A DNA stretch of 64,000 nt from Marinibacterium profundimaris (GTDB lineage: Bacteria; Pseudomonadota; Alphaproteobacteria; Rhodobacterales; Rhodobacteraceae). The stretch's first letter is position 1; each line of letters opens with the position of its first letter. Both the position numbers and the translations under genes were made by a program. Positions 1 to 64,000 of this stretch are shown in pieces. The notes beneath the pieces were generated by a model that was given only the letters and a program-made list of their open reading frames with translations, searched no databases and was not told the DNA's origin. Location of the stretch: contig NZ_AQQR01000004.1 of assembly GCF_002210095.1 (NCBI RefSeq), positions 310,001 to 374,000 of the forward strand, in the 5' to 3' direction.

Positions 1-927
1 GTTGTAGTTCGACGCCCATTTCTTGCTGTCACCCTCGCTGCGGAAGGTGACCTCGCCGGCCTTGAAGGCCTCGAACGCGGGGGCGTCATCGGCGAAATAC
101 TCGATCCGGATACGGTCGAAATTGTGCCGCCCCTGGTTCACCGGCAGATCCCAGCCCCAGTAGTCCGGGTTGCGCTTGTAGACGATGCGATTGTTCACAT
201 CGACGCTTTCGATCATGTAGGGGCCGGAGCCGGGCGAGGTTTCGATCCGGCTTTCGTCCAGTCGCGCGCCGGTTTCCTCGTACCATTTCTTGGACCAGAC
301 CGGCACGCCGCCGACCTGATCGATCAGGGACCGGCGCGAGATGCCGTCGGTGAAGTAGAATTTCACCGTGTGATCGTCGATCACCTCGGCCTTTGGGATG
401 CGTTTCTTCACCGCCGCGGCATAAGACGGCAGGCCCTGTTCCAGCAGCAGGTTGTGCGAGAAGACCACGTCATGCGCGGTGACGGGCGAGCCATCGGAGA
501 AGGTCGCCTCGGGGCGCATGTGGAAGATGACCCAGGACTTGTCGGCCGGGTATTCGACGCTTTCCGCCAGCAGGCCGTAGGCTTCGCCATAGGCATCGGC
601 CGGCCCGTCGGCGAGCAGGCTTTCGTACATGCTCCAGCTCAGCGATCCGGCGCGGCCCTTGATCGTGTAGGGGTTCATCGAATCGAAGGTGCCAAGCTGC
701 GCGAAAGAGATCTCTCCGCCCTTGGGCGCGTCGGGGTTGACGTAGTCGTAATGTTCGAAATCGGCGGGGTATTTCAGGTCGCCGTAGAAGGAATAGCCGT
801 GGCTTTCGATCATCTCGACTGCGCCGGCCTCGGCCTCTTCGCCCGCAGGAGCCTCGGCCGCGTCCTGCGCCCGCGCCGCCAATGCGCCACCGATCAGCAA
901 AAGCCCCCCCAGCAGCGCGATCCGCAT
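1..927 (-). CDS. yejA: YejA-like peptide/microcin C ABC transporter substrate-binding protein (C-terminus cut off by window edge)
   Basis: A periplasmic solute-binding protein of the SBP_5 family, which feeds oligopeptides to an ABC importer. The frame starts with ATG at 927 and stays open to base 1, giving 309 residues with the C-terminus outside the window. Residues 1-21 (MRIALLGGLLLIGGALAARA) form a signal peptide, followed by an acidic Ala/Glu linker. The mature part has HGYSFYGDLKYPADF and YVNPDAPKGG, close to what I recall of YejA from the microcin C/oligopeptide importer YejABEF. The family is about 600 residues, so roughly half is visible. The permease and ATPase genes would be expected downstream, beyond the left edge. 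The family call is secure; the peptide substrate is inferred. Confidence 0.85.
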   Translation of the reverse strand, partial: MRIALLGGLLLIGGALAARAQDAAEAPAGEEAEAGAVEMIESHGYSFYGDLKYPADFEHYDYVNPDAPKGGEISFAQLGTFDSMNPYTIKGRAGSLSWSMYESLLADGPADAYGEAYGLLAESVEYPADKSWVIFHMRPEATFSDGSPVTAHDVVFSHNLLLEQGLPSYAAAVKKRIPKAEVIDDHTVKFYFTDGISRRSLIDQVGGVPVWSKKWYEETGARLDESRIETSPGSGPYMIESVDVNNRIVYKRNPDYWGWDLPVNQGRHNFDRIRIEYFADDAPAFEAFKAGEVTFRSEGDSKKWASNYN

Positions 928-1224
928 CGTCTGCGCCAGGTCCCATGATATCGCAGGCAGCGCGGTTGTGCCTCGGGCGGCGCCGAGTGCGGAACGTCGT
1001 TGGCCACGTCGTGTCATGGGGCTCATCCTCTATGGGCTCTACCGGGTCGAACCGGGATATTATGCATTTGATACTAGGCTAAAAGCCCACAGCGCCAACA
1101 TTCAAGTGAGTTTCCGTGAATGGCGACGATCTACCCCACGATCAACCAAGGGTTGTTTCGCGCGCGAAACACAACCTGCGGCAACGCACCCCTCCGGTAC
1201 CGCGACCGCCCGCATGGTCCGCGC

Positions 1225-1259
1225 GCCACTCCGCAATGCAAGGCCACTCCGCAATGCAA
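1225..1259. repeat. Two tandem copies of a 17-bp unit
   Basis: The unit GCCACTCCGCAATGCAA occurs at 1225-1241 and again, unchanged, at 1243-1259. The second copy runs straight into the terminator stem. It is intergenic, and the rest of the 409-bp gap 928-1336 shows no gene. It probably reflects a local slippage duplication. Confidence 0.8.
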
Positions 1260-1294
1260 AAAGGCCGCCGCGCCAGTTGCGCGACGGCCTTTTT
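1258..1294 (-). terminator. Rho-independent terminator after the cytochrome c gene
   Basis: The arms 1258-1273 and 1279-1294 are complementary over 16 positions with one mismatch around the loop CAGTT. The hairpin is GC-rich and flanked by AAAAA and TTTTT, so it could work on both strands. It lies 43 bp beyond the stop codon of the cytochrome c gene, which reads on the minus strand. Confidence 0.85.
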
Positions 1295-1336
1295 CGAAAC
1301 TTGGTGCCTGTCCAGCTTTCCTGGCCGTCGCCGGGA

Positions 1337-1843
1337 TCAACCGCCGATGGTCTGCAGATAGGCGACCAGGTTGGCGCGGTCGTCGATCTTGTTCAGGCCG
1401 TTGAAGCTCATGGCCGTGCCGGGCATGTAGTTCGACGGCTTGGTCAGGAATTCGTTCAGCGCCTCCGGCGTCCAGTCGCCACCGTGGCTGGCCATCGCGT
1501 CGGAATAGCCGAAGCCGTCGACGCCCCCGATCGGGCGGCCGACCACGTTGTACAACGTCGGGCCGGTGGCATTGGCGCCCTCTTCCAGCTTGTGGCAGGC
1601 TTGGCACTTCTTGAAGACGTTGGCGCCCTTGTCCGGATCGGCCGAGGCCAGCACTTCAGAGAAGGCGGGGCCTTCATCGACTTCTTCTTCGGCCGCGTCG
1701 TCGGAACCGGTTTCAACCACGTAAGCGGCTTCGCCATGTCCGCCCACATGGTAGATGCCTTCCGCGGCCCAGCCAGCCAGCATGAAGACCAGCAGGGCTC
1801 CGCAAAGCGACGCTGCAACCTTGGTGACGGTCATCGTGTCCAT
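1337..1843 (-). CDS. Membrane-anchored class I cytochrome c
   Basis: An electron carrier tethered to the periplasmic face of the inner membrane, of the cytochrome c-y/CycM type. The 168-residue protein begins [18 protein letters not shown]; its first ~30 residues form an uncleaved membrane anchor. An acidic Ala/Glu linker leads to a single cytochrome c domain with the haem site CQACH near residue 95 and the axial methionine in MPGTAMSF. The start at 1843 is preferred because upstream in-frame codons have no clear ribosome-binding site. Homologues carry electrons from the bc1 complex to terminal oxidases. A terminator follows, so it is probably transcribed alone. Confidence 0.88.
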
Positions 1844-1956
1844 GGATCGCCTGTCCTTGTTGATAGGTGTCGGAGGAGTGTCTAAGGCTTCCCCCTCCGT
1901 CGTGCAAGGTATAGACACCGCGACCAAACGACCAAACCGCCAGATCGGACACAGAC

Positions 1957-2784
1957 ATGACCCGTCGCATCGCCTTCCAGGGAGAACCCGGCGCCTACAG
2001 CCATGCCGCCTGCCGCGAAGCGCGGCCCGGATTCGAGGCGCTGCCCTGCCGGTCCTTCGAGGACGTGATCGCGGCCGTGCGCTCGGGCGAGGCCGAACAG
2101 GCCATGCTTCCGGTCGAGAATTCGACCTATGGCCGGGTCGCCGACATCCACCGGATGCTGCCGGAATCGGGGCTGCATATCGTCGACGAGGCCTTCGTGC
2201 GGGTGCATATCTCGCTGATGGCCCTGCCCGGCGTCCAGATCGAAGAGATCGATACGGTGCATGCCCACCTGGTGCTGATCCCGCAATGCGCCGCGTTCCT
2301 GGCGCGGCACGGGATCACGGGCGAGGCCGCCGCCGACAGCGCGGGCGCCGCCGCCGATCTGGCGCGCAGCGGGCAGCGCAACATCGGCGCGCTGGCTTCC
2401 GACCTCGCGGCCGAGATCTACGGGCTGGATATCCTGGCCCGCCACATCGAGGATCACGCGCACAACACCACGCGGTTCCTCATCATGACGCGCGAGCCCG
2501 ACAAGACCCGCCGCAGCGAGAAGATGATCACCACCTTCGTCTTCCAGGTGCGCAACATTCCCGCCGCGCTCTACAAGGCGATGGGCGGGTTCGCGACCAA
2601 CGGCGTGAACATGACCAAGCTGGAAAGCTACATGGTCAACGGGTCCTTCACGGCCACGCAGTTCTACGCGGATATCGAGGGCCACCCCGACGATCCCAAC
2701 GTCGCGCTGGCGCTGGACGAGCTGGGCTACTTCACCACCGACCTGCGGATCCTCGGCACCTATCCTGCCGATCCCCGCCGGTAA
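1957..2784 (+). CDS. pheA: Prephenate dehydratase
   Basis: Converts prephenate to phenylpyruvate in phenylalanine biosynthesis, in the cytoplasm. The 275 residues contain a PDT catalytic domain (about 1-180, opening [15 protein letters not shown], with NSTYGRV and the TTRF motif near residue 171) followed by a C-terminal ACT domain (about 195-270) in which phenylalanine binds allosterically. There is no chorismate mutase domain, so this is the monofunctional form rather than the enterobacterial fusion. It is divergent from the cytochrome c gene with about 110 bp between starts. The 300 bp after it contain no gene. Confidence 0.95.
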
Positions 2785-3084
2785 GACGGTCACACCGGGA
2801 CGCCTGCGGACCGCATTTTTTCGCAGGCCCCGGCCTTGCCCGGTCGCATGGCTGTCCCGCCGCTGGCCCCGCCCGGGTCCGGGCCGGAAACGCCGCCCTG
2901 CGCGGCGCCCGGCAACGACCCTGGCCGCCTGCCCACGCCTTACGCATCCGCGCCCCCGTCCCCTGCGCAACCGGTCCCGCGCCCGCCCTGCGGCAAACGC
3001 AGGGAACACCCCCGCGCGAAACCGAGTTAACCTTTCAAGAGGTCGCCCGCATCCGGTCGCGGCCCGGTGTTCTAGGACGTGACC

Positions 3085-3693
3085 ATGAGAGACCCCATCA
3101 ACCCCGACAAGGTTGCAACGCCGGACGGCATGTCCGCCGTGATCGACGAGATCAACGAGGCGGTCGAGGACGGCGAAACCAATGTCGGCGACCTGCTGGA
3201 CGCGATGGGGCGGACCTCCTTCGTGCCGGTGCTGATGGTTCCGGCCCTGGCGATCGTGTCGCCGCTGTCGGGGGTGCCGGGGTTTTCAAGCGCCGCCGGC
3301 ATCCTGATCGCCGTCATCAGCACGCAGCTTCTGATCGGCCGGCGCGGCAAGCTCTGGCTGCCGGGCGTCCTGCGCCGGCGCCGGGTGCCGTCGCGCTGGG
3401 TCGAGAAGGTCGCCGACAGTTTGCATGACCCGGCCCGCTGGCTGGACACTCACACGCGCCCGCGCCTGTCCTTCCTGGCCGCCGCGCCGTTCAACCGGGT
3501 GATCTATGCGGCCTGCATCTTCTGCGGCCTCTCCATGCCCTTCATGGAGCTGCTGCCCTTCACCTCGTCCATCATGGCGCTGGCGGTGCTGCTGATGTCG
3601 CTGACGCTGCTGGTGCGCGACGGGCTCTTCGCGCTGGCCGGCTACCTGGTGATCAGCCTGCTGCTTCTGACGGCGATCATGCTGATCATCTGA
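3085..3693 (+). CDS. ExoD-family membrane protein
   Basis: A 202-residue protein of the ExoD family, named for a Rhizobium exopolysaccharide locus; the biochemical role is unknown. A hydrophilic N-terminus of about 45 residues precedes the family signature SFVPVLMVPALAIVSPLSG, a basic loop (RRRRVPSRW) and three or four hydrophobic helices towards the C-terminus. The ATG at 3085 is chosen because AGGA lies 7 nt upstream; an in-frame GTG two codons earlier is less likely. It stands alone. The only thing the sequence supports firmly is the family and inner-membrane location. Confidence 0.8.
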   Translation: MRDPINPDKVATPDGMSAVIDEINEAVEDGETNVGDLLDAMGRTSFVPVLMVPALAIVSPLSGVPGFSSAAGILIAVISTQLLIGRRGKLWLPGVLRRRRVPSRWVEKVADSLHDPARWLDTHTRPRLSFLAAAPFNRVIYAACIFCGLSMPFMELLPFTSSIMALAVLLMSLTLLVRDGLFALAGYLVISLLLLTAIMLII

Positions 3694-3791
3694 CGGGGCA
3701 TTGGTGCGGGCCCGCGCGGTCCGGACCCGGGCATGTCACACTATATATACTGTGATGTAGCAGAGGCTGCCGCCCGGCCGGACTGCCAGGC

Positions 3792-4262
3792 TCAGGCCGT
3801 CTTTGCCTGGTGCCGCTCTTCCAGAGTCTTCGCGTATTCCGCCACGCGCAGCTTGAAGCGCTTGTTCAGCGTCTTCTTTCCCAGCTTCATCGACTGCACC
3901 AGCAGCCGGGCCGACAGCGTCTTCGGCTTCAGCTCCACCGAAATCGCCATGCGGGTGCGGGTGGGCGAGCGTTCCTTCAGCTCCATCGTCATCTCGCCGA
4001 TCAGCCCCTGGCTGTCCGAGGCGAAATGGATGCTTTCGGGCCGGTCGAAGGCCGCCACGACGACGTCGATATCCCGTGTCTTGCCGCGCAGGTCGAACAC
4101 CGCGTGCCAGGAACAACCGACGCCCGGTTCCGCGCGGGTGTCGGTGCGCTGCACCTGGATCCCGCGGCGAAAGGCCTGACGCTGGTGGGAGTCGAAATCC
4201 GCGAGCATATCGAAGACATGCTCGATCGGGGCTTCGACATCTTCCTTGCTCGAGAATTTCAT
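3792..4262 (-). CDS. SRPBCC (START-like) family protein
   Basis: A 156-residue cytoplasmic protein of the SRPBCC ligand-binding fold. It starts MKFSSKEDVEAPIEHVFDML, the usual first strand and helix of this fold (a polyketide-cyclase-like coenzyme Q-binding family in many alphaproteobacteria). The last third is basic. The ATG at 4262 avoids overlap with nudC, whose stop lies 35 bp upstream, so the two are probably co-transcribed. Ligand and function cannot be told from sequence. Confidence 0.75.
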   Translation of the reverse strand: MKFSSKEDVEAPIEHVFDMLADFDSHQRQAFRRGIQVQRTDTRAEPGVGCSWHAVFDLRGKTRDIDVVVAAFDRPESIHFASDSQGLIGEMTMELKERSPTRTRMAISVELKPKTLSARLLVQSMKLGKKTLNKRFKLRVAEYAKTLEERHQAKTA

Positions 4263-4296
4263 CTGCGCCTGCTCGTGTTTTGCGGAAAGTGTCTGG

Positions 4297-5277
4297 TCAT
4301 TCCAGGGTATCTGCAAGCCAGTTCTGCAAAAGGAAATGGGCAATCGCCCCTTTTCGCGCGGGTTTGATGAAGGGATGGGTCCCGGCGAAGGCGTCCATCA
4401 TGTCCGACCGCGTGACCCAGAGCGCATCTTCAATCTCGACCGGGTCGACGGTGATCTCGCGCGTTTCGGCCCGGCCCCAGCAGCCGAACATCAAAGAGGC
4501 CGGGAAGGGCCAGGGCTGCGACGCGAGATACCCGACCTCGCCCACCTTCACGCCGGATTCCTCCCAGACCTCGCGGCGCACGGCGGCCTCCAGCGTCTCG
4601 CCCGGTTCGATGAAGCCGGCAAGCAGCGAATACATCCCCTCGGGCCAGCCCGGTGAGCGGCCCATCAGGACGGAATTGCCGTGGGTGATCAGCATGATGA
4701 CCACGGGGTCCGTGCGCGGGAAGTGATGCGCGCCGCAGGCCGGGCAGGTGCGCTGCCAGCCGCCCTGGGTGATCTCGGACCGGGCGCCGCAGCGGGCGCA
4801 GAACGGGTGGATCCCGTGCCAGCCGATCAGCGCCTTGGCGGCGGCGACCAGCTCGGCATGGCGCGGGTTCAGGCGGGTCATCAGCTGGCGCAGCTCGGCA
4901 AAGACGTGATCCTCGGGGAAGCCCGGGTAGCGTTGCAGGGAGGTGTCGACAAAATGGTCGAGCGCGCTTTCGTCGATATCGCCGGGCGTCCAGTCCGACA
5001 GGTCGGTGGCGAACAAGGGGCCGGTGTCGTCGATGCCCAGCAGGATGGGCCCGCCGATCAGGCTGTCATGCCCGGCCGAGATCACCGGGTGCTGCGTCGT
5101 GACGAAGGCCAGCCTGTCGCCATCGGGGCCGCAGACCATGGGCTTGCCGCGCCACATCAGGATCGAGGCGGCATCGGGATGGGCCCGCGCCTCGGCCAGG
5201 GCGGCGGGGTTGCCCCGCAGATGCGCCGCCCGGTCCAGCCGGGATCCGCCGAATGTCACCTGTTCCGCCCGTTTCAT
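4297..5277 (-). CDS. nudC: NAD(+)/NADH pyrophosphatase (RNA NAD-decapping) NudC
   Basis: Hydrolyses NADH to NMNH and AMP; the E. coli homologue also removes NAD caps from RNA. The 326-residue protein has an N-terminal domain, a zinc ribbon (CARCG then CPACG, about residues 160-183) and a complete Nudix box reading GFIEPGETLEAAVRREVWEE, followed by the family-typical SQPWPFPASLM that sets NADH pyrophosphatases apart from other Nudix enzymes. Start chosen at MKRAEQ (5277); the open frame continues upstream but without family similarity. Co-directional with the SRPBCC gene. Confidence 0.93.
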   Translation of the reverse strand: MKRAEQVTFGGSRLDRAAHLRGNPAALAEARAHPDAASILMWRGKPMVCGPDGDRLAFVTTQHPVISAGHDSLIGGPILLGIDDTGPLFATDLSDWTPGDIDESALDHFVDTSLQRYPGFPEDHVFAELRQLMTRLNPRHAELVAAAKALIGWHGIHPFCARCGARSEITQGGWQRTCPACGAHHFPRTDPVVIMLITHGNSVLMGRSPGWPEGMYSLLAGFIEPGETLEAAVRREVWEESGVKVGEVGYLASQPWPFPASLMFGCWGRAETREITVDPVEIEDALWVTRSDMMDAFAGTHPFIKPARKGAIAHFLLQNWLADTLE

Positions 5278-5561
5278 GCCCGCTCTCCGCCCGTGTCTTC
5301 CGGTCTGTCGCCCGCCTGCTGCCCGCTTTTCAGGCACCCGGGTCAGGGCCCTGGGTCCGCCTGCGCCGGTGCGCTGTCGATGGCACTTCTGCCGGGACAT
5401 TTCAATCGCCGAGACCCGTGGCGGCCGGATCCGCGGCGTGATCGCTGCGGTCGGCCTTGCCTGCGCCCTCCCGTCGCTTGACAGGGCGCGGCCATCGGGC
5501 TGTAGTTGACGCCGGGGCAGGGAAAGCACATCCTCGCAAGCCCCCGAAAGGCATAGGTTTC

Positions 5562-7463
5562 ATGGCCCGGCCAGACGCTCTGGACCCCACCGCCCCGGCC
5601 GACACGCGCCCGGACCGGGAAGCCGGCAGCGTCGGGCTGCGGATCCTGGCGACGACCGATCTGCACATGCATCTGTGCGCGCACAACTACTATACCGACA
5701 GCCCCGACCCGGCGAGCGGCCTGACCCGCACCGCCAGCCTGATCCGCGCCGCCCGGGCCGAGGCGGAGGCCCAGGGCCGCGCGGTGCTTCTGCTGGATAA
5801 CGGCGACAGCCTGCAGGGCACGCCGCTGGGCGATGTCTGGGTCGCCGAGCACGGCGGATCCGCCGGCGCGGTGCACCCGTTGATGCAGGCCTTCGCAGCG
5901 CTTGGCTACGATGCGATCGGGCTGGGCAACCACGATTTCGATTTCGGCCCCGAGATGCTGATGCGGATCCTGCGCGACGCGCCCTGCCCCGTGATCTCGA
6001 CCAACCTGCGGGGCGAGACGGGGCCGATCCGCCGGGACCTGCGGCTGGAGGTCGCGGTGCCCGGCGAAGAGGCGATCCGCGTCGGGCTGCTCAGCGTGCT
6101 GCCGCCGCAGACGGCGCTGTGGAACGCCCATCACGTGGCCAACCGGTTCGAGATCGACGACATGGTCGAGGCCGTGCGCGAGGGTGCGGCGCGGCTGAAG
6201 GCCGGGGGCTGCGACCTGGTGATCGTGCTGGCCCATACCGGGCTGGGTGCCGAGGATCCCGGCGCCGGGGCCGAGAACGCGGCGATCCCGATCGCCGGAC
6301 TGGCGCAGGTCGACGCGGTCGTGGCGGGCCACACCCATCAGCAGCTGCCCGGGCCCGCGCACCAGGGCCTTGACGCGGTCAACGCCGGGCGCGGCACGAT
6401 CCATGGCCGGCCGGTGGTGATGCCGGGCTCGGCCGGATCGCACCTGGGGGTGATGGATCTTCGGCTGCGGCGGGGGGCCGGCGGCTGGCAGCTGGACGGC
6501 GCAACGGTGGCGCTGCGGGGGATCAACGGCGCCGACCCGGCAGAGACCGATGCGCCGACGCCCGAGGACCCGTCGCTCACCCGCCTGCTGGGTCCGGTGC
6601 ACGAGGCCACGCGCAGCGCGCTGGACCAGCCCGTCGGCCGTGTGCCGCGACGGTTGCACAGCTACTTCAGCCTCTTCGGTCCGGATCACGGCCTGGCGCT
6701 TGTCGCCGATGCCCAGGCCGCGGCGGTGCGTCCGGCGGTGGACGCGGCCGGGCTTGACTCGGTGCCGCTGTTGTCGGCCGTGGCGCCCTGCAAGTTCGGC
6801 GCCCGCGCCGGGGCGGCCGCCTTCACCGATGTGCCCGGCGGGCCCGCCACCCTGCGGCACGTGTCGGACCTGCATGTCTACCGCAACGAGCTGCGCGTCG
6901 TGCGGCTGAGCGGCGCGCAGGTGCTGGACTGGCTGGAGATGTCGGCGAGCCTGCTGTCGCAGATCGCGCCCGGGGCGGCCGATCAGCCGCTGATCCCGCA
7001 GGATATCGCGGGCTACAACTTCGACGTGATCCACGGGCTGGACTACGTCATCGACCCCACGCGTCCGGCCCGCTACGCGCCCGACGGTCGTCTGCGGGAT
7101 GCGGGCGCGCGGCGCGTCACAGGGGCCTGGCTGGACGGCGCAGAGCTGCATCCCGGGGCCGACCTGCTGGTGGTGGCCAACAGTTACCGCGTCGGCGGCG
7201 GCGGCAATTTCGCGGCCCTGCGCGGCGCGGACCAGGTGCCCGTCGCCCCGACCGAGCTGCGCGAGGCGGTGGCCGATCACATCCGCACCGATCCCGCGCC
7301 AGGCTTTGCCCCGCCCTGGCGGCTGACCGCCCCGCCGGGCACCCGGGCGCTGGCTCGTACCGGCCCCGCCGCGCGCGCCCTGCTGGACGAAATCGCCCCG
7401 CTGGCGCCGGAAGACCTGGGACTGGAGCCCGACGGGTTCCTGCAGCTGCGCCTGCGGTTCTGA
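5562..7463 (+). CDS. 5'-nucleotidase / 2',3'-cyclic-nucleotide phosphodiesterase family enzyme
   Basis: A metallophosphoesterase of the UshA/CpdB family, 633 residues. The N-terminal calcineurin-like domain carries ATTDLHMHL (residues 30-38), NGDSLQGT, GLGNHDFDFG and GHTHQQLPGP, which together supply the two-metal site. The C-terminal domain (about 380-620) has the 5'-nucleotidase substrate-binding fold, including the ending VVANSYRVGGGG. Canonical CpdB is periplasmic, but no signal peptide is visible from the ATG at 5562 or in the 35 codons upstream, so either it is cytoplasmic or export is unusual. Specificity between CpdB and UshA types is not resolved. Confidence 0.88.
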   Translation: MARPDALDPTAPADTRPDREAGSVGLRILATTDLHMHLCAHNYYTDSPDPASGLTRTASLIRAARAEAEAQGRAVLLLDNGDSLQGTPLGDVWVAEHGGSAGAVHPLMQAFAALGYDAIGLGNHDFDFGPEMLMRILRDAPCPVISTNLRGETGPIRRDLRLEVAVPGEEAIRVGLLSVLPPQTALWNAHHVANRFEIDDMVEAVREGAARLKAGGCDLVIVLAHTGLGAEDPGAGAENAAIPIAGLAQVDAVVAGHTHQQLPGPAHQGLDAVNAGRGTIHGRPVVMPGSAGSHLGVMDLRLRRGAGGWQLDGATVALRGINGADPAETDAPTPEDPSLTRLLGPVHEATRSALDQPVGRVPRRLHSYFSLFGPDHGLALVADAQAAAVRPAVDAAGLDSVPLLSAVAPCKFGARAGAAAFTDVPGGPATLRHVSDLHVYRNELRVVRLSGAQVLDWLEMSASLLSQIAPGAADQPLIPQDIAGYNFDVIHGLDYVIDPTRPARYAPDGRLRDAGARRVTGAWLDGAELHPGADLLVVANSYRVGGGGNFAALRGADQVPVAPTELREAVADHIRTDPAPGFAPPWRLTAPPGTRALARTGPAARALLDEIAPLAPEDLGLEPDGFLQLRLRF

Positions 7464-7522
7464 TCGCCCGGCCAGCGCCCGTCGCCCGCAGGGCCGATCT
7501 GCTCCCGCGGCCAACGCAACGG

Positions 7523-7551
7523 TTGCATTCCGCCGCCGGGATCCCTAGATA
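7523..7551 (+). promoter_or_regulatory. Sigma-70-type promoter of ffs
   Basis: TTGCAT (7523-7528), a 17-bp spacer and TAGATA (7546-7551). The first base of the mature SRP RNA helix (7559) lies 8 nt after the -10 box, where transcription would be expected to begin. Confidence 0.75.
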
Positions 7552-7558
7552 ACCCATC

Positions 7559-7652
7559 GAGAGGTTGGCGCGGGCGAGCGCCTCGCCAACCCGGTCAGGT
7601 CCGGAAGGAAGCAGCCGTAACGAGCCCCGCTTGGGTCGTTGTCCAGCCTCTC
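7559..7652 (+). ncRNA. ffs: Signal recognition particle RNA (4.5S-type, small SRP RNA)
   Basis: The RNA scaffold of the signal recognition particle, which binds Ffh and targets membrane and secreted proteins to the translocon. The near-universal apical region is present: GGTCAGGTCCGGAAGGAAGC followed by AGCCGTAACGAG. The ends GAGAGGTTGG (7559-7568) and CCAGCCTCTC (7643-7652) pair to close the rod, giving about 94 nt. A well-placed promoter precedes it. Location beside dnaX is the usual alphaproteobacterial arrangement, although here an oppositely oriented ankyrin gene lies between them. Confidence 0.95.
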
Positions 7653-7863
7653 ACCTTTCCCCCCGCTTGGCATGCCCGATCATCGCTTTGATATCGGGGC
7701 ATCTGCCGGGGGGCCTTTGCCGAATACTGCCGCCGCCGCCAGCGCGATGTCCCACGCGTGGGACACGGGTCGCCCTGCTTGAAATCAACGGGTTACAGCG
7801 GCGCATTTACCATTGGTTCACGATTTCGCCCATGCAAAAGGCCCCGCCTTCGCCACCCCGCGC

Positions 7864-7922
7864 CGCGGCCAGCGCGCGTCTCGCGGGGTGGGTGGGCGGG
7901 AGCGGGACGCGCGCTGGTCGCG
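7864..7922 (+). other. G-quadruplex-loop hairpin element, copy 1
   Basis: Arms 7869-7880 (CCAGCGCGCGTC) and 7906-7917 (GACGCGCGCTGG) pair perfectly, and pairing continues outward to 7864/7922 with one G-U. They enclose a 25-nt loop (7881-7905) made of a CGC/GCG closing pair set around GGGGTGGGTGGGCGGGA, four G-tracts with one-base linkers. The same loop (24/25 bases) recurs at 44612-44636 with a different stem. It lies in the convergent gap between ffs and the ankyrin gene. The rest of that gap shows no gene. Confidence 0.7.
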
Positions 7923-7943
7923 CCCCGCCACGGGCGCCTCCGG

Positions 7944-9476
7944 TCAGGCGGCGGGGCTCTCCACCACCTGGCCCGGATGGCGTTCGGCCCAGTCGGCGAG
8001 GAAGGCCATCATCGCCGCCTCGCCCTGAATCGACAGCGCCCCGCGCGGCAGGGCCACGCCGTGGCGCAACGCCTGCTCCATGCAGTCGATGTGATCGCGC
8101 GCCGCGCGCTGCGGGGCGTTCATCGACCCGTGCAGGATCGTCTCGAACAGGGTTCCGCCAAAGCCGTTCACATGGCCCAGGTCCGGACCCTGCGACAGGA
8201 AGAAGGCAAAAACCTCCCCCAACCCCTCCCAGCCTGACAGCATCAGCGGCGTCAGCCCCATCTCGTCCGTGGCATTGGTGTCGAACCCCATCTCCACCAG
8301 CCGGCGCATGTGCGGCAGGGCCCCGGGCCTCCCCGCCATGCGGCAGAGCAGCCGGCGCGCCTCGTCCGAGAGCAGCGCCATGTCGATCCAGTCGCGGGAG
8401 CCTTGCGTGCCGTCGGCGGCGCGCGCCAGCTGCGCCTCGGCCGCGGTCAGGGACGTGTCGCCGCCCGCCCGGGCGATGGCCCCGGCCACTGGCCCGTTGC
8501 CATGCATCCGCGCCAGCGCATAGGCCGTGTGGCCGAAGAACCGCGCCGAGAGATCGGCACCATGCGCGATCAACAGCTCTGCCGTCGCGCCCGAACACAT
8601 CCGCCGTGCCGCCTGGTGCAGCGCCCCAGCCACCAGCGCGGGTTCGCCCGAGGGATGACCAGCCGGCAGCTCGGCCGGGTCGGCCCCGGCGGCCAGCAGC
8701 AGCGCCACCGCCTCGCGGTCGTCGAAATCCAGCGCCCGCAGCAGCGCATTGGTGCCCTCTGGCCGCGCGCCATGGGCCAGCAGCAGGCGCAGCCCGCCGC
8801 GATGGCCCAGTTCGGTCGCGTGGTAGAGCGACTCGTTGTCATTGGGGTCGGCGCCGTGATCCAGCAGCCATTCGCCCAGCGCCATGTTGTTGCCGTGGCC
8901 GATCGCCCCGTAGAGCACCGAGAGCCGGTGATCGCTGCCGTCGCCCGCCGGGATGCTGTCGTCCACATCCGCGCCGGCGGCCAGAAGCGCCTCGGCCACG
9001 GCGAGCATGTCGGCCTCTTCCCCGCCGCAGAGATGGTAGCGCGAGAAGGCCAGATCCGCGATCGGCCGGCGCCCCGCCACCGCGCGGGTCGCGGCATCCG
9101 GATCGCGCGACAGGCGGCGGCGCACCTCGGCCACGTCATAGGTGGCGCAGGCCAGCGCCAGCGTGTCACGCCCCAGCGCGGGATCTTCGGAGAGCAGCGC
9201 CTCGATCGCCCAGCGGCGGCCCTGTTCCAGGGCCTGGCCCAGCTGGCGGGCGCGCGCGGCCCGGTCGAGCGCGCGGGCCTCTTCGGCGAATTTCAACCTG
9301 GGCCAGCTGTCGTGCCCGGCCTCGCGGGCGATCACGTGCAGCGCGTCGGCATGGCGCAGCGCGGTCGCGCCGGGGAGGACGGCATGGACGCGGGCCCGCG
9401 CCTCGGGCGCGCCGGCGTCGAAGGATTTGCGCAGCGCCTTGGCGGCACGACGCAGGTATTGCGTGGAATCAGTCAT
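7944..9476 (-). CDS. Ankyrin-repeat protein
   Basis: A 510-residue protein without signal peptide or membrane helices, probably cytoplasmic. Ankyrin-type repeats run through most of its length, recognisable as LLAAGADVDD, LLDHGADPNDNES, LLLAHGARPEG, LLLAAGADPAEL, LLIAHGADLSARF and a later MGFDTNATDEMGLTPLM. The first ~100 residues are helical, with the pattern LHVIAREAGHDSWPRLKF seen at the N-terminus of many bacterial ankyrin proteins. Ankyrin repeats bind proteins; no partner or enzyme domain is visible. It is divergent from dnaX (279 bp between starts, no gene in the gap) and convergent with ffs. Confidence 0.85.
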   Translation of the reverse strand: MTDSTQYLRRAAKALRKSFDAGAPEARARVHAVLPGATALRHADALHVIAREAGHDSWPRLKFAEEARALDRAARARQLGQALEQGRRWAIEALLSEDPALGRDTLALACATYDVAEVRRRLSRDPDAATRAVAGRRPIADLAFSRYHLCGGEEADMLAVAEALLAAGADVDDSIPAGDGSDHRLSVLYGAIGHGNNMALGEWLLDHGADPNDNESLYHATELGHRGGLRLLLAHGARPEGTNALLRALDFDDREAVALLLAAGADPAELPAGHPSGEPALVAGALHQAARRMCSGATAELLIAHGADLSARFFGHTAYALARMHGNGPVAGAIARAGGDTSLTAAEAQLARAADGTQGSRDWIDMALLSDEARRLLCRMAGRPGALPHMRRLVEMGFDTNATDEMGLTPLMLSGWEGLGEVFAFFLSQGPDLGHVNGFGGTLFETILHGSMNAPQRAARDHIDCMEQALRHGVALPRGALSIQGEAAMMAFLADWAERHPGQVVESPAA

Positions 9477-9755
9477 CGGTATCCCTCACCACAGGCCCGA
9501 TGGTCCGCTGTCCGGGCAGGAGATCAACCGAAAGGATGTCGTCCGTCGATGTCGGGGGTGCCGATACGGCTGTCCGCGGACCCGGATGCCGCCCCCGGGG
9601 CGGCTGCGCTCTTGCTAGCCGCTGATGCGCCTCGTGACAAGTCCCATGGCAGGTCCCGCGCCGACGGCCCGCCGGATGCCCCGCCCGCGCGTGTTCCGCT
9701 TGCGGAGCCCCCGGCCAAGCCGGTAGCCTGCCGCTGTCCCCGCGAAGGAAGCCCC

Positions 9756-11525
9756 ATGACCGATCAGCCTGCCTACCAGGTACTCGCCCGCAAGTACCGC
9801 CCCGAGACCTTTGCCGATCTCGTCGGCCAGGATGCGATGGTGCGCACGCTGAAGAACGCCTTCGAGGCGGACCGCATCGCGCAGGCCTTCATCATGACCG
9901 GCATCCGGGGCACCGGGAAGACCACGACGGCGCGGATCATCGCGAAGGGGATGAACTGCATCGGCCCCGACGGCACCGGCGGGCCGACGACGGAGCCCTG
10001 CGGGCAATGCGAACATTGCAAGGCGATCATGGAGGGCCGGCACGTCGACGTGCTGGAGATGGACGCCGCCAGCCGCACCGGCGTGAACGACATCCGCGAG
10101 ATCATCGATTCAGTGCGCTATCGCGCCGCCTCGGCCCGCTACAAGATCTACATCATCGACGAGGTCCACATGCTCTCGACCAGCGCCTTCAACGCGCTGC
10201 TCAAGACGCTGGAGGAGCCGCCCGAGCACGTGAAGTTCATCTTCGCCACGACCGAGATCCGCAAGGTGCCCGTCACGGTGCTGTCGCGCTGCCAGCGGTT
10301 CGATCTGCGCCGGATCGAGCCGGAAGACATGGCCGGGCTGCTGAAGCGGATCGCGACGGCCGAGGGCGCAGAGATCGCCGAGGATGCGCTGGGGCTGATC
10401 ATCCGGGCGGCCGAGGGCTCGGCCCGGGATGCGACCTCGCTGCTGGACCAGGCGATTTCGCATGGCGCCGGAGAGACGACGGCCGAGCAGGTGCGCGCCA
10501 TGCTGGGGCTGGCCGATCGCGGCCGGGTGCTGGACCTGATGGACATGATCCTGACCGGCGATGCTGCCGGTGCGCTGACCGAGCTGGGCGCGCAATATGC
10601 CGATGGGGCCGACCCGCTGGCGGTGCTGCGGGACCTGGCGGAGATCACGCATTGGGTTTCGGTCGTGAAGATCACGCCGGACGCGGCCGAGGACCCGACG
10701 GTCAGCCCGGACGAGCGCGAGCGCGGCCGCGCCATGGCCGAGAACCTGCCGATGCGGGTGCTGACGCGCATGTGGCAGATGCTGCTCAAGGCGCTGGAAG
10801 AGGTCGCCGCCGCGCCCAACGCGATGATGGCCGCCGAGATGGCGGTGATCCGGCTGACCCACGTGGCCGACCTGCCTTCGCCCGAGGAGCTGGTGCGCCG
10901 CATCCGCGAGACGCCCCAGTCTGGCCCCGGCCCCGCGCCCAATGGCGGCGGTGGCGGCGTGGCCCCCTCCGGCCCGGAGACCCGGGCCGAGACGCGCCCA
11001 CCCGCCGTGCCCTCAGGCCGCGCGGGCGGCAGCGGAAGGGGACATGCCGGCCCCGCCACCGCACGGGCGCTGGCCCCGGACGAGGCGCTGGCCCATTACA
11101 CGACATTCGAGCGGGTGGTGGAGCTGATCCGCTCCAACCGCGACGTGAAGCTTCTGGTGGAGGTCGAGAGCGGCGTAAGGCTGGTGTCATACAGCCCCGG
11201 CCGGATCGAGTTCTGCCCCGCCCCCGGCGCGCCCGCCGACCTGGCGCAGCGCCTGGGCGGCAAGCTGCAAAGCTGGACCGGCAACCGCTGGGCCGTGATC
11301 GTCACCAGCGAGGGCGGCGCGCCGAGCATCGCCGAGGTGCGCGACGCCGAACGCCTGGCGATGGAGGCCGAGGCCGAGGAAAGCGAGCTGATCCGAGCTG
11401 TCCGCGCGCATTTCCCCACCGCGAAGATCACCGACATCCGCACCCGCGCCCAGCTGACCGCCGAAGCCGAGACCGAGGCGCTGCCCGAGGTCAGCGAGGA
11501 ATGGGATCCGTTCGAGGACGAGTGA
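9756..11525 (+). CDS. dnaX: DNA polymerase III subunits gamma and tau
   Basis: Clamp-loader ATPase of the replicative polymerase. The 589-residue protein starts MTDQPAYQVLARKYRPETF. The AAA+ module has Walker A GIRGTGKT (residues 49-56), the zinc module Cys68, Cys82, Cys85, Cys88, Walker B YIIDEVHML and sensor FIFATTE. A Gly/Pro-rich linker (about 395-425) leads to the tau-specific C-terminal domain ending in an acidic tail. GAAGGAAG lies just upstream of the ATG. First gene of the run that continues through the three secreted paralogues to ybaB and recR. No slippery heptamer for a shorter gamma form was noticed. Confidence 0.95.
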   Translation: MTDQPAYQVLARKYRPETFADLVGQDAMVRTLKNAFEADRIAQAFIMTGIRGTGKTTTARIIAKGMNCIGPDGTGGPTTEPCGQCEHCKAIMEGRHVDVLEMDAASRTGVNDIREIIDSVRYRAASARYKIYIIDEVHMLSTSAFNALLKTLEEPPEHVKFIFATTEIRKVPVTVLSRCQRFDLRRIEPEDMAGLLKRIATAEGAEIAEDALGLIIRAAEGSARDATSLLDQAISHGAGETTAEQVRAMLGLADRGRVLDLMDMILTGDAAGALTELGAQYADGADPLAVLRDLAEITHWVSVVKITPDAAEDPTVSPDERERGRAMAENLPMRVLTRMWQMLLKALEEVAAAPNAMMAAEMAVIRLTHVADLPSPEELVRRIRETPQSGPGPAPNGGGGGVAPSGPETRAETRPPAVPSGRAGGSGRGHAGPATARALAPDEALAHYTTFERVVELIRSNRDVKLLVEVESGVRLVSYSPGRIEFCPAPGAPADLAQRLGGKLQSWTGNRWAVIVTSEGGAPSIAEVRDAERLAMEAEAEESELIRAVRAHFPTAKITDIRTRAQLTAEAETEALPEVSEEWDPFEDE

Positions 11526-11621
11526 GGCGGCCCCGAGGAGCCCCATGTTGAAATGACGCTCGGTTCGGTTAACCTCGCAAGAGAGTAACCAGTGACATTC
11601 CCCGAAACGGGAGAACTACCG

Positions 11622-12272
11622 ATGCGGCCCACCCCCGAGACATTGCGCCCCGAGAGAACAGGCCCGGAGCATAGGGGCCTTTCCGGTCTTAGGTGGCTTG
11701 CCGGTCTCGCGGCCCTGGCTCTGCCCGCCGCGGCGCTGGCCGACTGCACCGAGATGGTCGATCTCGACCGCGAGAGCGCAGCCGAGATGTTGGCGGCGAT
11801 GGTCTCGCCCGAGGTGTCGGCGCTGGACCAGCTCTTTGCCTTCGAGGACCTGATGTGCGCCGGCCAGCCCGGCCTGCGCGAGCTGGCCCTGCGCACCGCC
11901 AGCCTGTCGGAGAACCCGGTGATCCGGGGCCAGGTGCTGATTCGGTCGATCTTCGAGACGGAGATCCTGACCATCCGCCTCGACCAGCCGGAAGAGCCCA
12001 CCGAGACCCAGGCCGAACGGCTGGCCTCGGACCCGATGATATCTCTGCCGGTGCGCTACCGCGATCCCGCGCAGGGCTGCATGAGCTTCGTGGACCGCGG
12101 GATCTGCGACGCATCTTCGCTGGCCACGGTCTTCGGCACGACGCTGGATATCTCGATCTCCAGCGGGTCGCCCAAGCTTGTCGGCTCCTTTGCCTACGAA
12201 CATGGCGACCGGCTGAACGGGCAGGTCACGCTTGACGGCGCGACCTACCCGGCGTGGATCGCGCTATACTGA
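11622..12272 (+). CDS. Secreted protein of unknown function, tandem paralogue 1
   Basis: I do not recognise a named family. The 216-residue protein has a basic stretch and then a hydrophobic segment ending AAALADC, a signal peptide ending near residue 43. The mature part contains LDQLFAFEDLMCA, then ALRTASLSENPVIRGQVLIR, RYRDPAQGCMSF and the ending HGDRLNGQVTLDGATYPAW. The LFAFEDLMCA and HGD...YPA blocks are shared with the next two genes. Four cysteines in the mature part could form two disulfides. The middle resembles a short HEAT-like helical repeat (D.P.LR..AL...VR.Q.L). The ATG at 11622 has GGGAG upstream. Follows dnaX by 96 bp. Confidence 0.8.
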   Translation: MRPTPETLRPERTGPEHRGLSGLRWLAGLAALALPAAALADCTEMVDLDRESAAEMLAAMVSPEVSALDQLFAFEDLMCAGQPGLRELALRTASLSENPVIRGQVLIRSIFETEILTIRLDQPEEPTETQAERLASDPMISLPVRYRDPAQGCMSFVDRGICDASSLATVFGTTLDISISSGSPKLVGSFAYEHGDRLNGQVTLDGATYPAWIALY

Positions 12273-12299
12273 CCATGATCCGACAAAGGGGAGACCGCC

Positions 12300-12899
12300 A
12301 TGATCCGACTGGCCCTTGCCATGAGCCTGCTGACACTGCCCATCCTGGCGCGGGCGCAATGCGCCGAGCTGGTCCCGCTTGACCGGGACGAGGCGCGGCA
12401 GATGATGTCGGTCATGATGGCGCCCGAAGCCGACCCGCTGGAACAGCTCTTTGCTTTCGAGGACCTGATGTGCGCCGACGAGCCGGTGCTGCGCAACATG
12501 GCGCTGCGCACCGGTGCCAGCTCGCCCAGTGCGGATGTGCGCGGCCAGATCCTGATGCGGTCGCTGTTCGAGAAGGTTGTGCTGCAGATCGAGCTGGGCG
12601 AAGGCGAGCCGGTGGACCCGAAATACCGCCGGAACCTGCGCGAGCCTGGCGTCATGACGCTGGACGTCGTGTATAGAGATCCCGCGCGCGGCTGCATGTC
12701 TTTCGACGCGGGGGCCGGAGGGGCCTGTTCCGCCAGTTCGATCGCCGAATTTTCCGGCACGACCATGACGATGAAGGTCGATCGCAGCCCGCGCAAGTTC
12801 CTGCTTACCGGCCGGTTCGACTACGATCACGGTGACACGGTCGAAGGCAAAGTGGTCTTTAACGACGTCCGGTATCCCGCCACGATCCGCTTGTTCTGA
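12300..12899 (+). CDS. Secreted protein of unknown function, tandem paralogue 2
   Basis: A 199-residue protein with a clear signal peptide (MIRLALAMSLLTLPILARAQ, cleavage before CAEL). It shares LEQLFAFEDLMCA, NMALRTGASSPSADVRGQIL, VYRDPARGCMSF and HGDTVEGKVVFNDVRYPATI with its neighbours, and is the clear bridge: its N-terminal half matches copy 3 and its GCMSF block matches copy 1. All four mature cysteines of copy 1 are kept. Strong ribosome-binding site AAGGGGAG. It begins 27 bp after copy 1 and ends 11 bp before copy 3, so translation is probably coupled. No enzyme motif is visible. Confidence 0.82.
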   Translation: MIRLALAMSLLTLPILARAQCAELVPLDRDEARQMMSVMMAPEADPLEQLFAFEDLMCADEPVLRNMALRTGASSPSADVRGQILMRSLFEKVVLQIELGEGEPVDPKYRRNLREPGVMTLDVVYRDPARGCMSFDAGAGGACSASSIAEFSGTTMTMKVDRSPRKFLLTGRFDYDHGDTVEGKVVFNDVRYPATIRLF

Positions 12900-12910
12900 G
12901 GACTAGTCCC

Positions 12911-13534
12911 TTGCACAATTTCCTGCCTCCTTTCGCCGCGCTTCTGGCCACCCTGACCCTGTTCACCGCCTCCGAGGCCGGCGCACAGGCGCAATGCGCG
13001 CAGGTGCAGCAGTTCACGCGGGATGAGACCCGCGAGTTGATGTCGCTTATGGTCGCGCCCGAGGCGGATCCGCTGGAGCAGCTTTTTGCCTTCGAGGACC
13101 TGATGTGCGCGTCCAACCCGGTGGTGCGCAACATGGCGCTGAAGGCCGGCGCGAGCTCGGGCAGCGCGGACGTGCGCAGCCAGATCCTGTTCCGCGCCCT
13201 GACGCAGCAGCAGATCATCCGCGTGGAGCTGGGGGACGGACGCAAGCCCGACGGCACCTCGGGCGAGTTCAGCAGCCGGGTGCTTGAACTGCCGGTGAGC
13301 GCGACAAATGACGTGGCGGGCTCCATCTCTTTCCAGGCGCCCGGCGGGGCCGCGTGCAATCAGAACCACCATCTGCAATTGATGGGATCGGGAATCCGTG
13401 TTTACAACCTGATCAACCTGGGCGGCCGATGGCAGCTTCTGAGCGGAGACATGGCATATTCCCACGGGGATGCCATCGAAGGCGAGCTTAGATTCATTGA
13501 TACGGTCTACCCGGCGACGATCAAACTCTTCTGA
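12911..13534 (+). CDS. Secreted protein of unknown function, tandem paralogue 3
   Basis: A 207-residue protein with a TTG start (12911) after TGAGGA and a signal peptide ending ASEAGAQA. Contains LEQLFAFEDLMCASNPVVRN, GASSGSADVRSQILFRAL and the ending HGDAIEGELRFIDTVYPATI. The third conserved cysteine (GCMSF in copies 1 and 2) is lost here (GSISF), leaving three cysteines in the mature chain, and its C-terminal half is the most divergent. ybaB begins 11 bp after it. Envelope location is inferred from the signal peptide; function unknown. Confidence 0.8.
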   Translation: MHNFLPPFAALLATLTLFTASEAGAQAQCAQVQQFTRDETRELMSLMVAPEADPLEQLFAFEDLMCASNPVVRNMALKAGASSGSADVRSQILFRALTQQQIIRVELGDGRKPDGTSGEFSSRVLELPVSATNDVAGSISFQAPGGAACNQNHHLQLMGSGIRVYNLINLGGRWQLLSGDMAYSHGDAIEGELRFIDTVYPATIKLF

Positions 13535-13545
13535 AGGAACACGAC

Positions 13546-13890
13546 ATGCTTAAAGGACTCGGCGGACTTGGCGACATGGCCAAGATGATGAAGGCCGCGC
13601 AGGACATGCAGACCAAGATGGGCGAGCTGCAGGAGCAGATGGCCGAAATGACGGTCGACGGCGAATCCGGCGCGGGCCTGGTGAAGGTCACCGCCTCGCT
13701 CAAGGGCGAGCTGAAATCGCTGGACATCGATCCGTCGATCCTGGGCGGCGACGACAAGGAAGTGGTCGAGGACCTGATCCTTGCCGCGATCAAGGACGCG
13801 CAGGCCAAGGCCGCGGAAGGGCAGCAGGAAGAGATGGCCAAGCTGACCGAAAGCCTCGGGCTGCCCAAGGACATGAAGCTGCCGTTCTGA
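13546..13890 (+). CDS. ybaB: YbaB/EbfC-family nucleoid-associated protein
   Basis: A 114-residue DNA-binding protein that forms dimers and coats DNA; it is nearly always found between dnaX and recR. Typical features: Met-rich start with [20 protein letters not shown], the central [20 protein letters not shown] strand region and [16 protein letters not shown]-like helix (here [16 protein letters not shown]). AAGGA upstream supports the ATG at 13546. It continues the dnaX run with very short gaps on both sides. Confidence 0.95.
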
Positions 13891-13915
13891 GGCAGCTTCG
13901 GTCCACGACGCCCCC

Positions 13916-14509
13916 ATGTCCTCGACCCGGGATATCGACGCGCTGATCGAGATGATGGCCCGGCTGCCCGGGCTTGGCCCCCGGTCCGCGCGGCGCGCGG
14001 TGCTGCACCTGATCCGCAAGCGGGCGCTGTTGCTGACCCCGCTGGCGGACCTGATGCAGACCGTGGCCGCCACCGCGCGCGAATGCCTGCGCTGCGGCAA
14101 TGTCGGCACGACCGATATCTGCGACATCTGCCTGAGCGAGAAACGCGCGACGGGCGAGCTCTGTGTCGTCGAGGATGTCGCCGACCTGTGGGCGATGGAA
14201 CGGTCGCAGGTCTTCAAGGGTCGCTACCACGTGCTGGGCGGGACGCTTTCGGCGCTGGACGCGGTGGGACCCGAGGACCTCCGGATCCCGCAATTGCTGA
14301 CCCGGGTGGAAGAAGAATCCATCACCGAGGTGATCCTGGCCCTGAACGCCACGGTCGATGGCCAGACCACGGCGCATTACATCGCCGACCAGCTGGACGG
14401 GCGGGTCCGGCTGACCTCGCTCGCGCAGGGGGTGCCGATCGGCGGAGAGCTCGACTACCTCGACGACGGCACGATCACCGCGGCGCTGCGCGCGCGGAAG
14501 GACCTGTGA
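13916..14509 (+). CDS. recR: Recombination mediator protein RecR
   Basis: Works with RecF/RecO to load RecA at gaps and stalled forks. The 197-residue protein has the N-terminal helix-hairpin-helix ([17 protein letters not shown]), a four-cysteine zinc finger ([16 protein letters not shown], about residues 60-75), a Toprim domain beginning [15 protein letters not shown], and the ending [16 protein letters not shown] with the C-terminal Walker-like region. Length is that of the family. Last gene of the dnaX-ybaB-recR run. Confidence 0.95.
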
Positions 14510-14692
14510 CGCGCTGACGCGGAACGGGCCTGCGCCGGGCGGCGCTAACGTCTGATTAACCATCAGCGCGGTATGCAGGCCGGGCCGTCACCGGTGCCCG
14601 GCCAATCCGGGTCCCGCAAGGGCGCCCGGGCTGTCGCACTGCCGGGGCGCCGGTCAGGCGGTTCATTCTGCCGACTCAGCCCCGGGGGTCTC

Positions 14693-15805
14693 ATGCCGAG
14701 CTTGTCCGATATCCTCTCCAGCCTGTCCGATCCATTCAGCGCCCTGACCGCCCCCCTTCCGGGGGAGGAGAGCGAGGCGCTGGCGCAGCTTCTGGCCTTC
14801 TGGGCCGATCCCGCGGTCGGGCTGCCCCTTGCCGAAGACCTGAACCTGGACGAACTGCGCCTGCTGCAGGAACAGCTGCAGGCGGTGATGGACCAGCTGC
14901 GGGACGTCGCCGCGCTGGCCGGCACCAACAAGGACATAACCGTCGACGACCTGCTGGAGACGATCGACCCCGAGATCTGGCCCGAAGACTACGTCGATGC
15001 GATGGTGGAATTCGTGCAGTTCGGGGATGACGTCACAGCGGCGATCCTTGCCTTCGCCGACCTGACGGAGCCCGAGAAGCTGCAGGCCATGGTCACGGAT
15101 TGGGTCCGGCAGGTCCTGAGCGGCGGAGAGACCACGCCGCAGCCCCTGACCCGCGGCACCGGGGCGGACGATGTGCTGGCCGGGCGGTCGGGCGACGATC
15201 AGCTGTCCGGCATGGGCGGCAACGACGAGATCTACGGCTTTCAGGGCAACGATGTCCTGCGGGGCGGGAACGGAAACGACCTGCTGCTGGGCGCCGCCGG
15301 AGACGACCAGCTGATCGGGCAGAACGGCGCGGACGAGCTGCGCGGCGCCGCCGGGGACGACGCGCTTAACGGCGGCAACGGGGATGACCTGCTGCTGGGC
15401 GGGGGCGGCAACGACCGGCTGGTCGGCATGGCCGGCAACGACGACCTGCGTGGCGGGTCGGGGGACGACCTGCTGCTGGGCGGCGAAGGCCAGGACAGCA
15501 TGCGCGGCAATTCCGGCGCGGACGAATTCCGCTTCCTGTCCACCTCGGAAAGCACCGCCGAGGCCGGGTTCGACCGGATCTACGGATTTGTCAGCGGCGA
15601 GGACCGGATCAACCTGGCGGCGCTGGCCGATGACTGGACCTTTGTCAGCAATGGCGCTCTGACGGGCGACGGCGCCTCGGTCGCGACGCGTGAAGCCAAC
15701 GGCAACACGCTGGTAAACGTGGATGCGGATGGCGACGGGAGCTTTGACATGAAGATCCTGGTGGTCAAGTCGCTGGGCCTGACCGAGGAGGATTTCATAT
15801 TGTGA
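14693..15805 (+). CDS. RTX calcium-binding repeat protein
   Basis: A 370-residue acidic protein. Residues 1-150 are predominantly helical with no recognised domain. From about 154 to 283 come some 14 consecutive nonapeptides of the GGxGxDxLx type (for example GNGNDLLLG, AAGDDQLIG, GSGDDLLLG), which bind calcium in a beta-roll outside the cell. The C-terminal ~85 residues (GFDRIYGFVSGEDRINL and on) resemble the serralysin C-terminal region that precedes the type I secretion signal, and the protein ends in EEDFIL. No signal peptide, so type I secretion is inferred, but no exporter genes are near. The ATG at 14693 is the best start; longer frames upstream lack a ribosome-binding site. Confidence 0.85.
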   Translation: MPSLSDILSSLSDPFSALTAPLPGEESEALAQLLAFWADPAVGLPLAEDLNLDELRLLQEQLQAVMDQLRDVAALAGTNKDITVDDLLETIDPEIWPEDYVDAMVEFVQFGDDVTAAILAFADLTEPEKLQAMVTDWVRQVLSGGETTPQPLTRGTGADDVLAGRSGDDQLSGMGGNDEIYGFQGNDVLRGGNGNDLLLGAAGDDQLIGQNGADELRGAAGDDALNGGNGDDLLLGGGGNDRLVGMAGNDDLRGGSGDDLLLGGEGQDSMRGNSGADEFRFLSTSESTAEAGFDRIYGFVSGEDRINLAALADDWTFVSNGALTGDGASVATREANGNTLVNVDADGDGSFDMKILVVKSLGLTEEDFIL

Positions 15806-15979
15806 GGCGGGTTCCATGCCCGGCACGGCGAGAGACCGGCAGGTGCGGCCCTGACCGTCACGGGACAGCCGCATGCAGCGAAGCGGAGGGTTCATGGAGC
15901 AATGGCCGCCCCGCCGCATGCCCTGCCGCGAAAATGCGCGACAGGTTTCCGGGACGCGTGCGCCCCGGACCCGAGGCCC

Positions 15980-16411
15980 TTACTGGGCCGTGATCACGGT
16001 CATGACCAGGTCACCGTCGACCCGGACGGGGCCGTCTTCGGTGGCGCCGAGGGTGTATTCGAACACGCCGGTCTCCATCCCGCCCGTCTCGCCATGAACC
16101 ATCAGCATCAGCATGTCGCCCGGGGCGACCTCTTCGGTCAGGATCGCGGCGACATCCACGTTCTCGCCCATGCGCAGCGGCGCATAGCCGACGACGGGGC
16201 CCGGCTTCATCTCGGCATCGGTGCGGTGCACGACCATCCAGCCGTTTTCGCCCGCGGCGATCATGTCGGCGCTGACGACGCCATTGGCAACGGATTGGTC
16301 CGAGGCCTGGACCGACGGCGCCATCGCGTGTTCGGCGGCGAAGGTGGTCGTGGCAAGAGCAATGGCAAGGGCCGTGGTTGCGGTGGCGGCGGCCATGATA
16401 CGCGTCTGCAT
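15980..16411 (-). CDS. Secreted DUF7282-like protein
   Basis: A 143-residue secreted protein: signal peptide MQTRIMAAATATTALAIALA with cleavage near TTFAAEHA, then a single beta-rich domain with VVSADMIAAGENGWMVVHRT, PVVGYAPLRMGENVDV and GVFEYTLGATEDGPVRVDGD. This resembles the DUF7282 domain of envelope proteins; the function is not known. GGGAG precedes the ATG. It is divergent from the ECF sigma gene (229 bp between starts), which suggests it may be a target of that regulator, but no promoter match was confirmed. Confidence 0.7.
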   Translation of the reverse strand: MQTRIMAAATATTALAIALATTTFAAEHAMAPSVQASDQSVANGVVSADMIAAGENGWMVVHRTDAEMKPGPVVGYAPLRMGENVDVAAILTEEVAPGDMLMLMVHGETGGMETGVFEYTLGATEDGPVRVDGDLVMTVITAQ

Positions 16412-16640
16412 AGGAGAACTCCCTTTTCGTCCTTGAGTGCAAGCGTCCGGCACAAGCGCCGGAGCGATACAGACAGGCACGAGCCGCAACCGCGCGAAGT
16501 TTCAAAGAATTCGCGGGCTTCCGGCACTTTTCGAACAAGTGATTGACCCCGATACACAATTTCTTTGACGCCTCCGCCCCCCGGCCTGCTATGGATAGGG
16601 CAAGCAGGGCGGCCATGGCGCGGCCGCCCGAGGGGAATGG

Positions 16641-17189
16641 ATGGACAGCGACGACCGGCAAGAGCTGGAGCGGCTACTGGGACGGATCGGTCTGGGCGAC
16701 CGGCAGGCGTTTTCCGACCTGTTCGATCGCGCGGGGCCGAAACTTTTCGCGCTTTGCCTGCGTGTCCTGAAGGATCGGTCCGAGGCGCAGGATGCGCTGC
16801 AGGACAGCTTTGTGAAGGTCTGGCGCAATGCCGGGCGTTTCGAAGTCACGGATCACCACCCGATGAGCTGGCTCGTCACAATTGCCCGAAACACCGCGAT
16901 CGACCGGTTGCGCAGCCGAAAGAGACACGAGGATATCGAGGATCACGCCCATTACCTGGCCGGCAGCGGCGCCGGGCCCGAGACGGCGGCGGTGGCCGCG
17001 TCCGAGCTGGCGCGGATCCGCGCCTGCCTGGCCGAGTTGCCCGACGACCGGCGCGACGCGGTGCGGCGCGCCTACCTTGAGGGTGACAGCTATGCCGACC
17101 TGGCGGCGCATTTCGGCATCCCGCTGAACACGGTGCGCACCTGGCTGCGGCGCGGGCTGACCACATTGCGGGAGTGCATGTCCCGATGA
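16641..17189 (+). CDS. ECF-family RNA polymerase sigma factor
   Basis: A 182-residue extracytoplasmic-function sigma factor. Region 2 is AFSDLFDRAGPKLFALCLRV followed by DALQDSFVKVWRNAGRFE (the usual A.D..Q..F..VW), with PMSWLVTIARNTAIDRLRSR at region 2.4. Region 4 is LPDDRRDAVRRAYLEGDSYA then LNTVRTWLRRGLTTLR, the promoter -35-reading helix-turn-helix. It overlaps the downstream anti-sigma gene by ATGA, so they form a co-translated pair. Sequence and partner point to the SigK/RskA type; the inducing signal is unknown. Confidence 0.93.
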   Translation: MDSDDRQELERLLGRIGLGDRQAFSDLFDRAGPKLFALCLRVLKDRSEAQDALQDSFVKVWRNAGRFEVTDHHPMSWLVTIARNTAIDRLRSRKRHEDIEDHAHYLAGSGAGPETAAVAASELARIRACLAELPDDRRDAVRRAYLEGDSYADLAAHFGIPLNTVRTWLRRGLTTLRECMSR

Positions 17190-17875
17190 GCGAGGAGATG
17201 GCCCACGACGACGACCAGATGCTGGCGGCCGAATACGCCCTGGACCTTCTGACCGGCGATGAGCTGGCAGAGGCGCACCGGCGCGTGACCTCGGACCCCG
17301 CCTTTGCGGCCACCGTCGCCCGGTGGGAGATCGAGCTGGCCGACCTAGCGGTCGAGCTGCCGCCCGAACCCGTCCCGGCCGAGGTGAAATCGCGGCTGGA
17401 GATGCGGCTGTTCGGGGCGTCTCCGGCGCCGGTGTCGTCGCGGATGCGCGCGGCGCTGGGGTTCTGGCGCGGGCTGAGCGCGGTGGCGGTGTTCCTGGCG
17501 GCCATCCTGGGCTGGCTCTGGCTGAGCGGACCGGGCCCCGATCCGCTGCGCGCGGCCGAGATCGCGTCGGACGACGGCAGCTTCCGGTACCTTGCCGTGC
17601 TGGACGAGGCCGAGGGCGTTCTGCAGGTCACGCGGATATCCGGGACCGCGCCCGAGGGCCGGGTACTGCAGGTCTGGGCGCATGGCGACGATCAGCCGGC
17701 GATCTCGGTCGGGCTGTTTGGCGCGGGCGAGACGGCGCGGCTGGAGCTGCCAGACACGCTGCGGGGGATCGAGGGGACCTTCACCATGGGCATCTCCGAA
17801 GAGCCGCCGGGCGGCTCGCAGCAGGGCGGCCCCTCGGGCGAGGTGCTGGGACTGGGCGAGATCCGGGGGCTGTAA
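17186..17875 (+). CDS. RskA-type anti-sigma factor
   Basis: A single-pass membrane protein that should hold the preceding sigma factor inactive. In 229 residues: a cytoplasmic anti-sigma segment (AAEYALDLLTGDELAEAHRR, typical of anti-sigma-K proteins), one membrane helix (about 95-115, VAVFLAAILGWLWL) and a periplasmic RskA domain with VLQVWAHGDDQPAISVGLF. The start codon overlaps the sigma factor stop (ATGA at 17186-17189). No Zn-binding HxxxCxxC motif is visible, consistent with the RskA rather than the ZAS class. Confidence 0.9.
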   Translation: MSEEMAHDDDQMLAAEYALDLLTGDELAEAHRRVTSDPAFAATVARWEIELADLAVELPPEPVPAEVKSRLEMRLFGASPAPVSSRMRAALGFWRGLSAVAVFLAAILGWLWLSGPGPDPLRAAEIASDDGSFRYLAVLDEAEGVLQVTRISGTAPEGRVLQVWAHGDDQPAISVGLFGAGETARLELPDTLRGIEGTFTMGISEEPPGGSQQGGPSGEVLGLGEIRGL

Positions 17876-17921
17876 CGTTCCGGGATACCGGGGCGGCCGG
17901 GGCGGCGCAGCGCCCCCTGCC

Positions 17922-18665
17922 CTATTCCGCCGCGGCGCGGGGTTCGGGGCCGTGCACGGCGTCGATCTCGTCGGCGACCAGCGCCTGCAGTTTCCACATG
18001 TAACTGTCGTGGATCCCGAGCTCTTCGAGATGGCTGACCGTGTTGAAGAGGTATTCCGCGCAGCTGCCGGCGTGGCCCACGGCGCGGGCCAGGCGGTGGA
18101 CCTGGTCGTCGAGCGGCAGGCGCACCAGCCGCCCCTCGCCGTCGTGGCGCCGGTCGGCGGGCGGGGTGCAGTAGAAGACCAGGCCGCGGAAGCTTTCGCC
18201 GTTCGCGCGCAGGGTGACCCAGCGGATCCAGGGGATCATCTCGCGGAAGGCGCCTTCGCGTTCGATCAGGCGGATCATGCGGCTGAGCTGGTCATCCTCG
18301 GGCATCTTGAAGGCCACGCCCTTGCAGGCGCCGCCCTTGTCCAGCGCCAGCATCAGGCCCGGTTCTTCCGGGGTCGCGCGCCAGCCCTGCATGTGCAGGC
18401 AGAAGGACCGGTGCCAGCCGTGCAGGATGCAGGCGCGGCTTTCGTCGTATTCGAAGGCCGGTTTCCAGATCAGCGAGCCATATGCAAAGACCCAGAACGG
18501 CCGGCCCGCGTTCTCCTCCAGCAGACGCTGCGCCAGTTCTGCCTTGTCGTCATCCGTCATCGGCGTGTGGGTGTCCGAAGGGCCGGGATCGGGCACCTCG
18601 CGGTAGACCCGCGCCACGTGGGATTCGGTCAGGGAAATGGCGCGTGTGGAGGAACGGTGGGGCAT
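17922..18665 (-). CDS. chaC: ChaC-family gamma-glutamylcyclotransferase
   Basis: Splits glutathione into 5-oxoproline and Cys-Gly in the cytoplasm. The 247-residue protein has the substrate-binding YGSLIW motif (in FWVFAYGSLIWKPAFEYDES, about residues 58-77), RSFCLHMQGWR and the GLMLALDKGG strand, with the proposed catalytic glutamate in LIEREG. Start at 18665 is the most upstream ATG that gives a normal length; MTDDDKAELA further in is also possible. Divergent from the methyltransferase gene, 260 bp apart. Confidence 0.9.
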   Translation of the reverse strand: MPHRSSTRAISLTESHVARVYREVPDPGPSDTHTPMTDDDKAELAQRLLEENAGRPFWVFAYGSLIWKPAFEYDESRACILHGWHRSFCLHMQGWRATPEEPGLMLALDKGGACKGVAFKMPEDDQLSRMIRLIEREGAFREMIPWIRWVTLRANGESFRGLVFYCTPPADRRHDGEGRLVRLPLDDQVHRLARAVGHAGSCAEYLFNTVSHLEELGIHDSYMWKLQALVADEIDAVHGPEPRAAAE

Positions 18666-18925
18666 GGAAGGGTCCGGGATGGCTCCGTCTGAAGGGTGCC
18701 GGGACAATGTCGGGGCGTGGCAGGCAATCGTCAACCCGATGACCCGGGCCCGGGGCGCGGCGCCGGGCAGATGCACAGGGCTTGTGCGCCGGGGCGGCGG
18801 CGGAGGCTCAAGAAGATGCGCCCGCCCGGGGAGGTGGCGCGGCGGGGGGTTTGCAGCTAGAGTGACGCAAGGTAACCGGCCTGCGCGCAAGTCTGCGTCG
18901 GTCGGCAGGTGGGGAGGATACGGGC

Positions 18926-19750
18926 ATGACGGATACAACGGGCTTCGCGGCACTGGAACGGCGGGAATGGTCGGACCCGAATGTGGCGCGCGCCTATGCC
19001 CAGGCCTTCGCGAAGGCCTCGGACATGGTGGTGCCCGCGCTTGTCGCGGCGGTCCGGGCCGGGTCCGGGACGCGGGCGCTGGACCTTTGCTGCGGCCATG
19101 GCAACGTCAGCGCGGGGCTTGTCGGCGCCGGCGCCGAGGTGACGGGCGTGGATTTCTCGCCCGCGATGCTGGAAATGGCGCGCATTGCGGTGCCGGGGGC
19201 CAGGTTCGTCGAGGGCGACGCGATGGCGCTGGAGTTCGAGGACGGCACCTTTGACGCGGTGACGATCGGCTTCGGCGTGCCGCATGTGCCCGATCCGCCG
19301 CAGGTGCTGGCCGAGGCGCGCAGGGTGCTGAAACCCGGCGGGCGGCTGGCCTTCTCGGTCTGGTGCGGCGCCGGGGCAGAAAGCGCCCTTGGATATGTCT
19401 TCGAGGCGATCGCGGCGCATGGCGACCCCGGGATCACGCTGCCGCCCGGCCCCGGGGCCACCGATTATGCCGATCCCGCGCTGGCCTTTCCGGTGCTGGA
19501 GGCGCGCGGCTTTGCGGGGTGTCACTGCGAGACGGTGCCATCGGCCTGGAAGGTGGACGATCCGGCGGCGCCCTATGTCTATTTCCTGGAAGGCACGGCG
19601 CGCGGCGGGGCCCTGTTGCGGCCCCAGCCCGAGGAAAACGCCACCGCGATCCGTGCGTCGGTGGTCGAACGGGTGCTGGCGGCGCATGGGACAGGGCCCG
19701 AATGGCGGGTGCCGATCCCGGCGAACGTGACCTCGGCCGAGGCGGTGTGA
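18926..19750 (+). CDS. Class I SAM-dependent methyltransferase (UbiE/Methyltransf_11-like)
   Basis: A 274-residue soluble enzyme. SAM-binding motif I is ALDLCCGHGNVSAGL (about residues 52-66), motif II GVDFSPAMLEMARI, then FVEGDAMALEF and DAVTIGFGVPHVPDPPQVLA, and LKPGGRLAFSVW as the post-III strand. The closest overall type is the UbiE/COQ5-like group, but the C-terminal half differs and the substrate cannot be named. GGAGGATA sits 6 nt before the ATG. Confidence 0.85.
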   Translation: MTDTTGFAALERREWSDPNVARAYAQAFAKASDMVVPALVAAVRAGSGTRALDLCCGHGNVSAGLVGAGAEVTGVDFSPAMLEMARIAVPGARFVEGDAMALEFEDGTFDAVTIGFGVPHVPDPPQVLAEARRVLKPGGRLAFSVWCGAGAESALGYVFEAIAAHGDPGITLPPGPGATDYADPALAFPVLEARGFAGCHCETVPSAWKVDDPAAPYVYFLEGTARGGALLRPQPEENATAIRASVVERVLAAHGTGPEWRVPIPANVTSAEAV

Positions 19751-19775
19751 CGCGAGGCGGAGAACGCTGCCCGCC

Positions 19776-20552
19776 TCAGGCCGGCGTCACGAAAACCGAT
19801 TGCGAGATCAGTTCGGCCGGGGCCTCGGAATCCATGAAGGCGATGTCATAGGCATCGCGGCCGATGGCGATGACGGCCAGCGTATCGGCCGAGCACATGC
19901 CCGTCGCATCCACCAGGTGCCAGGCCTCGTCCAGCCAGACCTGCGCCACGGCGTGGAAATCCGGCGGGGTGACCTGCGGGCTGTAGACGGCGACCATGCG
20001 CGCCGGGATCTGGGCGGCGCGGATCATCGAACAGGCCAGATGCGCGTAGTCGCGGCAGACACCCTGCCGGCCGGCGAAGGTTTCCAGCACGTTGGTGTCG
20101 GCGTCGGAACTGCCGGGGACATAGGTCAGGTTGGCCTCGATCCAGTCGCGGATCGCGGCGACCTTACGGCCGCCAGAGAGGTCTCCGAAGCGCTTGCCGA
20201 CGAAGGTGACGAACTTGTCCGACTGGCAATAGCGCGAAGGCCGCAGGTAGGGCGCGACGGGCCCGGGGATCCGGTGCAGCGGCGCGGCCTCGAGCGTGTT
20301 GAGCGAAACCGCCGGCCGGGTGATATCGACCTCGGCATCGTAGGACAGGGCCATCTCGGTGGCGGTGACCTGCGCCCAGATCCGTTCGCCGACCCCGGCG
20401 TCGCCCTCGACCCGGGTCAGGCTGGCCTCGGTGATGGTCAGGTTCTGGTGCAGGATCTCCTGCCCCTCGGTCCGGGCGGCCTCCAGCGCCAGGAAGACGG
20501 TGTTGGGCCGGGTAAACCGGTAGTGCATGTCGACGTCGATCCGGATGCGCAT
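19776..20552 (-). CDS. Transglutaminase-like (bacterial transglutaminase N-terminal plus core) protein
   Basis: A 258-residue protein beginning MRIRIDVDMHYRF. An N-terminal beta domain is followed by the transglutaminase core with the catalytic triad in order: Cys in GRQGVCRDYAHLACSMIRAA, His in PDFHAVAQVWLDEAWHLVD and Asp in VDATG. Enzymes of this type are usually cysteine proteases or amidases rather than cross-linkers. No signal peptide, so cytoplasmic. Stands alone between a methyltransferase gene (convergent) and trcR (same strand). Confidence 0.85.
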   Translation of the reverse strand: MRIRIDVDMHYRFTRPNTVFLALEAARTEGQEILHQNLTITEASLTRVEGDAGVGERIWAQVTATEMALSYDAEVDITRPAVSLNTLEAAPLHRIPGPVAPYLRPSRYCQSDKFVTFVGKRFGDLSGGRKVAAIRDWIEANLTYVPGSSDADTNVLETFAGRQGVCRDYAHLACSMIRAAQIPARMVAVYSPQVTPPDFHAVAQVWLDEAWHLVDATGMCSADTLAVIAIGRDAYDIAFMDSEAPAELISQSVFVTPA

Positions 20553-20729
20553 CCTGCCCCCTGCCGTTTGTGCCCTGCCGTTTCGGCCCTGCCGCACAGG
20601 CGTAGCAGCTTCGCCCCCGTGGCTTCAACGGCAGAGATGGTTTCGACACCGGCGCGGGCCCTGTCCCCCGCGGGCGCGGGGAAATTGTGCAGGCGCGGCA
20701 CCGGCCCCGGCCCCGGCCCCGAAACGCAA

Positions 20730-20760
20730 ACGCGCCCGCCGGGATCCCGGGCGGGCGCGT
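20730..20760 (-). terminator. Terminator hairpin after trcR
   Basis: ACGCGCCCGCC (20730-20740) pairs with GGCGGGCGCGT (20750-20760) and, on the minus strand, is followed by TTTGCGTTT. It lies 34 bp past the trcR stop. Confidence 0.7.
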
Positions 20761-20794
20761 GAGCTTGCGGCATGGTGCCGGAGGGCGGCGCGGC

Positions 20795-21559
20795 TCAGCG
20801 CGACGTGTCGTCCTCGTCGTCGTCGTCATCCTCGCCCGAGGGCAGGTTGAAGAAGCTGTCGGCGTCCACGATCGGCTCGCTGTCTTCCTTGTCGTCCTCG
20901 TCGCTGTCGCTGAGCGAGAAGGTCTCGAGCCCCTCGATCGCGGTCGGGATGCGCGGCTCGGCCTCCATCTCCAGCGACTGCTCGGTCGAGACGAGACGGC
21001 GGCGGGCGTCGTCGTCCATGACCTCGCCCTCGGCGGCCTTCTTGGCGGCGGCCTTCTGCACGGCGGCGTCCAGTTCGGACTGCTTGCAGAGGCCCAGAGC
21101 GACCGGGTCGATCGGCTGGATGTTGGCGATGTTCCAGTGCGTGCGTTCGCGAATCGCCTGGATCGTCGGCTTCGTGGTGCCCACCAGCTTCGAGATCTGG
21201 CTGTCGGCCAGTTCCGGGTGGAACTTCACCAGCCACAGGATCGAAGCCGGACGGTCCTGGCGCTTCGACAGCGGGGTGTAGCGCGGGCCGCGGCGCTTCT
21301 CCTCGCCCTCGGCGGCGGGGTTGGTCTTGACCCGCAGCCGGTAAAGCGGATCCTTCTCGGCCTTGTCGATCTCGGCCTGGGTCAGCTGGTTGTTCGCGAT
21401 CGGGTCGAACCCGCGCACGCCCACGGCAACGTCACCATCGGCGATGCCCTGGATCTCGAGCTCGTGCATGCCGACGAAATCCGCGATCTGCTTGAAGGTC
21501 ATGGTGGTGTTGTCCACCAGCCAGACCGCCGTCGCGCGCGCGTTGATCAGTCGTGCCAT
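20795..21559 (-). CDS. trcR: Cell-cycle transcriptional regulator TrcR (DUF1013)
   Basis: A 254-residue DNA-binding protein conserved across Alphaproteobacteria and linked to cell-cycle gene control in Caulobacter. It begins MARLINARATAVWLVDNTTM, with two helix-turn-helix-like segments (TFKQIADFVGMHELEIQGIA and ADSQISKLVGTTKPTIQAIR). The C-terminus is a disordered acidic tail (SDSDEDDKEDSE and a final run of aspartates). The ATG at 21559 is chosen because GGAG lies 7 nt upstream; an ATG two codons earlier sits too close to that site. Terminator at 20730-20760. Confidence 0.92.
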   Translation of the reverse strand: MARLINARATAVWLVDNTTMTFKQIADFVGMHELEIQGIADGDVAVGVRGFDPIANNQLTQAEIDKAEKDPLYRLRVKTNPAAEGEEKRRGPRYTPLSKRQDRPASILWLVKFHPELADSQISKLVGTTKPTIQAIRERTHWNIANIQPIDPVALGLCKQSELDAAVQKAAAKKAAEGEVMDDDARRRLVSTEQSLEMEAEPRIPTAIEGLETFSLSDSDEDDKEDSEPIVDADSFFNLPSGEDDDDDEDDTSR

Positions 21560-21698
21560 AGTCATGCTCCTTAACACATACATCTTCCCCGGCGCCTGGG
21601 CGGACCAGGCTGCCCGGGTTTCAGGCCACGGGCGGGTTTCCGTTGTCGGGGAACTTCGGCGTTGTATAGTCGGCGATGACCGGAAAGGGAAGAGGCGA

Positions 21699-22361
21699 AT
21701 GCGGCAGGCTTTCGGCAGCTGGATCCTTGCGCTGGCCCTGGCGGCGGCGCCCGGGCCCGTCGGGATGGCCGCGCGCGCCAGCGAGGCCGAAAATGCCCCG
21801 GGGCGGTTCGATTATTACGTGATGGCGCTGAGCTGGTCGCCGAACTGGTGCGCCCTGGAAGGGGACCAGCGCCGGGCGCCGCAATGCGACGAGGATCACG
21901 GCTGGCTGCTGCACGGGCTCTGGCCCCAGTTCGAGACCGGGTGGCCGGAAACCTGCGACACCTCCGAACCCTCTCCATCGCGGCAGATGACCCGCGAGAT
22001 GACCGACATCATGGGCAGCGCCGGGCTGGCCTGGCACCAGTGGCGCAAGCATGGCTCCTGTTCCGGGCTGGCACCGGAGGACTACTTTCGCCTGTCGCGG
22101 GTGGCCTATGGCCGCGTGGTCCGGCCCGAGGTGTTCCGCAAGCTGAGCAACGCGGTGCGCCTGCCGGCCTCGGTCGTCGAAGAGGCGTTTCTCAAGGACA
22201 ATCCTCAGCTGACGCCCGACATGCTGACCGTGACCTGCCGCGACGGCTATGTGCAGGAGGTGCGGATCTGTTTCACCCGGGGGCTGGAGCCCCGCCCCTG
22301 CGGCCCGGATGCGCGCAGGGACTGCCGCCTGAACGACGCGCTGTTCACGCCGCTGCGCTGA
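21699..22361 (+). CDS. Ribonuclease T2 family protein, secreted
   Basis: A periplasmic or secreted endoribonuclease of the T2 family, 220 residues with a signal peptide (about 1-27, ending MAARA). Active-site block I is LLHGLWPQ (His72); block II is WHQWRKHGSC (His113, Lys117, His118). In the family this block normally reads HEWxKHG, so the catalytic glutamate appears as Gln114. Ten or so cysteines suggest disulfides. Ribosome-binding site GGGAAGAGG. Convergent with the next gene, with a hairpin cluster between. Confidence 0.88.
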   Translation: MRQAFGSWILALALAAAPGPVGMAARASEAENAPGRFDYYVMALSWSPNWCALEGDQRRAPQCDEDHGWLLHGLWPQFETGWPETCDTSEPSPSRQMTREMTDIMGSAGLAWHQWRKHGSCSGLAPEDYFRLSRVAYGRVVRPEVFRKLSNAVRLPASVVEEAFLKDNPQLTPDMLTVTCRDGYVQEVRICFTRGLEPRPCGPDARRDCRLNDALFTPLR

Positions 22362-22377
22362 CCGGGCTTTGGGCGTG

Positions 22378-22445
22378 CCGGCCGAAGGCCGGGATGAGGA
22401 CTTGCCGGCCGAAGGCCGGCCGGGGCGCGCGGCGAAGCCGCGCGC
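22378..22445. terminator. Cluster of three GAA-loop hairpins (bidirectional terminator candidate)
   Basis: Three hairpins in 68 bp, each closing on a GAA triloop: CCGGCC/GGCCGG (22378-22392), GCCGGCC/GGCCGGC (22404-22420) and GCGCGCGGC/GCCGCGCGC (22425-22445). They fill the gap between the convergent RNase T2 gene and the gene at 22490. There is no U-tract, so Rho-independent function is not certain. Confidence 0.65.
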
Positions 22446-22489
22446 AACCCCTCGCCCGACAGTTCACGCAGACACCCCCGGCAGGGGGC

Positions 22490-22984
22490 TCAGCTTTCCT
22501 GCTGCTGGCACTTGCGTGCCGCCGCCAGCGCCTCGGCCGTGCCCTTGAGGTCCAGCTGGAAGACCGGCGCGCCCTTGGCGTCGAAGACCGTCAGGCTCTG
22601 AGCCTTGGCGATCGCGTCGAAGACCGACGTGTTGGTGAACATCACCCCCGCGCCATGCACCCGCCCCAGCTGCAGCCCAGTGGCCACCGCCGGGTAGCGC
22701 GTACCGTCGAGGTCGAAGACCAGCGGATAGGCCTGGCCTTCGCGCAGGCGTGTCCAATCGGGTTCGAACACGGCGATGTAGCCCTGCTTTTTCACCGCGT
22801 CATAGCCGATCCGGGTCAGCGACTTGCCGTCGCGTGCGGTCTGGATCAGGCAGCCATTGCCCAGGTCCGTGTCCACCATGACGTTCCAGCCATTGCAATA
22901 GCCCTGATCGACCAGGTCGGCCTTTGCGGGCAGGGCCGCAAGCCCGAGGGCGAGCAGCGCCGCGCCGAATGCGAGATGTCTCAT
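22490..22984 (-). CDS. Periplasmic protein of unknown function
   Basis: A 164-residue protein with a signal peptide (MRHLAFGAALLALGLAALPA, cleavage after AKA). The mature part has four cysteines counting the last near the end (GYCNGWNV, NGCLIQT, KCQQQ; the first two may pair), a strand pattern ARDGKSLTRIGYDAVKKQGY and a C-terminal helix LKGTAEALAAARKC. Proteins of this kind occur in Rhodobacterales as uncharacterised periplasmic proteins. It is 27 bp downstream of qor on the same strand, so co-transcription is possible. Confidence 0.7.
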   Translation of the reverse strand: MRHLAFGAALLALGLAALPAKADLVDQGYCNGWNVMVDTDLGNGCLIQTARDGKSLTRIGYDAVKKQGYIAVFEPDWTRLREGQAYPLVFDLDGTRYPAVATGLQLGRVHGAGVMFTNTSVFDAIAKAQSLTVFDAKGAPVFQLDLKGTAEALAAARKCQQQES

Positions 22985-23011
22985 GCGCTTTCCTTCACAA
23001 ATTCGGGGCCT

Positions 23012-23986
23012 TCACAGTTCGAGGATCGTCGAGCCGGTGGTCTTGCGGGCTTCCAGCGCGTCATGCGCCTTGGCCACCTCGGCCAGCGGGAAGCGCTGGT
23101 CGATGCGGATCTTCACCGCACCCGAGGCGACCTTGTCGAACAGGTGCCTTGCCATCTCCTGACAGGTGGCCGGATCGGCGGTATGGGCGAACAGCGTCGG
23201 CCGCGTGACCTTGATCGAGCCCTTCTGCGCCAGGATCCCGAGGTTGAAGGCATCGACCGGCCCCGTGGCATTGCCGAATGAGATCATCATCCCCAGCGGC
23301 TTCAGGCAGTCCAGAGAGCCCATGAAGGTGTCCTTGCCCACCGAATCCATCACCACGTCGACGCCCTTGCCATCCGTCAGCTCCTTCACCCGGGCGGTGA
23401 AATCCTCGGTCGAATAGTTGATGCAATGCTCGGCCCCGTGATCGAGCGCGAGCTGGCATTTCTCGTCGCTGCCGGCGGTGCCGATCAAGTGGATGCCTTC
23501 GGATTTCGCCCATTGGCAGGCGATCAGCCCGACACCGCCGGCGGCGGCGTGGAACAGCACCGTGTCCCCGGCCTTCAGCGGCGTGGTGCGGTGGAAGAGG
23601 TATTCCACCGTCATCCCCTGCAGCATCATCGCCGCGCCCTCGTCGAACGAGATCGCCTCGGGCAGCGGGCAGAGCTGGGCTGCGGGCATCACCCGGGCTT
23701 CGGTATAGGCGCCGGGCGGCATGGCGGCATAGGCGGCGCGGTCGCCGGGCCTGAGGTGTGTCACACCCTCGCCCACCGCCTCGATCACGCCCGCGGCCTC
23801 CATCCCCAGCGCATGGGGCAATTCCATCGGGTAAAGGCCGGAGCGCTGGTAGATGTCGATGAAGTTCAGCCCGCAGGCCTTGTGCGCGATGCGGATCTCG
23901 CCCGGGCCGGGCTCTCCCACCTCGAGATCCACCAGCTTCAGCTTGTCCGAGCCGCCGTGCTCTTCGATGATCGCGGTCAGGGCCAT
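23012..23986 (-). CDS. qor: NADPH:quinone oxidoreductase (zeta-crystallin type)
   Basis: A zinc-independent medium-chain dehydrogenase, 324 residues, reducing quinones or enones with NADPH. It has the GroES-like N-terminal domain (ACGLNFIDIYQRSGLYP, typical of QOR) and a Rossmann domain with the dinucleotide motif AAAGGVGLIACQWAK (about residues 148-162). GGAGGCGAG precedes the ATG. A second, more distant quinone oxidoreductase gene lies 1.2 kb upstream at 25213-26199. Confidence 0.9.
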   Translation of the reverse strand: MALTAIIEEHGGSDKLKLVDLEVGEPGPGEIRIAHKACGLNFIDIYQRSGLYPMELPHALGMEAAGVIEAVGEGVTHLRPGDRAAYAAMPPGAYTEARVMPAAQLCPLPEAISFDEGAAMMLQGMTVEYLFHRTTPLKAGDTVLFHAAAGGVGLIACQWAKSEGIHLIGTAGSDEKCQLALDHGAEHCINYSTEDFTARVKELTDGKGVDVVMDSVGKDTFMGSLDCLKPLGMMISFGNATGPVDAFNLGILAQKGSIKVTRPTLFAHTADPATCQEMARHLFDKVASGAVKIRIDQRFPLAEVAKAHDALEARKTTGSTILEL

Positions 23987-24265
23987 GTCTCGCCTCCGTT
24001 GCCTTGGTTTTTGCTGCCGGTCCGGCCGCGGGGCGGATGCCGCCCCCTCGCCGGTCCCTGTCCGGCCCGATCATGCGCATATCCGGCCGATAGTCCATGA
24101 CCCGTCTCAGCAGATCGTGAGAGCCATGTGGCGAGATCCATGGTATGATTTAGGCAGTGTCGCGGGGCGGTTCGGCCCCGGTACGGTGTTCTGACCGGCG
24201 ACCGAACCCCTGCCGCGACGATCTTTATCGTCGGGTCGAAGCACTTCGGCGGAAAGGGGGAGGAC

Positions 24266-25123
24266 ATGACCAATACAATCGGAAACCCGCTTAGCTGGAC
24301 CGCCCAGGCTGTCGGCGCCACCGGATCGCACCTGGCTGACACGGCCGGCGAGCTTGGCGGCCATCTCGACGACAGCCCGCCCCGGGTGCAGCTGCTGACG
24401 CGGGACGACATCCGGCATGCGTTGCAGGCGGGATGGGAGGACATGACCGCGCTTCGGGCGGATGCGCTGACCCTGGTGGCGGTCTATCCGCTGATCGGGA
24501 TCACGCTGATCGCCATGAGCTTCAACGCCGGGCTGATCCCGCTGATCGTGCCGCTGATCACCGGCTTTGCCCTGCTGGGGCCGGTGGCCGCCGTCGGGCT
24601 GGAAGAGATGAGCCGGCGGCGCGAACAGGGCCTGGACCCGCGGTGGAGCGACGCCTTTGCCGTGATGCGCGCACCCTCCTTCGGGGCGATCGCGGTCCTG
24701 GGGCTTTACCTTGCCGGGACGATGCTGGTCTGGATGCTGCTGGCGGCCCAGATCTACGGCGCAACGCTGGGGCCCGAGCCGCCGGCCTCGATCGGCGCCT
24801 TCCTGACCGCCGCCTTCACCACATGGGCCGGGTGGAAGATGGTCGTGATCGGCGTGGTCGCGGGCGCGGTCCTGGCCTTCGTCGTTCTGGCGATCAGCGT
24901 GGTCTCCTTCCCGCTGCTGCTGGACCGGAAGGTCGGTCTGCCGGTGGCGGTCGTGACCTCGATCCGGGTGACGCAGCAGAACCCGGGCGTGATCCTGGGT
25001 TGGGGCGCCATCGTGATCACCCTGCTGGTTCTGGGCTCGATCCCCTTCCTGCTGGGGCTGGTGGTGGTGCTGCCGCTGCTGGGGCATTCCACCTGGCACC
25101 TCTATCGCCGGGCCGTGGGGTAA
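24266..25123 (+). CDS. DUF2189 family membrane protein
   Basis: A 285-residue inner-membrane protein. After a ~65-residue soluble N-terminus with VQLLTRDDIRHALQAGWEDM, five or six hydrophobic segments follow (LTLVAVYPLIGITLIAMSF, VPLITGFALLGPVAAVGL, AIAVLGLYLAGTMLVWML, VVIGVVAGAVLAFVVLAISV, AIVITLLVLGSIPFLLGLVV). The GPVAAVGLEEMSRRREQGLD segment and ending GHSTWHLYRRAV are typical of DUF2189, found beside respiratory genes in many proteobacteria; function unknown. Monocistronic with its own terminator. Confidence 0.85.
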   Translation: MTNTIGNPLSWTAQAVGATGSHLADTAGELGGHLDDSPPRVQLLTRDDIRHALQAGWEDMTALRADALTLVAVYPLIGITLIAMSFNAGLIPLIVPLITGFALLGPVAAVGLEEMSRRREQGLDPRWSDAFAVMRAPSFGAIAVLGLYLAGTMLVWMLLAAQIYGATLGPEPPASIGAFLTAAFTTWAGWKMVVIGVVAGAVLAFVVLAISVVSFPLLLDRKVGLPVAVVTSIRVTQQNPGVILGWGAIVITLLVLGSIPFLLGLVVVLPLLGHSTWHLYRRAVG

Positions 25124-25143
25124 CCTGCCGGGACCGAACGGAA

Positions 25144-25173
25144 AAAGGGCCGCATCCGGGGATGCGGCCCTTT
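25144..25173 (+). terminator. Rho-independent terminator after the DUF2189 gene
   Basis: AAAGGGCCGCATC (25144-25156) and GATGCGGCCCTTT (25161-25173) pair perfectly around CGGG, flanked by A and T runs, 20 bp past the stop. It may also serve the convergent gene at 25213. Confidence 0.85.
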
Positions 25174-25212
25174 CTTGTGCAGGGTGGGGTGTTGCGCGGG
25201 CCGCGCCGGTCG

Positions 25213-26199
25213 TCAACCCGCCACGTTCAGGACGATCTTGCCGATATGGCCCGAGCCTTCCATGCGCTCGTGCGCCTTCGCGGCTTCGGCGAAGGGGAAC
25301 TCGCTGTCCATCACGGGGGCGATGCGCCCGGAATCGAGCAACGGCCAGACATGGGCGCGCAGGTCCTCGGCGATGCGGGCCTTGGCCAGATCGCTTTGCG
25401 GACGCAGGGTCGATCCGGTGATCGTCAGCCGCCGCATCATCACCTGCGCAAAGTTCAGCTCCACCTTCGGACCCTGAAGGAAGGCGATCTGAACCAGGCG
25501 CCCCTCGTCGGCCAGCGCCTTGACGTTGCGGGGCAGGTAGTCGCCGCCGACCATGTCCAGGATCAGGTCCGCGCCGCCCTCGGCGCGCAGGACCTCGACG
25601 AAATCCTCGTCGCGGTAGTTGATCGCCCGTTCCGCGCCAAGCGCCATGCAGGCCTTGCACTTTTCGGCCGAACCGGCGGTGGCGAAGACCCGCGCGCCGA
25701 AGATCCTGGCCAGCTGTATTGCCGTCGTGCCGATGCCCGACGACCCGCCATGGACGAGAAACCGCTCGCCTGCGCGCAGCCCCCCGCGCGAGAAGACGTT
25801 GGACCAGACGGTAAAGAAGGTCTCGGGCAGGCAGGCGGCCTCTTTCAGGCCAAGCCCCTCGGGCACGGGCAGGCAATGGGCCGCCGGTGTCGCCACGTAT
25901 TCCGCGTATCCGCCGCCGGGCAGCAGGGCGCAGACCTGGTCGCCGATCGCCACCTCGGTCACGCCGTCACCCAGCGCCACGACCTCGCCCGAGGCTTCGA
26001 GCCCCGGCAGATCGCTGGCGCCCGGAGGCGGATTGTAGGATCCGGCGCGTTGCAGCGCATCGGGGCGGTTCACCCCGGCATAGGCGACCTTGATCACCAC
26101 CTGGCCATGCCCGGGCCGTGGCACGGGCCGGTCGGTCAGCTGCAGCACCTCGGGCCCGCCGGGTGCGGATATCTCGACGGCGCGCATCGTTTCAGTCAT
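25213..26199 (-). CDS. NAD(P)H-quinone oxidoreductase (TP53I3/PIG3-like)
   Basis: A 328-residue zinc-independent medium-chain reductase of the PIG3 quinone oxidoreductase type: MRAVEISAPGGPEVLQL start, GVNRPDALQRAGSYNPPPGA (the PIG3-specific loop), nucleotide-binding VHGGSSGIGTTAIQLAR (about residues 148-164) and TGSTLRPQSDLAKA. AGGAG upstream of the ATG. It shares little beyond the fold with the qor gene at 23012. Substrate unknown. Confidence 0.88.
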   Translation of the reverse strand: MTETMRAVEISAPGGPEVLQLTDRPVPRPGHGQVVIKVAYAGVNRPDALQRAGSYNPPPGASDLPGLEASGEVVALGDGVTEVAIGDQVCALLPGGGYAEYVATPAAHCLPVPEGLGLKEAACLPETFFTVWSNVFSRGGLRAGERFLVHGGSSGIGTTAIQLARIFGARVFATAGSAEKCKACMALGAERAINYRDEDFVEVLRAEGGADLILDMVGGDYLPRNVKALADEGRLVQIAFLQGPKVELNFAQVMMRRLTITGSTLRPQSDLAKARIAEDLRAHVWPLLDSGRIAPVMDSEFPFAEAAKAHERMEGSGHIGKIVLNVAG

Positions 26200-26265
26200 T
26201 GGGTTCTCCTGGTTCGGCTGGGCACAGCTGTCGCCGCCGGGGCGCCGAAGCGCAAGCCGAAAGGC

Positions 26266-26955
26266 TCAGGATCCGCTTGCCCCCATCGGCCAGTCGGTCC
26301 GCGGCTTGCGCATGGGCGCGCGGATCTGCTTGCCCAGCCAGTTCGGCCCGGTCATCAGCGGCTTCAGCAGCGGATTGTCGTTGATCTGGGCCTTCAGCTT
26401 TTCGACCTGCATCACGTCGTTGATGCGACGATCCAGGAAATCCCACGTCTTTTCATAGCCTTCGCTGTCATCGCCCAGCCAGTACAGCACCGTCGAGGAC
26501 AGCACCGCCGACAGCGAGGCGCGCTTGGTGTACCAGTTCACGTCTTCCGACGTGTCGCCCAGCGTGTCCCAGATCAGGTCCGCCGTCGCCCAAAGCGCCT
26601 TGGCCCCGTCGGCGGCATGTTGCGGCAGCGCGAACAGCGTCATGCCCCGGCGCACGGCCTCCTTGTCGCCGACCTCGATCCGGGCGCGGACGGCGGCGAT
26701 GACCTTGTCGCGGAACTTCATCTCGCTCAGGTCCATGGCGCGAATCTTCTGCAGCATCTGCTGGTCGCCGCGCTGGTGATAGGCCAGGGCCAGATCGACG
26801 GGGCCGCGCGGCAGCACGGCACGGGCCAGAGCGGGCTCCACCCCCGCATCGGCCACGGCCGCCCGGAACGTGGCATCGGTCCAGCCGTCAAAGGCCACGT
26901 GGATCAGGGCGGCGTCCAGGATTTTCGACTTGATGTCGTCATAAGGCGTTGTCAT
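26266..26955 (-). CDS. COQ9-family protein
   Basis: A 229-residue protein related to mitochondrial COQ9, an accessory lipid-binding factor for ubiquinone hydroxylation. It has the TetR-like N-terminal helices (KILDAALIHVAFDGWTDATF), the LPRGPVDLALAYHQRGDQQM segment and the COQ9 signature region EDVNWYTKRASLSAVLSSTV followed by LYWLGDDSEGYEKTWDFLDR. The ATG at 26955 is chosen because the frame upstream runs into the divergent rpsU gene. Role in ubiquinone synthesis is inferred from the eukaryotic homologue. Confidence 0.88.
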   Translation of the reverse strand: MTTPYDDIKSKILDAALIHVAFDGWTDATFRAAVADAGVEPALARAVLPRGPVDLALAYHQRGDQQMLQKIRAMDLSEMKFRDKVIAAVRARIEVGDKEAVRRGMTLFALPQHAADGAKALWATADLIWDTLGDTSEDVNWYTKRASLSAVLSSTVLYWLGDDSEGYEKTWDFLDRRINDVMQVEKLKAQINDNPLLKPLMTGPNWLGKQIRAPMRKPRTDWPMGASGS

Positions 26956-27029
26956 GGGCGCTCTCCGATGTGAGTGTCGTATCTCAATATAGGGCATCTG
27001 CCGCGTTTGTCCCAATCCCTGCCGGGGGG

Positions 27030-27058
27030 TGGACAAGCGGGGTGAGGGTTTGCTATAG
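27030..27058 (+). promoter_or_regulatory. Sigma-70-type promoter of rpsU
   Basis: TGGACA (27030-27035), 17-bp spacer, CTATAG (27053-27058), followed about 57 bp later by the rpsU ATG. It is the best match in the gap between rpsU and the divergent COQ9-family gene. Confidence 0.55.
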
Positions 27059-27114
27059 CGCAGCCTCCTGCAATTCTTCCTTGCAACTTTTACCAGAAAG
27101 GTGGTGACAACCAC

Positions 27115-27321
27115 ATGCAGGTCAGTGTTCGCGACAACAATGTCGACCAGGCGCTCCGTGCCCTGAAGAAGAAACTTCAGCGCGAAGGCGTGTTCCGCGA
27201 GATGAAGCTCAAGCAACATTTCGAGAAACCGTCCGAGAAGAAAGCGCGCGAGAAGGCAGAAGCGATCCGCCGTGCGCGCAAGCTCGCGCGTAAGAAGGCG
27301 CAGCGCGAAGGGCTCCTCTGA
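27115..27321 (+). CDS. rpsU: 30S ribosomal protein S21
   Basis: A 68-residue basic protein of the small ribosomal subunit: [20 protein letters not shown], then [20 protein letters not shown] and a long basic helix ([12 protein letters not shown]). Ribosome-binding site AAAGGTGG is 8 nt from the ATG. It stands alone with its own promoter and a hairpin terminator at 27398-27422. Confidence 0.96.
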
Positions 27322-27397
27322 GGCCTCTTCCTTCGAAGCCACTTCCTGGCACGTCTTGATGACGCCACGGTCGGATTGTCCGACACCGAAGTTGACG

Positions 27398-27422
27398 ACC
27401 CCCGGGCGCAAGCCACGGGGGT
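27398..27422 (+). terminator. Terminator hairpin after rpsU
   Basis: ACCCCCG (27398-27404) pairs with CGGGGGT (27416-27422), followed by TT, 77 bp past the stop. The remainder of the 478-bp gap to the GAF-domain gene shows no convincing gene. Confidence 0.6.
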
Positions 27423-27799
27423 TTGTCGTATCCGGGGGTCCGCGTCTTCTTCAGGAAACCGGGCGCTTCGCGTCCCCGGCCCCGCCCGGCCGGATCGCAT
27501 CGCGCGGGCGAGCGCCCCGCGCAAACCGGTCCCGCCCCATTCGGCCAGATCAACCCAAACGAGAAATCCCGCCGATTTCGCGTGACCGAATCCCACAAAC
27601 ATCTGTACACTGAGCGAAATCCGACAGTCCCACATGGTCCGCTGACCGCCGGACCTTGCGATACTGCGGCGTCGAGGCTGTCGCAGGTGTCGGGACCCTG
27701 GCCCGGCGACGACTGACGTCGAGGCACCGTTAACACATTGCTAACCAGTTTCGCCTATTTGGTTAATAGATCGGACCCTTGGTAGAGGACCCACGGCCC

Positions 27800-28867
27800 A
27801 TGCAGCAGTCCACGATACTGACCCCGGGCCGCGGCGCCCGGCCGAAGGACACGCAGGCCGTGATGTTCGACGATCTGGTGGCCCTGGTGGCCCGACGGAT
27901 GCAGATGCCGGTGGCGATCCTGGTGTTGCCCGACCTGCAGAGGCCCGGGCAGAATTCGATCAGCACCCATGGCCTGCCCAACCCCGAAACCTACGAGGAA
28001 ACGATCGCTTTCGGCGCGCATCTGATGGATGCCCTCCGGCGCAGCCAGCGGCCGCTTGTGCTGTCGGATTCGCGGATGCAGACCGAGCTTGGCGCGCTGC
28101 CTCTGGTGCAGAACAGCCAGTGCCTCGCCTTTCTCTGCGTCCCGGTGCTAAGCGCCGATTCGCGGATGATCGGGGTGCTCTGCGTGGCGAACAAGACGCC
28201 CTTCGACTGGTCCGAGGGGGACATCGAGGCGCTGAAGGATTATGCCACGCTGATCTCGCGCGAGATGCGGCAGAGGCTGCTGGTCAGCGATCAATCCGCG
28301 GAATTGTCGATGCTGCGCCTGCGGCTGGAGCGCGAGCGGCTTCACAATTTCCAGCGCGAGGCGATCTTTCAGGCGATGGCGACGCCCGGACTGTCGCCCT
28401 CGGCCCGGTTCCGGTCGGTGCTGAATGCGGGCTGCGCGGCGCTGAAGGTCGATTACGGCATCCTGACCCAGGTCTCCGGCGGGCGGGCACGGGTCATCGC
28501 GGCCAGCAAGTCGGCGCCCACAAACGAGCCGTTGGCAGATATCGAGATCAGCCAGCGCTACACTGCGGACATTCTCGCCACGGACCGCCAGATCTGCATG
28601 CCCGACACGGCAATGAGCTGCGAACCCCTGCGCCGGGATCTCTTTGGCCGGCCGCCGCTGGCCTATTTCGGCGCGCCGATCGTGACCAACGGGCTGACTT
28701 TCGGCACACTTGAATTCACCGCGACGAGCCCGATCTCGAAACGCTCGGATCCGTCCTATGGCTCGGTGCTGAGCATGATGGCGATTGCGATCAACGGCTA
28801 CCTCTGCGCCCGGACCGATCCGCAGCAGGCGGATGTCTTCATTCCGACGGCGCGGGCGGCGATCTGA
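27800..28867 (+). CDS. Two-GAF-domain protein
   Basis: A 355-residue soluble protein with no output domain. GAF 1 (about 20-165) includes MPVAILVLPD, a loop with RPLVLSDSRM and FLCVPVLSADSRMIGVLCVA (the usual GAF beta-sheet with IGVL). A helix rich in Arg/Glu/Leu (about 168-200) links it to GAF 2 (about 205-345) with YGILTQVSGGRARVIAASKS and AYFGAPIVTNGLTFGTLEFT. GAF domains bind small ligands or cofactors. Start ATG at 27800 is preferred over a TTG 21 nt upstream because of GAGGA 10 nt before it. Convergent with the GMC gene. Confidence 0.78.
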   Translation: MQQSTILTPGRGARPKDTQAVMFDDLVALVARRMQMPVAILVLPDLQRPGQNSISTHGLPNPETYEETIAFGAHLMDALRRSQRPLVLSDSRMQTELGALPLVQNSQCLAFLCVPVLSADSRMIGVLCVANKTPFDWSEGDIEALKDYATLISREMRQRLLVSDQSAELSMLRLRLERERLHNFQREAIFQAMATPGLSPSARFRSVLNAGCAALKVDYGILTQVSGGRARVIAASKSAPTNEPLADIEISQRYTADILATDRQICMPDTAMSCEPLRRDLFGRPPLAYFGAPIVTNGLTFGTLEFTATSPISKRSDPSYGSVLSMMAIAINGYLCARTDPQQADVFIPTARAAI

Positions 28868-28890
28868 TCCGGGTCTGACCCTCGGGCCTC

Positions 28891-30471
28891 TCAACCCTGC
28901 AGGATCATGTCGGCGGCGCGCTCGGCGATCATGATCGTCGGAGAATTGGTGTTCCCGCTGGTGATCAACGGCATGATCGAGGCATCCACAACCCGCAGCC
29001 CCTGCACCCCGCGCATCCGCAGCTGCGCATCCAGCGGCGCGTCGTCCCCGGGGCCCATGCGCACGGTGCCGACGGGGTGGAAGATCGTCGTGCCCACGTC
29101 GCCGGCGGCCTTCACCAGGTCCTTCGCGTCGTCCGAGGCGATGCCCGGCTTGGTTTCTTCCGGCGCGTAACGGGCCATCGGGGCCTGGGCCATGATCGCC
29201 CGCGCCTGCCGGATCGCGGCCACGGCCACCTGGCGGTCGCCCTCGGTCGACAGGTAGTTCGGCGCGATGCGCGGCGCAGCCTTCGGATCGGGCGAGGCGA
29301 TCTCGACCACGCCGCGGCTTTCGGGGCGCAGGTTGCAGACACTGGCGGTGATCGCGTCGAAGCGGTCGAGCTCTCCGCCGAAGGCATCGAGCGACAGCGG
29401 CTGCACGTGATACTCAAGGTCCGGCGTTGCCAGGTCCGGCCGGGATTTCGAAAAGGCGCCCAGCTGCGAGGGCGACATCGACATCGGCCCCGACCGGGTC
29501 AGCGCGTATTCCAGGCCGATCTTCGCCTTGCCGAACAGCGTGCCGGCCAGGGTATTCAGCGTCTTCACGCCGGTCAGCTTCCAGGCGCAGCGCAGTTGCA
29601 GGTGATCCTGCAGGTTGGCGCCGATGGCGGGCATGTCGCGCGCGACCCCGATCCCGTGGCGCTGCAGCAGGTCCCCCGGGCCGATCCCCGACAGCTGCAG
29701 GATCTGCGGCGTGCCGATGGCCCCGGCCGACAGGATCACCTCGGCCCGCGCCCGCGCCTCTTTCTTCGTGCCGCCCAGGTCATAGGCCACGCCCACCGCG
29801 CGGGCGCCATCCAGGATCAGCCGGTGCACCTGCGCCTCGGTCTCGACCTTCAGCCTTGCGGCCTTGCTGGTGCGCAGAAAGGCCTTGGCGGTGTTCATCC
29901 GCCAGCCGTTGCGCTGGTTCACGCGGAAATATCCCACGCCCTCGTTGTCGCCGGTGTTGAAATCGGTCGTGGCCGGCAGCCCCCAGGCCTGCGCCGCCTC
30001 GGACCAGTGATCGAGCACGTCCCAGTGCAGGCGCTGGTTCTCCACCCGCCATTCGCCGCCCGCGCCGTGCATCTCGGAGGCGCCGTCGACGTAATCCTCG
30101 GACCGTTTGAAATAGGGCAGCACGTCGTCCCAGCCCCAGCCGGGCAGGCCCATCTGCCGCCAGCCGTCGTAATCCGCAGCCTGTCCGCGCAGGTAAAGCA
30201 TGCCATTGATCGAGGAACAGCCGCCCAGCGTCTTGCCCCGCGGATATAGCAGCGAGCGGCCGTTCAGACCGGCCTCCGCCTCGGTCCTGAACAGCCAGTC
30301 GGTGCGGGGATTGCCGATGCAGTAGAGGTAGCCGACGGGGATGTGGATCCAGTGGTAATTGTCGCGCTTGCCGGCCTCGAGCAGCAGCACGCTGTGCCCG
30401 GCCTCGCCCAGCCGCTTGGCCAGCACGCAGCCGGCGCTGCCCGCACCGACGATGATATAGTCGTATTCCAT
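28891..30471 (-). CDS. GMC-family FAD-dependent oxidoreductase (choline dehydrogenase-like)
   Basis: A 526-residue flavoenzyme oxidising an alcohol substrate. FAD-binding YIIVGAGSAGCVLAKRL (residues 5-21) and LLLEAG, GMC signature I in GKTLGGCSSINGMLYLRG, signature II GAIGTPQILQLSGIGP, and the C-terminal active-site histidine in FHPVGTVRMGPGDDAPLD. Length and motifs fit the choline/alcohol dehydrogenase group. There is no betaine operon (BetB/BetI) nearby, so choline as substrate is unproven. The start MEYDY (30471) is supported by GGAGG 7 nt upstream. Confidence 0.87.
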   Translation of the reverse strand: MEYDYIIVGAGSAGCVLAKRLGEAGHSVLLLEAGKRDNYHWIHIPVGYLYCIGNPRTDWLFRTEAEAGLNGRSLLYPRGKTLGGCSSINGMLYLRGQAADYDGWRQMGLPGWGWDDVLPYFKRSEDYVDGASEMHGAGGEWRVENQRLHWDVLDHWSEAAQAWGLPATTDFNTGDNEGVGYFRVNQRNGWRMNTAKAFLRTSKAARLKVETEAQVHRLILDGARAVGVAYDLGGTKKEARARAEVILSAGAIGTPQILQLSGIGPGDLLQRHGIGVARDMPAIGANLQDHLQLRCAWKLTGVKTLNTLAGTLFGKAKIGLEYALTRSGPMSMSPSQLGAFSKSRPDLATPDLEYHVQPLSLDAFGGELDRFDAITASVCNLRPESRGVVEIASPDPKAAPRIAPNYLSTEGDRQVAVAAIRQARAIMAQAPMARYAPEETKPGIASDDAKDLVKAAGDVGTTIFHPVGTVRMGPGDDAPLDAQLRMRGVQGLRVVDASIMPLITSGNTNSPTIMIAERAADMILQG

Positions 30472-30557
30472 GTCCATCCCTCCGCTCGGGGCGAGCGTAG
30501 CAAGGCGAACCGGGGGCACAATATGGCAATTTTGCTTGCGCGGCGCGGCTTGAATCC

Positions 30558-30573
30558 ATAAAACTAGTTTTAT
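30558..30573. promoter_or_regulatory. Perfect 16-bp palindrome, probable ArsR-type operator
   Basis: ATAAAACTAGTTTTAT is its own reverse complement. It lies 22 bp before the ATG of the ArsR-like repressor in a conspicuously AT-rich spot within very GC-rich DNA, the usual place for an autoregulatory operator. Confidence 0.7.
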
Positions 30574-30595
30574 AGTTTATTGCAAGGTGAGTCGC

Positions 30596-30907
30596 ATGGA
30601 ATGGGAAGAAGCGGCCCAGGGCTTTTCGGCCATGGGGTCCGAGGCGCGATTGCAGGTGCTGCGCACGCTGGTGCGCGCCGGCGCCCCGGGGCTGAGCGTG
30701 GGCGAGATCCAGGAGCGTACGGGCATGGCGCCCTCGACGCTGGCGCATCACCTGAAGTTCCTCGCCGCGGGCGGGGTGGTGAGCCAGGAGAAGGCGGGCC
30801 GGACGACGATCAACCGGGCGAAACTTGACACCCTGGACCAGTTGGCGCGGTTCATTCTCAGCGAATGCTGCGCCGACATGACACGAAAGGCGGCAAACGA
30901 TGTCTGA
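30596..30907 (+). CDS. ArsR/SmtB-family transcriptional repressor
   Basis: A 103-residue winged-helix regulator. Reads FSAMGSEARLQVLRTLVRAG, then the recognition helix region LSVGEIQERTGMAPSTLAHH and LKFLAAGGVVSQEKAGRTTI (wing). A Cys pair near the C-terminus (SECCADM) could bind metal or metalloid, together with no other cysteines. The ATG at 30596 follows AAGGTGA by 5 nt. It overlaps the permease gene by 8 bp, so the two form an operon presumably controlled by the palindrome at 30558-30573. Confidence 0.88.
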   Translation: MEWEEAAQGFSAMGSEARLQVLRTLVRAGAPGLSVGEIQERTGMAPSTLAHHLKFLAAGGVVSQEKAGRTTINRAKLDTLDQLARFILSECCADMTRKAANDV

Positions 30908-31931
30908 CACGACACAAAGCCCGGGGGTCCCGTGGCGCGCGGTCACGGATTTCGTGAAGTCCCCCTGGGCGTTCATCCTCTACATCCTCGCCGGGGTGGC
31001 GGTGCTGGATCCCGGCAACCTGGGCTTTACCGCCGGTTTCGCGGCCCGGGCGCTGCTGGACACCCTGCCCTATATCGTGGTGGCCGTGCTGCTGCTGGCC
31101 TACCTGAAGGCCACGGGGGCCGAGGTCATGGTGGCGCGCGCCTTCGAGGGGCGAGAGACGCGTATGATCTTCCTGGCCGCGGTGTTCGGCGGGCTGGCGC
31201 CCTTCTGTTCCTGCCAGGTGATCCCCTTCATCGCCGGTCTGCTGGCGCTTGGCGCGCCGCTGTCGGCGGTCATGGCTTTCTGGCTGTCGTCGCCGCTGAT
31301 CGACCCGCCGACGCTGCTGATCACGGCGGCGGCCTTGGGGTGGCCCTTTGCCATCGCCAAGGCGGTGGCCGCGGTGGGGCTGGGCCTGTTCGGCGGCTTC
31401 GCGGTGAAGGCGATGCTGGGCGCCGGGGCCTTCGAGTCCCCGCTGAAAGTCTACCAGCGCTCGGGCTGCTGCGGCGGGCCGAAGCTGAACGGCAAGCCGG
31501 TCTGGTCCTTCTGGACCGAGGTGAAACGGCGCGAGACGTTTCGGAGCGAGCTGCTGACCAACGGGCTGTTCCTGCTGAAGTGGCTGGCCTTCGCCTACAC
31601 GCTGGAGGCGCTGCTGGTGCATTACGTGCCGGCCGAGCTGATCGCCGGCGTGGTCGGTGGCGAGGGCATCGTGCCGATCGGCATCGCGGCGTTGGTGGGC
31701 ATGCCCGCCTACCTGAACTCCTACGTGGCGCCGCCGCTTCTGGCCGGGCTGATGGAACAGGGGATGAGCGCGGGGTCCGCCATGGCCTTCATGGTGGCCG
31801 GCGCGGTCAGCTCGATCCCGGCTATGGCGGCGGTCTGGTCGCTGGTCAAACCGCGGGTCTTCGCGGCCTACCTCGGGCTTGGCATCCTGGGCGCGATCCT
31901 GTCGGGGATCCTGTTCTCGCTGGTGATCTGA
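30900..31931 (+). CDS. Permease of the YraQ/ArsP type (DUF318), probable efflux protein
   Basis: A 343-residue inner-membrane protein with about eight to ten hydrophobic segments. It has the family signature GGLAPFCSCQVIPFIAGLLA (about residues 100-119) and a second related repeat GMPAYLNSYVAPPLLAGLM. A vicinal cysteine pair lies in the central loop (SGCCGGP, about residue 190). ArsP, a relative, exports trivalent organoarsenicals. Together with the overlapping ArsR repressor this suggests metalloid or related efflux, an inference from context and cysteines only. Confidence 0.82.
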   Translation: MSDTTQSPGVPWRAVTDFVKSPWAFILYILAGVAVLDPGNLGFTAGFAARALLDTLPYIVVAVLLLAYLKATGAEVMVARAFEGRETRMIFLAAVFGGLAPFCSCQVIPFIAGLLALGAPLSAVMAFWLSSPLIDPPTLLITAAALGWPFAIAKAVAAVGLGLFGGFAVKAMLGAGAFESPLKVYQRSGCCGGPKLNGKPVWSFWTEVKRRETFRSELLTNGLFLLKWLAFAYTLEALLVHYVPAELIAGVVGGEGIVPIGIAALVGMPAYLNSYVAPPLLAGLMEQGMSAGSAMAFMVAGAVSSIPAMAAVWSLVKPRVFAAYLGLGILGAILSGILFSLVI

Positions 31932-31955
31932 CCGGCCCGAATACTCCCGCCCGTC

Positions 31956-31980
31956 CGCCCCGCATCCCAGATGCGGGGCG
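31956..31980 (+). terminator. Hairpin after the permease gene
   Basis: CGCCCCGCATC (31956-31966) pairs with GATGCGGGGCG (31970-31980), 24 bp past the stop. The following sequence is TCCCGTT, a weak U-tract. Confidence 0.6.
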
Positions 31981-31992
31981 TCCCGTTGGGCC

Positions 31993-32020
31993 CGGCACGC
32001 GCGCCAGGGCGCGCGTGCCG
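31993..32020 (-). terminator. Perfect 13-bp inverted repeat between convergent genes
   Basis: CGGCACGCGCGCC (31993-32005) and GGCGCGCGTGCCG (32008-32020) are exact complements around AG. It sits 8 bp beyond the stop of the GNAT gene (minus strand) and would halt transcription from either side, though no U-tract follows. Confidence 0.55.
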
Positions 32021-32028
32021 GTTGCACC

Positions 32029-32619
32029 TCAGGCCCTGGGTTTCTCAAGCTGCCAGTCGAGATGGGCGCGCACCGTCGGCCATTCCGCCGCCGTGATCGA
32101 GTAGACCGCCGTGTCCCGGATCGTGCCATTGGGCAGCACCGAATGCGCCCTCAGGACCCCGTCCAGCTGCGCGCCCAGCCGCTCGATGGCCCGCCGGCTC
32201 TGGACATTCATGCGATGGGTCCGGAACTCCACCGCGATGCAGTTCAACACCTCGAAGGCATGGCCCAGCAGCATCCGCTTGCACTCGGTATTCAGTGGCG
32301 ACCGCTGCACGCTCTTGCGGTACCAGGTGGAACCGATCTCGACCCGCCTGTTCACCGCATCGATATTCATGTAGGTGGTCATGCCCACCGCCCGGCCATC
32401 GGCGTCGAGGATCGCAAAGGGCGCCATGCTCTCCTTCGCCATCAACCCCAGGCGCCGCTCGATCTCGGCCGGAACCCCCTCCGGCGAGGGCACGGCGGTA
32501 TACCAAAGCCGGTGCAGTTCGCCATCCGCCGCCGCCTCGGCCAGCTCTTCCGCGTGGGACATCGCGAGCGGCACCAAGGCAACGCTCCGCCCCTTCAGCG
32601 TGACAGGTTCAGCAAACAT
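32029..32619 (-). CDS. GNAT-family N-acetyltransferase (RimJ/RimL-like)
   Basis: A 196-residue acetyl-CoA-dependent acyltransferase of the Acetyltransf_3 type. It begins MFAEPVTLKGRSVALVPLAM (the RimL-style first strand), has AVGMTTYMNIDAVNRRVEIG and the acetyl-CoA region around RSPLNTECKRMLLGHAFEVL, followed by NVQSRRAIERLGAQLDGVLR. The substrate may be a protein N-terminus or a small molecule. It lies 73 bp after tpa on the same strand. The preceding frame offers a TTG start after GGAGG, which would add 12 residues. Confidence 0.85.
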   Translation of the reverse strand: MFAEPVTLKGRSVALVPLAMSHAEELAEAAADGELHRLWYTAVPSPEGVPAEIERRLGLMAKESMAPFAILDADGRAVGMTTYMNIDAVNRRVEIGSTWYRKSVQRSPLNTECKRMLLGHAFEVLNCIAVEFRTHRMNVQSRRAIERLGAQLDGVLRAHSVLPNGTIRDTAVYSITAAEWPTVRAHLDWQLEKPRA

Positions 32620-32692
32620 CCACGCCCCCTGCTTCTTCTTGGTCAAAATACCTCCGGGGGAGTCCTCCGCAGGAGGACGGGGGCAGAGCCCC

Positions 32693-34084
32693 CTACCCGA
32701 AGACCCGCCCCAGCGCGCCATCGACCGCGTCGGTGATCCGGTCGATGTCGTCCGCCGTGGCGATCAGCGCAGGCGAGAAGCACAGCGTGTTGTTGTAGCC
32801 CGGCACCGAGCGGTTGGTCACGCCGATGATCACGCCGTTGGCCATGCAATCTGCCGTCACCGCCTGGGCCAGCTTCTCGGCCACCGGCTCCTTGGTGGTA
32901 CGATCCGCCACCAGCTCGGCGCCGCAGAACAGGCCCTTGCCGCGCACGTCGCCGATCACCGCGTGCTTCTCCTGCAGCGCGGCGAGGTTCTCCATCATCC
33001 GGGCGCCCATGGCCGTGGTGTTGGCCAGCAGGTCTTCCTCGATGATGATGTTCATGTTCTCGATCGCCGCCGCCGGGCCGGCCGTGCAGCCGCCGAAAGT
33101 GGAGATATCGCGGAAGTAGTTCAGCGGATCGTCGGCATTGTCCTTGAAAGCATCAAAGACCTCCTCGGTGGTGACCAGCGCGGCGATGGCGGCATAGCCC
33201 GAGGCCAGGCCCTTGGCCATGGTCACGAAATCGGGCTTCACACCGTAATGCTGGTAACCGAACCATTCGCCGGTCCGGCCCACGCCGCAGACGACCTCGT
33301 CGATATGCAGCAGCACGCCGTACTTGTCGCAGATCTCCTGCACCTTCTGCCAGTAGCCCTCCGGCGGGGTGATCACGCCGCCACCGGCGGTCACCGGTTC
33401 AAGGCAGAGGCCGCCGACGGTGTCGGGGCCCTCGGCCAGGATCACCTTCTCGATCTGCTCGGCCGCCCAGAGACCGTAATTCTCGACCGGGGCGCCCTCC
33501 TGTTCGTGGCGGCGGTATTCGAGGCAATGGGGCACGCGGACAAAGCCGGGCGCGAAGGGGCCGTATTGCGCGTTGCGCTCGTCCTGGCCGCCGGCCGACA
33601 GGGCGCCGATGGTGGTGCCGTGGTAATCGCGCTCGCGGTAGAGGATCTTGTGCTTGGTGCCACCGTATTTCTTGTGCGCGATCTGCCGGATCATCTTGAA
33701 GGCCTTCTCGTTGGCCTCGGACCCGGAGTTGCAGTAGTAGACGCGGTTCATCCCCGGCATCTTGTCGATCAGCATTTCCGAGAAGACAGCGCCGGGCACG
33801 GTGCCCATGGAGCCCGCGAAATAGTTCATCTTCAGGATCTGGTCGCGCACCGCATCGGCGATCCGCTCGCGGCCATAGCCCACATTCACTGTCCAGACCG
33901 CGCCCGACACGGCGTCGAGGAACTCGCGCCCCGCATGATCCCACACGGACATGCCGCGGCCTTCGACGATGATGCGCGGATCGTTCGTCTCGTAGGGTTT
34001 GTGCTGGCTCAGGTGATGCCAGACATGGGCCTTGTCGGCCGACACGATGTGGGAAATGTCGTTTTCCGTAAACTTGCCGTCCAT
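32693..34084 (-). CDS. tpa: Taurine-pyruvate aminotransferase-like class III aminotransferase
   Basis: A PLP enzyme, 463 residues, that in the taurine pathway transfers the amino group of taurine to pyruvate, yielding sulfoacetaldehyde and alanine. Class III features: YYCNSGSEANEKAFKMIRQ (PLP phosphate site), LHIDEVVCGVGRTGEWFGYQ (Asp to pyridine nitrogen) and VTMAKGLASGYA (Schiff-base lysine). The assignment to Tpa rests on strong context: it is divergent from a TauABC-type importer. The xsc and pta genes of the full pathway and a tauR are not in the window. GAGGA precedes the ATG at 34084. Confidence 0.8.
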   Translation of the reverse strand: MDGKFTENDISHIVSADKAHVWHHLSQHKPYETNDPRIIVEGRGMSVWDHAGREFLDAVSGAVWTVNVGYGRERIADAVRDQILKMNYFAGSMGTVPGAVFSEMLIDKMPGMNRVYYCNSGSEANEKAFKMIRQIAHKKYGGTKHKILYRERDYHGTTIGALSAGGQDERNAQYGPFAPGFVRVPHCLEYRRHEQEGAPVENYGLWAAEQIEKVILAEGPDTVGGLCLEPVTAGGGVITPPEGYWQKVQEICDKYGVLLHIDEVVCGVGRTGEWFGYQHYGVKPDFVTMAKGLASGYAAIAALVTTEEVFDAFKDNADDPLNYFRDISTFGGCTAGPAAAIENMNIIIEEDLLANTTAMGARMMENLAALQEKHAVIGDVRGKGLFCGAELVADRTTKEPVAEKLAQAVTADCMANGVIIGVTNRSVPGYNNTLCFSPALIATADDIDRITDAVDGALGRVFG

Positions 34085-34182
34085 GGCGCTTATCCTCATT
34101 GTGCTGAAAATGGCCGCAGGCCAAACGCCCGCCTGCGCGAGTGTAATACAGATGTCAGATGGATCCTGTTTTTTCGGCGACA

Positions 34183-34216
34183 TATAGGGCCAGTCGACAG
34201 GCTCCGCTAGGTCCAG
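34183..34216 (-). promoter_or_regulatory. Candidate TauR direct repeats upstream of tpa
   Basis: On the minus strand, CTGGACCTA (34208-34216) is followed 23 bp downstream by CTGGCCCTA (34185-34193). MocR-type TauR of Rhodobacter is reported to bind repeats close to CTGGACYTAA upstream of tpa. The match lies about 100-130 bp before the tpa start. The rest of the 422-bp divergent gap 34085-34506 holds no gene. Confidence 0.5.
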
Positions 34217-34506
34217 ATGATGGGGATGGGTCGGCGCCCAACACAGGATCTTTCTGCAAAACAAATACATCACAAAGACTTACAGGGCACCCTCGGCGCC
34301 ACCGCGGCGCGGGACCACCAGAAGCAAGGACCCTGGCGCCGTGGCCACCGCCCAAAAACCGGCAGAAAAATTGTTGATCCATTAGGCAATATCGGCTCGG
34401 ATCGGTCCGAATTGGGGGTCCGGCCCCCGCCTCGCGGACGGGCGCCCCGGCGCCGCGGCCGCCCACAACACCTGCCGAACACGGCGGACAACACGGGAGA
34501 AGAACA

Positions 34507-35508
34507 TTGAGCACGACGCGCAGCCTCAAGGGCGCCGCAGCGGCCCTCGCACTTCTGGCCGGGGCCAGCCCGGCCTTCGCCGCCGATGAAATCACGGTGG
34601 GCTATTTCCTCGAATGGCCGATGCCGTTCCAATACGCCAAGCAGATGGGCACCTACGACGAAGAGATGGGCGTGACCGTCAACTGGGTCAGCTTTGATAC
34701 CGGCACCGCGATGAGCGCGGCGATGGCTTCGGGCGACGTGCAGCTGTCGGTCAGCCAGGGCGTGCCGCCCTTTGTGGTGGCCGCCAGCGCGGGCCAGGAC
34801 CTGCAGGTGCTGGACGTGGCCGTCAGCTATTCCGACAATGACAATTGCGTCGTGCGCTCGGATCTGGAAATCGACAAGAGCAGCGCCGACGAGCTGGAAG
34901 GCAAGAAGGTCGCCGTGCCGCTGGGCACCGCGGCGCATTACGGCTTTCTCAAGCAGATGGACCATTTCGGCGTGCCGCTCGACAGCCTTGAAATCGTCGA
35001 CATGGCGCCGCCCGACGGTGCCGCCGCGATCGCGCAGGGCTCGGTCGACATGGCCTGCGGCTGGGGCGGATCGCTGCGCCGCATGAAGGAACACGGCAAC
35101 GTGCTGCTGACCGGCGCCGAGAAGGAAGAGCTGGGGATCCTCGTCTTCGACGTGACCTCGGGCCCCGCCGGATGGGTGGCCGAGAACAGCGACCTGGTGG
35201 CGAGCTTCCTGAAGGTGACGGCGGATGCCAACGCGATGTGGAATTCCGGCGAGCACGAGGCCGAGATGCTGCCCGTGATCGCCAAGGACGCCGGCATGGA
35301 CGAGGATGCGACATCCGAAACGATCTCGACCTTCGTCTTCCCCGACGTCGACACGCAGCTGTCGGACAAATGGCTTGGCGGCGGCAGCCAGGATTTCATG
35401 AAGGGCGTGGCCGAAGTCTTTGTCGAGGCCGGGTCGATCGATTCCGCCCTGGGCAGCTACGAGAATGCCGTGAACACGGGGCCGCTGACGTCCGCGCACG
35501 GCATGTGA
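34507..35508 (+). CDS. tauA: Taurine ABC transporter substrate-binding protein
   Basis: Periplasmic binding protein of the TauA/SsuA/NrtA family, 333 residues, TTG start after GGGAGAAG. Signal peptide about 1-25 (ending SPAFAADE). Mature part: ITVGYFLEWPMPFQYAKQMG, FDTGTAMSAAMASGDVQLSV and GKKVAVPLGTAAHYGFLKQM, typical of sulfonate-binding proteins. First gene of tauABC. Taurine as ligand is inferred from the divergent tpa gene. Followed by three hairpins before tauB. Confidence 0.85.
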   Translation: MSTTRSLKGAAAALALLAGASPAFAADEITVGYFLEWPMPFQYAKQMGTYDEEMGVTVNWVSFDTGTAMSAAMASGDVQLSVSQGVPPFVVAASAGQDLQVLDVAVSYSDNDNCVVRSDLEIDKSSADELEGKKVAVPLGTAAHYGFLKQMDHFGVPLDSLEIVDMAPPDGAAAIAQGSVDMACGWGGSLRRMKEHGNVLLTGAEKEELGILVFDVTSGPAGWVAENSDLVASFLKVTADANAMWNSGEHEAEMLPVIAKDAGMDEDATSETISTFVFPDVDTQLSDKWLGGGSQDFMKGVAEVFVEAGSIDSALGSYENAVNTGPLTSAHGM

Positions 35509-35524
35509 CTGGACGGGACTGGAC

Positions 35525-35608
35525 GGGGGCCGGGCCATCGCGCTCCGGCCCCCACCGGCGTCAAAAGTCTCATTGAGACTTTTGGCAAAACTTTCTTCAA
35601 AAGTTTTG
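35525..35608 (+). promoter_or_regulatory. Three consecutive hairpins in the tauA-tauB gap
   Basis: GGGGGCCGG/CCGGCCCCC (35525-35533/35545-35553), CAAAAGTCTCA/TGAGACTTTTG (35562-35584) and CAAAACTTT/AAAGTTTTG (35586-35608). The first two would protect the 3' end of tauA mRNA or attenuate downstream transcription. The third overlaps the GGGGA ribosome-binding site of tauB and may affect its translation. Confidence 0.65.
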
Positions 35609-35616
35609 GGGACGTG

Positions 35617-36423
35617 ATGAACGGGCTCAGCATCGAAAACCTCTCCATGCGGTTCAACCTCCCCAACGGCGGCGCGGTGCAGGCACTGAAGGATGTCTCG
35701 CTCGAGTTGCAGGCCGGAGAGCTGCTCAGCGTGCTCGGTCCCTCGGGCTGCGGCAAGACCACGCTTCTCAACATCGTGGCCGGCTTCCTTGCGCCGACCG
35801 AGGGGCAGATCGTCATGAACGGCCACCGGGTCACGGGGCCTGCCGCCGAACGGGGCATGGTGTTCCAGCAGGGCGCCTTGTTCGAATGGATGTCGGTGCG
35901 CGAAAACGTGGGCTTCGGCCCCTCGATGAAGCACATGCCCCGGGCCGAGAAGGCACAGATCGTCGATCACCTGCTGGAGGTCGTGGGGCTGGGCGATTTC
36001 AAGGAAAAGGCGGTCTATGAACTGTCCGGCGGCATGCAGCAGCGCGTGGCCCTGGCGCGCTGCCTGGCCAACGATCCCGATGTCATCCTGATGGACGAAC
36101 CGCTGGGCGCGCTGGACGCTCTGACCCGCGAGAAGATGCAGGCGCTGGTGCTGAAGCTCTGGAAGGAGACCGGCAAGACCATCATCCTGATCACCCACTC
36201 GGTCGAGGAAGCCCTGCTGCTGGGCGAACGCCTGCTGGTCATGGCCCCGCGCCCGGGCCGGATCCACCGCGAATACCGCCTGCCCTTTGCCGATCTCGGC
36301 GTCGGCGCCGACCTGCGCGAGGTCAAGACGCACCCCGAATTCGGCCCCCGCCGCGAAGAGATCCTGAACATGATCTGGGACATGGAAGAGGAAATCATGG
36401 GCCGCACGGAGGCCGGCGCATGA
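35617..36423 (+). CDS. tauB: Taurine ABC transporter ATP-binding protein
   Basis: The ATPase subunit, 268 residues. Walker A GPSGCGKTT (about residues 43-51), Q-loop in GMVFQQGALFEWMSVRENVG, signature LSGGMQQRVALAR (about 136-148), Walker B VILMDEPLGALD and switch ILITHSVEEA. Belongs to the nitrate/sulfonate/taurine class. Its stop overlaps the tauC start by ATGA. The ATG at 35617 is one codon inside a longer GTG-initiated frame. Confidence 0.9.
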   Translation: MNGLSIENLSMRFNLPNGGAVQALKDVSLELQAGELLSVLGPSGCGKTTLLNIVAGFLAPTEGQIVMNGHRVTGPAAERGMVFQQGALFEWMSVRENVGFGPSMKHMPRAEKAQIVDHLLEVVGLGDFKEKAVYELSGGMQQRVALARCLANDPDVILMDEPLGALDALTREKMQALVLKLWKETGKTIILITHSVEEALLLGERLLVMAPRPGRIHREYRLPFADLGVGADLREVKTHPEFGPRREEILNMIWDMEEEIMGRTEAGA

Positions 36424-37688
36424 TCCCCCTGCTGATCTACGTCGCGATCTTCGTCGGCGCCTATGTCATCGTCCACCAGATCCGCAAGCGCGCCATCCAG
36501 AGCGATTATACCTCGCTCAAGACGGTGACCTTCGGCGACGAAAGCACCGTGCGGCCGGACCGCGCGGCGAGCGTCATTTCCGTCGTCACGATCTTCGTCC
36601 TCTGGGCCGCCTTCACCGGGTCCGACTGGCTGCCGCGGTTCATGCATGCGCCGGGGCCGTTCGAGGGCGTCGCCACCTTTGACTACACGGCCGAAACACC
36701 GGACGGGCAAAGCGATACCGCCACGGTCACGGTCCTCGTCCACCCGATCGATCAGGAGGTCGATGAGCCGCAGGTCGAGCCCGGCGAGGGCTGGGCCAGG
36801 AACGACGCCGCCACGGTGGGCGTCTGGCGGTCGGGCCTGATCCGGGTGGACCGCAATGACGAGCTGGGCCGCGACGAGGGCGCTGTGGTCGTCGCGGTCA
36901 ACGGCGAGCCGATCTCGCCCGGAACCAGTGTCGAAACCCCTTATGGCCGGGTCGGCATGTCTCCCAAGGGCACGCTGAACTTCGAGCCAAAGAAGGGCTG
37001 GCAGATGGAGCCGATCTGGCTGCCGCCGCCCGAGGCCGTCGTCGACCGGATCGTCGAGATCGCCAGGGAGGGCTTTCGCGGCTCCACCCTGTGGGAACAC
37101 CTGGGCTATTCTCTGATGCGTGTCGTGCTGGGCTTTGTCTGCGGCGCGCTGGTGGGGATTCCGCTGGGCTATGCCATGGGCCTGTCCGACTGGTTCCGCG
37201 GCTGGTTCGATCCGATCGTGGAATTCATGCGCCCCGTTCCGCCGCTGGCGCTGATCCCGCTGGTGATCATCTGGGCCGGGATCGGCGAAGGCGGCAAGAT
37301 CATCCTGCTGTTCCTGGCCGCGCTCTGGATCATGGCCATCGCCGCCCGCGCCGGCGTGTCGGGCGTGAAGATCTCGAAGGTCCATGCCGCTTATTCGCTG
37401 GGAGCCAGCAAGGCGCAGATCATGCGCTACGTCATCGTGCCGAATTCACTGCCCGAGATCTTTACCGGCGCGCGGGTCGCCATGGGCGTCTGCTGGGGCA
37501 CCGTCGTGGCCGCCGAACTGGTCGCCGCCGAGAAGGGCGCGGGCATGATGATCATGGTCGCCTCGAAGTTCCAGAACACCGACATCGTGCTGATGGGCAT
37601 CATCCTCATCGGTGTCATCGGCTTCGGCATCGACATCCTGATGCGGTGGGCCGAGCGGCTGCTGGTCCCCTGGAAAGGCAAGGGCTGA
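36420..37688 (+). CDS. tauC: Taurine ABC transporter permease with an extra N-terminal periplasmic domain
   Basis: The membrane subunit, 422 residues against about 280 for typical TauC. An N-terminal helix (MIPLLIYVAIFVGAYVIVHQ), a second near residue 65 (SVISVVTIFVLWAAF) and a ~130-residue soluble beta-rich insert (about 85-205) precede the usual permease core, which has LGYSLMRVVLGFVCGALVG, PVPPLALIPLVIIWAGIGEG and the EAA loop region AAYSLGASKAQIMRYVIVPN. The insert is on the periplasmic side by the inside-positive rule. tauABC ends here. Confidence 0.85.
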   Translation: MIPLLIYVAIFVGAYVIVHQIRKRAIQSDYTSLKTVTFGDESTVRPDRAASVISVVTIFVLWAAFTGSDWLPRFMHAPGPFEGVATFDYTAETPDGQSDTATVTVLVHPIDQEVDEPQVEPGEGWARNDAATVGVWRSGLIRVDRNDELGRDEGAVVVAVNGEPISPGTSVETPYGRVGMSPKGTLNFEPKKGWQMEPIWLPPPEAVVDRIVEIAREGFRGSTLWEHLGYSLMRVVLGFVCGALVGIPLGYAMGLSDWFRGWFDPIVEFMRPVPPLALIPLVIIWAGIGEGGKIILLFLAALWIMAIAARAGVSGVKISKVHAAYSLGASKAQIMRYVIVPNSLPEIFTGARVAMGVCWGTVVAAELVAAEKGAGMMIMVASKFQNTDIVLMGIILIGVIGFGIDILMRWAERLLVPWKGKG

Positions 37689-37857
37689 TCCCGTGGCGTG
37701 ACCCGCGCCAGCGCCTTCTGCCGCGCCGCCGCATGACGGCGCAGAGCCCATATCGACCGATGCTGCGCAGTGTCTCCGAATGTCGGGTCTTTGAAGGCCA
37801 CGAGAAGACGGAATGTGGAGACAAGTTACCTCTCGCCGTCCCATGCTTGAAGAAAGT

Positions 37858-38137
37858 TCAGAGCTGAACGGAGGCCGTGTGGCTGGTCACGAAGATGATC
37901 ACGCGAAGCGTGCCCCGGCACCACACCACCTTTTCGCCCGAACAAGCCTTCGCGTCGCGCTCAAACCCGATATCGGACAGCAGGTGCGGGGCGCATAGCG
38001 CAAGACGCTCCAGGTCATTTCGAAGCTGCACGTCAGGCTTCCCCCCCCCCGGACCGATGGACGAGTTTTCTGCGCGGCGCCAACGCGTCCAACATTCGCC
38101 TGACCGACAGATTATTCTCAAGCAGGCCGGTCAACAT
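37858..38137 (-). pseudogene. Frameshifted DUF1127-like small protein at a poly-G tract
   Basis: Two minus-strand frames join at a run of ten G (38041-38050 as C on the plus strand). The upstream part starts MLTGLLENNLSVRRMLDALA (38137); the downstream part reads LRNDLERLALCAPHLLSDIG and FERDAKACSGEKVVW before a stop at 37858. LxxLxxHxLxDIGxxRxD is the DUF1127 pattern, but weakly conserved here. Whether this is a dead gene, a sequencing slip in the homopolymer or a slippage-switched gene cannot be told. Confidence 0.4.
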
Positions 38138-38244
38138 AGCCGTTTTCCCACGTTTGCTGACTTGACGGAGTGATACCGCGAGCAAAGACTTCCGGGCAAA
38201 CCAAGCTTTTGCACCCATAGGGTCAGGAAAAATGAGCCTTGGAC

Positions 38245-38421
38245 ATGCCAAGACTGCCACCTCTCAATGCCCTAAGGGCCTTTGAAGCCGCAGCGCGTCA
38301 CCATGGCTTCGTAGGTGCGAGCGACGAACTCCACGTGCCGAAGGTCGAAGCATTTCGATCATGGGCCTTCCAGGTTGCCGAGGCGGACCGATCCGCTATC
38401 GAAAAGTATTCGCATGGCTAA
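38245..38421 (+). pseudogene. Collapsed LysR-family regulator (GcvA-type)
   Basis: A 58-codon frame in which both ends of a GcvA-type LysR regulator are recognisable but the middle is missing. It begins MPRLPPLNALRAFEAAARHH, the standard N-terminus of these regulators, continues GFVGASDELHV, then jumps to VEAFRSWAFQVAEADRSAIE, which resembles the C-terminal AFRDWLL.EA ending. A working protein needs about 300 residues, so an in-frame internal deletion has removed the second half of the DNA-binding domain and the ligand domain. Confidence 0.6.
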
Positions 38422-38738
38422 CGCCCAGGCGTACCGGAATCAGACGGTCGGGACAGGCTCGAAACGGCAGCAGGTTCCGCATGGGAGGCATCCTGCCGAA
38501 ACACCGTGAATGCCCCCCGCTGCCCCCTTCGCGACGAAAACAAAGCACGAAGAGAACGCCAGCATTGGGCCCGGTCGGTGATCCACCCACACCAAGGCGG
38601 AAAAACCTGCAGCGTCCTGCTGTAGAATGCTTGTGTCGCCGTGATCGCCGCGTCGCGTCCAAGCGCGAGCAACATGGCGGCACCAAAGGCGGGTAAGCTA
38701 CCCAGACCTCAAAACTATCTAGCTATTTGAAGGCACAG

Positions 38739-38815
38739 TGGCGGTCCGAGGAGGATTCGAACCCCCGACCCCTTGATTCGTAGTCAAGTACTCTATCCAG
38801 CTGAGCTATCGGACC
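38739..38815 (-). tRNA. tRNA-Arg (anticodon ACG)
   Basis: A 77-nt cloverleaf including the encoded CCA. On the minus strand it starts GGTCCGATAGCTCAGCTGGA, has the anticodon arm CTTGA-CTACGAA-TCAAG with anticodon ACG, the T arm GGGGGTTCGAATCCTCC and the acceptor end TCGGACC-G-CCA. The A at the wobble position is normally deaminated to inosine so that it reads CGU, CGC and CGA. Intact on its 5' side; a decayed, gene-poor patch begins right after its 3' end. Confidence 0.96.
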
Positions 38816-38827
38816 ACTGTGGGGTGC

Positions 38828-38856
38828 GATCTATCTTTGGTGGCGGGGCATTGCAA
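38828..38856 (-). promoter_or_regulatory. Sigma-70-type promoter of tRNA-Arg
   Basis: On the minus strand TTGCAA (38851-38856), 17-bp spacer, TAGATC (38828-38833). The mature tRNA 5' end is 12 nt after the -10 box, leaving a leader of a few nucleotides. Confidence 0.7.
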
Positions 38857-39010
38857 GCCGAAAAGGTGAAAAAACTTTAGCCACCCACCCCGCCGCATCT
38901 CAAGCCTCTAAACAGAAAGGGTTTTTCCCATTTCAAAGCCCTGCGCCGGCCCCGAGGACAGACCAGCGCGGGCCGGGCGGCATGGCGGGCGCGCGGTCAG
39001 GGGACGCGCG

Positions 39011-40396
39011 TCAGAGGCCGCCGTCGCCCTTCGGCAGGGAAATCAAGAAGACCGTGCCCTCGGGCCCGGTGGAGACCAGCGACAGAGCGCCGCCATGGCC
39101 GCGCACCAGCTCGGCCGCGATGGCCAGGCCCAGGCCCGAACCGCCCTTGCGCGCCCCGCCCTGGAACGGCGTGAACAGGTGATCCCTGGCCTTCGGCGGC
39201 AGCCCCGGACCGGTGTCCGACACCTCGATTCGCCAGCTCCGGTCGTCCTCGGCGGCCGAAATCCGCACCACACCCGGCACCCGTGTCGCCGCGATCGCCT
39301 GCCACGAATTGCGCGCGATGTTCAGCAGCACCCGGTAAAGCTGTTCCGGATCCGCCCGCACCCGCAGCGCCGGCGGCACGTCGTTTTCGAAGGTGATCTC
39401 GGCCTCTTCTGCGGCCAGCGTCTCGCTTGCCACCACGTCGTCGACCACGTCGGCCAGGGCGATCATGTTCAGCGTCGGCGCCGGCTCTTCGGCGCGGCCG
39501 AAGGCCAGCGTGCTTTCGCACAGCGACACCGCCCGCGTGATCGAGCCGACCAGCTTCGGCGCCATGCGCGTCACCACGGGGTCTTCCGACATCTCGATCC
39601 GGTCGGTGAACAGCTGCGCGCTGGCCAGGATGTTGCGGAGGTCATGGCTCACCTTCGCCACCGCCGCGCCCAGCTGGGCCAGCCGCTCCTTCTGGCGCAG
39701 CGCGTGGGTCAGCTCGGTCTGCATCTTCTGTAGCGCCTCCTCGGCCTCGCGCAGCTCCCGCACCTTGGCACGGGGCGTGATGATGCCGCGCGCGTCCTCG
39801 GGCGCGGCAGCATAGCGCCGCATGTAGTCCACGACACCCTCGATCGGGCGGACCAGCACGACGCGGACGGCACCGAACAGCAGCAGCGCCGTGAACGCCG
39901 AGATCACCGCCGACAGGATCAGGATCCGCAGCCCGAACTCCAGCATCGCATCTCGCAGCGGCCCGGTTTCCATCGTGACCTCGATCAGCAGCCCGGCATC
40001 GCGCACCGGCGCGCCGATCACGCGGATCACCTGGCTGCCCGTCGTGAAAAGCCGCGACAGCGCGTCCCGGATCAGCACCACGGCGCTGGTCTCGCGCATG
40101 TCGTAGGTGGCGCTGATCGGCTCGGGGATGGGCGAGGACAGCACCAGCTGGCGCACCTCGTCCCGGCGCAGGACAACGTTGTAGACCTCGGCGTTCTCCA
40201 GCAGCTCACGTTCAAGCTCGGTCGACAGCATGTCGTCGGCCAGCAGCGCCAGCGAGGCGATCTGCGCGCGTTCCAGACGGTCGGTCAGGTAATCCACCCG
40301 GAACCGCGCCACCGAGGGCACGAAGATCAGCACCTCGGCCAACATCACGAAGATCGTGGTCAGCGCCAGGAACCGTCCCGAGAGGGTGTTGAGCAT
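39011..40396 (-). CDS. Membrane sensor histidine kinase
   Basis: A 461-residue inner-membrane kinase. Two membrane helices (about 8-28 and 160-185) flank a ~130-residue periplasmic sensor region; a HAMP-like linker and a coiled segment (REAEEALQKMQTELTHALRQ) follow. The H-box is AKVSHDLRNILASAQLF, catalytic ATPase motifs are LLNIARNSWQAIAA (N-box), VSDTGPGLP (G1), LFTPF (F-box) and GGSGLGLAIAAELVRGHGG (G2). No response regulator gene is adjacent, so the partner is elsewhere. The gene is 19 bp downstream of the MerA-like gene, same strand. Confidence 0.92.
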   Translation of the reverse strand: MLNTLSGRFLALTTIFVMLAEVLIFVPSVARFRVDYLTDRLERAQIASLALLADDMLSTELERELLENAEVYNVVLRRDEVRQLVLSSPIPEPISATYDMRETSAVVLIRDALSRLFTTGSQVIRVIGAPVRDAGLLIEVTMETGPLRDAMLEFGLRILILSAVISAFTALLLFGAVRVVLVRPIEGVVDYMRRYAAAPEDARGIITPRAKVRELREAEEALQKMQTELTHALRQKERLAQLGAAVAKVSHDLRNILASAQLFTDRIEMSEDPVVTRMAPKLVGSITRAVSLCESTLAFGRAEEPAPTLNMIALADVVDDVVASETLAAEEAEITFENDVPPALRVRADPEQLYRVLLNIARNSWQAIAATRVPGVVRISAAEDDRSWRIEVSDTGPGLPPKARDHLFTPFQGGARKGGSGLGLAIAAELVRGHGGALSLVSTGPEGTVFLISLPKGDGGL

Positions 40397-40415
40397 GCCG
40401 TCCGTCCAGATTGCG

Positions 40416-41882
40416 TCAGGGCACCCATCGCTGGACCAGCCCCACCACGCGTTTCACGATATCGCTGTCAAACAGCTTCGGGGAGAAATAGGCCCCCGCC
40501 ACGCGTTTTGAAACCTCTCCGACTGTCGGATAGGGCGAAACCATCGCGGAAATCTGGCTCATCTTCAGGCGGTTGGCAAGGACCAGCGCCCAGAGGTTGG
40601 CATGTTCCCCCGCATCGGCCCCCACGATGGACACGCCGACGGGCCTGCCGCGCACCACCATGGCCTTGATCAGCCCCTCCGGACGACGGCTGGCGATCGC
40701 CCTGTCGTTGTCGGCAAAGTCGAACCGCGCGACCTCCAGCCGGCTGCCGTGGATCTCGCGCGCCTCGGCCTCGGTCAGGCCGACCTGGGCCAGTTCGGGA
40801 TCGGCATAGGTGACCCGCGGGATATGATCGGTGCGGGCCTTGGCGGGCAGGCCGAACAGCATCGGCCGGATGATCGTCGCCCCGTGGTAGCCGGCAAGAT
40901 GGGTGAACTGCGCCCCGCCGGCCGCATCGCCGATGGCATAGACGCGGCGGTTGCTGGTGCGCAGGGCGGCATCGGTCACGATCCCGGTTTCACCCGTGCG
41001 CACGCCCGCGGCCTCAAGCCCGAGCCCGTCGGTCACCACCTTGCGCCCCGTGGCGATCAGCAGATGCGTTCCGGTGACAGTGCTGCCGTCGTCCAGCGTC
41101 AGGGTAATCCCGCGGCCCGGCTCGTCCGGCCCTTGCGAGCCGGCCTCGCCCGAGGCCTGAGAGCGCGCCACTCGGCTGACAGAGACGCCCTCGCGCAGCA
41201 CGACGCCCTCCTCGCGCAGGCGTGCCAGCACCAGCTCCGACATCTCCGGATCCTCGCGCCCCAGCGCCCGCGAGCCGTCGACCACCGTGACCTCGCAGCC
41301 CAGCCGCCGATGCGCCTGCGCCATCTCGATCCCGATCGGCCCGCCGCCGACGATCATCAGGTGCCCCGGCCGCTCCCTCAGGTCCCACAGCGTCTCGTTC
41401 GTCAGATAGTCCACATCGTCCAGCCCGGGGATCGGCGGCACCACGGGCCGGCTTCCGGTGGCGATGACGATCCGCCGCGCCCGGATCACGTGACCGCCCG
41501 CCTCGACCTCGCGCGGGCCGGTGAACCGGGCCCAGGCGCGGATCACCCGCACGCCCAGCCCCTCGAACCGGTCCTGGCTGTCGACCGGCGCGATGGTCGA
41601 GATCACATCTTGCACATGGGCCATTACCGCGGCGTAATCGACCTGTGGCACCTGCGCCGTGACCCCGAAGGCCCCGGCCCTGCTCGGGGCCCAGGCGGCC
41701 CCGGCCGCCGCGATCAGCGCCTTCGACGGCACGCAGCCCGCGTTCAGGCAATCGCCGCCCATCTCGCCGCCCTCGACCAGCACGACCCGCGCGCCCATTT
41801 GCACCGCGCCCGCCGCCACCGACAGCCCGCCCGAGCCCGCGCCGATCACCAGAATATCCGTCTCGATCCGGTCCATGCTCAT
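40416..41882 (-). CDS. MerA-like FAD-dependent pyridine nucleotide-disulfide oxidoreductase
   Basis: A 488-residue flavoenzyme. FAD motif DILVIGAGSGGLSVAAGA (residues 9-26), redox-active disulfide GGDCLNAGCVPSK (Cys45, Cys50), NAD(P) motif LMIVGGGPIGIEMAQAHRRL and a second FAD motif RRVYAIGDAAGG. The C-terminal dimer region reads SPYPTVGEVSKRV, with Tyr where dihydrolipoamide dehydrogenases have the catalytic His; Tyr also occurs in mercuric reductases. It lacks the N-terminal metal domain and the C-terminal Cys pair of true MerA, so mercury reduction is unlikely. It overlaps the TVP38 gene by 4 bp (ATGA). AGGAG precedes the start. Confidence 0.85.
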   Translation of the reverse strand: MSMDRIETDILVIGAGSGGLSVAAGAVQMGARVVLVEGGEMGGDCLNAGCVPSKALIAAAGAAWAPSRAGAFGVTAQVPQVDYAAVMAHVQDVISTIAPVDSQDRFEGLGVRVIRAWARFTGPREVEAGGHVIRARRIVIATGSRPVVPPIPGLDDVDYLTNETLWDLRERPGHLMIVGGGPIGIEMAQAHRRLGCEVTVVDGSRALGREDPEMSELVLARLREEGVVLREGVSVSRVARSQASGEAGSQGPDEPGRGITLTLDDGSTVTGTHLLIATGRKVVTDGLGLEAAGVRTGETGIVTDAALRTSNRRVYAIGDAAGGAQFTHLAGYHGATIIRPMLFGLPAKARTDHIPRVTYADPELAQVGLTEAEAREIHGSRLEVARFDFADNDRAIASRRPEGLIKAMVVRGRPVGVSIVGADAGEHANLWALVLANRLKMSQISAMVSPYPTVGEVSKRVAGAYFSPKLFDSDIVKRVVGLVQRWVP

Positions 41883-42613
41883 GTCTTTCTCCTTCTACCC
41901 CGGACCGCGCGCACCCCCATCGGCAGCGCCGCCAGCACGGCCAGCCCCAGGATCGGGCCGATGACATGCGGCTCCCACAACAGCGACAGATCCGGGTCTT
42001 CGCCCCGGTCGAACACCTCGCCCAGCCCGACGCCGATCCAGGTGTAAACGAGCGCGCCGGGAATGATGCCTAACGCGGTGGCGACGAAAAAGGTCCGGAA
42101 TTGAACGCCCACCAGCGCCGGCAACAGGTTGGCCACGAAAAACGGCACCGCCGGCACGAGACGCAGCAGGAACATCACGCTCCATTCGTTGACCTTCAGC
42201 TCCTCGCGGAGCGACCGGATCCGCCCCTCGGAGGCATCGATCCGCGCGGTCAGCGCCGCGCCAAATCCCCAGCGCACCGCCAGGAACAGAAGCGAGGCGC
42301 CGATCGTCGCCGCCGTGACGTTCAGCGCCGTGCCGGCGGCAAGGCCGAACAGGAACCCACCGGTGACCGAGGCCACCGAAGCGCCGGGCAGCGAGAAGGT
42401 GACGATGGCGACATAGATCCCCACGAAGGCCAGCGCGAGCCCCAGGTAATTCTCGTCCCGGAAGGCCAGCAGCCAGTCGCGGTTGTCGCGCAGGGTATCG
42501 AATGTCAGCGCATCGCCCAGCAGCGCCCATCCAGCCACCGCCATGGCCGCCAGCACGACCAGGGGAAGAAGATGTTTGCGGTGGCGCGCCGTGCCGCGTG
42601 TTGCCTGTGCCAT
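41879..42613 (-). CDS. TVP38/TMEM64-family membrane protein
   Basis: A 244-residue inner-membrane protein of the SNARE-associated/VTT (DedA-related) superfamily. Helices at about 16-36, 58-78, 80-112 and on; the family core is FSLPGASVASVTGGFLFGLA followed by LLFLAVRWGFG, then VMFLLRLVPAVPFFVANLLP with the conserved Arg-Pro of the family, and GIIPGALVYTWIGVGLGEVF. Such proteins are linked to lipid scrambling or transport. Frequently paired with a MerA-like oxidoreductase, as here with overlapping genes. The 395-bp gap to rpmH holds no other gene. Confidence 0.87.
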   Translation of the reverse strand: MAQATRGTARHRKHLLPLVVLAAMAVAGWALLGDALTFDTLRDNRDWLLAFRDENYLGLALAFVGIYVAIVTFSLPGASVASVTGGFLFGLAAGTALNVTAATIGASLLFLAVRWGFGAALTARIDASEGRIRSLREELKVNEWSVMFLLRLVPAVPFFVANLLPALVGVQFRTFFVATALGIIPGALVYTWIGVGLGEVFDRGEDPDLSLLWEPHVIGPILGLAVLAALPMGVRAVRGRRRKT

Positions 42614-42901
42614 GCGTCTGTCCGCCCCTTGCGACCTCGGCTTCGTTCCCGGCAAACATGCGGCGGCCGCGCGGTGCCGAACAGCGAAATCACGCGGCCT
42701 TGATGTCCGGTGACTGGACACGGCCCCCGCCCGCTGGCGCCTTGGGCGGCGACGTCCGGCTGGCGAACGCCCCGGGATCGGTGCAAAACCGCAATCAAGC
42801 GGCCCCGGCTCGCCCGGCGTGAGGCGGCGGAACCGTGTCTTTCCGGCCGCGCCCCACCCGGGACGGGGGTGTTTTTCCGCCACGACCCCTCTTCTTCGGG
42901 T

Positions 42902-42930
42902 TTGACTTCGGCGCCAAGCCCTTTTAAAGC
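42902..42930 (+). promoter_or_regulatory. Candidate sigma-70 promoter of rpmH
   Basis: TTGACT (42902-42907) followed after 17 bp by TAAAGC (42925-42930), inside CCTTTTAAAGCGC. The rpmH ATG is about 80 bp further. The -35 box is strong and the -10 box weak. Confidence 0.5.
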
Positions 42931-43008
42931 GCGGTCTTCGATGAACAGACGGGAGGGCGACTCGCGCCCCGTACCCGACCGTACAAGTGACAACGGAGAG
43001 ACGGAGCG

Positions 43009-43143
43009 ATGAAACGCACCTTTCAACCCTCGAACCTGGTCCGCAAGCGGCGCCACGGTTTCCGCGCCCGCATGGCCACCAAGGCCGGCCGCAAGATCCT
43101 GAACGCACGCCGCGCCCGCGGCCGCAAGTCGCTCAGCGCGTAA
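43009..43143 (+). CDS. rpmH: 50S ribosomal protein L34
   Basis: A 44-residue, very basic protein of the large ribosomal subunit: [38 protein letters not shown] and the ending RKSLSA, matching the family from end to end. GGAG is 6 nt before the ATG. First gene of the conserved rpmH-rnpA-yidD cluster; rnpA starts shortly after its stop. Confidence 0.97.
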
Positions 43144-43217
43144 GGCGCGGGGTCATGTCCGCGGCCGCGCAGCGTCCCGACGACCTTGCAGGTCCCGGGG
43201 CAGCGCCTGCGGACACC

Positions 43218-43598
43218 ATGACCACCCGGACTTCTGAAAAGCTCAGCGTGCTGAACAAGCGCGCCGATTTCCTGCGGGCCGCCCGTGCCCGCCGGCAAGC
43301 CATGCCCGGCTTTCACCTGCAGGCCCGCCGCCGCGCCCCCGGCGAAGCGGAGGGCATTCGCGTGGGCTTCACCTGTTCCAAGAAGGTCGGCAACGCCGTC
43401 GCCCGCAACCGCGCCAAGCGCCGCCTGCGCGAGATCGCGCGCGCCCTACTGCCCGCCGAGGGCCTTCCGGGCTGGGATTACGTGCTCGTGGGCCGCGCGG
43501 GCGTCACCGCCGACCGCCCCTTCGAGGCCCTGACATCCGACCTCTCCGAGGCGTTGCGCCGCATCCACGCGACCCGCAAACCGCCGCATCAGCCATGA
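43218..43598 (+). CDS. rnpA: Ribonuclease P protein component
   Basis: Binds the catalytic RNase P RNA to mature tRNA 5' ends. The 126-residue protein has LSVLNKRADFLRAARARRQA, the substrate region IRVGFTCSKKVGNAVARNRA and the RNR signature continuing KRRLREIARALLP, followed by WDYVLVGRAGV. The start is uncertain: ATG at 43218 gives a normal length, while ATG at 43155 adds 21 Ala/Pro-rich residues and lies only 11 bp after rpmH. Confidence 0.93.
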   Translation: MTTRTSEKLSVLNKRADFLRAARARRQAMPGFHLQARRRAPGEAEGIRVGFTCSKKVGNAVARNRAKRRLREIARALLPAEGLPGWDYVLVGRAGVTADRPFEALTSDLSEALRRIHATRKPPHQP

Positions 43599-43619
43599 TC
43601 CGCCAAGGGTGAACCGGTC

Positions 43620-43865
43620 ATGAGCCCCGCCGCCTTCGTGATCTCCCTCCCTGTCCGGGCCTACCGCCTGCTGCTCTCGCCCTGGGTCGGCTTCAACTGC
43701 CGGTACCAGCCGACCTGCTCGGCCTATGCGATGGAGGCGCTGGAACGGCACGGCGCCCTGCGCGGCAGCTGGCTTGCATTCCGCCGGATCGCCCGCTGCC
43801 ACCCCTTCGGCGGATCGGGCTACGATCCGGTGCCCGCGCCGAAGGACGACCGGCCCCGGCGCTGA
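43620..43865 (+). CDS. yidD: Membrane protein insertion efficiency factor YidD
   Basis: An 81-residue membrane-peripheral protein that assists YidC. Family core: [20 protein letters not shown] then [20 protein letters not shown] and [17 protein letters not shown], with the conserved cysteines. It follows rnpA by 21 bp in the classic order rpmH-rnpA-yidD; yidC itself is 3.5 kb further on rather than directly adjacent. Confidence 0.95.
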
Positions 43866-44049
43866 CCCGGCGCCGTCCGGCAACCCGGGCCCGGCACCTG
43901 TCCTGCCTGAACAGTCGTTCGGCACGGCCCGACCGATCGGCACATATGTGCAATTTCCTACGGGTCCGGAAATCCTTGCTTGGCAGTAACGTCAACTTGA
44001 GCTATTGCGCGTCCCATCGCACCACATCTGCAATGAAGGGAGGGGCTGC

Positions 44050-44118
44050 ATGAACGTATTCTACCGTCAAACACGCCCCGGGGTGCGATCGATGACCTGC
44101 GGCTATTCAGCCTCGTAA
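44050..44118 (+). CDS. Possible 22-residue small protein or leader peptide
   Basis: A short frame, MNVFYRQTRPGVRSMTCGYS plus Ala-Ser, preceded by a very strong ribosome-binding site (AGGGAGGGG, 5 nt from the ATG). It lies in an otherwise gene-free 437-bp gap between yidD and the DUF1127-like gene. No similarity is recognised. The strong site is the only support, so it may be a leader peptide for the gene at 44303 or chance. Confidence 0.3.
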   Translation: MNVFYRQTRPGVRSMTCGYSAS

Positions 44119-44302
44119 TCATCCGACCCCCGACCGGACGGTCGCCTGACGCGCTGTCTCCCGATCCGTCCGGATAGCAGAACCCGACCATCTCAACCCG
44201 ACATGTCCGTTGCCTCCGCGCGTTTGCGCGCGTGTCTTCGGCTGTCTCCATTCCATCTCTGATCATAGGGACCGGTCCGTCTTTGCGCGGCCGGACGAAC
44301 AC

Positions 44303-44545
44303 ATGACCCATACGCAGAATTTCACGCCCGCAGAAGACCTCGACAAGGCGCTGGCCGCCATCATCCGCACCCACGGGCTGGCCCGTGTGCTGCTGGCCGC
44401 CATCGGTGCGCGACTGAACGCGCCACCTGGGCGGACGCCGCGGCGGCGGCGGCCCGAGCCGAAGGGGCTGAGCAACCATTTGCGGCGTGACATCGGACTG
44501 CCCCCGGTGCGCACGCCGCCCAGCCATTTCGCCCGCTTTCGCTGA
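44303..44545 (+). CDS. DUF1127-like small protein
   Basis: An 80-residue basic protein. The N-terminal half is helical (AEDLDKALAAIIRTHGLARV LL region), and the C-terminal half has a basic stretch (RTPRRRRPEPKG) and LSNHLRRDIGLPP, the hallmark LS.HL.RDIGL of DUF1127. Small DUF1127 proteins in Rhodobacter have been tied to stress and sRNA biology; one such protein (CcaF1) binds RNA. Directly downstream is the second G-quadruplex hairpin. The start at 44303 has no strong ribosome-binding site. Confidence 0.68.
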   Translation: MTHTQNFTPAEDLDKALAAIIRTHGLARVLLAAIGARLNAPPGRTPRRRRPEPKGLSNHLRRDIGLPPVRTPPSHFARFR

Positions 44546-44596
44546 CCCTGGGCCCGGCCGGTCACCCCGGCCGGGCCTCTCCATGCCACCGCCCGC

Positions 44597-44651
44597 GGAT
44601 CGCCCCCGGAGACGCGGGGTGGGTGGGCGGGAGCGGCTCCGGGGGCGATCC
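44597..44651 (+). other. G-quadruplex-loop hairpin element, copy 2
   Basis: Arms 44599-44611 (ATCGCCCCCGGAG) and 44637-44649 (CTCCGGGGGCGAT) are exact complements, with two more G-C pairs outside. The 25-nt loop (44612-44636) matches copy 1 at 7881-7905 in 24 of 25 bases, including CGC/GCG around GGGGTGGGTGGGCGGGA. Only the stem sequence differs, and it is again fully paired. It lies 53 bp after the DUF1127-like gene, before ttcA. Confidence 0.7.
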
Positions 44652-44731
44652 CGTCCGCCGCGGCCCGCCCAGGCGCCTGCACACACGCGCCGACGCTTGC
44701 CGGAGCGCCGGCAAAGGCGTAAACGCGACCC

Positions 44732-45613
44732 ATGTTCGACACCCCCGACGATATCCATCCGCTGTTTGCCGGCGCGCCCTCCTCGACGGAGTTCAAGAAG
44801 CTGCGCAAGCGCATCGTCCGCCAGACCCGCGAGGCGATCGAGCAATACGGCATGATCGAACGCGGCGCCAAATGGCTGGTCTGCCTCTCGGGGGGCAAGG
44901 ACAGCTATACCCTGCTGGCCGCCCTGCATGAACTGCAATGGCGCGGTCTGCTGCCGGTCGAGATCCTGGCCTGCAACCTCGACCAGGGCCAGCCCGGCTT
45001 CCCGGCGACGGTCCTGCCCGAATTCCTGGAAAAGATGCAGGTCCCGCACCGGATCGAATACCAGGACACCTATTCCGTCGTCATGGACAAGATCCCGCAG
45101 GGCCGCACCTTCTGCGCGCTCTGCTCGCGCCTGCGCCGCGGCAATCTCTACCGCATCGCGCGGGAAGAGGGCTGCTCCGCCGTGGTGCTGGGCCATCATC
45201 GCGACGATATCCTCGAGACCTTCTTCATGAACCTCTTCCACGGCGGGCGCCTCGCGACCATGCCGCCGAAGCTGCTGAACGAGGAAGGCGACCTTTTCGT
45301 CTATCGCCCGCTGGCCTTCGTGGCCGAGGCCGATTGCGAGAAATTCGCGCGCGCGATGGACTACCCGATCATCCCCTGCGACCTCTGCGGCAGCCAGGAC
45401 GGGCTGCAGCGCCAGCAGGTCAAGCAGATCCTCGACGGATGGGAAAAGAACAGCCCCGGCCGCCGCCAGGTGATGTTCCGCTCGCTGATGAATGCACGGC
45501 CCTCGCATCTGCTGGATCCGAAGCTCTTCGATTTCATGGGGTTAAGCCGCGACCTTTCGCCACAACCCACGCAGGATTCCGAAAATTCGGTGCAAGTTCC
45601 GCGCTTGCGTTAA
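44732..45613 (+). CDS. ttcA: tRNA 2-thiocytidine(32) synthetase TtcA
   Basis: Thiolates cytidine 32 of certain tRNAs using ATP and an iron-sulfur cluster. The 293-residue protein has the PP-loop SGGKDS (residues 53-58), the cluster motif CALC (Cys128, Cys131) and a second CDLC (Cys216, Cys219), with [20 protein letters not shown] between. These Cys-x-x-Cys pairs are the TtcA signature. Possibly significant here: tRNA-Arg(ACG) is among the known C32-thiolated tRNAs in E. coli. Confidence 0.94.
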
Positions 45614-45683
45614 CCTGTCACTACCAAATTACGCCCTAGCCTGTGCCGAGACGAACAACGGCACGACGAAGCAAAGGGCGGCC

Positions 45684-47231
45684 ATGGCACTCCGGGACAC
45701 GAAACCGTTCGACACGTATCGCGGGCGATTCCTGTCTGTCGTGACAGGCCCGCCGATCCTGGCCTTCCTGCCCGCGGTCACGCTGGCAGCCTACTGGATC
45801 GCCGGGGAAACCGCGCTGATCCTCGTGGCGCTCGGCCTGCCGGTTCTCTATGCCATGACCGGCGTTGTCGGCTCCTGGTCCGGGCGTGCCGGCTCGGCCC
45901 GCGACGGGGTCACCGGCCTGCCCCTGCGCGACGGGTTCGAGGCGATTCTCGAACAGATCCACGAGGAAACCGAAGTCACCGGCCTGCGCTCGGCCTGCTA
46001 CATGATCGAAATCGACGATTACCGCCAGGTGGTGGAACGCAACGGTCAGGCCACCGGCGACCTGGTGATGGCGCGCACCGGCGAACGGCTGGTGGCCACC
46101 CTGCGCAACGGCGACACCGTGGCCCGGCTGGGCGACAGCCGCTTCGCGATCTGCCTGTCCCCGGTGCGCCAGCTTGACCTCGAACTTTGCATACAGCTGG
46201 CCGGGCGCCTGCAATCGGCGGTCGAGGAACCTATCGCCGTGGATGGCACCGGGCTTCAGATGACCGCCTGCGTCGGTTTCTGCCCGCGCAGCCGGGCGCC
46301 CTCGGGCCGCGCGGGCGAATGGCAGGGCGCCGCCGCCGCCGCCCTGATCGAGGCGCAGGGCGTCGGCCCCTCGACGATTCGCGCCTATTCGGCGGACATG
46401 CACCGCCGCAACCAGACCCGCAGCGATCTGCGCGAAGAAGCCGCGGCAGCGCTGGAGAACGGCCAGATCCAGCCGTGGTTCCAGCCGCAGATTTCCACCG
46501 ACACCGGCAGGATCACCGGGTTCGAGGCGCTGGCCCGCTGGCTGCACCCGTTGCACGGCACGATCGCGCCCAATACCTTCCTGCCCGTCCTCGAAGAGGC
46601 CGGCCTTCTCGAACGCCTGGGCGAGGTGATGCTCTTCAACGCGCTCACTGCGCTGAAGGCCTGGGACGCCGCCGGCTGTGACATCCCGCGCGTCGGCATC
46701 AACGCCAGCCACTCCGAACTGCGCAATCCCCGCCTCGTCGACAAGATCCGGTGGGAGCTCGACCGCTTCGACCTGACGCCGGAGCGGCTGAGCATCGAGA
46801 TCCTGGAAACCGTCGTCTCCGATACGCTCGACGACGTGATTTCGCGAAATATCGCAGGGCTTTCCAGCATCGGCTGCCGCATCGACCTGGACGATTTCGG
46901 CACCGGCCATGCCTCGATCTCGTCGCTGCGCCGGTTCCAGGTCTCCTGCATCAAGATCGACCGCAGCTTCGTGGCCAAGGCCGATCGCGACCCCAAGCAG
47001 CAACAGATGATCGCCGCGATCCTGACCATGGCCGAACGTCTCCGGCTGGAAACCCTGGCCGAGGGGGTCGAGACGGTGGGCGAGCACGCGCTGCTGGCAC
47101 AGCTGGGCTGTGACCACGTCCAGGGCTACGGGATCGCGCGGCCGATGCCCTTCGACCAGACGCTGGACTGGATCGCAGCCCATGCCGCCAAGCTGCAGGA
47201 TACGCCCCAGATCGGCCGGCATACCGGCTGA
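45684..47231 (+). CDS. Membrane-anchored degenerate GGDEF plus EAL c-di-GMP phosphodiesterase
   Basis: A 515-residue protein with two N-terminal membrane helices (about 20-60). The GGDEF domain (about 75-240) has RLGDSRF where GGDEF should be, so cyclase activity is unlikely. The EAL domain (about 255-505) keeps the catalytic set: FEALARW, GINAS, IEILET, DLDDFGTG, KIDRSFV, AEGVET and VQGYGIARPMP. It should therefore hydrolyse c-di-GMP to pGpG. The GGDEF part may bind GTP allosterically. It is 70 bp after ttcA on the same strand. Confidence 0.9.
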   Translation: MALRDTKPFDTYRGRFLSVVTGPPILAFLPAVTLAAYWIAGETALILVALGLPVLYAMTGVVGSWSGRAGSARDGVTGLPLRDGFEAILEQIHEETEVTGLRSACYMIEIDDYRQVVERNGQATGDLVMARTGERLVATLRNGDTVARLGDSRFAICLSPVRQLDLELCIQLAGRLQSAVEEPIAVDGTGLQMTACVGFCPRSRAPSGRAGEWQGAAAAALIEAQGVGPSTIRAYSADMHRRNQTRSDLREEAAAALENGQIQPWFQPQISTDTGRITGFEALARWLHPLHGTIAPNTFLPVLEEAGLLERLGEVMLFNALTALKAWDAAGCDIPRVGINASHSELRNPRLVDKIRWELDRFDLTPERLSIEILETVVSDTLDDVISRNIAGLSSIGCRIDLDDFGTGHASISSLRRFQVSCIKIDRSFVAKADRDPKQQQMIAAILTMAERLRLETLAEGVETVGEHALLAQLGCDHVQGYGIARPMPFDQTLDWIAAHAAKLQDTPQIGRHTG

Positions 47232-47359
47232 CTCACGCCGGATGTGACCAGATTCCGCGCGCCATCGCGCCCGGTTTCGCCCGGTTTCGCCTTGACCTTT
47301 CAGGCCGCACTCTGTTGAACCTGCCCTGTCGTTTTCCGCAGGAAAGGTGCCGGTCCCTC

Positions 47360-49195
47360 ATGGACGATCAGAACAAGAACCTGCTTCTGGCCACGGGCCT
47401 GAGCTTCGTGGTGATCCTGGTGTGGTTTTTGCTGTTCCCGCCACCGCCGCCTGAAGAGCAGGTCGCCGAGGCGCCCGAGACCAGCGATACCCGCCCTCTC
47501 GACGCCGGTGACGGCGTCGCAACGGCGCCCTCTGTGGCGCCCGATGCCACCGGCACACCCGCCGGAACCACTGCGGCCGAAACGGCAACCGCGATCGCCG
47601 ACGCCCCGCGCGTCCAGATCGATACGCCCCGGCTGGAAGGCAGCATTTCGCTGCTGGGCGGGCGCATCGACGCGCTGCAGCTGAAGGATTATCAGGTCTC
47701 TCTGGACGATCCCGAGAAGGTCACCGTCCTGTCGCCCGTCGGCACGCCCGCGCCCTATTACGCGCTGTACGGCTGGGCCCCGGGCCAGGGTCTGACCCTG
47801 GACGACGTGCCCGGCGCCAACACCGAATGGACGCTGGAAAGCGGCGATGAGCTGACGACCGAAAGCCCGATCACGCTTGTGTGGGACAACGGCAACGGCC
47901 TGACCTTCCGCCGCATCATCGAGGTCGACGACCACTACATGTTCACGGTCTCCCAGGAGGTCGAGAACACCGGCGCCGGCACCGTCAGCCTCGCCCCCTT
48001 CGGCGTGCTCGCGCGTCATGGCGAGCCGCAGAACCTCAAGAATTTCTGGATCGTCCACGAGGGCGTCATCTCGATGGCCGATGGCGAGCTGACCGAAATC
48101 GACTATGACGACATGCCCGATTTCGAGGTCGATCCCGCAGAAGGCGCCCAGGCCGAGGTCACCCGCGTGACCGAAAACGGCTGGATCGGCTTCACCGACC
48201 ACTACTGGATGTCGACGCTGATCCCCGAACCGGGCAGCGCCTTCAAGTCGGTGGCCAAGTACGACGGCCGCCGCGACATCTACCAGACCGAAACCGTGCT
48301 GCCGACGCAGACCCTGTCCGACGGCCAAAGCACCGGCGTCACCACGCAGCTGTTCTCGGGCGCGAAGGAATGGGAAACCATCCGCGGCTACCAGGAACAG
48401 GGCATCGACCGGTTCATCGACTCGATCGACTGGGGCTGGTTCTTCTTCCTGACAAAGCCGATCTTCTGGCTGCTGCACAACATCCACAACCTGATCGGCA
48501 ACATGGGCTGGTCGATCATCGGCCTGACGCTGCTGCTCAAGGCGCTTCTCTTCCCGCTGGCCTACAAGTCCTACATCTCGATGGCGAAGATGAAGGAACT
48601 GCAGCCCGAGATGGAGAAGCTGAAGGAAGCCGCCGGCGACGACCGTCAGAAACTGCAGCAGGGCATGATGGAACTCTACAAGAAGGAAAAGGTGAACCCC
48701 GCCGCGGGCTGCCTGCCGATCCTTCTGCAGATCCCGATCTTCTTCTCGCTCTACAAGGTGATCTTCGTCACGATCGAACTGCGCCAGCAGCCCTGGTTCG
48801 GACCGTTCCGCGACCTGTCGGCGCCGGATCCGACCTCGATCATGAACCTGTTCGGGCTGATGCCCTGGGCGGGCCCCGAGGCAGGGACGCTGATGGCGAC
48901 CATCCTGATCGGCATCCTGCCGCTCTGCCTGGGTGTCTCGATGTGGCTTCAGCAGAAGCTGAACCCGGCCCCGGCCGACCCGACGCAACAGATGATCTTC
49001 GCCTGGATGCCCTGGGTCTTCATGTTCATGCTGGGCTCCTTCGCGAGCGGGCTGGTGATCTACTGGATCTCGAACAACATGATCACCTTCACCCAACAGT
49101 ACCTGATCATGCGCAGCCAGGGGTACACACCGGACGTGTTCGGCAACATCAAGTCGGGCTTCAAGAAAACGCCCAAATCCGACGAAACCAAGTGA
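47360..49195 (+). CDS. yidC: Membrane protein insertase YidC
   Basis: Inserts and folds inner-membrane proteins with or without SecYEG. The 611-residue protein starts MDDQNKNLLLATGLSFVVIL (first helix), followed by a Pro/Ala/Thr-rich linker, the periplasmic beta-sandwich (about 95-355) and the conserved core of five helices with LTLLLKALLFPLAYKSYISM, GCLPILLQIPIFFSLYKVIF and VIYWISNNMITFTQQYLIMR. Its stop overlaps the MOSC start (GTGA). Confidence 0.96.
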   Translation: MDDQNKNLLLATGLSFVVILVWFLLFPPPPPEEQVAEAPETSDTRPLDAGDGVATAPSVAPDATGTPAGTTAAETATAIADAPRVQIDTPRLEGSISLLGGRIDALQLKDYQVSLDDPEKVTVLSPVGTPAPYYALYGWAPGQGLTLDDVPGANTEWTLESGDELTTESPITLVWDNGNGLTFRRIIEVDDHYMFTVSQEVENTGAGTVSLAPFGVLARHGEPQNLKNFWIVHEGVISMADGELTEIDYDDMPDFEVDPAEGAQAEVTRVTENGWIGFTDHYWMSTLIPEPGSAFKSVAKYDGRRDIYQTETVLPTQTLSDGQSTGVTTQLFSGAKEWETIRGYQEQGIDRFIDSIDWGWFFFLTKPIFWLLHNIHNLIGNMGWSIIGLTLLLKALLFPLAYKSYISMAKMKELQPEMEKLKEAAGDDRQKLQQGMMELYKKEKVNPAAGCLPILLQIPIFFSLYKVIFVTIELRQQPWFGPFRDLSAPDPTSIMNLFGLMPWAGPEAGTLMATILIGILPLCLGVSMWLQQKLNPAPADPTQQMIFAWMPWVFMFMLGSFASGLVIYWISNNMITFTQQYLIMRSQGYTPDVFGNIKSGFKKTPKSDETK

Positions 49196-49923
49196 CGGCG
49201 CGGCTCGCCCATATCTGGCGGCATCCGATCAAGGGAATCGGATCGGAAGCCTGCCAGTCGGTCGAGCTGAGCCCCGAGGGCGCGGTCGAAGGTGACCGCG
49301 CCTGGGCCTTTCTGAACGACGCGGCCGAAGACACCGACGCCTGGCAGCCGCGCCGGAACTTCCTGCAGGTGGCCTCCGGCCCGCGCCTGGCGGCGGTATC
49401 AGCCCGCACCAACGGTTCCCTCATCGACCTTTCACATCCCGACCGTCCGCCGCTGGCACTGGACCCTGTTTCAGGTGGCCCCGAGCTCTCCGCCTGGCTG
49501 GGCGATCTCTGGCCCGACAACCGCCCCGGCCCTGCCCGGCTGGTGCGCGCGCCGCGGCAGGGCATGACGGACATGGATTTCCCCTCGGTCTCCATCGGCA
49601 ACCTCGCCTCGCTCCGCGAACTGAGCAAGGCCGCCGGCCAGGAGATCGACATGCGCCGCTTCCGCATCAACCTCTGGCTCGACGGGCTCGATCCCTGGGC
49701 CGAGCGCGACCTGCTGGACGGCGACATCACCCTGGGCAGCGCCCGGCTGATCCCGGTGGAGCCCATCGGACGCTGCCGCGCGCCCGACGCCAACCCGGCG
49801 ACCGGCGAACGCGACGTGGCCATGCTGAAGCTGCTCGGCGACCATTGGTCGACGCGCGATTTCGGTGTCTACTTCAAGGTCGCCACCCCCGGCACCGTTT
49901 CGGTCGGAGACCCGCTGTCATGA
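49192..49923 (+). CDS. MOSC-domain protein
   Basis: A 243-residue soluble protein of the MOSC superfamily, relatives of the molybdenum cofactor sulfurase C-terminus; many bacterial members move sulfur or reduce N-hydroxylated compounds with a molybdenum cofactor. It begins ARLAHIWRHPIKGIGSEACQ (MOSC N-terminal beta barrel) and has DMRRFRINLWLDGL and the PIGRCRAPDANPATGERD motif with the conserved cysteine. GTG start overlapping yidC; its stop overlaps engB (ATGA). Function not further specified. Confidence 0.85.
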   Translation: MTARLAHIWRHPIKGIGSEACQSVELSPEGAVEGDRAWAFLNDAAEDTDAWQPRRNFLQVASGPRLAAVSARTNGSLIDLSHPDRPPLALDPVSGGPELSAWLGDLWPDNRPGPARLVRAPRQGMTDMDFPSVSIGNLASLRELSKAAGQEIDMRRFRINLWLDGLDPWAERDLLDGDITLGSARLIPVEPIGRCRAPDANPATGERDVAMLKLLGDHWSTRDFGVYFKVATPGTVSVGDPLS

Positions 49924-50573
49924 CCACCCTGCCCTTCCCCATGGCCGAGGATCCCGATCCCGCCACCGCCGAACGCGCGCGCAAGCTGTTTGCCGGCGAA
50001 TCCGAATTCGTCAAAGGCGTCGTCGCCATGGACGGCCTGCCGCCCGCCGACCGGGTCGAGGTCTGCTTTGCCGGGCGCTCGAACGTCGGGAAATCCTCGC
50101 TGATCAACGCGCTGACCGGGACCAAGGGGCTCGCGCGCGCCTCGAACACGCCGGGCCGCACGCAGGAAATCAACTATTTCACCCAAGGGCCCGACATCTA
50201 TCTTGTCGACCTGCCCGGCTACGGCTTTGCAAACGCGCCGCTGCCGGTCGTCGAGAAATGGCAGCGCCTGCTGAAATCCTATCTCTCGGGCCGCCAGACC
50301 CTGCGCCGGGCCTTCGTGCTGATCGACTTCCGGCATGGTATCAAGGCCGTCGACGAAGAGATCATGACCCTGCTGGACAAGGCCGCCGTGCCCTTCCAGG
50401 TGGTGCTGACCAAGGCCGACAAGGTGAAGGCCTGGGATCACGAGCGGACCCTCGCCCAGGTTCGGCAAAAGCTGTCGCCGCATCCCGCCGCCTATCCCGA
50501 ACTGGTGCTGACCAGCTCGGAAAAGGGCGAAGGCATCTCGACGCTCCGATCGATCATCGCCACGCTCGAATGA
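49920..50573 (+). CDS. engB: Ribosome biogenesis GTP-binding protein EngB/YsxC
   Basis: Essential GTPase for large ribosomal subunit assembly and division. The 217-residue protein has G1 AGRSNVGKSS (residues 51-60), switch I TPGRTQEINYF, G3 DLPGYGFA, G4 LTKADKVK and G5 SSEKGEG. Translationally linked to the MOSC gene by a 4-bp overlap. yidC, MOSC and engB therefore form one operon; argB follows after 98 bp and may be part of it. Confidence 0.95.
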   Translation: MTTLPFPMAEDPDPATAERARKLFAGESEFVKGVVAMDGLPPADRVEVCFAGRSNVGKSSLINALTGTKGLARASNTPGRTQEINYFTQGPDIYLVDLPGYGFANAPLPVVEKWQRLLKSYLSGRQTLRRAFVLIDFRHGIKAVDEEIMTLLDKAAVPFQVVLTKADKVKAWDHERTLAQVRQKLSPHPAAYPELVLTSSEKGEGISTLRSIIATLE

Positions 50574-50671
50574 TCCCGGCCCCCTTAGGCCACGCCCCCC
50601 GGGGCATTCCCATGATACCGGCTTGCGCGCCCGCGCAGCTTTCCCGATAACCTCCGGCGGAGGACCGCCCC

Positions 50672-51550
50672 ATGAAGACACAACCCCAGACCGGCGACTG
50701 GATCGCCACCGCCCGCACGCTGTCGAACGCGCTGCCCTACCTGCAGCGCTACGAGAACGCGACCGTCGTCATCAAGCTGGGCGGCCACGCCATGGGAAGC
50801 GACGAGGCGATGGAAAGCTTTGCCCGCGATGTCGTGCTGCTCAGCCAGGTCGGCGTGAACCCGGTGATCGTCCATGGCGGCGGCCCGATGATCAACGAGA
50901 TGCTGGGCAAGCTGGGGGTGACCTCTGAATTCGTCAACGGCAAGCGGGTCACCGATGCCGAGACGATCAAGGTGGTCGAGATGGTGCTCGCCGGTGTCGT
51001 CAACAAGCGCATCGTGCAGGCGATCAACCGGCAGGGCGGCATGGCCGTGGGCCTTTCGGGCAAGGATGCCAACCTGATCACCTGCGATCCGGCCGATCCC
51101 GTGCTGGGCTTTGTCGGCGAACCGGCCGAGTTGAACACCAAGGTGCTGACCACGCTCTTCGCCCAGAACATGATCCCCGTGATCGCGCCGCTGGGCGCGG
51201 GGCGCGAGGGCGAAACCTTCAACATCAACGGCGACACCGCCGCCGGTGCCGTGGCCGCCGCGCTGAACGCCGACCGCCTGCTGCTGCTGACCGACGTGTC
51301 GGGCGTCAAGGACGGCTCGGGCACCGTGATCACGGAACTCACCCCCGAAGAGATCGGCAAGCTCACCCGCGACGGCGTCATCGCCGGCGGCATGATCCCC
51401 AAGACCGAGACCGCTCTGGACGCGATCGCGGGCGGGGTGCGCGCGGTCGTGATCTTGGACGGGCGCGCGCCCAACGCGGTGTTGCTGGAACTCTTCACGG
51501 AACACGGGGCCGGCACGCTCATTCGCCCGGTCCGCCCCGCGCAGGCTTGA
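50672..51550 (+). CDS. argB: N-acetylglutamate kinase
   Basis: Second step of arginine biosynthesis, phosphorylating N-acetylglutamate. The 292-residue amino-acid kinase has [68 protein letters not shown] and [13 protein letters not shown], all diagnostic. GGAGG precedes the ATG. Other arginine genes are not nearby. Confidence 0.96.
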
Positions 51551-51637
51551 GTTTCGGCGGGCCGCGGGTAAGCGTTGCGTCATGGCTACGGACACCCTCG
51601 CCCCGCCACTTCCCTGCCCCGGGCCGGACACGGCCCG

Positions 51638-52288
51638 ATGAGCTACGCCGCGATCGAAACCGCGGCCGAGGGCCTGGGCCTGATGGTCATGGGCGCGGAG
51701 CATATCGCCGACGCGCCGCCTGACGCGCCGGCCACCCGCATCCTGCTGGGCACCGGCCCCGCCTTCTGGGACATCCTGCGACAGGCACCGGAAGGGCGCG
51801 ACGGCGCCCCCGACCCGGTCGACCGCTATTCGACCCGCGTGATGACCGCGCTGGCCAGCCGTTTCGGCGCAACCGCCGATTTCCCGTTCGGAGGGCCGCC
51901 CTACGCGCCCTTCATCGCCTGGGCCAGGGCCTCGGGCCGCGCCTGGCCCAGCCCGACGGGGATGCTCGTGCATGACACGGCGGGGCTGATGATCTCCTAC
52001 CGCGGCGCGCTGACGCTGCCCGGGCATATCCCCGTGCCCGCCGCGCTCGGTCAAAGCCCCTGCCTCACCTGCCCCGATCAGCCCTGTGCCACCGCCTGCC
52101 CGGTTGGCGCGCTGTCGGCGGACCGGCCTTACGACGTTCCCGCCTGCCACGGCTTTCTCGACAGCGAAGCCGGGCAGGACTGCCTCACCCGGGGTTGCAT
52201 CGCCCGCCGGGCCTGCCCGGTCAGCCAGGCCTTCGGCCGCGACCCCGCCCAATCCGCTCATCACATGGCCGCCTTCCATCCCACATGA
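51638..52288 (+). CDS. 4Fe-4S ferredoxin-like protein (QueG/FeS-related)
   Basis: A 216-residue soluble protein with one 4Fe-4S motif, CLTCPDQPCATACPVGALSA, followed by three further cysteines (PACHGF, DCLTRGCIARRACP) that may hold a second cluster. The first ~120 residues show no family beyond TRILLGTGPAFWDILRQAPE, seen in uncharacterised ferredoxin-like proteins. It overlaps sixA by 4 bp. Possible electron carrier; partner unknown. Confidence 0.72.
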   Translation: MSYAAIETAAEGLGLMVMGAEHIADAPPDAPATRILLGTGPAFWDILRQAPEGRDGAPDPVDRYSTRVMTALASRFGATADFPFGGPPYAPFIAWARASGRAWPSPTGMLVHDTAGLMISYRGALTLPGHIPVPAALGQSPCLTCPDQPCATACPVGALSADRPYDVPACHGFLDSEAGQDCLTRGCIARRACPVSQAFGRDPAQSAHHMAAFHPT

Positions 52289-52779
52289 CCTGCATTCTCA
52301 TCCTCATGCGTCACGCAAAATCAAGCTGGGCCGAACCGGCCATGGCCGATCACAACCGCCCGCTGAACAAGCGCGGCAAACGCTCGGCCCGCGCCCTGGG
52401 CGACTGGCTGCGCGGCCATGACCACGTGCCCGACCAGATCCTCTGCTCGTCCGCCACCCGCGCGCAGCTGACCTGCCAGGGGCTCGAACTGGGGCTGCCC
52501 GCACCGGCGGTGCCCGCGCTTTATCATGCCGAGCCGGGCGCGATGCTGCAGGTGCTGCAGAAGGCCACCGGGCGCTGCGTGCTGATGATCGGGCACAATC
52601 CCGGCATCGCAGAGTTCGCCGACCGGCTGGTGCAGACCGCGCCGGATCACGACCGCTTCGGCGATTATCCCACCGGCGCCACGCTGGTCGCCAGCTTCGA
52701 CGTGCCCGGCTGGGCCGACGTGGCCTGGAACACGGGCCAGGTCATCGATTTCGTCATCCCGCGCGAACTGACGGACTGA
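52285..52779 (+). CDS. sixA: SixA-type phosphohistidine phosphatase (histidine phosphatase superfamily)
   Basis: A 164-residue phosphatase of the RHG superfamily; SixA dephosphorylates histidine on phosphotransfer proteins. The catalytic motif is MRHAKSSW (His10), with CSSATRAQLTC (second Arg) and VLMIGHNPGIAEFADRL (second His). Its start lies inside the stop of the preceding gene (ATGA). Target protein unknown; the superfamily is broad, so a different phosphate ester is possible. Confidence 0.85.
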   Translation: MTCILILMRHAKSSWAEPAMADHNRPLNKRGKRSARALGDWLRGHDHVPDQILCSSATRAQLTCQGLELGLPAPAVPALYHAEPGAMLQVLQKATGRCVLMIGHNPGIAEFADRLVQTAPDHDRFGDYPTGATLVASFDVPGWADVAWNTGQVIDFVIPRELTD

Positions 52780-52894
52780 GCGCCGCGTGCCTGCCCGACG
52801 CGGGGGTCGCCATTATCGCGCCATTGGTCCGAGCGACAATGGCGACGGGCGGGAGGTTAGGGCAGGCACGGCCCGCCCCATCCGCAAACGCAAA

Positions 52895-52918
52895 CGGCCG
52901 GACCAAAAGGCCCGGCCG
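52895..52918 (-). terminator. Terminator hairpin after bztD
   Basis: CGGCCGG (52895-52901) pairs with CCGGCCG (52912-52918), with an inner CC/GG around AAAA. On the minus strand it is followed by TTTGCGTTTGC. It is 32 bp past the bztD stop. Confidence 0.7.
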
Positions 52919-52949
52919 CTCGTTGATAGGCAGGAAAAATCCCGAAGGA

Positions 52950-53717
<768 letters not shown>

Positions 53718-53728
53718 ATCCGGTCTCC

Positions 53729-55027
53729 TTACCGGTGATCCGTGGCGAGGCGACGCTCAAGCCACTGGGAATATTGAGAAATACCGTAACAGACGACGAA
53801 GAACAGGCAGGCGGCGAAGCCCAGGAGCTCCCAGTAGACGCCGTTCCATTCGGTCGAGGCCAGGATCGGGCCGCGGATCATGCCGATCAGGTCGAACATC
53901 GAGATGACCGAGACCAGCGTGGTGTCCTTGAAGAGCCCGACGGCGACGTTGACGATGCCCGGGATCGAGATCTTCAGCGCCTGCGGCAGGATGATCAGCC
54001 GCATCGCCTGCGGGTAATCCAGACCAAGGCTGTCGGCCGCCTCGTACTGGCCCTTCGGCAGCGCGGCGAGCCCGCCCCGGATCACCTCGGCGATATAGGC
54101 CGAGGAGAACATGGTGATCATGATCACCACCCGCAGGAACAGGTCGACGGTGCTGTCGGGGGGGAAGAAATACGCCAGCATCACCGAGGCCACGAACAGC
54201 AGCGTGATCAGCGGCACGCCGCGGATGAACTCGATGAAAACGACGCAGATCCCCTTGATCAGCGGCATGTCCGACTGGCGCCCCAGCGCCAGCACGATGC
54301 CCAGCGGGATCGACAGCGACACGCAGGTCACCCCCAGCATCATGTTCAGCATGAAGCCGCCCAGATCGCGCGAAGGCACGGCGGTCATCCATGGTGTCTC
54401 GGACGCGACCATCCCCACGACGATCCCGCCGATGATCCAGACCACCAGCGCCACGGCCACCCCGCCGAGGAACCCGGCGGCAAAGCTTTCCTTGCCGTAG
54501 CGGTCAAAGACCACGTAGGCCGCTGCGCAGCCTGCCAGCGCCACCAGCGGCGTGGCCAGCGGCCCGCCCCAGATCAGGTAGTAGGCGATGAAGGGAAACA
54601 GCGCGGTGAAGATCAGCAGCTTGCGCGGCAGATCGAAGAACAGCACCGGAGCGATGGCCACCAGCATCATGAAGAAGGCCAGGATCGGACGCCAGTACAG
54701 CTCGGACGGGTACTGGAACCCGAACAGCAGCTGGTGCCAGCGGTCCTTCAGAACCGCAAAGCAGGCGCCGGTCTGGCCGGCCAGGATCTCGCGGCATTCC
54801 GTCAGGCTGGAGGCGTTCCAGACACCGTTCAGGATCCACGGCAGGACGCCCGAGAGGATCGTGTAGATCGCCCAGATCCCGACAAGGGTCAGCAACGTGT
54901 TGGCCCAGCCCGAGAACAGGTTGTCGCGCAGCCATTTCGGCATCCCGGTCTGGCGCGCCGGCGGCGGCGATTCCGGGAGCGTCTCCATCCGGACGAAGGC
55001 AATGCTGTGTGCGTGTGCATCGGACAT
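53729..55027 (-). CDS. bztC: Amino-acid ABC transporter permease (BztC/AapM type)
   Basis: Membrane subunit, 432 residues, larger than usual polar-amino-acid permeases as is typical for Bzt/Aap proteins: about eight helices rather than five. Soluble N-terminus (~40 residues with [11 protein letters not shown]) then [20 protein letters not shown]. The permease core has [60 protein letters not shown] and the coupling loop [20 protein letters not shown]. bztB ends 3 bp upstream. Confidence 0.9.
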
Positions 55028-55030
55028 GGC

Positions 55031-56251
55031 TCAGCGCTCCTTCAGTTTGACGGAATTGTTGTAGACGTTCATGACGGCCGAGATCGCCAGCGAGATCGTC
55101 AGGTAGAACAGCATCATCAGCAGCACACATTCGATCGCGCGGCCGGTCTGGTTCAGCGTGATGCCGCCCAGCGTGGCCGTGATATCGGCATAGCCGACGG
55201 CAATGGCGAGCGAGCTGTTCTTGGTGATGTTGAGGTAGTTCGAGATCAGCGGCGGGATGATGATCCGCAGCGCCTGAGGCAGGATGACCAGGTTCATGAT
55301 CCGCCCCGGACGCAGGCCCAGCGAGGCGGCCGCCTCGCTCTGCCCGCGAGAGATCGCCTGGATCCCGGCGCGGACGTTTTCCGCGATGAAGGCACCGGTA
55401 TAGATCGCCAGCGCGAACCACAGCGCGATCAGCGGCGCGCCGATCTGCAGGCCGCCGCGCAGGTTGAAACGGTTGGCCAGCGGGTCCGGCATGTCCAGCG
55501 TGATCGGCCGCCCCATGATGAAGAACATCAGAACCGTCGGCACGATCAGGATCAGCAGCGAAGGCCAGCCCGTCGGCAGCAGCTTGCCCGTCGCGTAAAG
55601 CAGCTTGGTAGCATAGCGGCGATAGGCGAAGACGCCCACGACCGACGCCAGGAACACGACCACCACCACCATCGACCCGGGCCCCCAGATCGGCGCGGGG
55701 ACATAGATGCCGCGGTTCGTGAATGCGAACATGCCCAGAAGCATCTTCGCCTCGGGGTCCTCACCCAGGTAGGACCGCGCGCCGGGCAGCACGGCCGTCA
55801 TGATGGTGAAGATGATGATGATCCAGATCAGCACCGGAATGTTCCGGAAGATCTCGACATAGACGGCCATCAGCTTGCTGATCAGCCAGTTGTTCGACAG
55901 CCGCAGAACACCGGCAACGACGCCGAAGATCGTCGCGGTGGCACAGGCCAGGAAGGACACCAGCAGCGTGTTCAGGATCCCGACCCAGGCCGCGCGCATG
56001 TGCGGCGACTGGCTGTCATAGGGAATCAGCGTCTGGTTGATGTCATAGCCCGACGGGTTGCCGAGGAATTCGTAGGAAATGTTCAGCCCCGCCGCCTCGA
56101 GATTGCGGATCAGGTTGCTGGACAGGTAGGCGATCGCGACGATCAGCAGAAGCAGCGCGATGCCCTGGAATGTAAGTGAACGATACCGCGTGTCGCTGAG
56201 CAGCATCGATAGACGAAACTGCTCCTTCGGCGGATCAGTAATAGTTGTCAT
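55031..56251 (-). CDS. bztB: Amino-acid ABC transporter permease (BztB/AapQ type)
   Basis: Membrane subunit, 406 residues, forming the channel with BztC. It has a first helix at FQGIALLLLIVAIAYLSSNL, a long periplasmic loop, WVGILNTLLVSFLACATATI, EIFRNIPVLIWIIIIFTIMT, ENVRAGIQAISRGQSEAAAS and the coupling loop LGLRPGRIMNLVILPQALRI. The EAA-type motif is in the expected place. It follows bztA after a 128-bp gap containing a hairpin. Confidence 0.9.
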   Translation of the reverse strand: MTTITDPPKEQFRLSMLLSDTRYRSLTFQGIALLLLIVAIAYLSSNLIRNLEAAGLNISYEFLGNPSGYDINQTLIPYDSQSPHMRAAWVGILNTLLVSFLACATATIFGVVAGVLRLSNNWLISKLMAVYVEIFRNIPVLIWIIIIFTIMTAVLPGARSYLGEDPEAKMLLGMFAFTNRGIYVPAPIWGPGSMVVVVVFLASVVGVFAYRRYATKLLYATGKLLPTGWPSLLILIVPTVLMFFIMGRPITLDMPDPLANRFNLRGGLQIGAPLIALWFALAIYTGAFIAENVRAGIQAISRGQSEAAASLGLRPGRIMNLVILPQALRIIIPPLISNYLNITKNSSLAIAVGYADITATLGGITLNQTGRAIECVLLMMLFYLTISLAISAVMNVYNNSVKLKER

Positions 56252-56340
56252 TTTGGATGTCCCCGTGGCAATCCGGATTTCCCCTCGGGCAAGGTTTGTC
56301 CCTGCTCCACGCGATCCGGATCTATTTGGTCACAAAGCAA

Positions 56341-56366
56341 AAGGGCGCAGATTTTTCTGCGCCCTT
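56341..56366 (-). terminator. Hairpin between bztA and bztB (attenuator or mRNA-stabilising)
   Basis: AAGGGCGCAG (56341-56350) and CTGCGCCCTT (56357-56366) pair exactly around ATTTTT, 13 bp past the bztA stop. Partial termination here would give more binding protein than permease, which is common in ABC importer operons. Confidence 0.65.
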
Positions 56367-56379
56367 CGCTGTCAGAGTG

Positions 56380-57396
56380 TTACCGGAACGGCGGCGAGTA
56401 GAGCAGCCCGCCCTCGGTCCACTGTGCGTTCAGACCGCGCGCCAGCCCGATCGGGGTCGACTCGCCGATGTTCTTGGCGAAGATCTCGCCGTAGTTGCCG
56501 CCCACGGCGATGGCGCGCTTGGCCCAGTCGGCGTCCAGGCCCATCATCTCGCCCAGGGTGCCCTCGGTGCCGAGGATCCGGTTGATTTCCGGGTTGTTGG
56601 TGCCGGCTGCCAGCTCTTCGATGTTGGTCGAGGAGATACCCAGCTCTTCCGCGGCGATCAGCGCGTTGAGGGTCCAGCGGACGATGTCACCCCATTCCGG
56701 GTCGCCATGGCGAACCAGCGGGCCCAGCGGCTCTTTCGAGATGATTTCCGGCAGGATCACGTGATCGCCGGGCGCTTCGAACGTGGCGCGCGTGGCGGCA
56801 AGGCCCGATGCGTCGGTGGTGTAGACGTCACAGGCACCGGCCAGGTACTGCTGCTGCGCTTCCGCGTTGGTTTCGATCGGCACGGGTTCGTAGCCGATGT
56901 TGTTGGACCGGAAGAAATCGGCCAGGTTCAGCTCGGTCGTGGTGCCGGTCTGGATGCAGACGGTGGCCCCGTCCAGATCCTTGGCCGAGCTTACGCCCAG
57001 CTCTTTCGGGATCATGAAGCCCTGACCGTCGTAATAGTTCACGCCGGTGAATTCGAACTTCAGGTCGACATCGCGCGAGAAGGTCCAGGTGGTGTTCCGG
57101 GCCAGCATGTCGATCTCGCCGGACGCAAGTGCGGTGAAGCGGGTCTTGCCGGTGGTGGGGACAAATTCGACGGCACTGCCATCGCCAAGGACCGCTGCTG
57201 CGACAGCGCGGCAGACAGCAACATCAAAACCCTGCCATTCGCCGTTGGCGTCGGGGGCCGCGAAACCGACCAGGCCGGTCGTGACGCCGCAGTTCAGCGT
57301 GCCGCGTGCCTTAACGTCATCCAGCGTCGCGGCCGAAGCTGCGCCGGCTGCGATGCCGGCGACGGTCAGCGCGCCAAAGAATACGGTTTTTTTCAT
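56380..57396 (-). CDS. bztA: Amino-acid ABC transporter substrate-binding protein (BztA/AapJ type)
   Basis: Periplasmic binding protein, 338 residues, with a signal peptide MKKTVFFGALTVAGIAAGAA (cleavage after AASA). Mature part: LDDVKARGTLNCGVTTGLVG, GFDVAVCRAVAAAVLGDGSA, FTALASGEIDMLARNTTWTF and QTGTTTELNLADFF, typical of the AapJ family rather than of shorter HisJ-type proteins. The specificity (acidic and amide amino acids) is inferred from the Rhodobacter bzt system. First gene of the operon. A 461-bp gap follows upstream with no convincing gene; it holds a 7-bp-stem hairpin (57532-57552). Confidence 0.92.
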   Translation of the reverse strand: MKKTVFFGALTVAGIAAGAASAATLDDVKARGTLNCGVTTGLVGFAAPDANGEWQGFDVAVCRAVAAAVLGDGSAVEFVPTTGKTRFTALASGEIDMLARNTTWTFSRDVDLKFEFTGVNYYDGQGFMIPKELGVSSAKDLDGATVCIQTGTTTELNLADFFRSNNIGYEPVPIETNAEAQQQYLAGACDVYTTDASGLAATRATFEAPGDHVILPEIISKEPLGPLVRHGDPEWGDIVRWTLNALIAAEELGISSTNIEELAAGTNNPEINRILGTEGTLGEMMGLDADWAKRAIAVGGNYGEIFAKNIGESTPIGLARGLNAQWTEGGLLYSPPFR

Positions 57397-57857
57397 CTTT
57401 ACCTCTTCCTGATGAGCCGCCCATTCATGGGCGTGCAGTCCAGCTGCTTCAAGCAGCCGGCGGTCGTGCGACAGGCAGGATTTAGCCTATCGGCGAGGCA
57501 AGTGTGTTCGGATTCAAGCTGGCAGGTCAAGGGCGGATCAAGCCCATCCGCCTAGTTAGAAGGCACCTGCCCATGCGTAAGATGAAGCTTTTTGCACCTT
57601 TCCCGGACGCTTGCCCGCTGACAGGGGTCGTTGGCGCGGGGCTGAAAATGGCAGATTGGAACAGGGCGGGAACGCGGGATGGCGACGCCGCAGGCCCCGT
57701 CATGCCCCCGCCCCGGGCGGTGCCCTGAGAACGTGCCATGCCCGGTCCGGCGCGCGGCCCCGTCCCGCGGCCTGCCGGGCGGGAAAACTGGAATAGTCCT
57801 TTGCCTGTCAGGCCGGGCGGCCCATGGCCAGGAGCACGGCGGCAGCGGCAGCGGCGC

Positions 57858-58580
57858 TCAGATCACGCCCGAGGGACCGGCCAGATCGAAGAACCGCTTG
57901 GCATGCAGGAACTCCTGCCGCTTGCGCTCGGCCAGCTCGGCGGCTTCCTCGTCGACGCCCCATTGCTCGGCCTGCCAGTCCTCGTCGACCCGCGACAGGG
58001 TCCAGATCTCTTCCGCCCGGCGCCAATCCGATGCGGCGGCGAACCCCAGCACCAGGGACCCCGTCAGACCAACGAGATCGTGAAACGCCGCGAGGTGAAA
58101 CGGCCCGAAATCGTGCACCCGACGCTCCAGCGCCGCCAGCGCGGTGCCGTCCTGCGGGACGTGCATCACGCCGGTGCGGGTCTCCAGCCGGGCGTCCAGA
58201 GCCTCTTCGGCCCAGTCCAGCACCGGGTCCCAGTGCCCGGCCTGCCGCGCGATCAGCTCCTCGGGGGCATCGGCGCGGTAGCACAGCAGATCGCTGTCGC
58301 CATAGGCCGCCAGCATCGCGGCCACCTCCGTCCGCTGCGGCGCGACCCGGTCGATCGCCGAATTGGCCGAACGCGTGCAGGGCATGGACATCGGGTCCAC
58401 CTTGCCCTCCTGTGCGGCCCATTCGCCGGCCACCGCCTGCGCCAGGCCTTCGGTGGGCAGCACCAGGTCCGTCTTCGCCGGCGTCTTCACGCGCCGCCCG
58501 TCCAGCAGCACCCGGTGCCCGTCCTTTGCCCCTTCGACCGTCACATTGGTCCAGAAGCGTTTCATCGCCCATTCGCTCAT
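57858..58580 (-). CDS. ATP12-family F1-ATPase assembly chaperone
   Basis: A 240-residue protein related to mitochondrial ATP12, which binds the F1 alpha subunit during assembly. Reads MKRFWTNVTVEGAKDGHRVL, LDGRRVKTPAKTDLVLPTEG, EWAAQEGKVDPMSMPCTRSA NSAIDR segment and YGDSDLLCYRADAPEELIAR. AAGGAG 6 nt before the ATG at 58580. Overlaps the HAD gene by 4 bp; four genes (crcB, rluC, HAD, ATP12) read in that order with ATGA junctions. Confidence 0.9.
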   Translation of the reverse strand: MSEWAMKRFWTNVTVEGAKDGHRVLLDGRRVKTPAKTDLVLPTEGLAQAVAGEWAAQEGKVDPMSMPCTRSANSAIDRVAPQRTEVAAMLAAYGDSDLLCYRADAPEELIARQAGHWDPVLDWAEEALDARLETRTGVMHVPQDGTALAALERRVHDFGPFHLAAFHDLVGLTGSLVLGFAAASDWRRAEEIWTLSRVDEDWQAEQWGVDEEAAELAERKRQEFLHAKRFFDLAGPSGVI

Positions 58581-59254
58581 GCCGGCTCCTTCCAGATCGT
58601 CCGCAGCCGGGCCGGAAGCTGATCGAACCGGTCCAGCACCGTGTGCGCCGCCGTCAGCAGGTGCGGCGGGTGATAGCCCCAGCTGACGCCCAGCCCGGTC
58701 ACCCCGGCGGCGGCGGCCATCTCCATGTCGAACTCGGTATCGCCGACCATCACCGTGGCGTCGCGGTCGACGCCGGTGTCCGCCATGGCAGTCAGGATCA
58801 TCGAAGGATGCGGTTTGCTGGGATGGTCATCCGCCACCTGCCGGGTCACGAAATACCGCTCCAGCCCGTGCACCTCGATCATCGCATCCAGGCCCCGCCG
58901 CGATTTGCCCGTGGCCACGCCCAGCAGCACCTCGTCGATCGCGGTCAACTCCTGCAGCACCTCCAGCGCGCCGGGATACAGAGGCATAGACGCCGCCCCC
59001 GTCGCCACGCGATGGCTGTGATAGGCGTCCTTGTAGGCCTCGACCATCCGCGCGTGGCCGGCCGGATCCAGCGCGGGCGCCAGCCGGCTCATCGCTTGAT
59101 CCAGCGAGAGGCCCACGATCGACAGCAGCACCGCGCGTTCCGGCGCGGGCAGGTTCACCGCCTCGAAGGCTGCGTGCATGGCGCCGACGATCGCCGCCTG
59201 GCTGTCGACGAGCGTGCCGTCGACATCGAAGATCACCAGTTTCAGGTCGCTCAT
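58577..59254 (-). CDS. HAD-superfamily hydrolase (phosphoglycolate phosphatase-like)
   Basis: A 225-residue phosphatase of HAD subfamily IA. Motif I VIFDVDGTLVDSQ (nucleophile Asp9, general acid Asp11), motif II VATGKSRRG, motif III lysine in DDHPSKPHPSM and motif IV VMVGDTEFDMEMAAAAG. The closest named types are phosphoglycolate phosphatase/PpaX. Its ATG overlaps the rluC stop; its stop overlaps the ATP12 start. Confidence 0.87.
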   Translation of the reverse strand: MSDLKLVIFDVDGTLVDSQAAIVGAMHAAFEAVNLPAPERAVLLSIVGLSLDQAMSRLAPALDPAGHARMVEAYKDAYHSHRVATGAASMPLYPGALEVLQELTAIDEVLLGVATGKSRRGLDAMIEVHGLERYFVTRQVADDHPSKPHPSMILTAMADTGVDRDATVMVGDTEFDMEMAAAAGVTGLGVSWGYHPPHLLTAAHTVLDRFDQLPARLRTIWKEPA

Positions 59255-60294
59255 GCCTCGTCCTCGAACGGGTCCTCCGGCACCTCGGCCGGGTCCCACT
59301 GGAAGGTGGTCCAGGTCCGCGCCATGTGCTCGGGCAGCTGCGCCACCAGGTGCAGCCTCCGCTTGGTCACCGGATGCTCCAGCACCAGCGCGCGGGCATG
59401 CAGGTGCAGCTTGCGCGAGATATCCCCGCCCAGCTGCGCGCCCCAGCCATCGCCAAGGTTCTCCTGCCCCGACCCGCCATATTTTCCATCGCCCACGATC
59501 GGATGCCCGATCTCGGCCATATGCGCGCGCAGCTGGTGCGTGCGCCCGGTGATCGGCACCAGCGCCACCCAGGCGGCGCGCTGCGCGGCATTCTCCAGCA
59601 CGGCGTAATCGGTGATCGACCGCTTGGCACCGGGCGTGTCGTGGATCTCGTCGGGCAGGACGACGCGCATCTTCTCGCCCTCGCCCTTCGGGCCGTGACC
59701 GCCGGCCTTCACCAGGCCGGTCTTGATCGTGCCCATCCGGGGATGCGGCACGCCGGCCACGACGGCCCAGTAGATCTTGCGCGTTTCGCGATGCCGGAAG
59801 GCGGCGGTCAGCCCCGCCGCCACCGCCCGCGTGCGCGCCATGATCAGGACGCCCGAGGTATCCTTGTCCAGCCGGTGCACCAGCCGCGGATCCTCGTCAT
59901 AGCCGAAGCGCAGCGCGCCGGCCAAACCGTCCACGTGCCGCACCGTGCCCGACCCGCCCTGCACCGCCAGCCCCGGCGGCTTGTTCAGCGCGATGATGTG
60001 GTCGTCGCGGTAGATCACCGCCGCCTGCATCATCTTCGCATCCGCATCCGAAATCTTCGGCCCCGTGTCCGGTGGCGGCGCCTGCCCCTCGGGCAGCGGC
60101 GGGATGCGGACCTGCTGGCCCTCTTCCACCCGGGTCGAGGCCTTCACCCGCCCGCCATCCACGCGCAGTTCGCCCTTGCGGCACATCTTCTCGATCCGGC
60201 CCTGGCTGACCTGCGGAAACCGCCGCTTCAGCCAGCGGTCCAGCCGCTGGTCGCCTTCGCCCGCCTCGACGGTCACGTTCTGCACACCGCTCAT
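59251..60294 (-). CDS. rluC: 23S rRNA pseudouridine synthase RluC-type
   Basis: A 347-residue RluA-family synthase. N-terminal S4 RNA-binding domain (GDQRLDRWLKRRFPQVSQGR then KGELRVDGGRVKASTRVEEG), the catalytic domain with the essential Asp in RLVHRLDKDTSGVLIMARTR, ITGRTHQLRAHMAEIGHPIV and LHLHARALVLEHP. The RluC family modifies U955, U2504 and U2580 in E. coli 23S rRNA. Overlaps crcB and the HAD gene by 4 bp each. Confidence 0.92.
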   Translation of the reverse strand: MSGVQNVTVEAGEGDQRLDRWLKRRFPQVSQGRIEKMCRKGELRVDGGRVKASTRVEEGQQVRIPPLPEGQAPPPDTGPKISDADAKMMQAAVIYRDDHIIALNKPPGLAVQGGSGTVRHVDGLAGALRFGYDEDPRLVHRLDKDTSGVLIMARTRAVAAGLTAAFRHRETRKIYWAVVAGVPHPRMGTIKTGLVKAGGHGPKGEGEKMRVVLPDEIHDTPGAKRSITDYAVLENAAQRAAWVALVPITGRTHQLRAHMAEIGHPIVGDGKYGGSGQENLGDGWGAQLGGDISRKLHLHARALVLEHPVTKRRLHLVAQLPEHMARTWTTFQWDPAEVPEDPFEDEA

Positions 60295-60671
60295 GACAAT
60301 ACCATCCGTGCCGCGCTCATTGCCAGGAACAGCCCCCCGACGGAGCAGACCACCGACAGCGTCACATATAGCGCCGCCGTCCCCGTCTGCCCGCGTTCGA
60401 TCAGGGTGATCGTCTCAAGCGAGAAGGCCGAGAAGGTGGTGAACCCGCCCAGGATTCCCGTCATCACGAAGGGGCCAAGATGGGTAAGCCCGCGCATCGC
60501 CGCGAGCGCCGCGAAGACGCCCATCAGCGCCGAGCCGACGATATTCACCGTCAGCACGCCAAGCGGCATCGCCATGGGGCCCATCGCCTTGAAGATGGCG
60601 ACCCCTGTCAGATACCGCGCCGACGCGCCGATGGCCCCGCCAAGGGCTACCTGAAGAACTGTTCCGATCAT
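60291..60671 (-). CDS. crcB: Fluoride ion channel CrcB/Fluc
   Basis: A 126-residue membrane protein exporting fluoride as a dual-topology dimer. It has four helices: VLQVALGGAIGASARYL, GVLTVNIVGSALMGVFAA (with the central Asn), GPFVMTGILGGFTTFSAFSL ET (sodium-binding/phenylalanine-rich region) and ALYVTLSVVCSVGGLFLAMS. AAGGGAAG precedes the ATG. No fluoride riboswitch was recognised upstream. First gene of the crcB-rluC-HAD-ATP12 operon. Confidence 0.93.
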   Translation of the reverse strand: MIGTVLQVALGGAIGASARYLTGVAIFKAMGPMAMPLGVLTVNIVGSALMGVFAALAAMRGLTHLGPFVMTGILGGFTTFSAFSLETITLIERGQTGTAALYVTLSVVCSVGGLFLAMSAARMVLS

Positions 60672-60702
60672 GGCGCTTCCCTTGCGCCTAAGCGGGGCGG
60701 AG

Positions 60703-62028
60703 TCAACCGCTCCCCTGCTGCCGCTTCGCCCGCAGCTTCTCGAAATACTCCAGCCGCTTGCCCAACTCCCTCTCGAAGCCGCGTTCGACCGGCTTGTAGA
60801 ACGCCGGCCGGTCCATGCCCTCGGGAAAGTAATCCTGCCCCGAAAAGCCATCTTCGGCATCGTGATCATAGTCGTAGCCCGCGCCATAGCCCTGCTGCCG
60901 CATCAGGTCGGTGGGCGCGTTCAGGATATGCATCGGCGGCGGGGCCGAACCGGTCTTCTTGGCGTGGGCCATCGCCGCCTTGAACGCCTTGTACCCGGCG
61001 TTGGATTTCGGCGCGAGCGCCAGATAGGCCACCGCCTGCCCCAGCGCCAGCTCGCCCTCGGGCGAGCCCATGCGTTCATAGGTCTCCCACGCCTGCAGCG
61101 TCACGGTAAAGGCCTGCGGATCGGCCAGGCCGATATCCTCCCAGGCCATGCGCACGATGCGCCGGGCCAGGTAGCGCGGATCCTCGCCCCCCGTCAGCAT
61201 CCGCGCCAGCCAGTACATGGCGGCATCCGGGTCCGACCCGCGCACCGCCTTGTGCAGCGCCGAGATCAGGTTGTAATGCGCGTCGCCCGACTTGTCGTAT
61301 TGCGCCGCCCGCCGCATCAGACGCGCGGACAGCTGCTCGGGCGTCAGCGGCGCATCCACCTCCCAGGCGGCGATCTGCTCCACCAGGTTCAGCAGAGCGC
61401 GCCCGTCGCCATCGGCCATCTCGCGCAAGGACTCGCGCGCGCGTTGGTCCAGCGGCAATTGCCGGCCCATCTCGGCCTCGGCCCGTTCGATCAGCCTTTG
61501 AAGATCATCGTCGGTCAGCCGCGTCAGGATCAGCACCTGCGCCCGGGACAGCAACGCGGCGTTCAGCTCGAAAGACGGGTTCTCGGTCGTGGCCCCGACC
61601 AGCAGGATCGTCCCGTCCTCCATATGTGGCAGGAACCCGTCCTGCTGCGCCTTGTTGAAGCGGTGGATCTCGTCGACGAACAGCAGCGTCCCCTTGCCGT
61701 TGCCGCGCCGGATCCTGGCCTGGTCGAACACCTTCCGCAGCTCGGGCACGCCCGAGAAGATCGCCGAGATCTGGACGAAATGCATGTCCGTCTGTTCGGC
61801 CAGCAGCCGCGCGATGGTGGTCTTGCCCACCCCCGGCGGCCCCCAGAAGATCAACGACGACAGCGATCCGGCCGCCAGCATCACGCCCAGCGGCGCGTCG
61901 GGGCCCAGCACCTGTTCCTGCCCGATCACCTCGCCCAGGGCCTGCGGCCGCAGCCGGTCGGCCAGAGGGCGGTGCGGTTCGGGCCGCGGCGGGCCGTCGC
62001 CCTCATTGCGCGAGAACAGATCGGCCAC
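60703..62028 (-). CDS. rarA: Replication-associated recombination protein A (MgsA/WRNIP1 family)
   Basis: A 441-residue AAA+ ATPase acting at stalled forks. RPLADRLRPQALGEVIGQEQ start, Walker A WGPPGVGKTT (about residues 62-71), Walker B LLFVDEIHRFNKAQQD, sensor I VGATTENPSFELN and the clamp-loader-like C-terminal domain with HKAVRGSDPDAAMYWLARML and RRIVRMAWEDIGLADPQAF. GTG start, 3 bp after the degQ stop, so co-transcribed with it. Confidence 0.95.
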   Translation of the reverse strand: MADLFSRNEGDGPPRPEPHRPLADRLRPQALGEVIGQEQVLGPDAPLGVMLAAGSLSSLIFWGPPGVGKTTIARLLAEQTDMHFVQISAIFSGVPELRKVFDQARIRRGNGKGTLLFVDEIHRFNKAQQDGFLPHMEDGTILLVGATTENPSFELNAALLSRAQVLILTRLTDDDLQRLIERAEAEMGRQLPLDQRARESLREMADGDGRALLNLVEQIAAWEVDAPLTPEQLSARLMRRAAQYDKSGDAHYNLISALHKAVRGSDPDAAMYWLARMLTGGEDPRYLARRIVRMAWEDIGLADPQAFTVTLQAWETYERMGSPEGELALGQAVAYLALAPKSNAGYKAFKAAMAHAKKTGSAPPPMHILNAPTDLMRQQGYGAGYDYDHDAEDGFSGQDYFPEGMDRPAFYKPVERGFERELGKRLEYFEKLRAKRQQGSG

Positions 62029-62031
62029 GGG

Positions 62032-63438
62032 CTACAACCGGAACCGCAGGGTCAGGCGCCGCCCCTCGCGCCCCAGGTCGATCACCAGCCGTCGGCCCGG
62101 ATCGGCCAGCATCGCGGCCACGTCCGCGGGCGCCTCCATCTCGACACCGTTGACGGCAAGCAGAACGTCGCCCTGCCGCAGCCCGGCGCGCAGCCCGCTT
62201 TGCCCCGGGTCCGTCACAACGATACCCTCGGTGTTCAGCGACAGCCCGTGTTCCGCGATCACCGCCGGGTTGGCCCGCGCCACCTGCAGCCCAGGCAGCA
62301 CGGTGCGCTCGTCCAGCACCTGTGCCTCGCGCGGCGGATCCTCGGGCGCGGGGATCAGGGCGACGTCGAAACGGCGCTCCTTGCCGCCCTGCCAGGCGGT
62401 CACCTCGGCCCGCTCGCCGATGCCGGTCACGGACATGCGAAACAGCATCTCCTGCCCTGAATTCACCGGCTGCCCGTCCACGTCGGTGATCACGTCGCCG
62501 ACCTCAAGCCCGGCCTCGGCCAGCGGGCTTTTCGGATGCAGATCGGCGATCAGGATGCCTTCGGGCACGTCCAGACCCAGCGAAGCCGCAAGATCGCCGT
62601 CCACGTCCTGACCCGAGACCCCGGCCCAGGGCTGTTCGAAACTGTCGTTGCCGGCCCGCGCCTGATGCACGAATTCCCGCACGAGATTGGCCGGAATGGC
62701 AAAGCCGATCCCATTGGACCCGCCCGAGCGCGTCAGGATCGACGTGTTGATCCCGATCAGGTCGCCGTTCACGTCGATCAGCGCGCCGCCGGAATTGCCC
62801 GGGTTGATCGGCGCATCGGTCTGGATGAAATAGCCCCGCGCATTGCCCGTGGCCGTCCCCGAACGGGCCAGCCCCGAGACGATGCCGCTGCTGACGGTCT
62901 GGCCCACGCCGAAGGGGTTGCCGATGGCCAGCACCAGCTCGCCGACCTCGACATGGTCGCTGTCGCGCAGGCTTAGCGAGGGCAGGTCCTCCACCCCGTC
63001 CAGCTTCAGGATAGCGATGTCCGATTCGCGGTCGCCCAGCAGGACGCGTGCGCTGAATTCCCGCCGGTCGTTCAGCACGACGCGGATCTCGGTCGCCTGG
63101 CCCACCACGTGGTAGTTCGACACGACGATCCCGTCGTCGGACAGGATCACGCCGGACCCCAGGGAATTCTGCACCCTGGGCCGCGACTGGCCGAAGCCGC
63201 GAAAGAAATCCTCGAAGAAGGGATCGCCGCGGAACGGGCTGGCCGATCCTTGCGTGACGATCCGCGCATAGATGTTCACCACCGCCGGCGCCGCCTGTTT
63301 CACCACCGGCGCGAAGCCCAGCGAAATCTCGGCCTGCGAGACCGGCACCCTGGTTTCGGCGCCGCCCGCCCCCGGAAAAGCCAGGACAAGGGCGGCAAGG
63401 GAAAGACCGGCAAGGCGGGACAGGCGGGATCGGATCAT
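62032..63438 (-). CDS. degQ: Periplasmic Do-family serine protease (DegQ/DegP-like)
   Basis: A 468-residue periplasmic protease/chaperone for misfolded envelope proteins. Signal peptide about 1-27 (ending GAGGAE). Trypsin-like domain with catalytic triad His110 (SNYHVVG), Asp140 (RESDIAIL) and Ser216 (GNSGGAL). Two PDZ domains follow: the first about 265-355 (DVPEGILIADLHPKSPLAEA) and a second near 385-460 (EGIVVTDPGQSGLRAGLRQG). Proposed promoter at 63600-63628. rarA follows on the same transcript. Confidence 0.93.
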   Translation of the reverse strand: MIRSRLSRLAGLSLAALVLAFPGAGGAETRVPVSQAEISLGFAPVVKQAAPAVVNIYARIVTQGSASPFRGDPFFEDFFRGFGQSRPRVQNSLGSGVILSDDGIVVSNYHVVGQATEIRVVLNDRREFSARVLLGDRESDIAILKLDGVEDLPSLSLRDSDHVEVGELVLAIGNPFGVGQTVSSGIVSGLARSGTATGNARGYFIQTDAPINPGNSGGALIDVNGDLIGINTSILTRSGGSNGIGFAIPANLVREFVHQARAGNDSFEQPWAGVSGQDVDGDLAASLGLDVPEGILIADLHPKSPLAEAGLEVGDVITDVDGQPVNSGQEMLFRMSVTGIGERAEVTAWQGGKERRFDVALIPAPEDPPREAQVLDERTVLPGLQVARANPAVIAEHGLSLNTEGIVVTDPGQSGLRAGLRQGDVLLAVNGVEMEAPADVAAMLADPGRRLVIDLGREGRRLTLRFRL

Positions 63439-63599
63439 GGGACGAGGCTCGAATTACTGCTCTGAAGTGGTCTGGTGATGGCGGGACCCGCCGGATGGCC
63501 GCGCGCCGCTGCGGACGACCCGGCGCAGTCCCCGACAGGGCTCGGCACGGGGTCCGGGGCGAGGATCTGAGCACGGATCGGGGAGCGGGTCATGGCCGA

Positions 63600-63628
63600 G
63601 ATATGTTTCCCGCGGCGCCCAATTGCAA
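63600..63628 (-). promoter_or_regulatory. Candidate sigma-70-type promoter upstream of degQ
   Basis: On the minus strand TTGCAA (63623-63628), a 17-bp spacer and CATATC (63600-63605). It would give a 5' untranslated region of about 155 nt. A small hairpin TCCCCGA/TCGGGGA lies upstream at 63642-63659. The rest of the 335-bp gap holds no gene. Confidence 0.45.
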
Positions 63629-63773
63629 GCCGCCCACACTCTCCCCGAAATCTCGGGGACGTGCGTCTTTCTCTTGACTTTTCCCACAGCATCACCCCGC
63701 CGTGACCGGCCCGGATGGAACAGCGGCCCCGATCGATGCGTTGACCCGTCAAGAAACGACGAAGGAGGCTCTT

Positions 63774-64000
63774 ATGGCCGAGCGTTTAAGATCCAAGGAC
63801 GGCGTGAAGGAAACGCGCGAATTCCTCGACGATGCGGACACCCCCTCGCAGCAGGGACGGGCCGGCGGCAACCTCGAACGCAAGGTCGGCACCCGCGATC
63901 TGCTCAAGCGCGCCGAGAAGGGCGACGGATCGACCCGGGTGACCAAGTCCGACGAGAAGGGCGAAGGCAACCTGGGTGGTTTGCACGGCACCGGCGACAA
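63774..64000 (+). CDS. Small hydrophilic protein of unknown function (runs off right edge)
   Basis: About 75 residues are visible from an ATG at 63774 with a strong ribosome-binding site (GAAGGAGG, 6 nt away), and the frame is open at the window end. The sequence is highly charged with many Gly, Asp and Lys residues (MAERLRSKDGVKETREFLDD, AGGNLERKVGTRDLLKRAEK and on to GEGNLGGLHGTGD), suggesting a disordered stress-type protein. I do not recognise a family. Confidence 0.6.
   Translation, partial: MAERLRSKDGVKETREFLDDADTPSQQGRAGGNLERKVGTRDLLKRAEKGDGSTRVTKSDEKGEGNLGGLHGTGD

Follow-up and report, generated by a model that had tools for sequence, protein, structure and literature searches.

A dispersed family of G-quadruplex-capped hairpins in Rhodobacterales, mostly located past stop codons and oriented with GC skew in four of five genomes

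Two hairpins in Marinibacterium profundimaris carry nearly the same loop of four G-tracts on stems that look unrelated. This raises the questions whether such hairpins form a structured family, which strand folds, and what the fold might do at the sites where it occurs. The window that we analyzed is a 64-kb stretch belonging to contig C34 of a genome of 6.15 Mb in 60 contigs. The relevant features, in window coordinates, are:

7559-7655, plus strand: ffs, the small SRP RNA (Rfam RF00169, 56.6 bits), upstream of copy 1
7864-7922, plus strand (the G-loop strand): copy 1 hairpin, arms 7864-7884 and 7902-7922, loop GGGGTGGGTGGGCGGGA at 7885-7901
7944-9476, minus strand: ankyrin-repeat gene (own gene finder; Pfam Ank_2, E 2.6e-15), converging on copy 1 with its stop codon 21 nt away
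44303-44545, plus strand: small ORF (own gene finder), upstream of copy 2, described as a DUF1127-like gene by the first-pass annotation
44597-44651, plus strand (the G-loop strand): copy 2 hairpin, arms 44597-44615 and 44633-44651, loop GGGGTGGGTGGGCGGGA at 44616-44632
44732-45613, plus strand: PP-loop ATPase gene, TtcA-like by eye (own gene finder; Pfam PF01171, E 7.5e-14), downstream of copy 2
52786-52870, plus strand: third copy, interrupted, with stem CGTGCCTGCCC...GGGCAGGCACG and a palindrome of about 40 nt inserted between its G-tracts

A quadruplex loop on covarying stems

Both hairpins described in the first-pass annotation were recovered in place. The near-identity claimed for their loops is real: the 17-nt core GGGGTGGGTGGGCGGGA is the same in copies 1 and 2 and occurs exactly twice within the window, and the 25-nt stretch differs by one base. 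Their stems had been called perfect and unrelated, which is correct for the lower stems, but a mismatch precedes the CGC/GCG collar in each, T·G in copy 1 and A·G in copy 2. With the covariance model described below, copy 1 was matched at C34:317868-317918 (E 1.8e-8) and copy 2 at C34:354599-354649 (E 1.1e-8), both copies being among the training sequences of the model. The third copy had gone unnoticed, and its intact orthologue stands on the same stem in the same-genus genome G121 (C1:4526945-4526995). The palindromic insertion inside its loop (GTCGCCATT...AATGGCGAC, about 40 nt, window 52806-52846) is possibly another mobile hairpin. Rfam covariance models at the gathering score found only tRNA and the small SRP RNA in the window and nothing for the quadruplex hairpin, which agrees with the earlier remark that no named family has this loop. 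The small ORF at 44303-44545 had no Pfam match at E 0.001, and by eye a further hairpin lies 3' of it at about 44551-44577.

Other repeats occur in the same surroundings. A second dispersed repeat of about 70 nt (window 7748-7818, starting TGTCCCACGCGTGGGACA), the palindrome of which is present once in the window, is the source of most of the 42 matches in G120 and 41 matches in G121 to window positions 7500-9000. Hairpins with GTGTCCCACGCGTGGGACAC near gene ends, at about 58.07 kb of contig C12 (L135) and 132.75 kb of C34 (L179), are perhaps related to this repeat. Long palindromes with GTAGGGTGGG ends, at about 163.0 and 412.2 kb of C34 and 612.2 kb of C12, are unrelated and look like an ordinary palindromic repeat.

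Across the genome, about 40 hairpins are capped by the same G-quadruplex loop. Exact matches to the pattern GGGTGGGTGGGCGGG number 15, and 31 sites fit it if one mismatch is allowed; the reversed pattern gives 6. Nearly all of the 33 distinct loop sites are hairpins, a few of them bulged. The element consists of a stem of about 19 bp topped by a three-tetrad G-quadruplex motif that has one-base linkers; a G·A or G-C pair and a C-G collar close the loop. At the 33 loop sites, pair position 1 is G·A in 25 and position 2 is C-G in 28, and Watson-Crick pairs occupy stem positions 8-17 in 27-31 of the sites. Stem mismatches concentrate at positions 4-7 from the loop, i.e., in the stretch that leads from the collar to the lower stem.

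From the 33 sites, 28 copies were picked for clean ends and aligned. In this alignment 92.2% of the pair cells pair, compared to 50.2% after shuffling, and the covariation score is 0.979, compared to 0.213 for shuffled copies and 0.14-0.19 for slid partners. The shuffled and slid controls thus bear out the proposal of the first-pass annotation, a structured family in which the quadruplex loop is fixed and the stems covary. That the quadruplex hairpins keep their pairing while the stem sequence is free is well supported. The covariance model gave 41 matches at E<0.01 in the own genome, 28 of which had trained it, corresponding to about one element per 150 kb (41 matches in 6.15 Mb).

The loop contains four tracts of at least three G with short linkers, the sequence pattern that defines a G-quadruplex. 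In 183 distinct sites the three linkers read TTC (114), TCC (37), CTT (8), TTT (7), TCT (6) or one of several rarer forms, and all three are pyrimidines in 176, counts for which the G-tracts were preset by the search expression. For this reason we also scanned for any strong-stem hairpin with a 13-19-nt loop. This wider scan, in which most tiles were chosen around matches, gave 80 exact quadruplex loops, 9 near loops and 49 other loops; eight of the near loops lack one or two G and one has a longer linker, and none was listed in the contiguous own contigs C12 and C34. Quadruplexes with one-base pyrimidine linkers are very stable.

The element is nearly restricted to Rhodobacterales. Among 84,980 species, the loop 19-mer CGGGGTGGGTGGGCGGGAG was found in 102 stretches, 95 of them from Rhodobacterales (by title) and 7 from outsiders. 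Ungapped, at least 11 of 14 positions pair in 82 of the 95 and in one of the 7; with one bulge allowed, the stem score is at least 8 in 93 of the 95 and in one of the 7, and the sole outsider with a hairpin is a Clostridia MAG. Within the family, 32 of 120 genomes, the own one counted, have matches at E<=0.01, with 39 in the own genome, 37 in G018, 41 in G037, 25 in G070, 15 in G096 and 1-8 in the remaining 27 carriers. The same-genus genomes G120 and G121 gave 44 and 29 matches at E<=0.001. Among 289 genomes drawn from the class, the own genome alone matched (E<=1e-4, stricter filters), and the three other family members listed in this draw had 0 matches. The search of related genomes with a covariance model, which the first-pass annotation had suggested, thus returned many further matches with varied but paired stems.

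Gene ends, replication direction and the folded strand

All gene contexts are based on a home-made gene finder, not on annotation. Reading the G strand 5' to 3', the genes before and after the hairpin lie on strands +- at 71 of the 183 sites, -- at 66, ++ at 23 and -+ at 11, with other arrangements at 12; the downstream gene is on the opposite strand at 138. The typical place is just past the stop codon of this opposite-strand gene, at a median distance of 10 nt (+-) or 11 nt (--). Between convergent genes, the hairpin is closer to the C-strand gene in 59 cases and to the G-strand gene in 10, with 2 ties, and for tandem pairs the relevant stop codon is within 30 nt in 49 of 66 on the C strand versus 3 of 23 on the G strand. 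Copy 1, with its convergent minus-strand gene, shows the usual arrangement, and copy 2, between two plus-strand genes, the rarer kind. That the hairpins follow a plus-strand gene, as had been pointed out earlier, is incidental: what copy 1 adjoins, at 21 nt, is the stop codon of its convergent minus-strand gene.

The orientation of the hairpins is tied to replication, as judged by GC skew, in four of five genomes, and is mixed in G037. GC skew was used as a proxy for fork direction, and origins were inferred; in the own genome, dnaA (C12:99.6 kb) and the skew minimum are about 220 kb apart, and in G121, where dnaA stands at the chromosome start, the distance to the skew switch is 160-390 kb. 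In the four genomes, the G-loop is on the negative-skew strand, i.e., the leading-strand template, at 64 of 72 sites (P 6e-12), which divide into 14/15 for the own genome, 24/25 for G070, 16/19 for G121 and 10/13 for G018. Sites already counted under named loci, mostly from G018, were dropped from this set as duplicates, and sites in related genomes are not independent.

The same polarity is visible along individual contigs. On own contig C12, matches are on the plus strand at 131, 154 and 261 kb and on the minus strand at 392, 424, 615 and 709 kb, and the cumulative GC-skew minimum is near 320 kb. On C34, 8 of 8 matches (E<0.01) are on the plus strand and skew is negative in 13 of 14 40-kb windows. 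For the smaller own contigs with at least two matches, scored by direction alone without skew, the majority direction comprises 4/4 matches in C4, 2/2 in each of C7, C23 and C45, 5/6 in C3, 2/3 in C56 and 1/2 in C18. The G121 chromosome (5.56 Mb) has 17 minus-strand matches at 0.30-2.15 Mb, where 8 of 8 tiles are skew-positive, ten plus-strand matches and one minus-strand match at 2.97-4.85 Mb, where 7 of 8 tiles are negative, and one minus-strand match at 5.41 Mb in a positive region. Each G070 contig has a single direction in 35 of 35 matches listed (of 36), and 34 of the 38 matches listed for G018 (of 40) follow the contig majority, the skew of its contig C1 being weak.

The direction of the adjacent gene does not cause this polarity, since the sites between two G-strand genes agree with the skew rule in 8 of 8 cases. 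A general strand bias of quadruplex motifs was also rejected: on C12 and C34, other quadruplex motifs lean the opposite way, with 61 on the negative-skew and 108 on the positive-skew strand, versus 14 and 1 for the hairpins.

The 8 exceptions among the 72 sites include 4 where skew is below 0.012. One exception, L023/L265, is conserved between two species. Two quadruplex hairpins of opposite direction, 84 nt apart (L012, 2001 minus and 2085 plus), are kept as a pair in a related genome (L097, 4323 minus and 4432 plus), so one of the two must violate the polarity rule. In G037, direction is uniform in only 3 of 18 contigs with at least two matches listed. When a near-identical subfamily and matches of lengths other than 51 nt are removed post hoc, uniformity rises to 8 of 9 contigs with at least two matches, again by direction alone without skew. 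One reading is that young copies lie either way and that their orientation is sorted afterwards.

Comparison of orthologous sites shows how the elements change. Stems differ while pairing is kept for copy 1 in G120 (alignment by eye) and at C12:708533, L003, L012 and L015, and at L002/L118 the hairpin is kept on unrelated stems. Copies are also gained and lost between species: the copy 1 site in G121 (alignment by eye) has an ordinary hairpin on a related stem from which the quadruplex loop is absent, and the aligned place of copy 2 in G121 has no quadruplex loop. At the orthologous convergent site L016 (own genome) and L056 (SP126), the stem is similar and the loop is flipped relative to the genes; local skew is -0.059 and +0.071, respectively, with the same gene orientation (4- and 8-kb stretches). 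It seems that the loop was re-oriented after the segment switched replichore, an independent gain being a possible alternative. A second flipped pair, own C34:237425 and L203 of G070, has unrelated stems and near-zero skew in both genomes and is uninformative.

A mismatch that reads G·T on the G strand reads A·C on the C strand, so the ratio of the two indicates the strand whose fold is maintained. Using a filter that is strand-symmetric (177 of 206 loop sites, stem positions 2-16), we counted 87 G·T and 11 A·C, compared to 198:156 after shuffling; without G037 the ratio was 85:11. Split by gene context, with another filter and G·T counted as paired, it was 23:2 (--), 41:6 (+-), 10:1 (++) and 7:1 (-+). 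The control set comprised 339 ordinary hairpins from intergenic regions of the own contigs, which gave 41:55 when oriented by skew; the 222 of these beside a stop codon gave 43:19 when oriented by gene sense, as expected for RNA hairpins. These control ratios show that the test detects RNA sense and has no replication-linked bias. The kept fold is that of the G strand, antisense to the usual adjacent gene; the ratio would look the same for RNA and for DNA of this strand. The assumption in the first-pass annotation that the G strand is the folded one is backed by the wobble bias. Its interpretation as selection on an RNA structure of the upstream plus-strand gene stands in part: the structured family and the G-strand fold are found, but most copies adjoin an opposite-strand stop codon, in four of five genomes orientation tracks replication and not the direction of genes, and folded DNA also fits.

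Possible functions and rival explanations

Our preferred explanation, which remains tentative, is a putative directional boundary, in which the G strand, folded either in RNA or in template DNA, would halt head-on polymerases where leading-strand genes end. The G strand would be the strand read by polymerases that move head-on to the replication fork. In G-strand RNA, the hairpin and quadruplex would fold just before RNA polymerase enters the 3' end of a leading-strand gene, and the folded RNA would stop or shed the polymerase. The outcome would be that leading-strand genes and the fork are fenced off from head-on transcription. In the DNA variant, the same strand would serve as leading-strand template and as template of the adjacent gene. 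Orientation could be enforced because a quadruplex hairpin would be costly on the lagging-strand template, which is single-stranded during copying and is the strand on which DnaB travels.

The RNA form needs no extrusion and fits convergent sites; the DNA form on the leading-strand template is nearly as likely as the RNA barrier. Several observations count against a boundary. The two flanking genes both lie on the C strand at 66 of the 183 sites (--), where RNA of the G strand would be antisense and an RNA barrier would need antisense transcription. A 3'-end barrier makes little sense at the 11 sites between divergent genes. The polarity exceptions and the mixed orientation in G037 do not fit either, and on the C strand 36-45% of sites have T as the first base past the stem, which hints that the element is used in that direction. 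Pairing can also be maintained without selection via template-switch correction, though G·T would not be favoured that way.

Somewhat unlikely, but with several observations in its favor, is a DNA-level element, in which DNA of the G strand, the template for both the leading strand and transcription, folds and acts as a replication pause or landmark or as a roadblock to RNA polymerase. Replication polarity independent of gene context argues for it, and the wobble bias fits DNA as well, G·T being the better tolerated mismatch in DNA too. The all-pyrimidine linkers of 176 out of 183 sites are of the kind linked to very stable quadruplexes. On the other hand, extrusion of a cruciform with a 19-bp GC-rich stem is slow, replication alone leaves the tight stop-codon spacing unexplained, and orientation in G037 is mixed.

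Unlikely, in our view, is a selfish or neutral REP-like repeat, which a mobiliser would spread into gene ends either way and of which the replication-tolerated orientation would survive. REP/BIME repeats with RAYT transposases are short intergenic palindromes near gene 3' ends, with dozens of copies and an uneven distribution between species, and in these respects the quadruplex hairpins, with copy numbers from 0 to dozens between genera, resemble them. In G037, which has at least 40 copies, all 40 matches scored against one copy show 90-100% identity, stems included, and occur in both orientations, and the more varied copies there look polar. Among 20 G037 stretches (L281-L300), 12 carry another, variable hairpin directly 5' of the element, with at least 5 bp of perfect stem, and 2 more have an imperfect one; the near-identical copies sit as if inserted behind terminators. 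As a general feature, a second adjoining hairpin was rejected, since outside G037 it occurs at 3 of 183 sites (5') and 7 of 183 (3'), with 5 and 1 after shuffling. In G018 (Pseudoroseicyclus), 12 of 45 arm pairs are at least 79% alike and stem motifs are held in common. The near-identical G037 copies and the shared motifs in Pseudoroseicyclus indicate that the element can multiply.

In the own genome, by contrast, only 3 of 528 pairs of stem arms reach 79% identity, i.e., the arms are unrelated, and recent transposition was rejected there. A repeat that carries its stem along, as the first-pass annotation expected of transposition, does occur in G037, where copies are near-identical together with their stems. 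Hairpins with rebuilt stems are kept at orthologous sites, exact loops outnumber near loops by 80 to 9, and a REP-like repeat leaves the one-strand wobble bias unexplained. The Y1 transposase domain (PF01797) was found in 12 of 120 family genomes, with none listed for the own genome or G018; the high-copy genomes G037, G070 and G096 are not among the 12, and the low-copy carriers G064, G097 and G098 are. Mobilisation by Y1/RAYT is thus not supported in the high-copy genomes tested. Unlike REP/BIME repeats, the element combines a fixed loop with a free stem and is polar in four of five genomes. The conserved palindrome sequence that marks REPs is replaced by a conserved loop on covarying stems, except in the G037 subfamily, the 40 near-identical copies of which would fit the REP pattern in this respect.

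It is improbable that the hairpins serve the adjacent C-strand gene as ordinary 3'-end terminators or mRNA-stabilising hairpins, the loop of which would be C-rich in the RNA. As with intrinsic terminators, a GC-rich hairpin is found directly past stop codons (median 10-11 nt), some T follows the stem on the C strand, and at the copy 1 site in G121 an ordinary hairpin stands on a related stem. The mismatches, however, would be A·C in the RNA of such a terminator, against which the count is 87 to 11, the kept fold being on the antisense G strand; ordinary hairpins do show the sense-strand G·U bias (43:19 in the positive control). As a rule, there is no U-tract after the hairpin on either strand in the four gene contexts: TTT within 8 nt occurs on the C strand in 6/66 (--), 6/71 (+-), 2/23 (++) and 1/11 (-+), and on the G strand in 1/66, 1/71, 1/23 and 0/11. 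The wobble test and the missing U-tract count against this candidate, which also leaves unexplained that orientation tracks replication. In the available text of PMC6060812, inverted repeats of E. coli are described as enriched just past stop codons.

Chance GC-rich composition has a negligible probability, for although these are high-GC genomes in which isolated one-copy matches occur, it is contradicted by the shuffled and slid controls, by stem scores of at least 8 in 93 of 95 Rhodobacterales versus 1 of 7 outsiders, and by the own genome alone matching among the 289 drawn from the class.

Relation to known elements and significance

Replication-polar DNA motifs such as KOPS are oriented by replichore and consist of short words on the leading strand, which is G-rich. 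The quadruplex hairpin resembles them in that its orientation appears to track the replichore; judged by skew and with inferred origins, it would switch at origin and terminus in the own genome, G121, G070 and mostly G018, but G037 is mixed. It differs in being a structure, and in that its G-tracts occupy the opposite strand: the G-rich word of KOPS/AIMS is on the leading strand, and 64 of 72 sites have the G-loop on the strand with negative skew. The Cuckoo RNAs and CcsR of Rhodobacter, which are linked to DUF1127 genes, also have a fixed loop motif in related bacteria, but their hairpin loops are of the CCUCCUCC type and that of the quadruplex hairpin is GGGYGGGYGGGYGGG; Rfam gave no match to them in the window.

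Reportedly, Kaplan in 2016 described an E. coli switch between G-quadruplex, hairpin and duplex, which, going by the title, also unites a quadruplex and a hairpin in one conserved bacterial sequence. A G4 upstream of nasT in Paracoccus denitrificans (PMC5123632) is likewise a quadruplex in a related bacterium; the available text of that paper describes a single promoter site with longer linkers and mentions no hairpin, unlike the dispersed elements found here. No description of the element was found in the open-licence literature, including the available text of PMC6539912, PMC5424462, PMC6486626, PMC6200779, PMC5801747 and PMC11975287; since only open-licence papers were covered, this silence is weak evidence of absence.

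The element departs from REPs, from intrinsic terminators and from KOPS-type motifs in at least one defining property each. We place it among the repeated extragenic hairpins, with a fair chance that it forms a class of its own. Possible, though doubtful, is a stronger form of the boundary explanation, in which Rhodobacterales would use a one-way fence that is structural and not sequence-based: a quadruplex on a freely evolving stem, sorted by the fork and re-set when a segment changes replichore, would stop head-on transcription where leading-strand genes end and would represent a new class of signal.

The hairpins provide a defined quadruplex element that is present in dozens of copies in several genomes and is tied to replication direction. 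Their natural series of stems and loops may be used for studies of quadruplex-duplex junctions. If the tie to replication direction is true, the roles of quadruplexes in bacteria and the limits that chromosomes set on head-on transcription would become testable in harmless bacteria.
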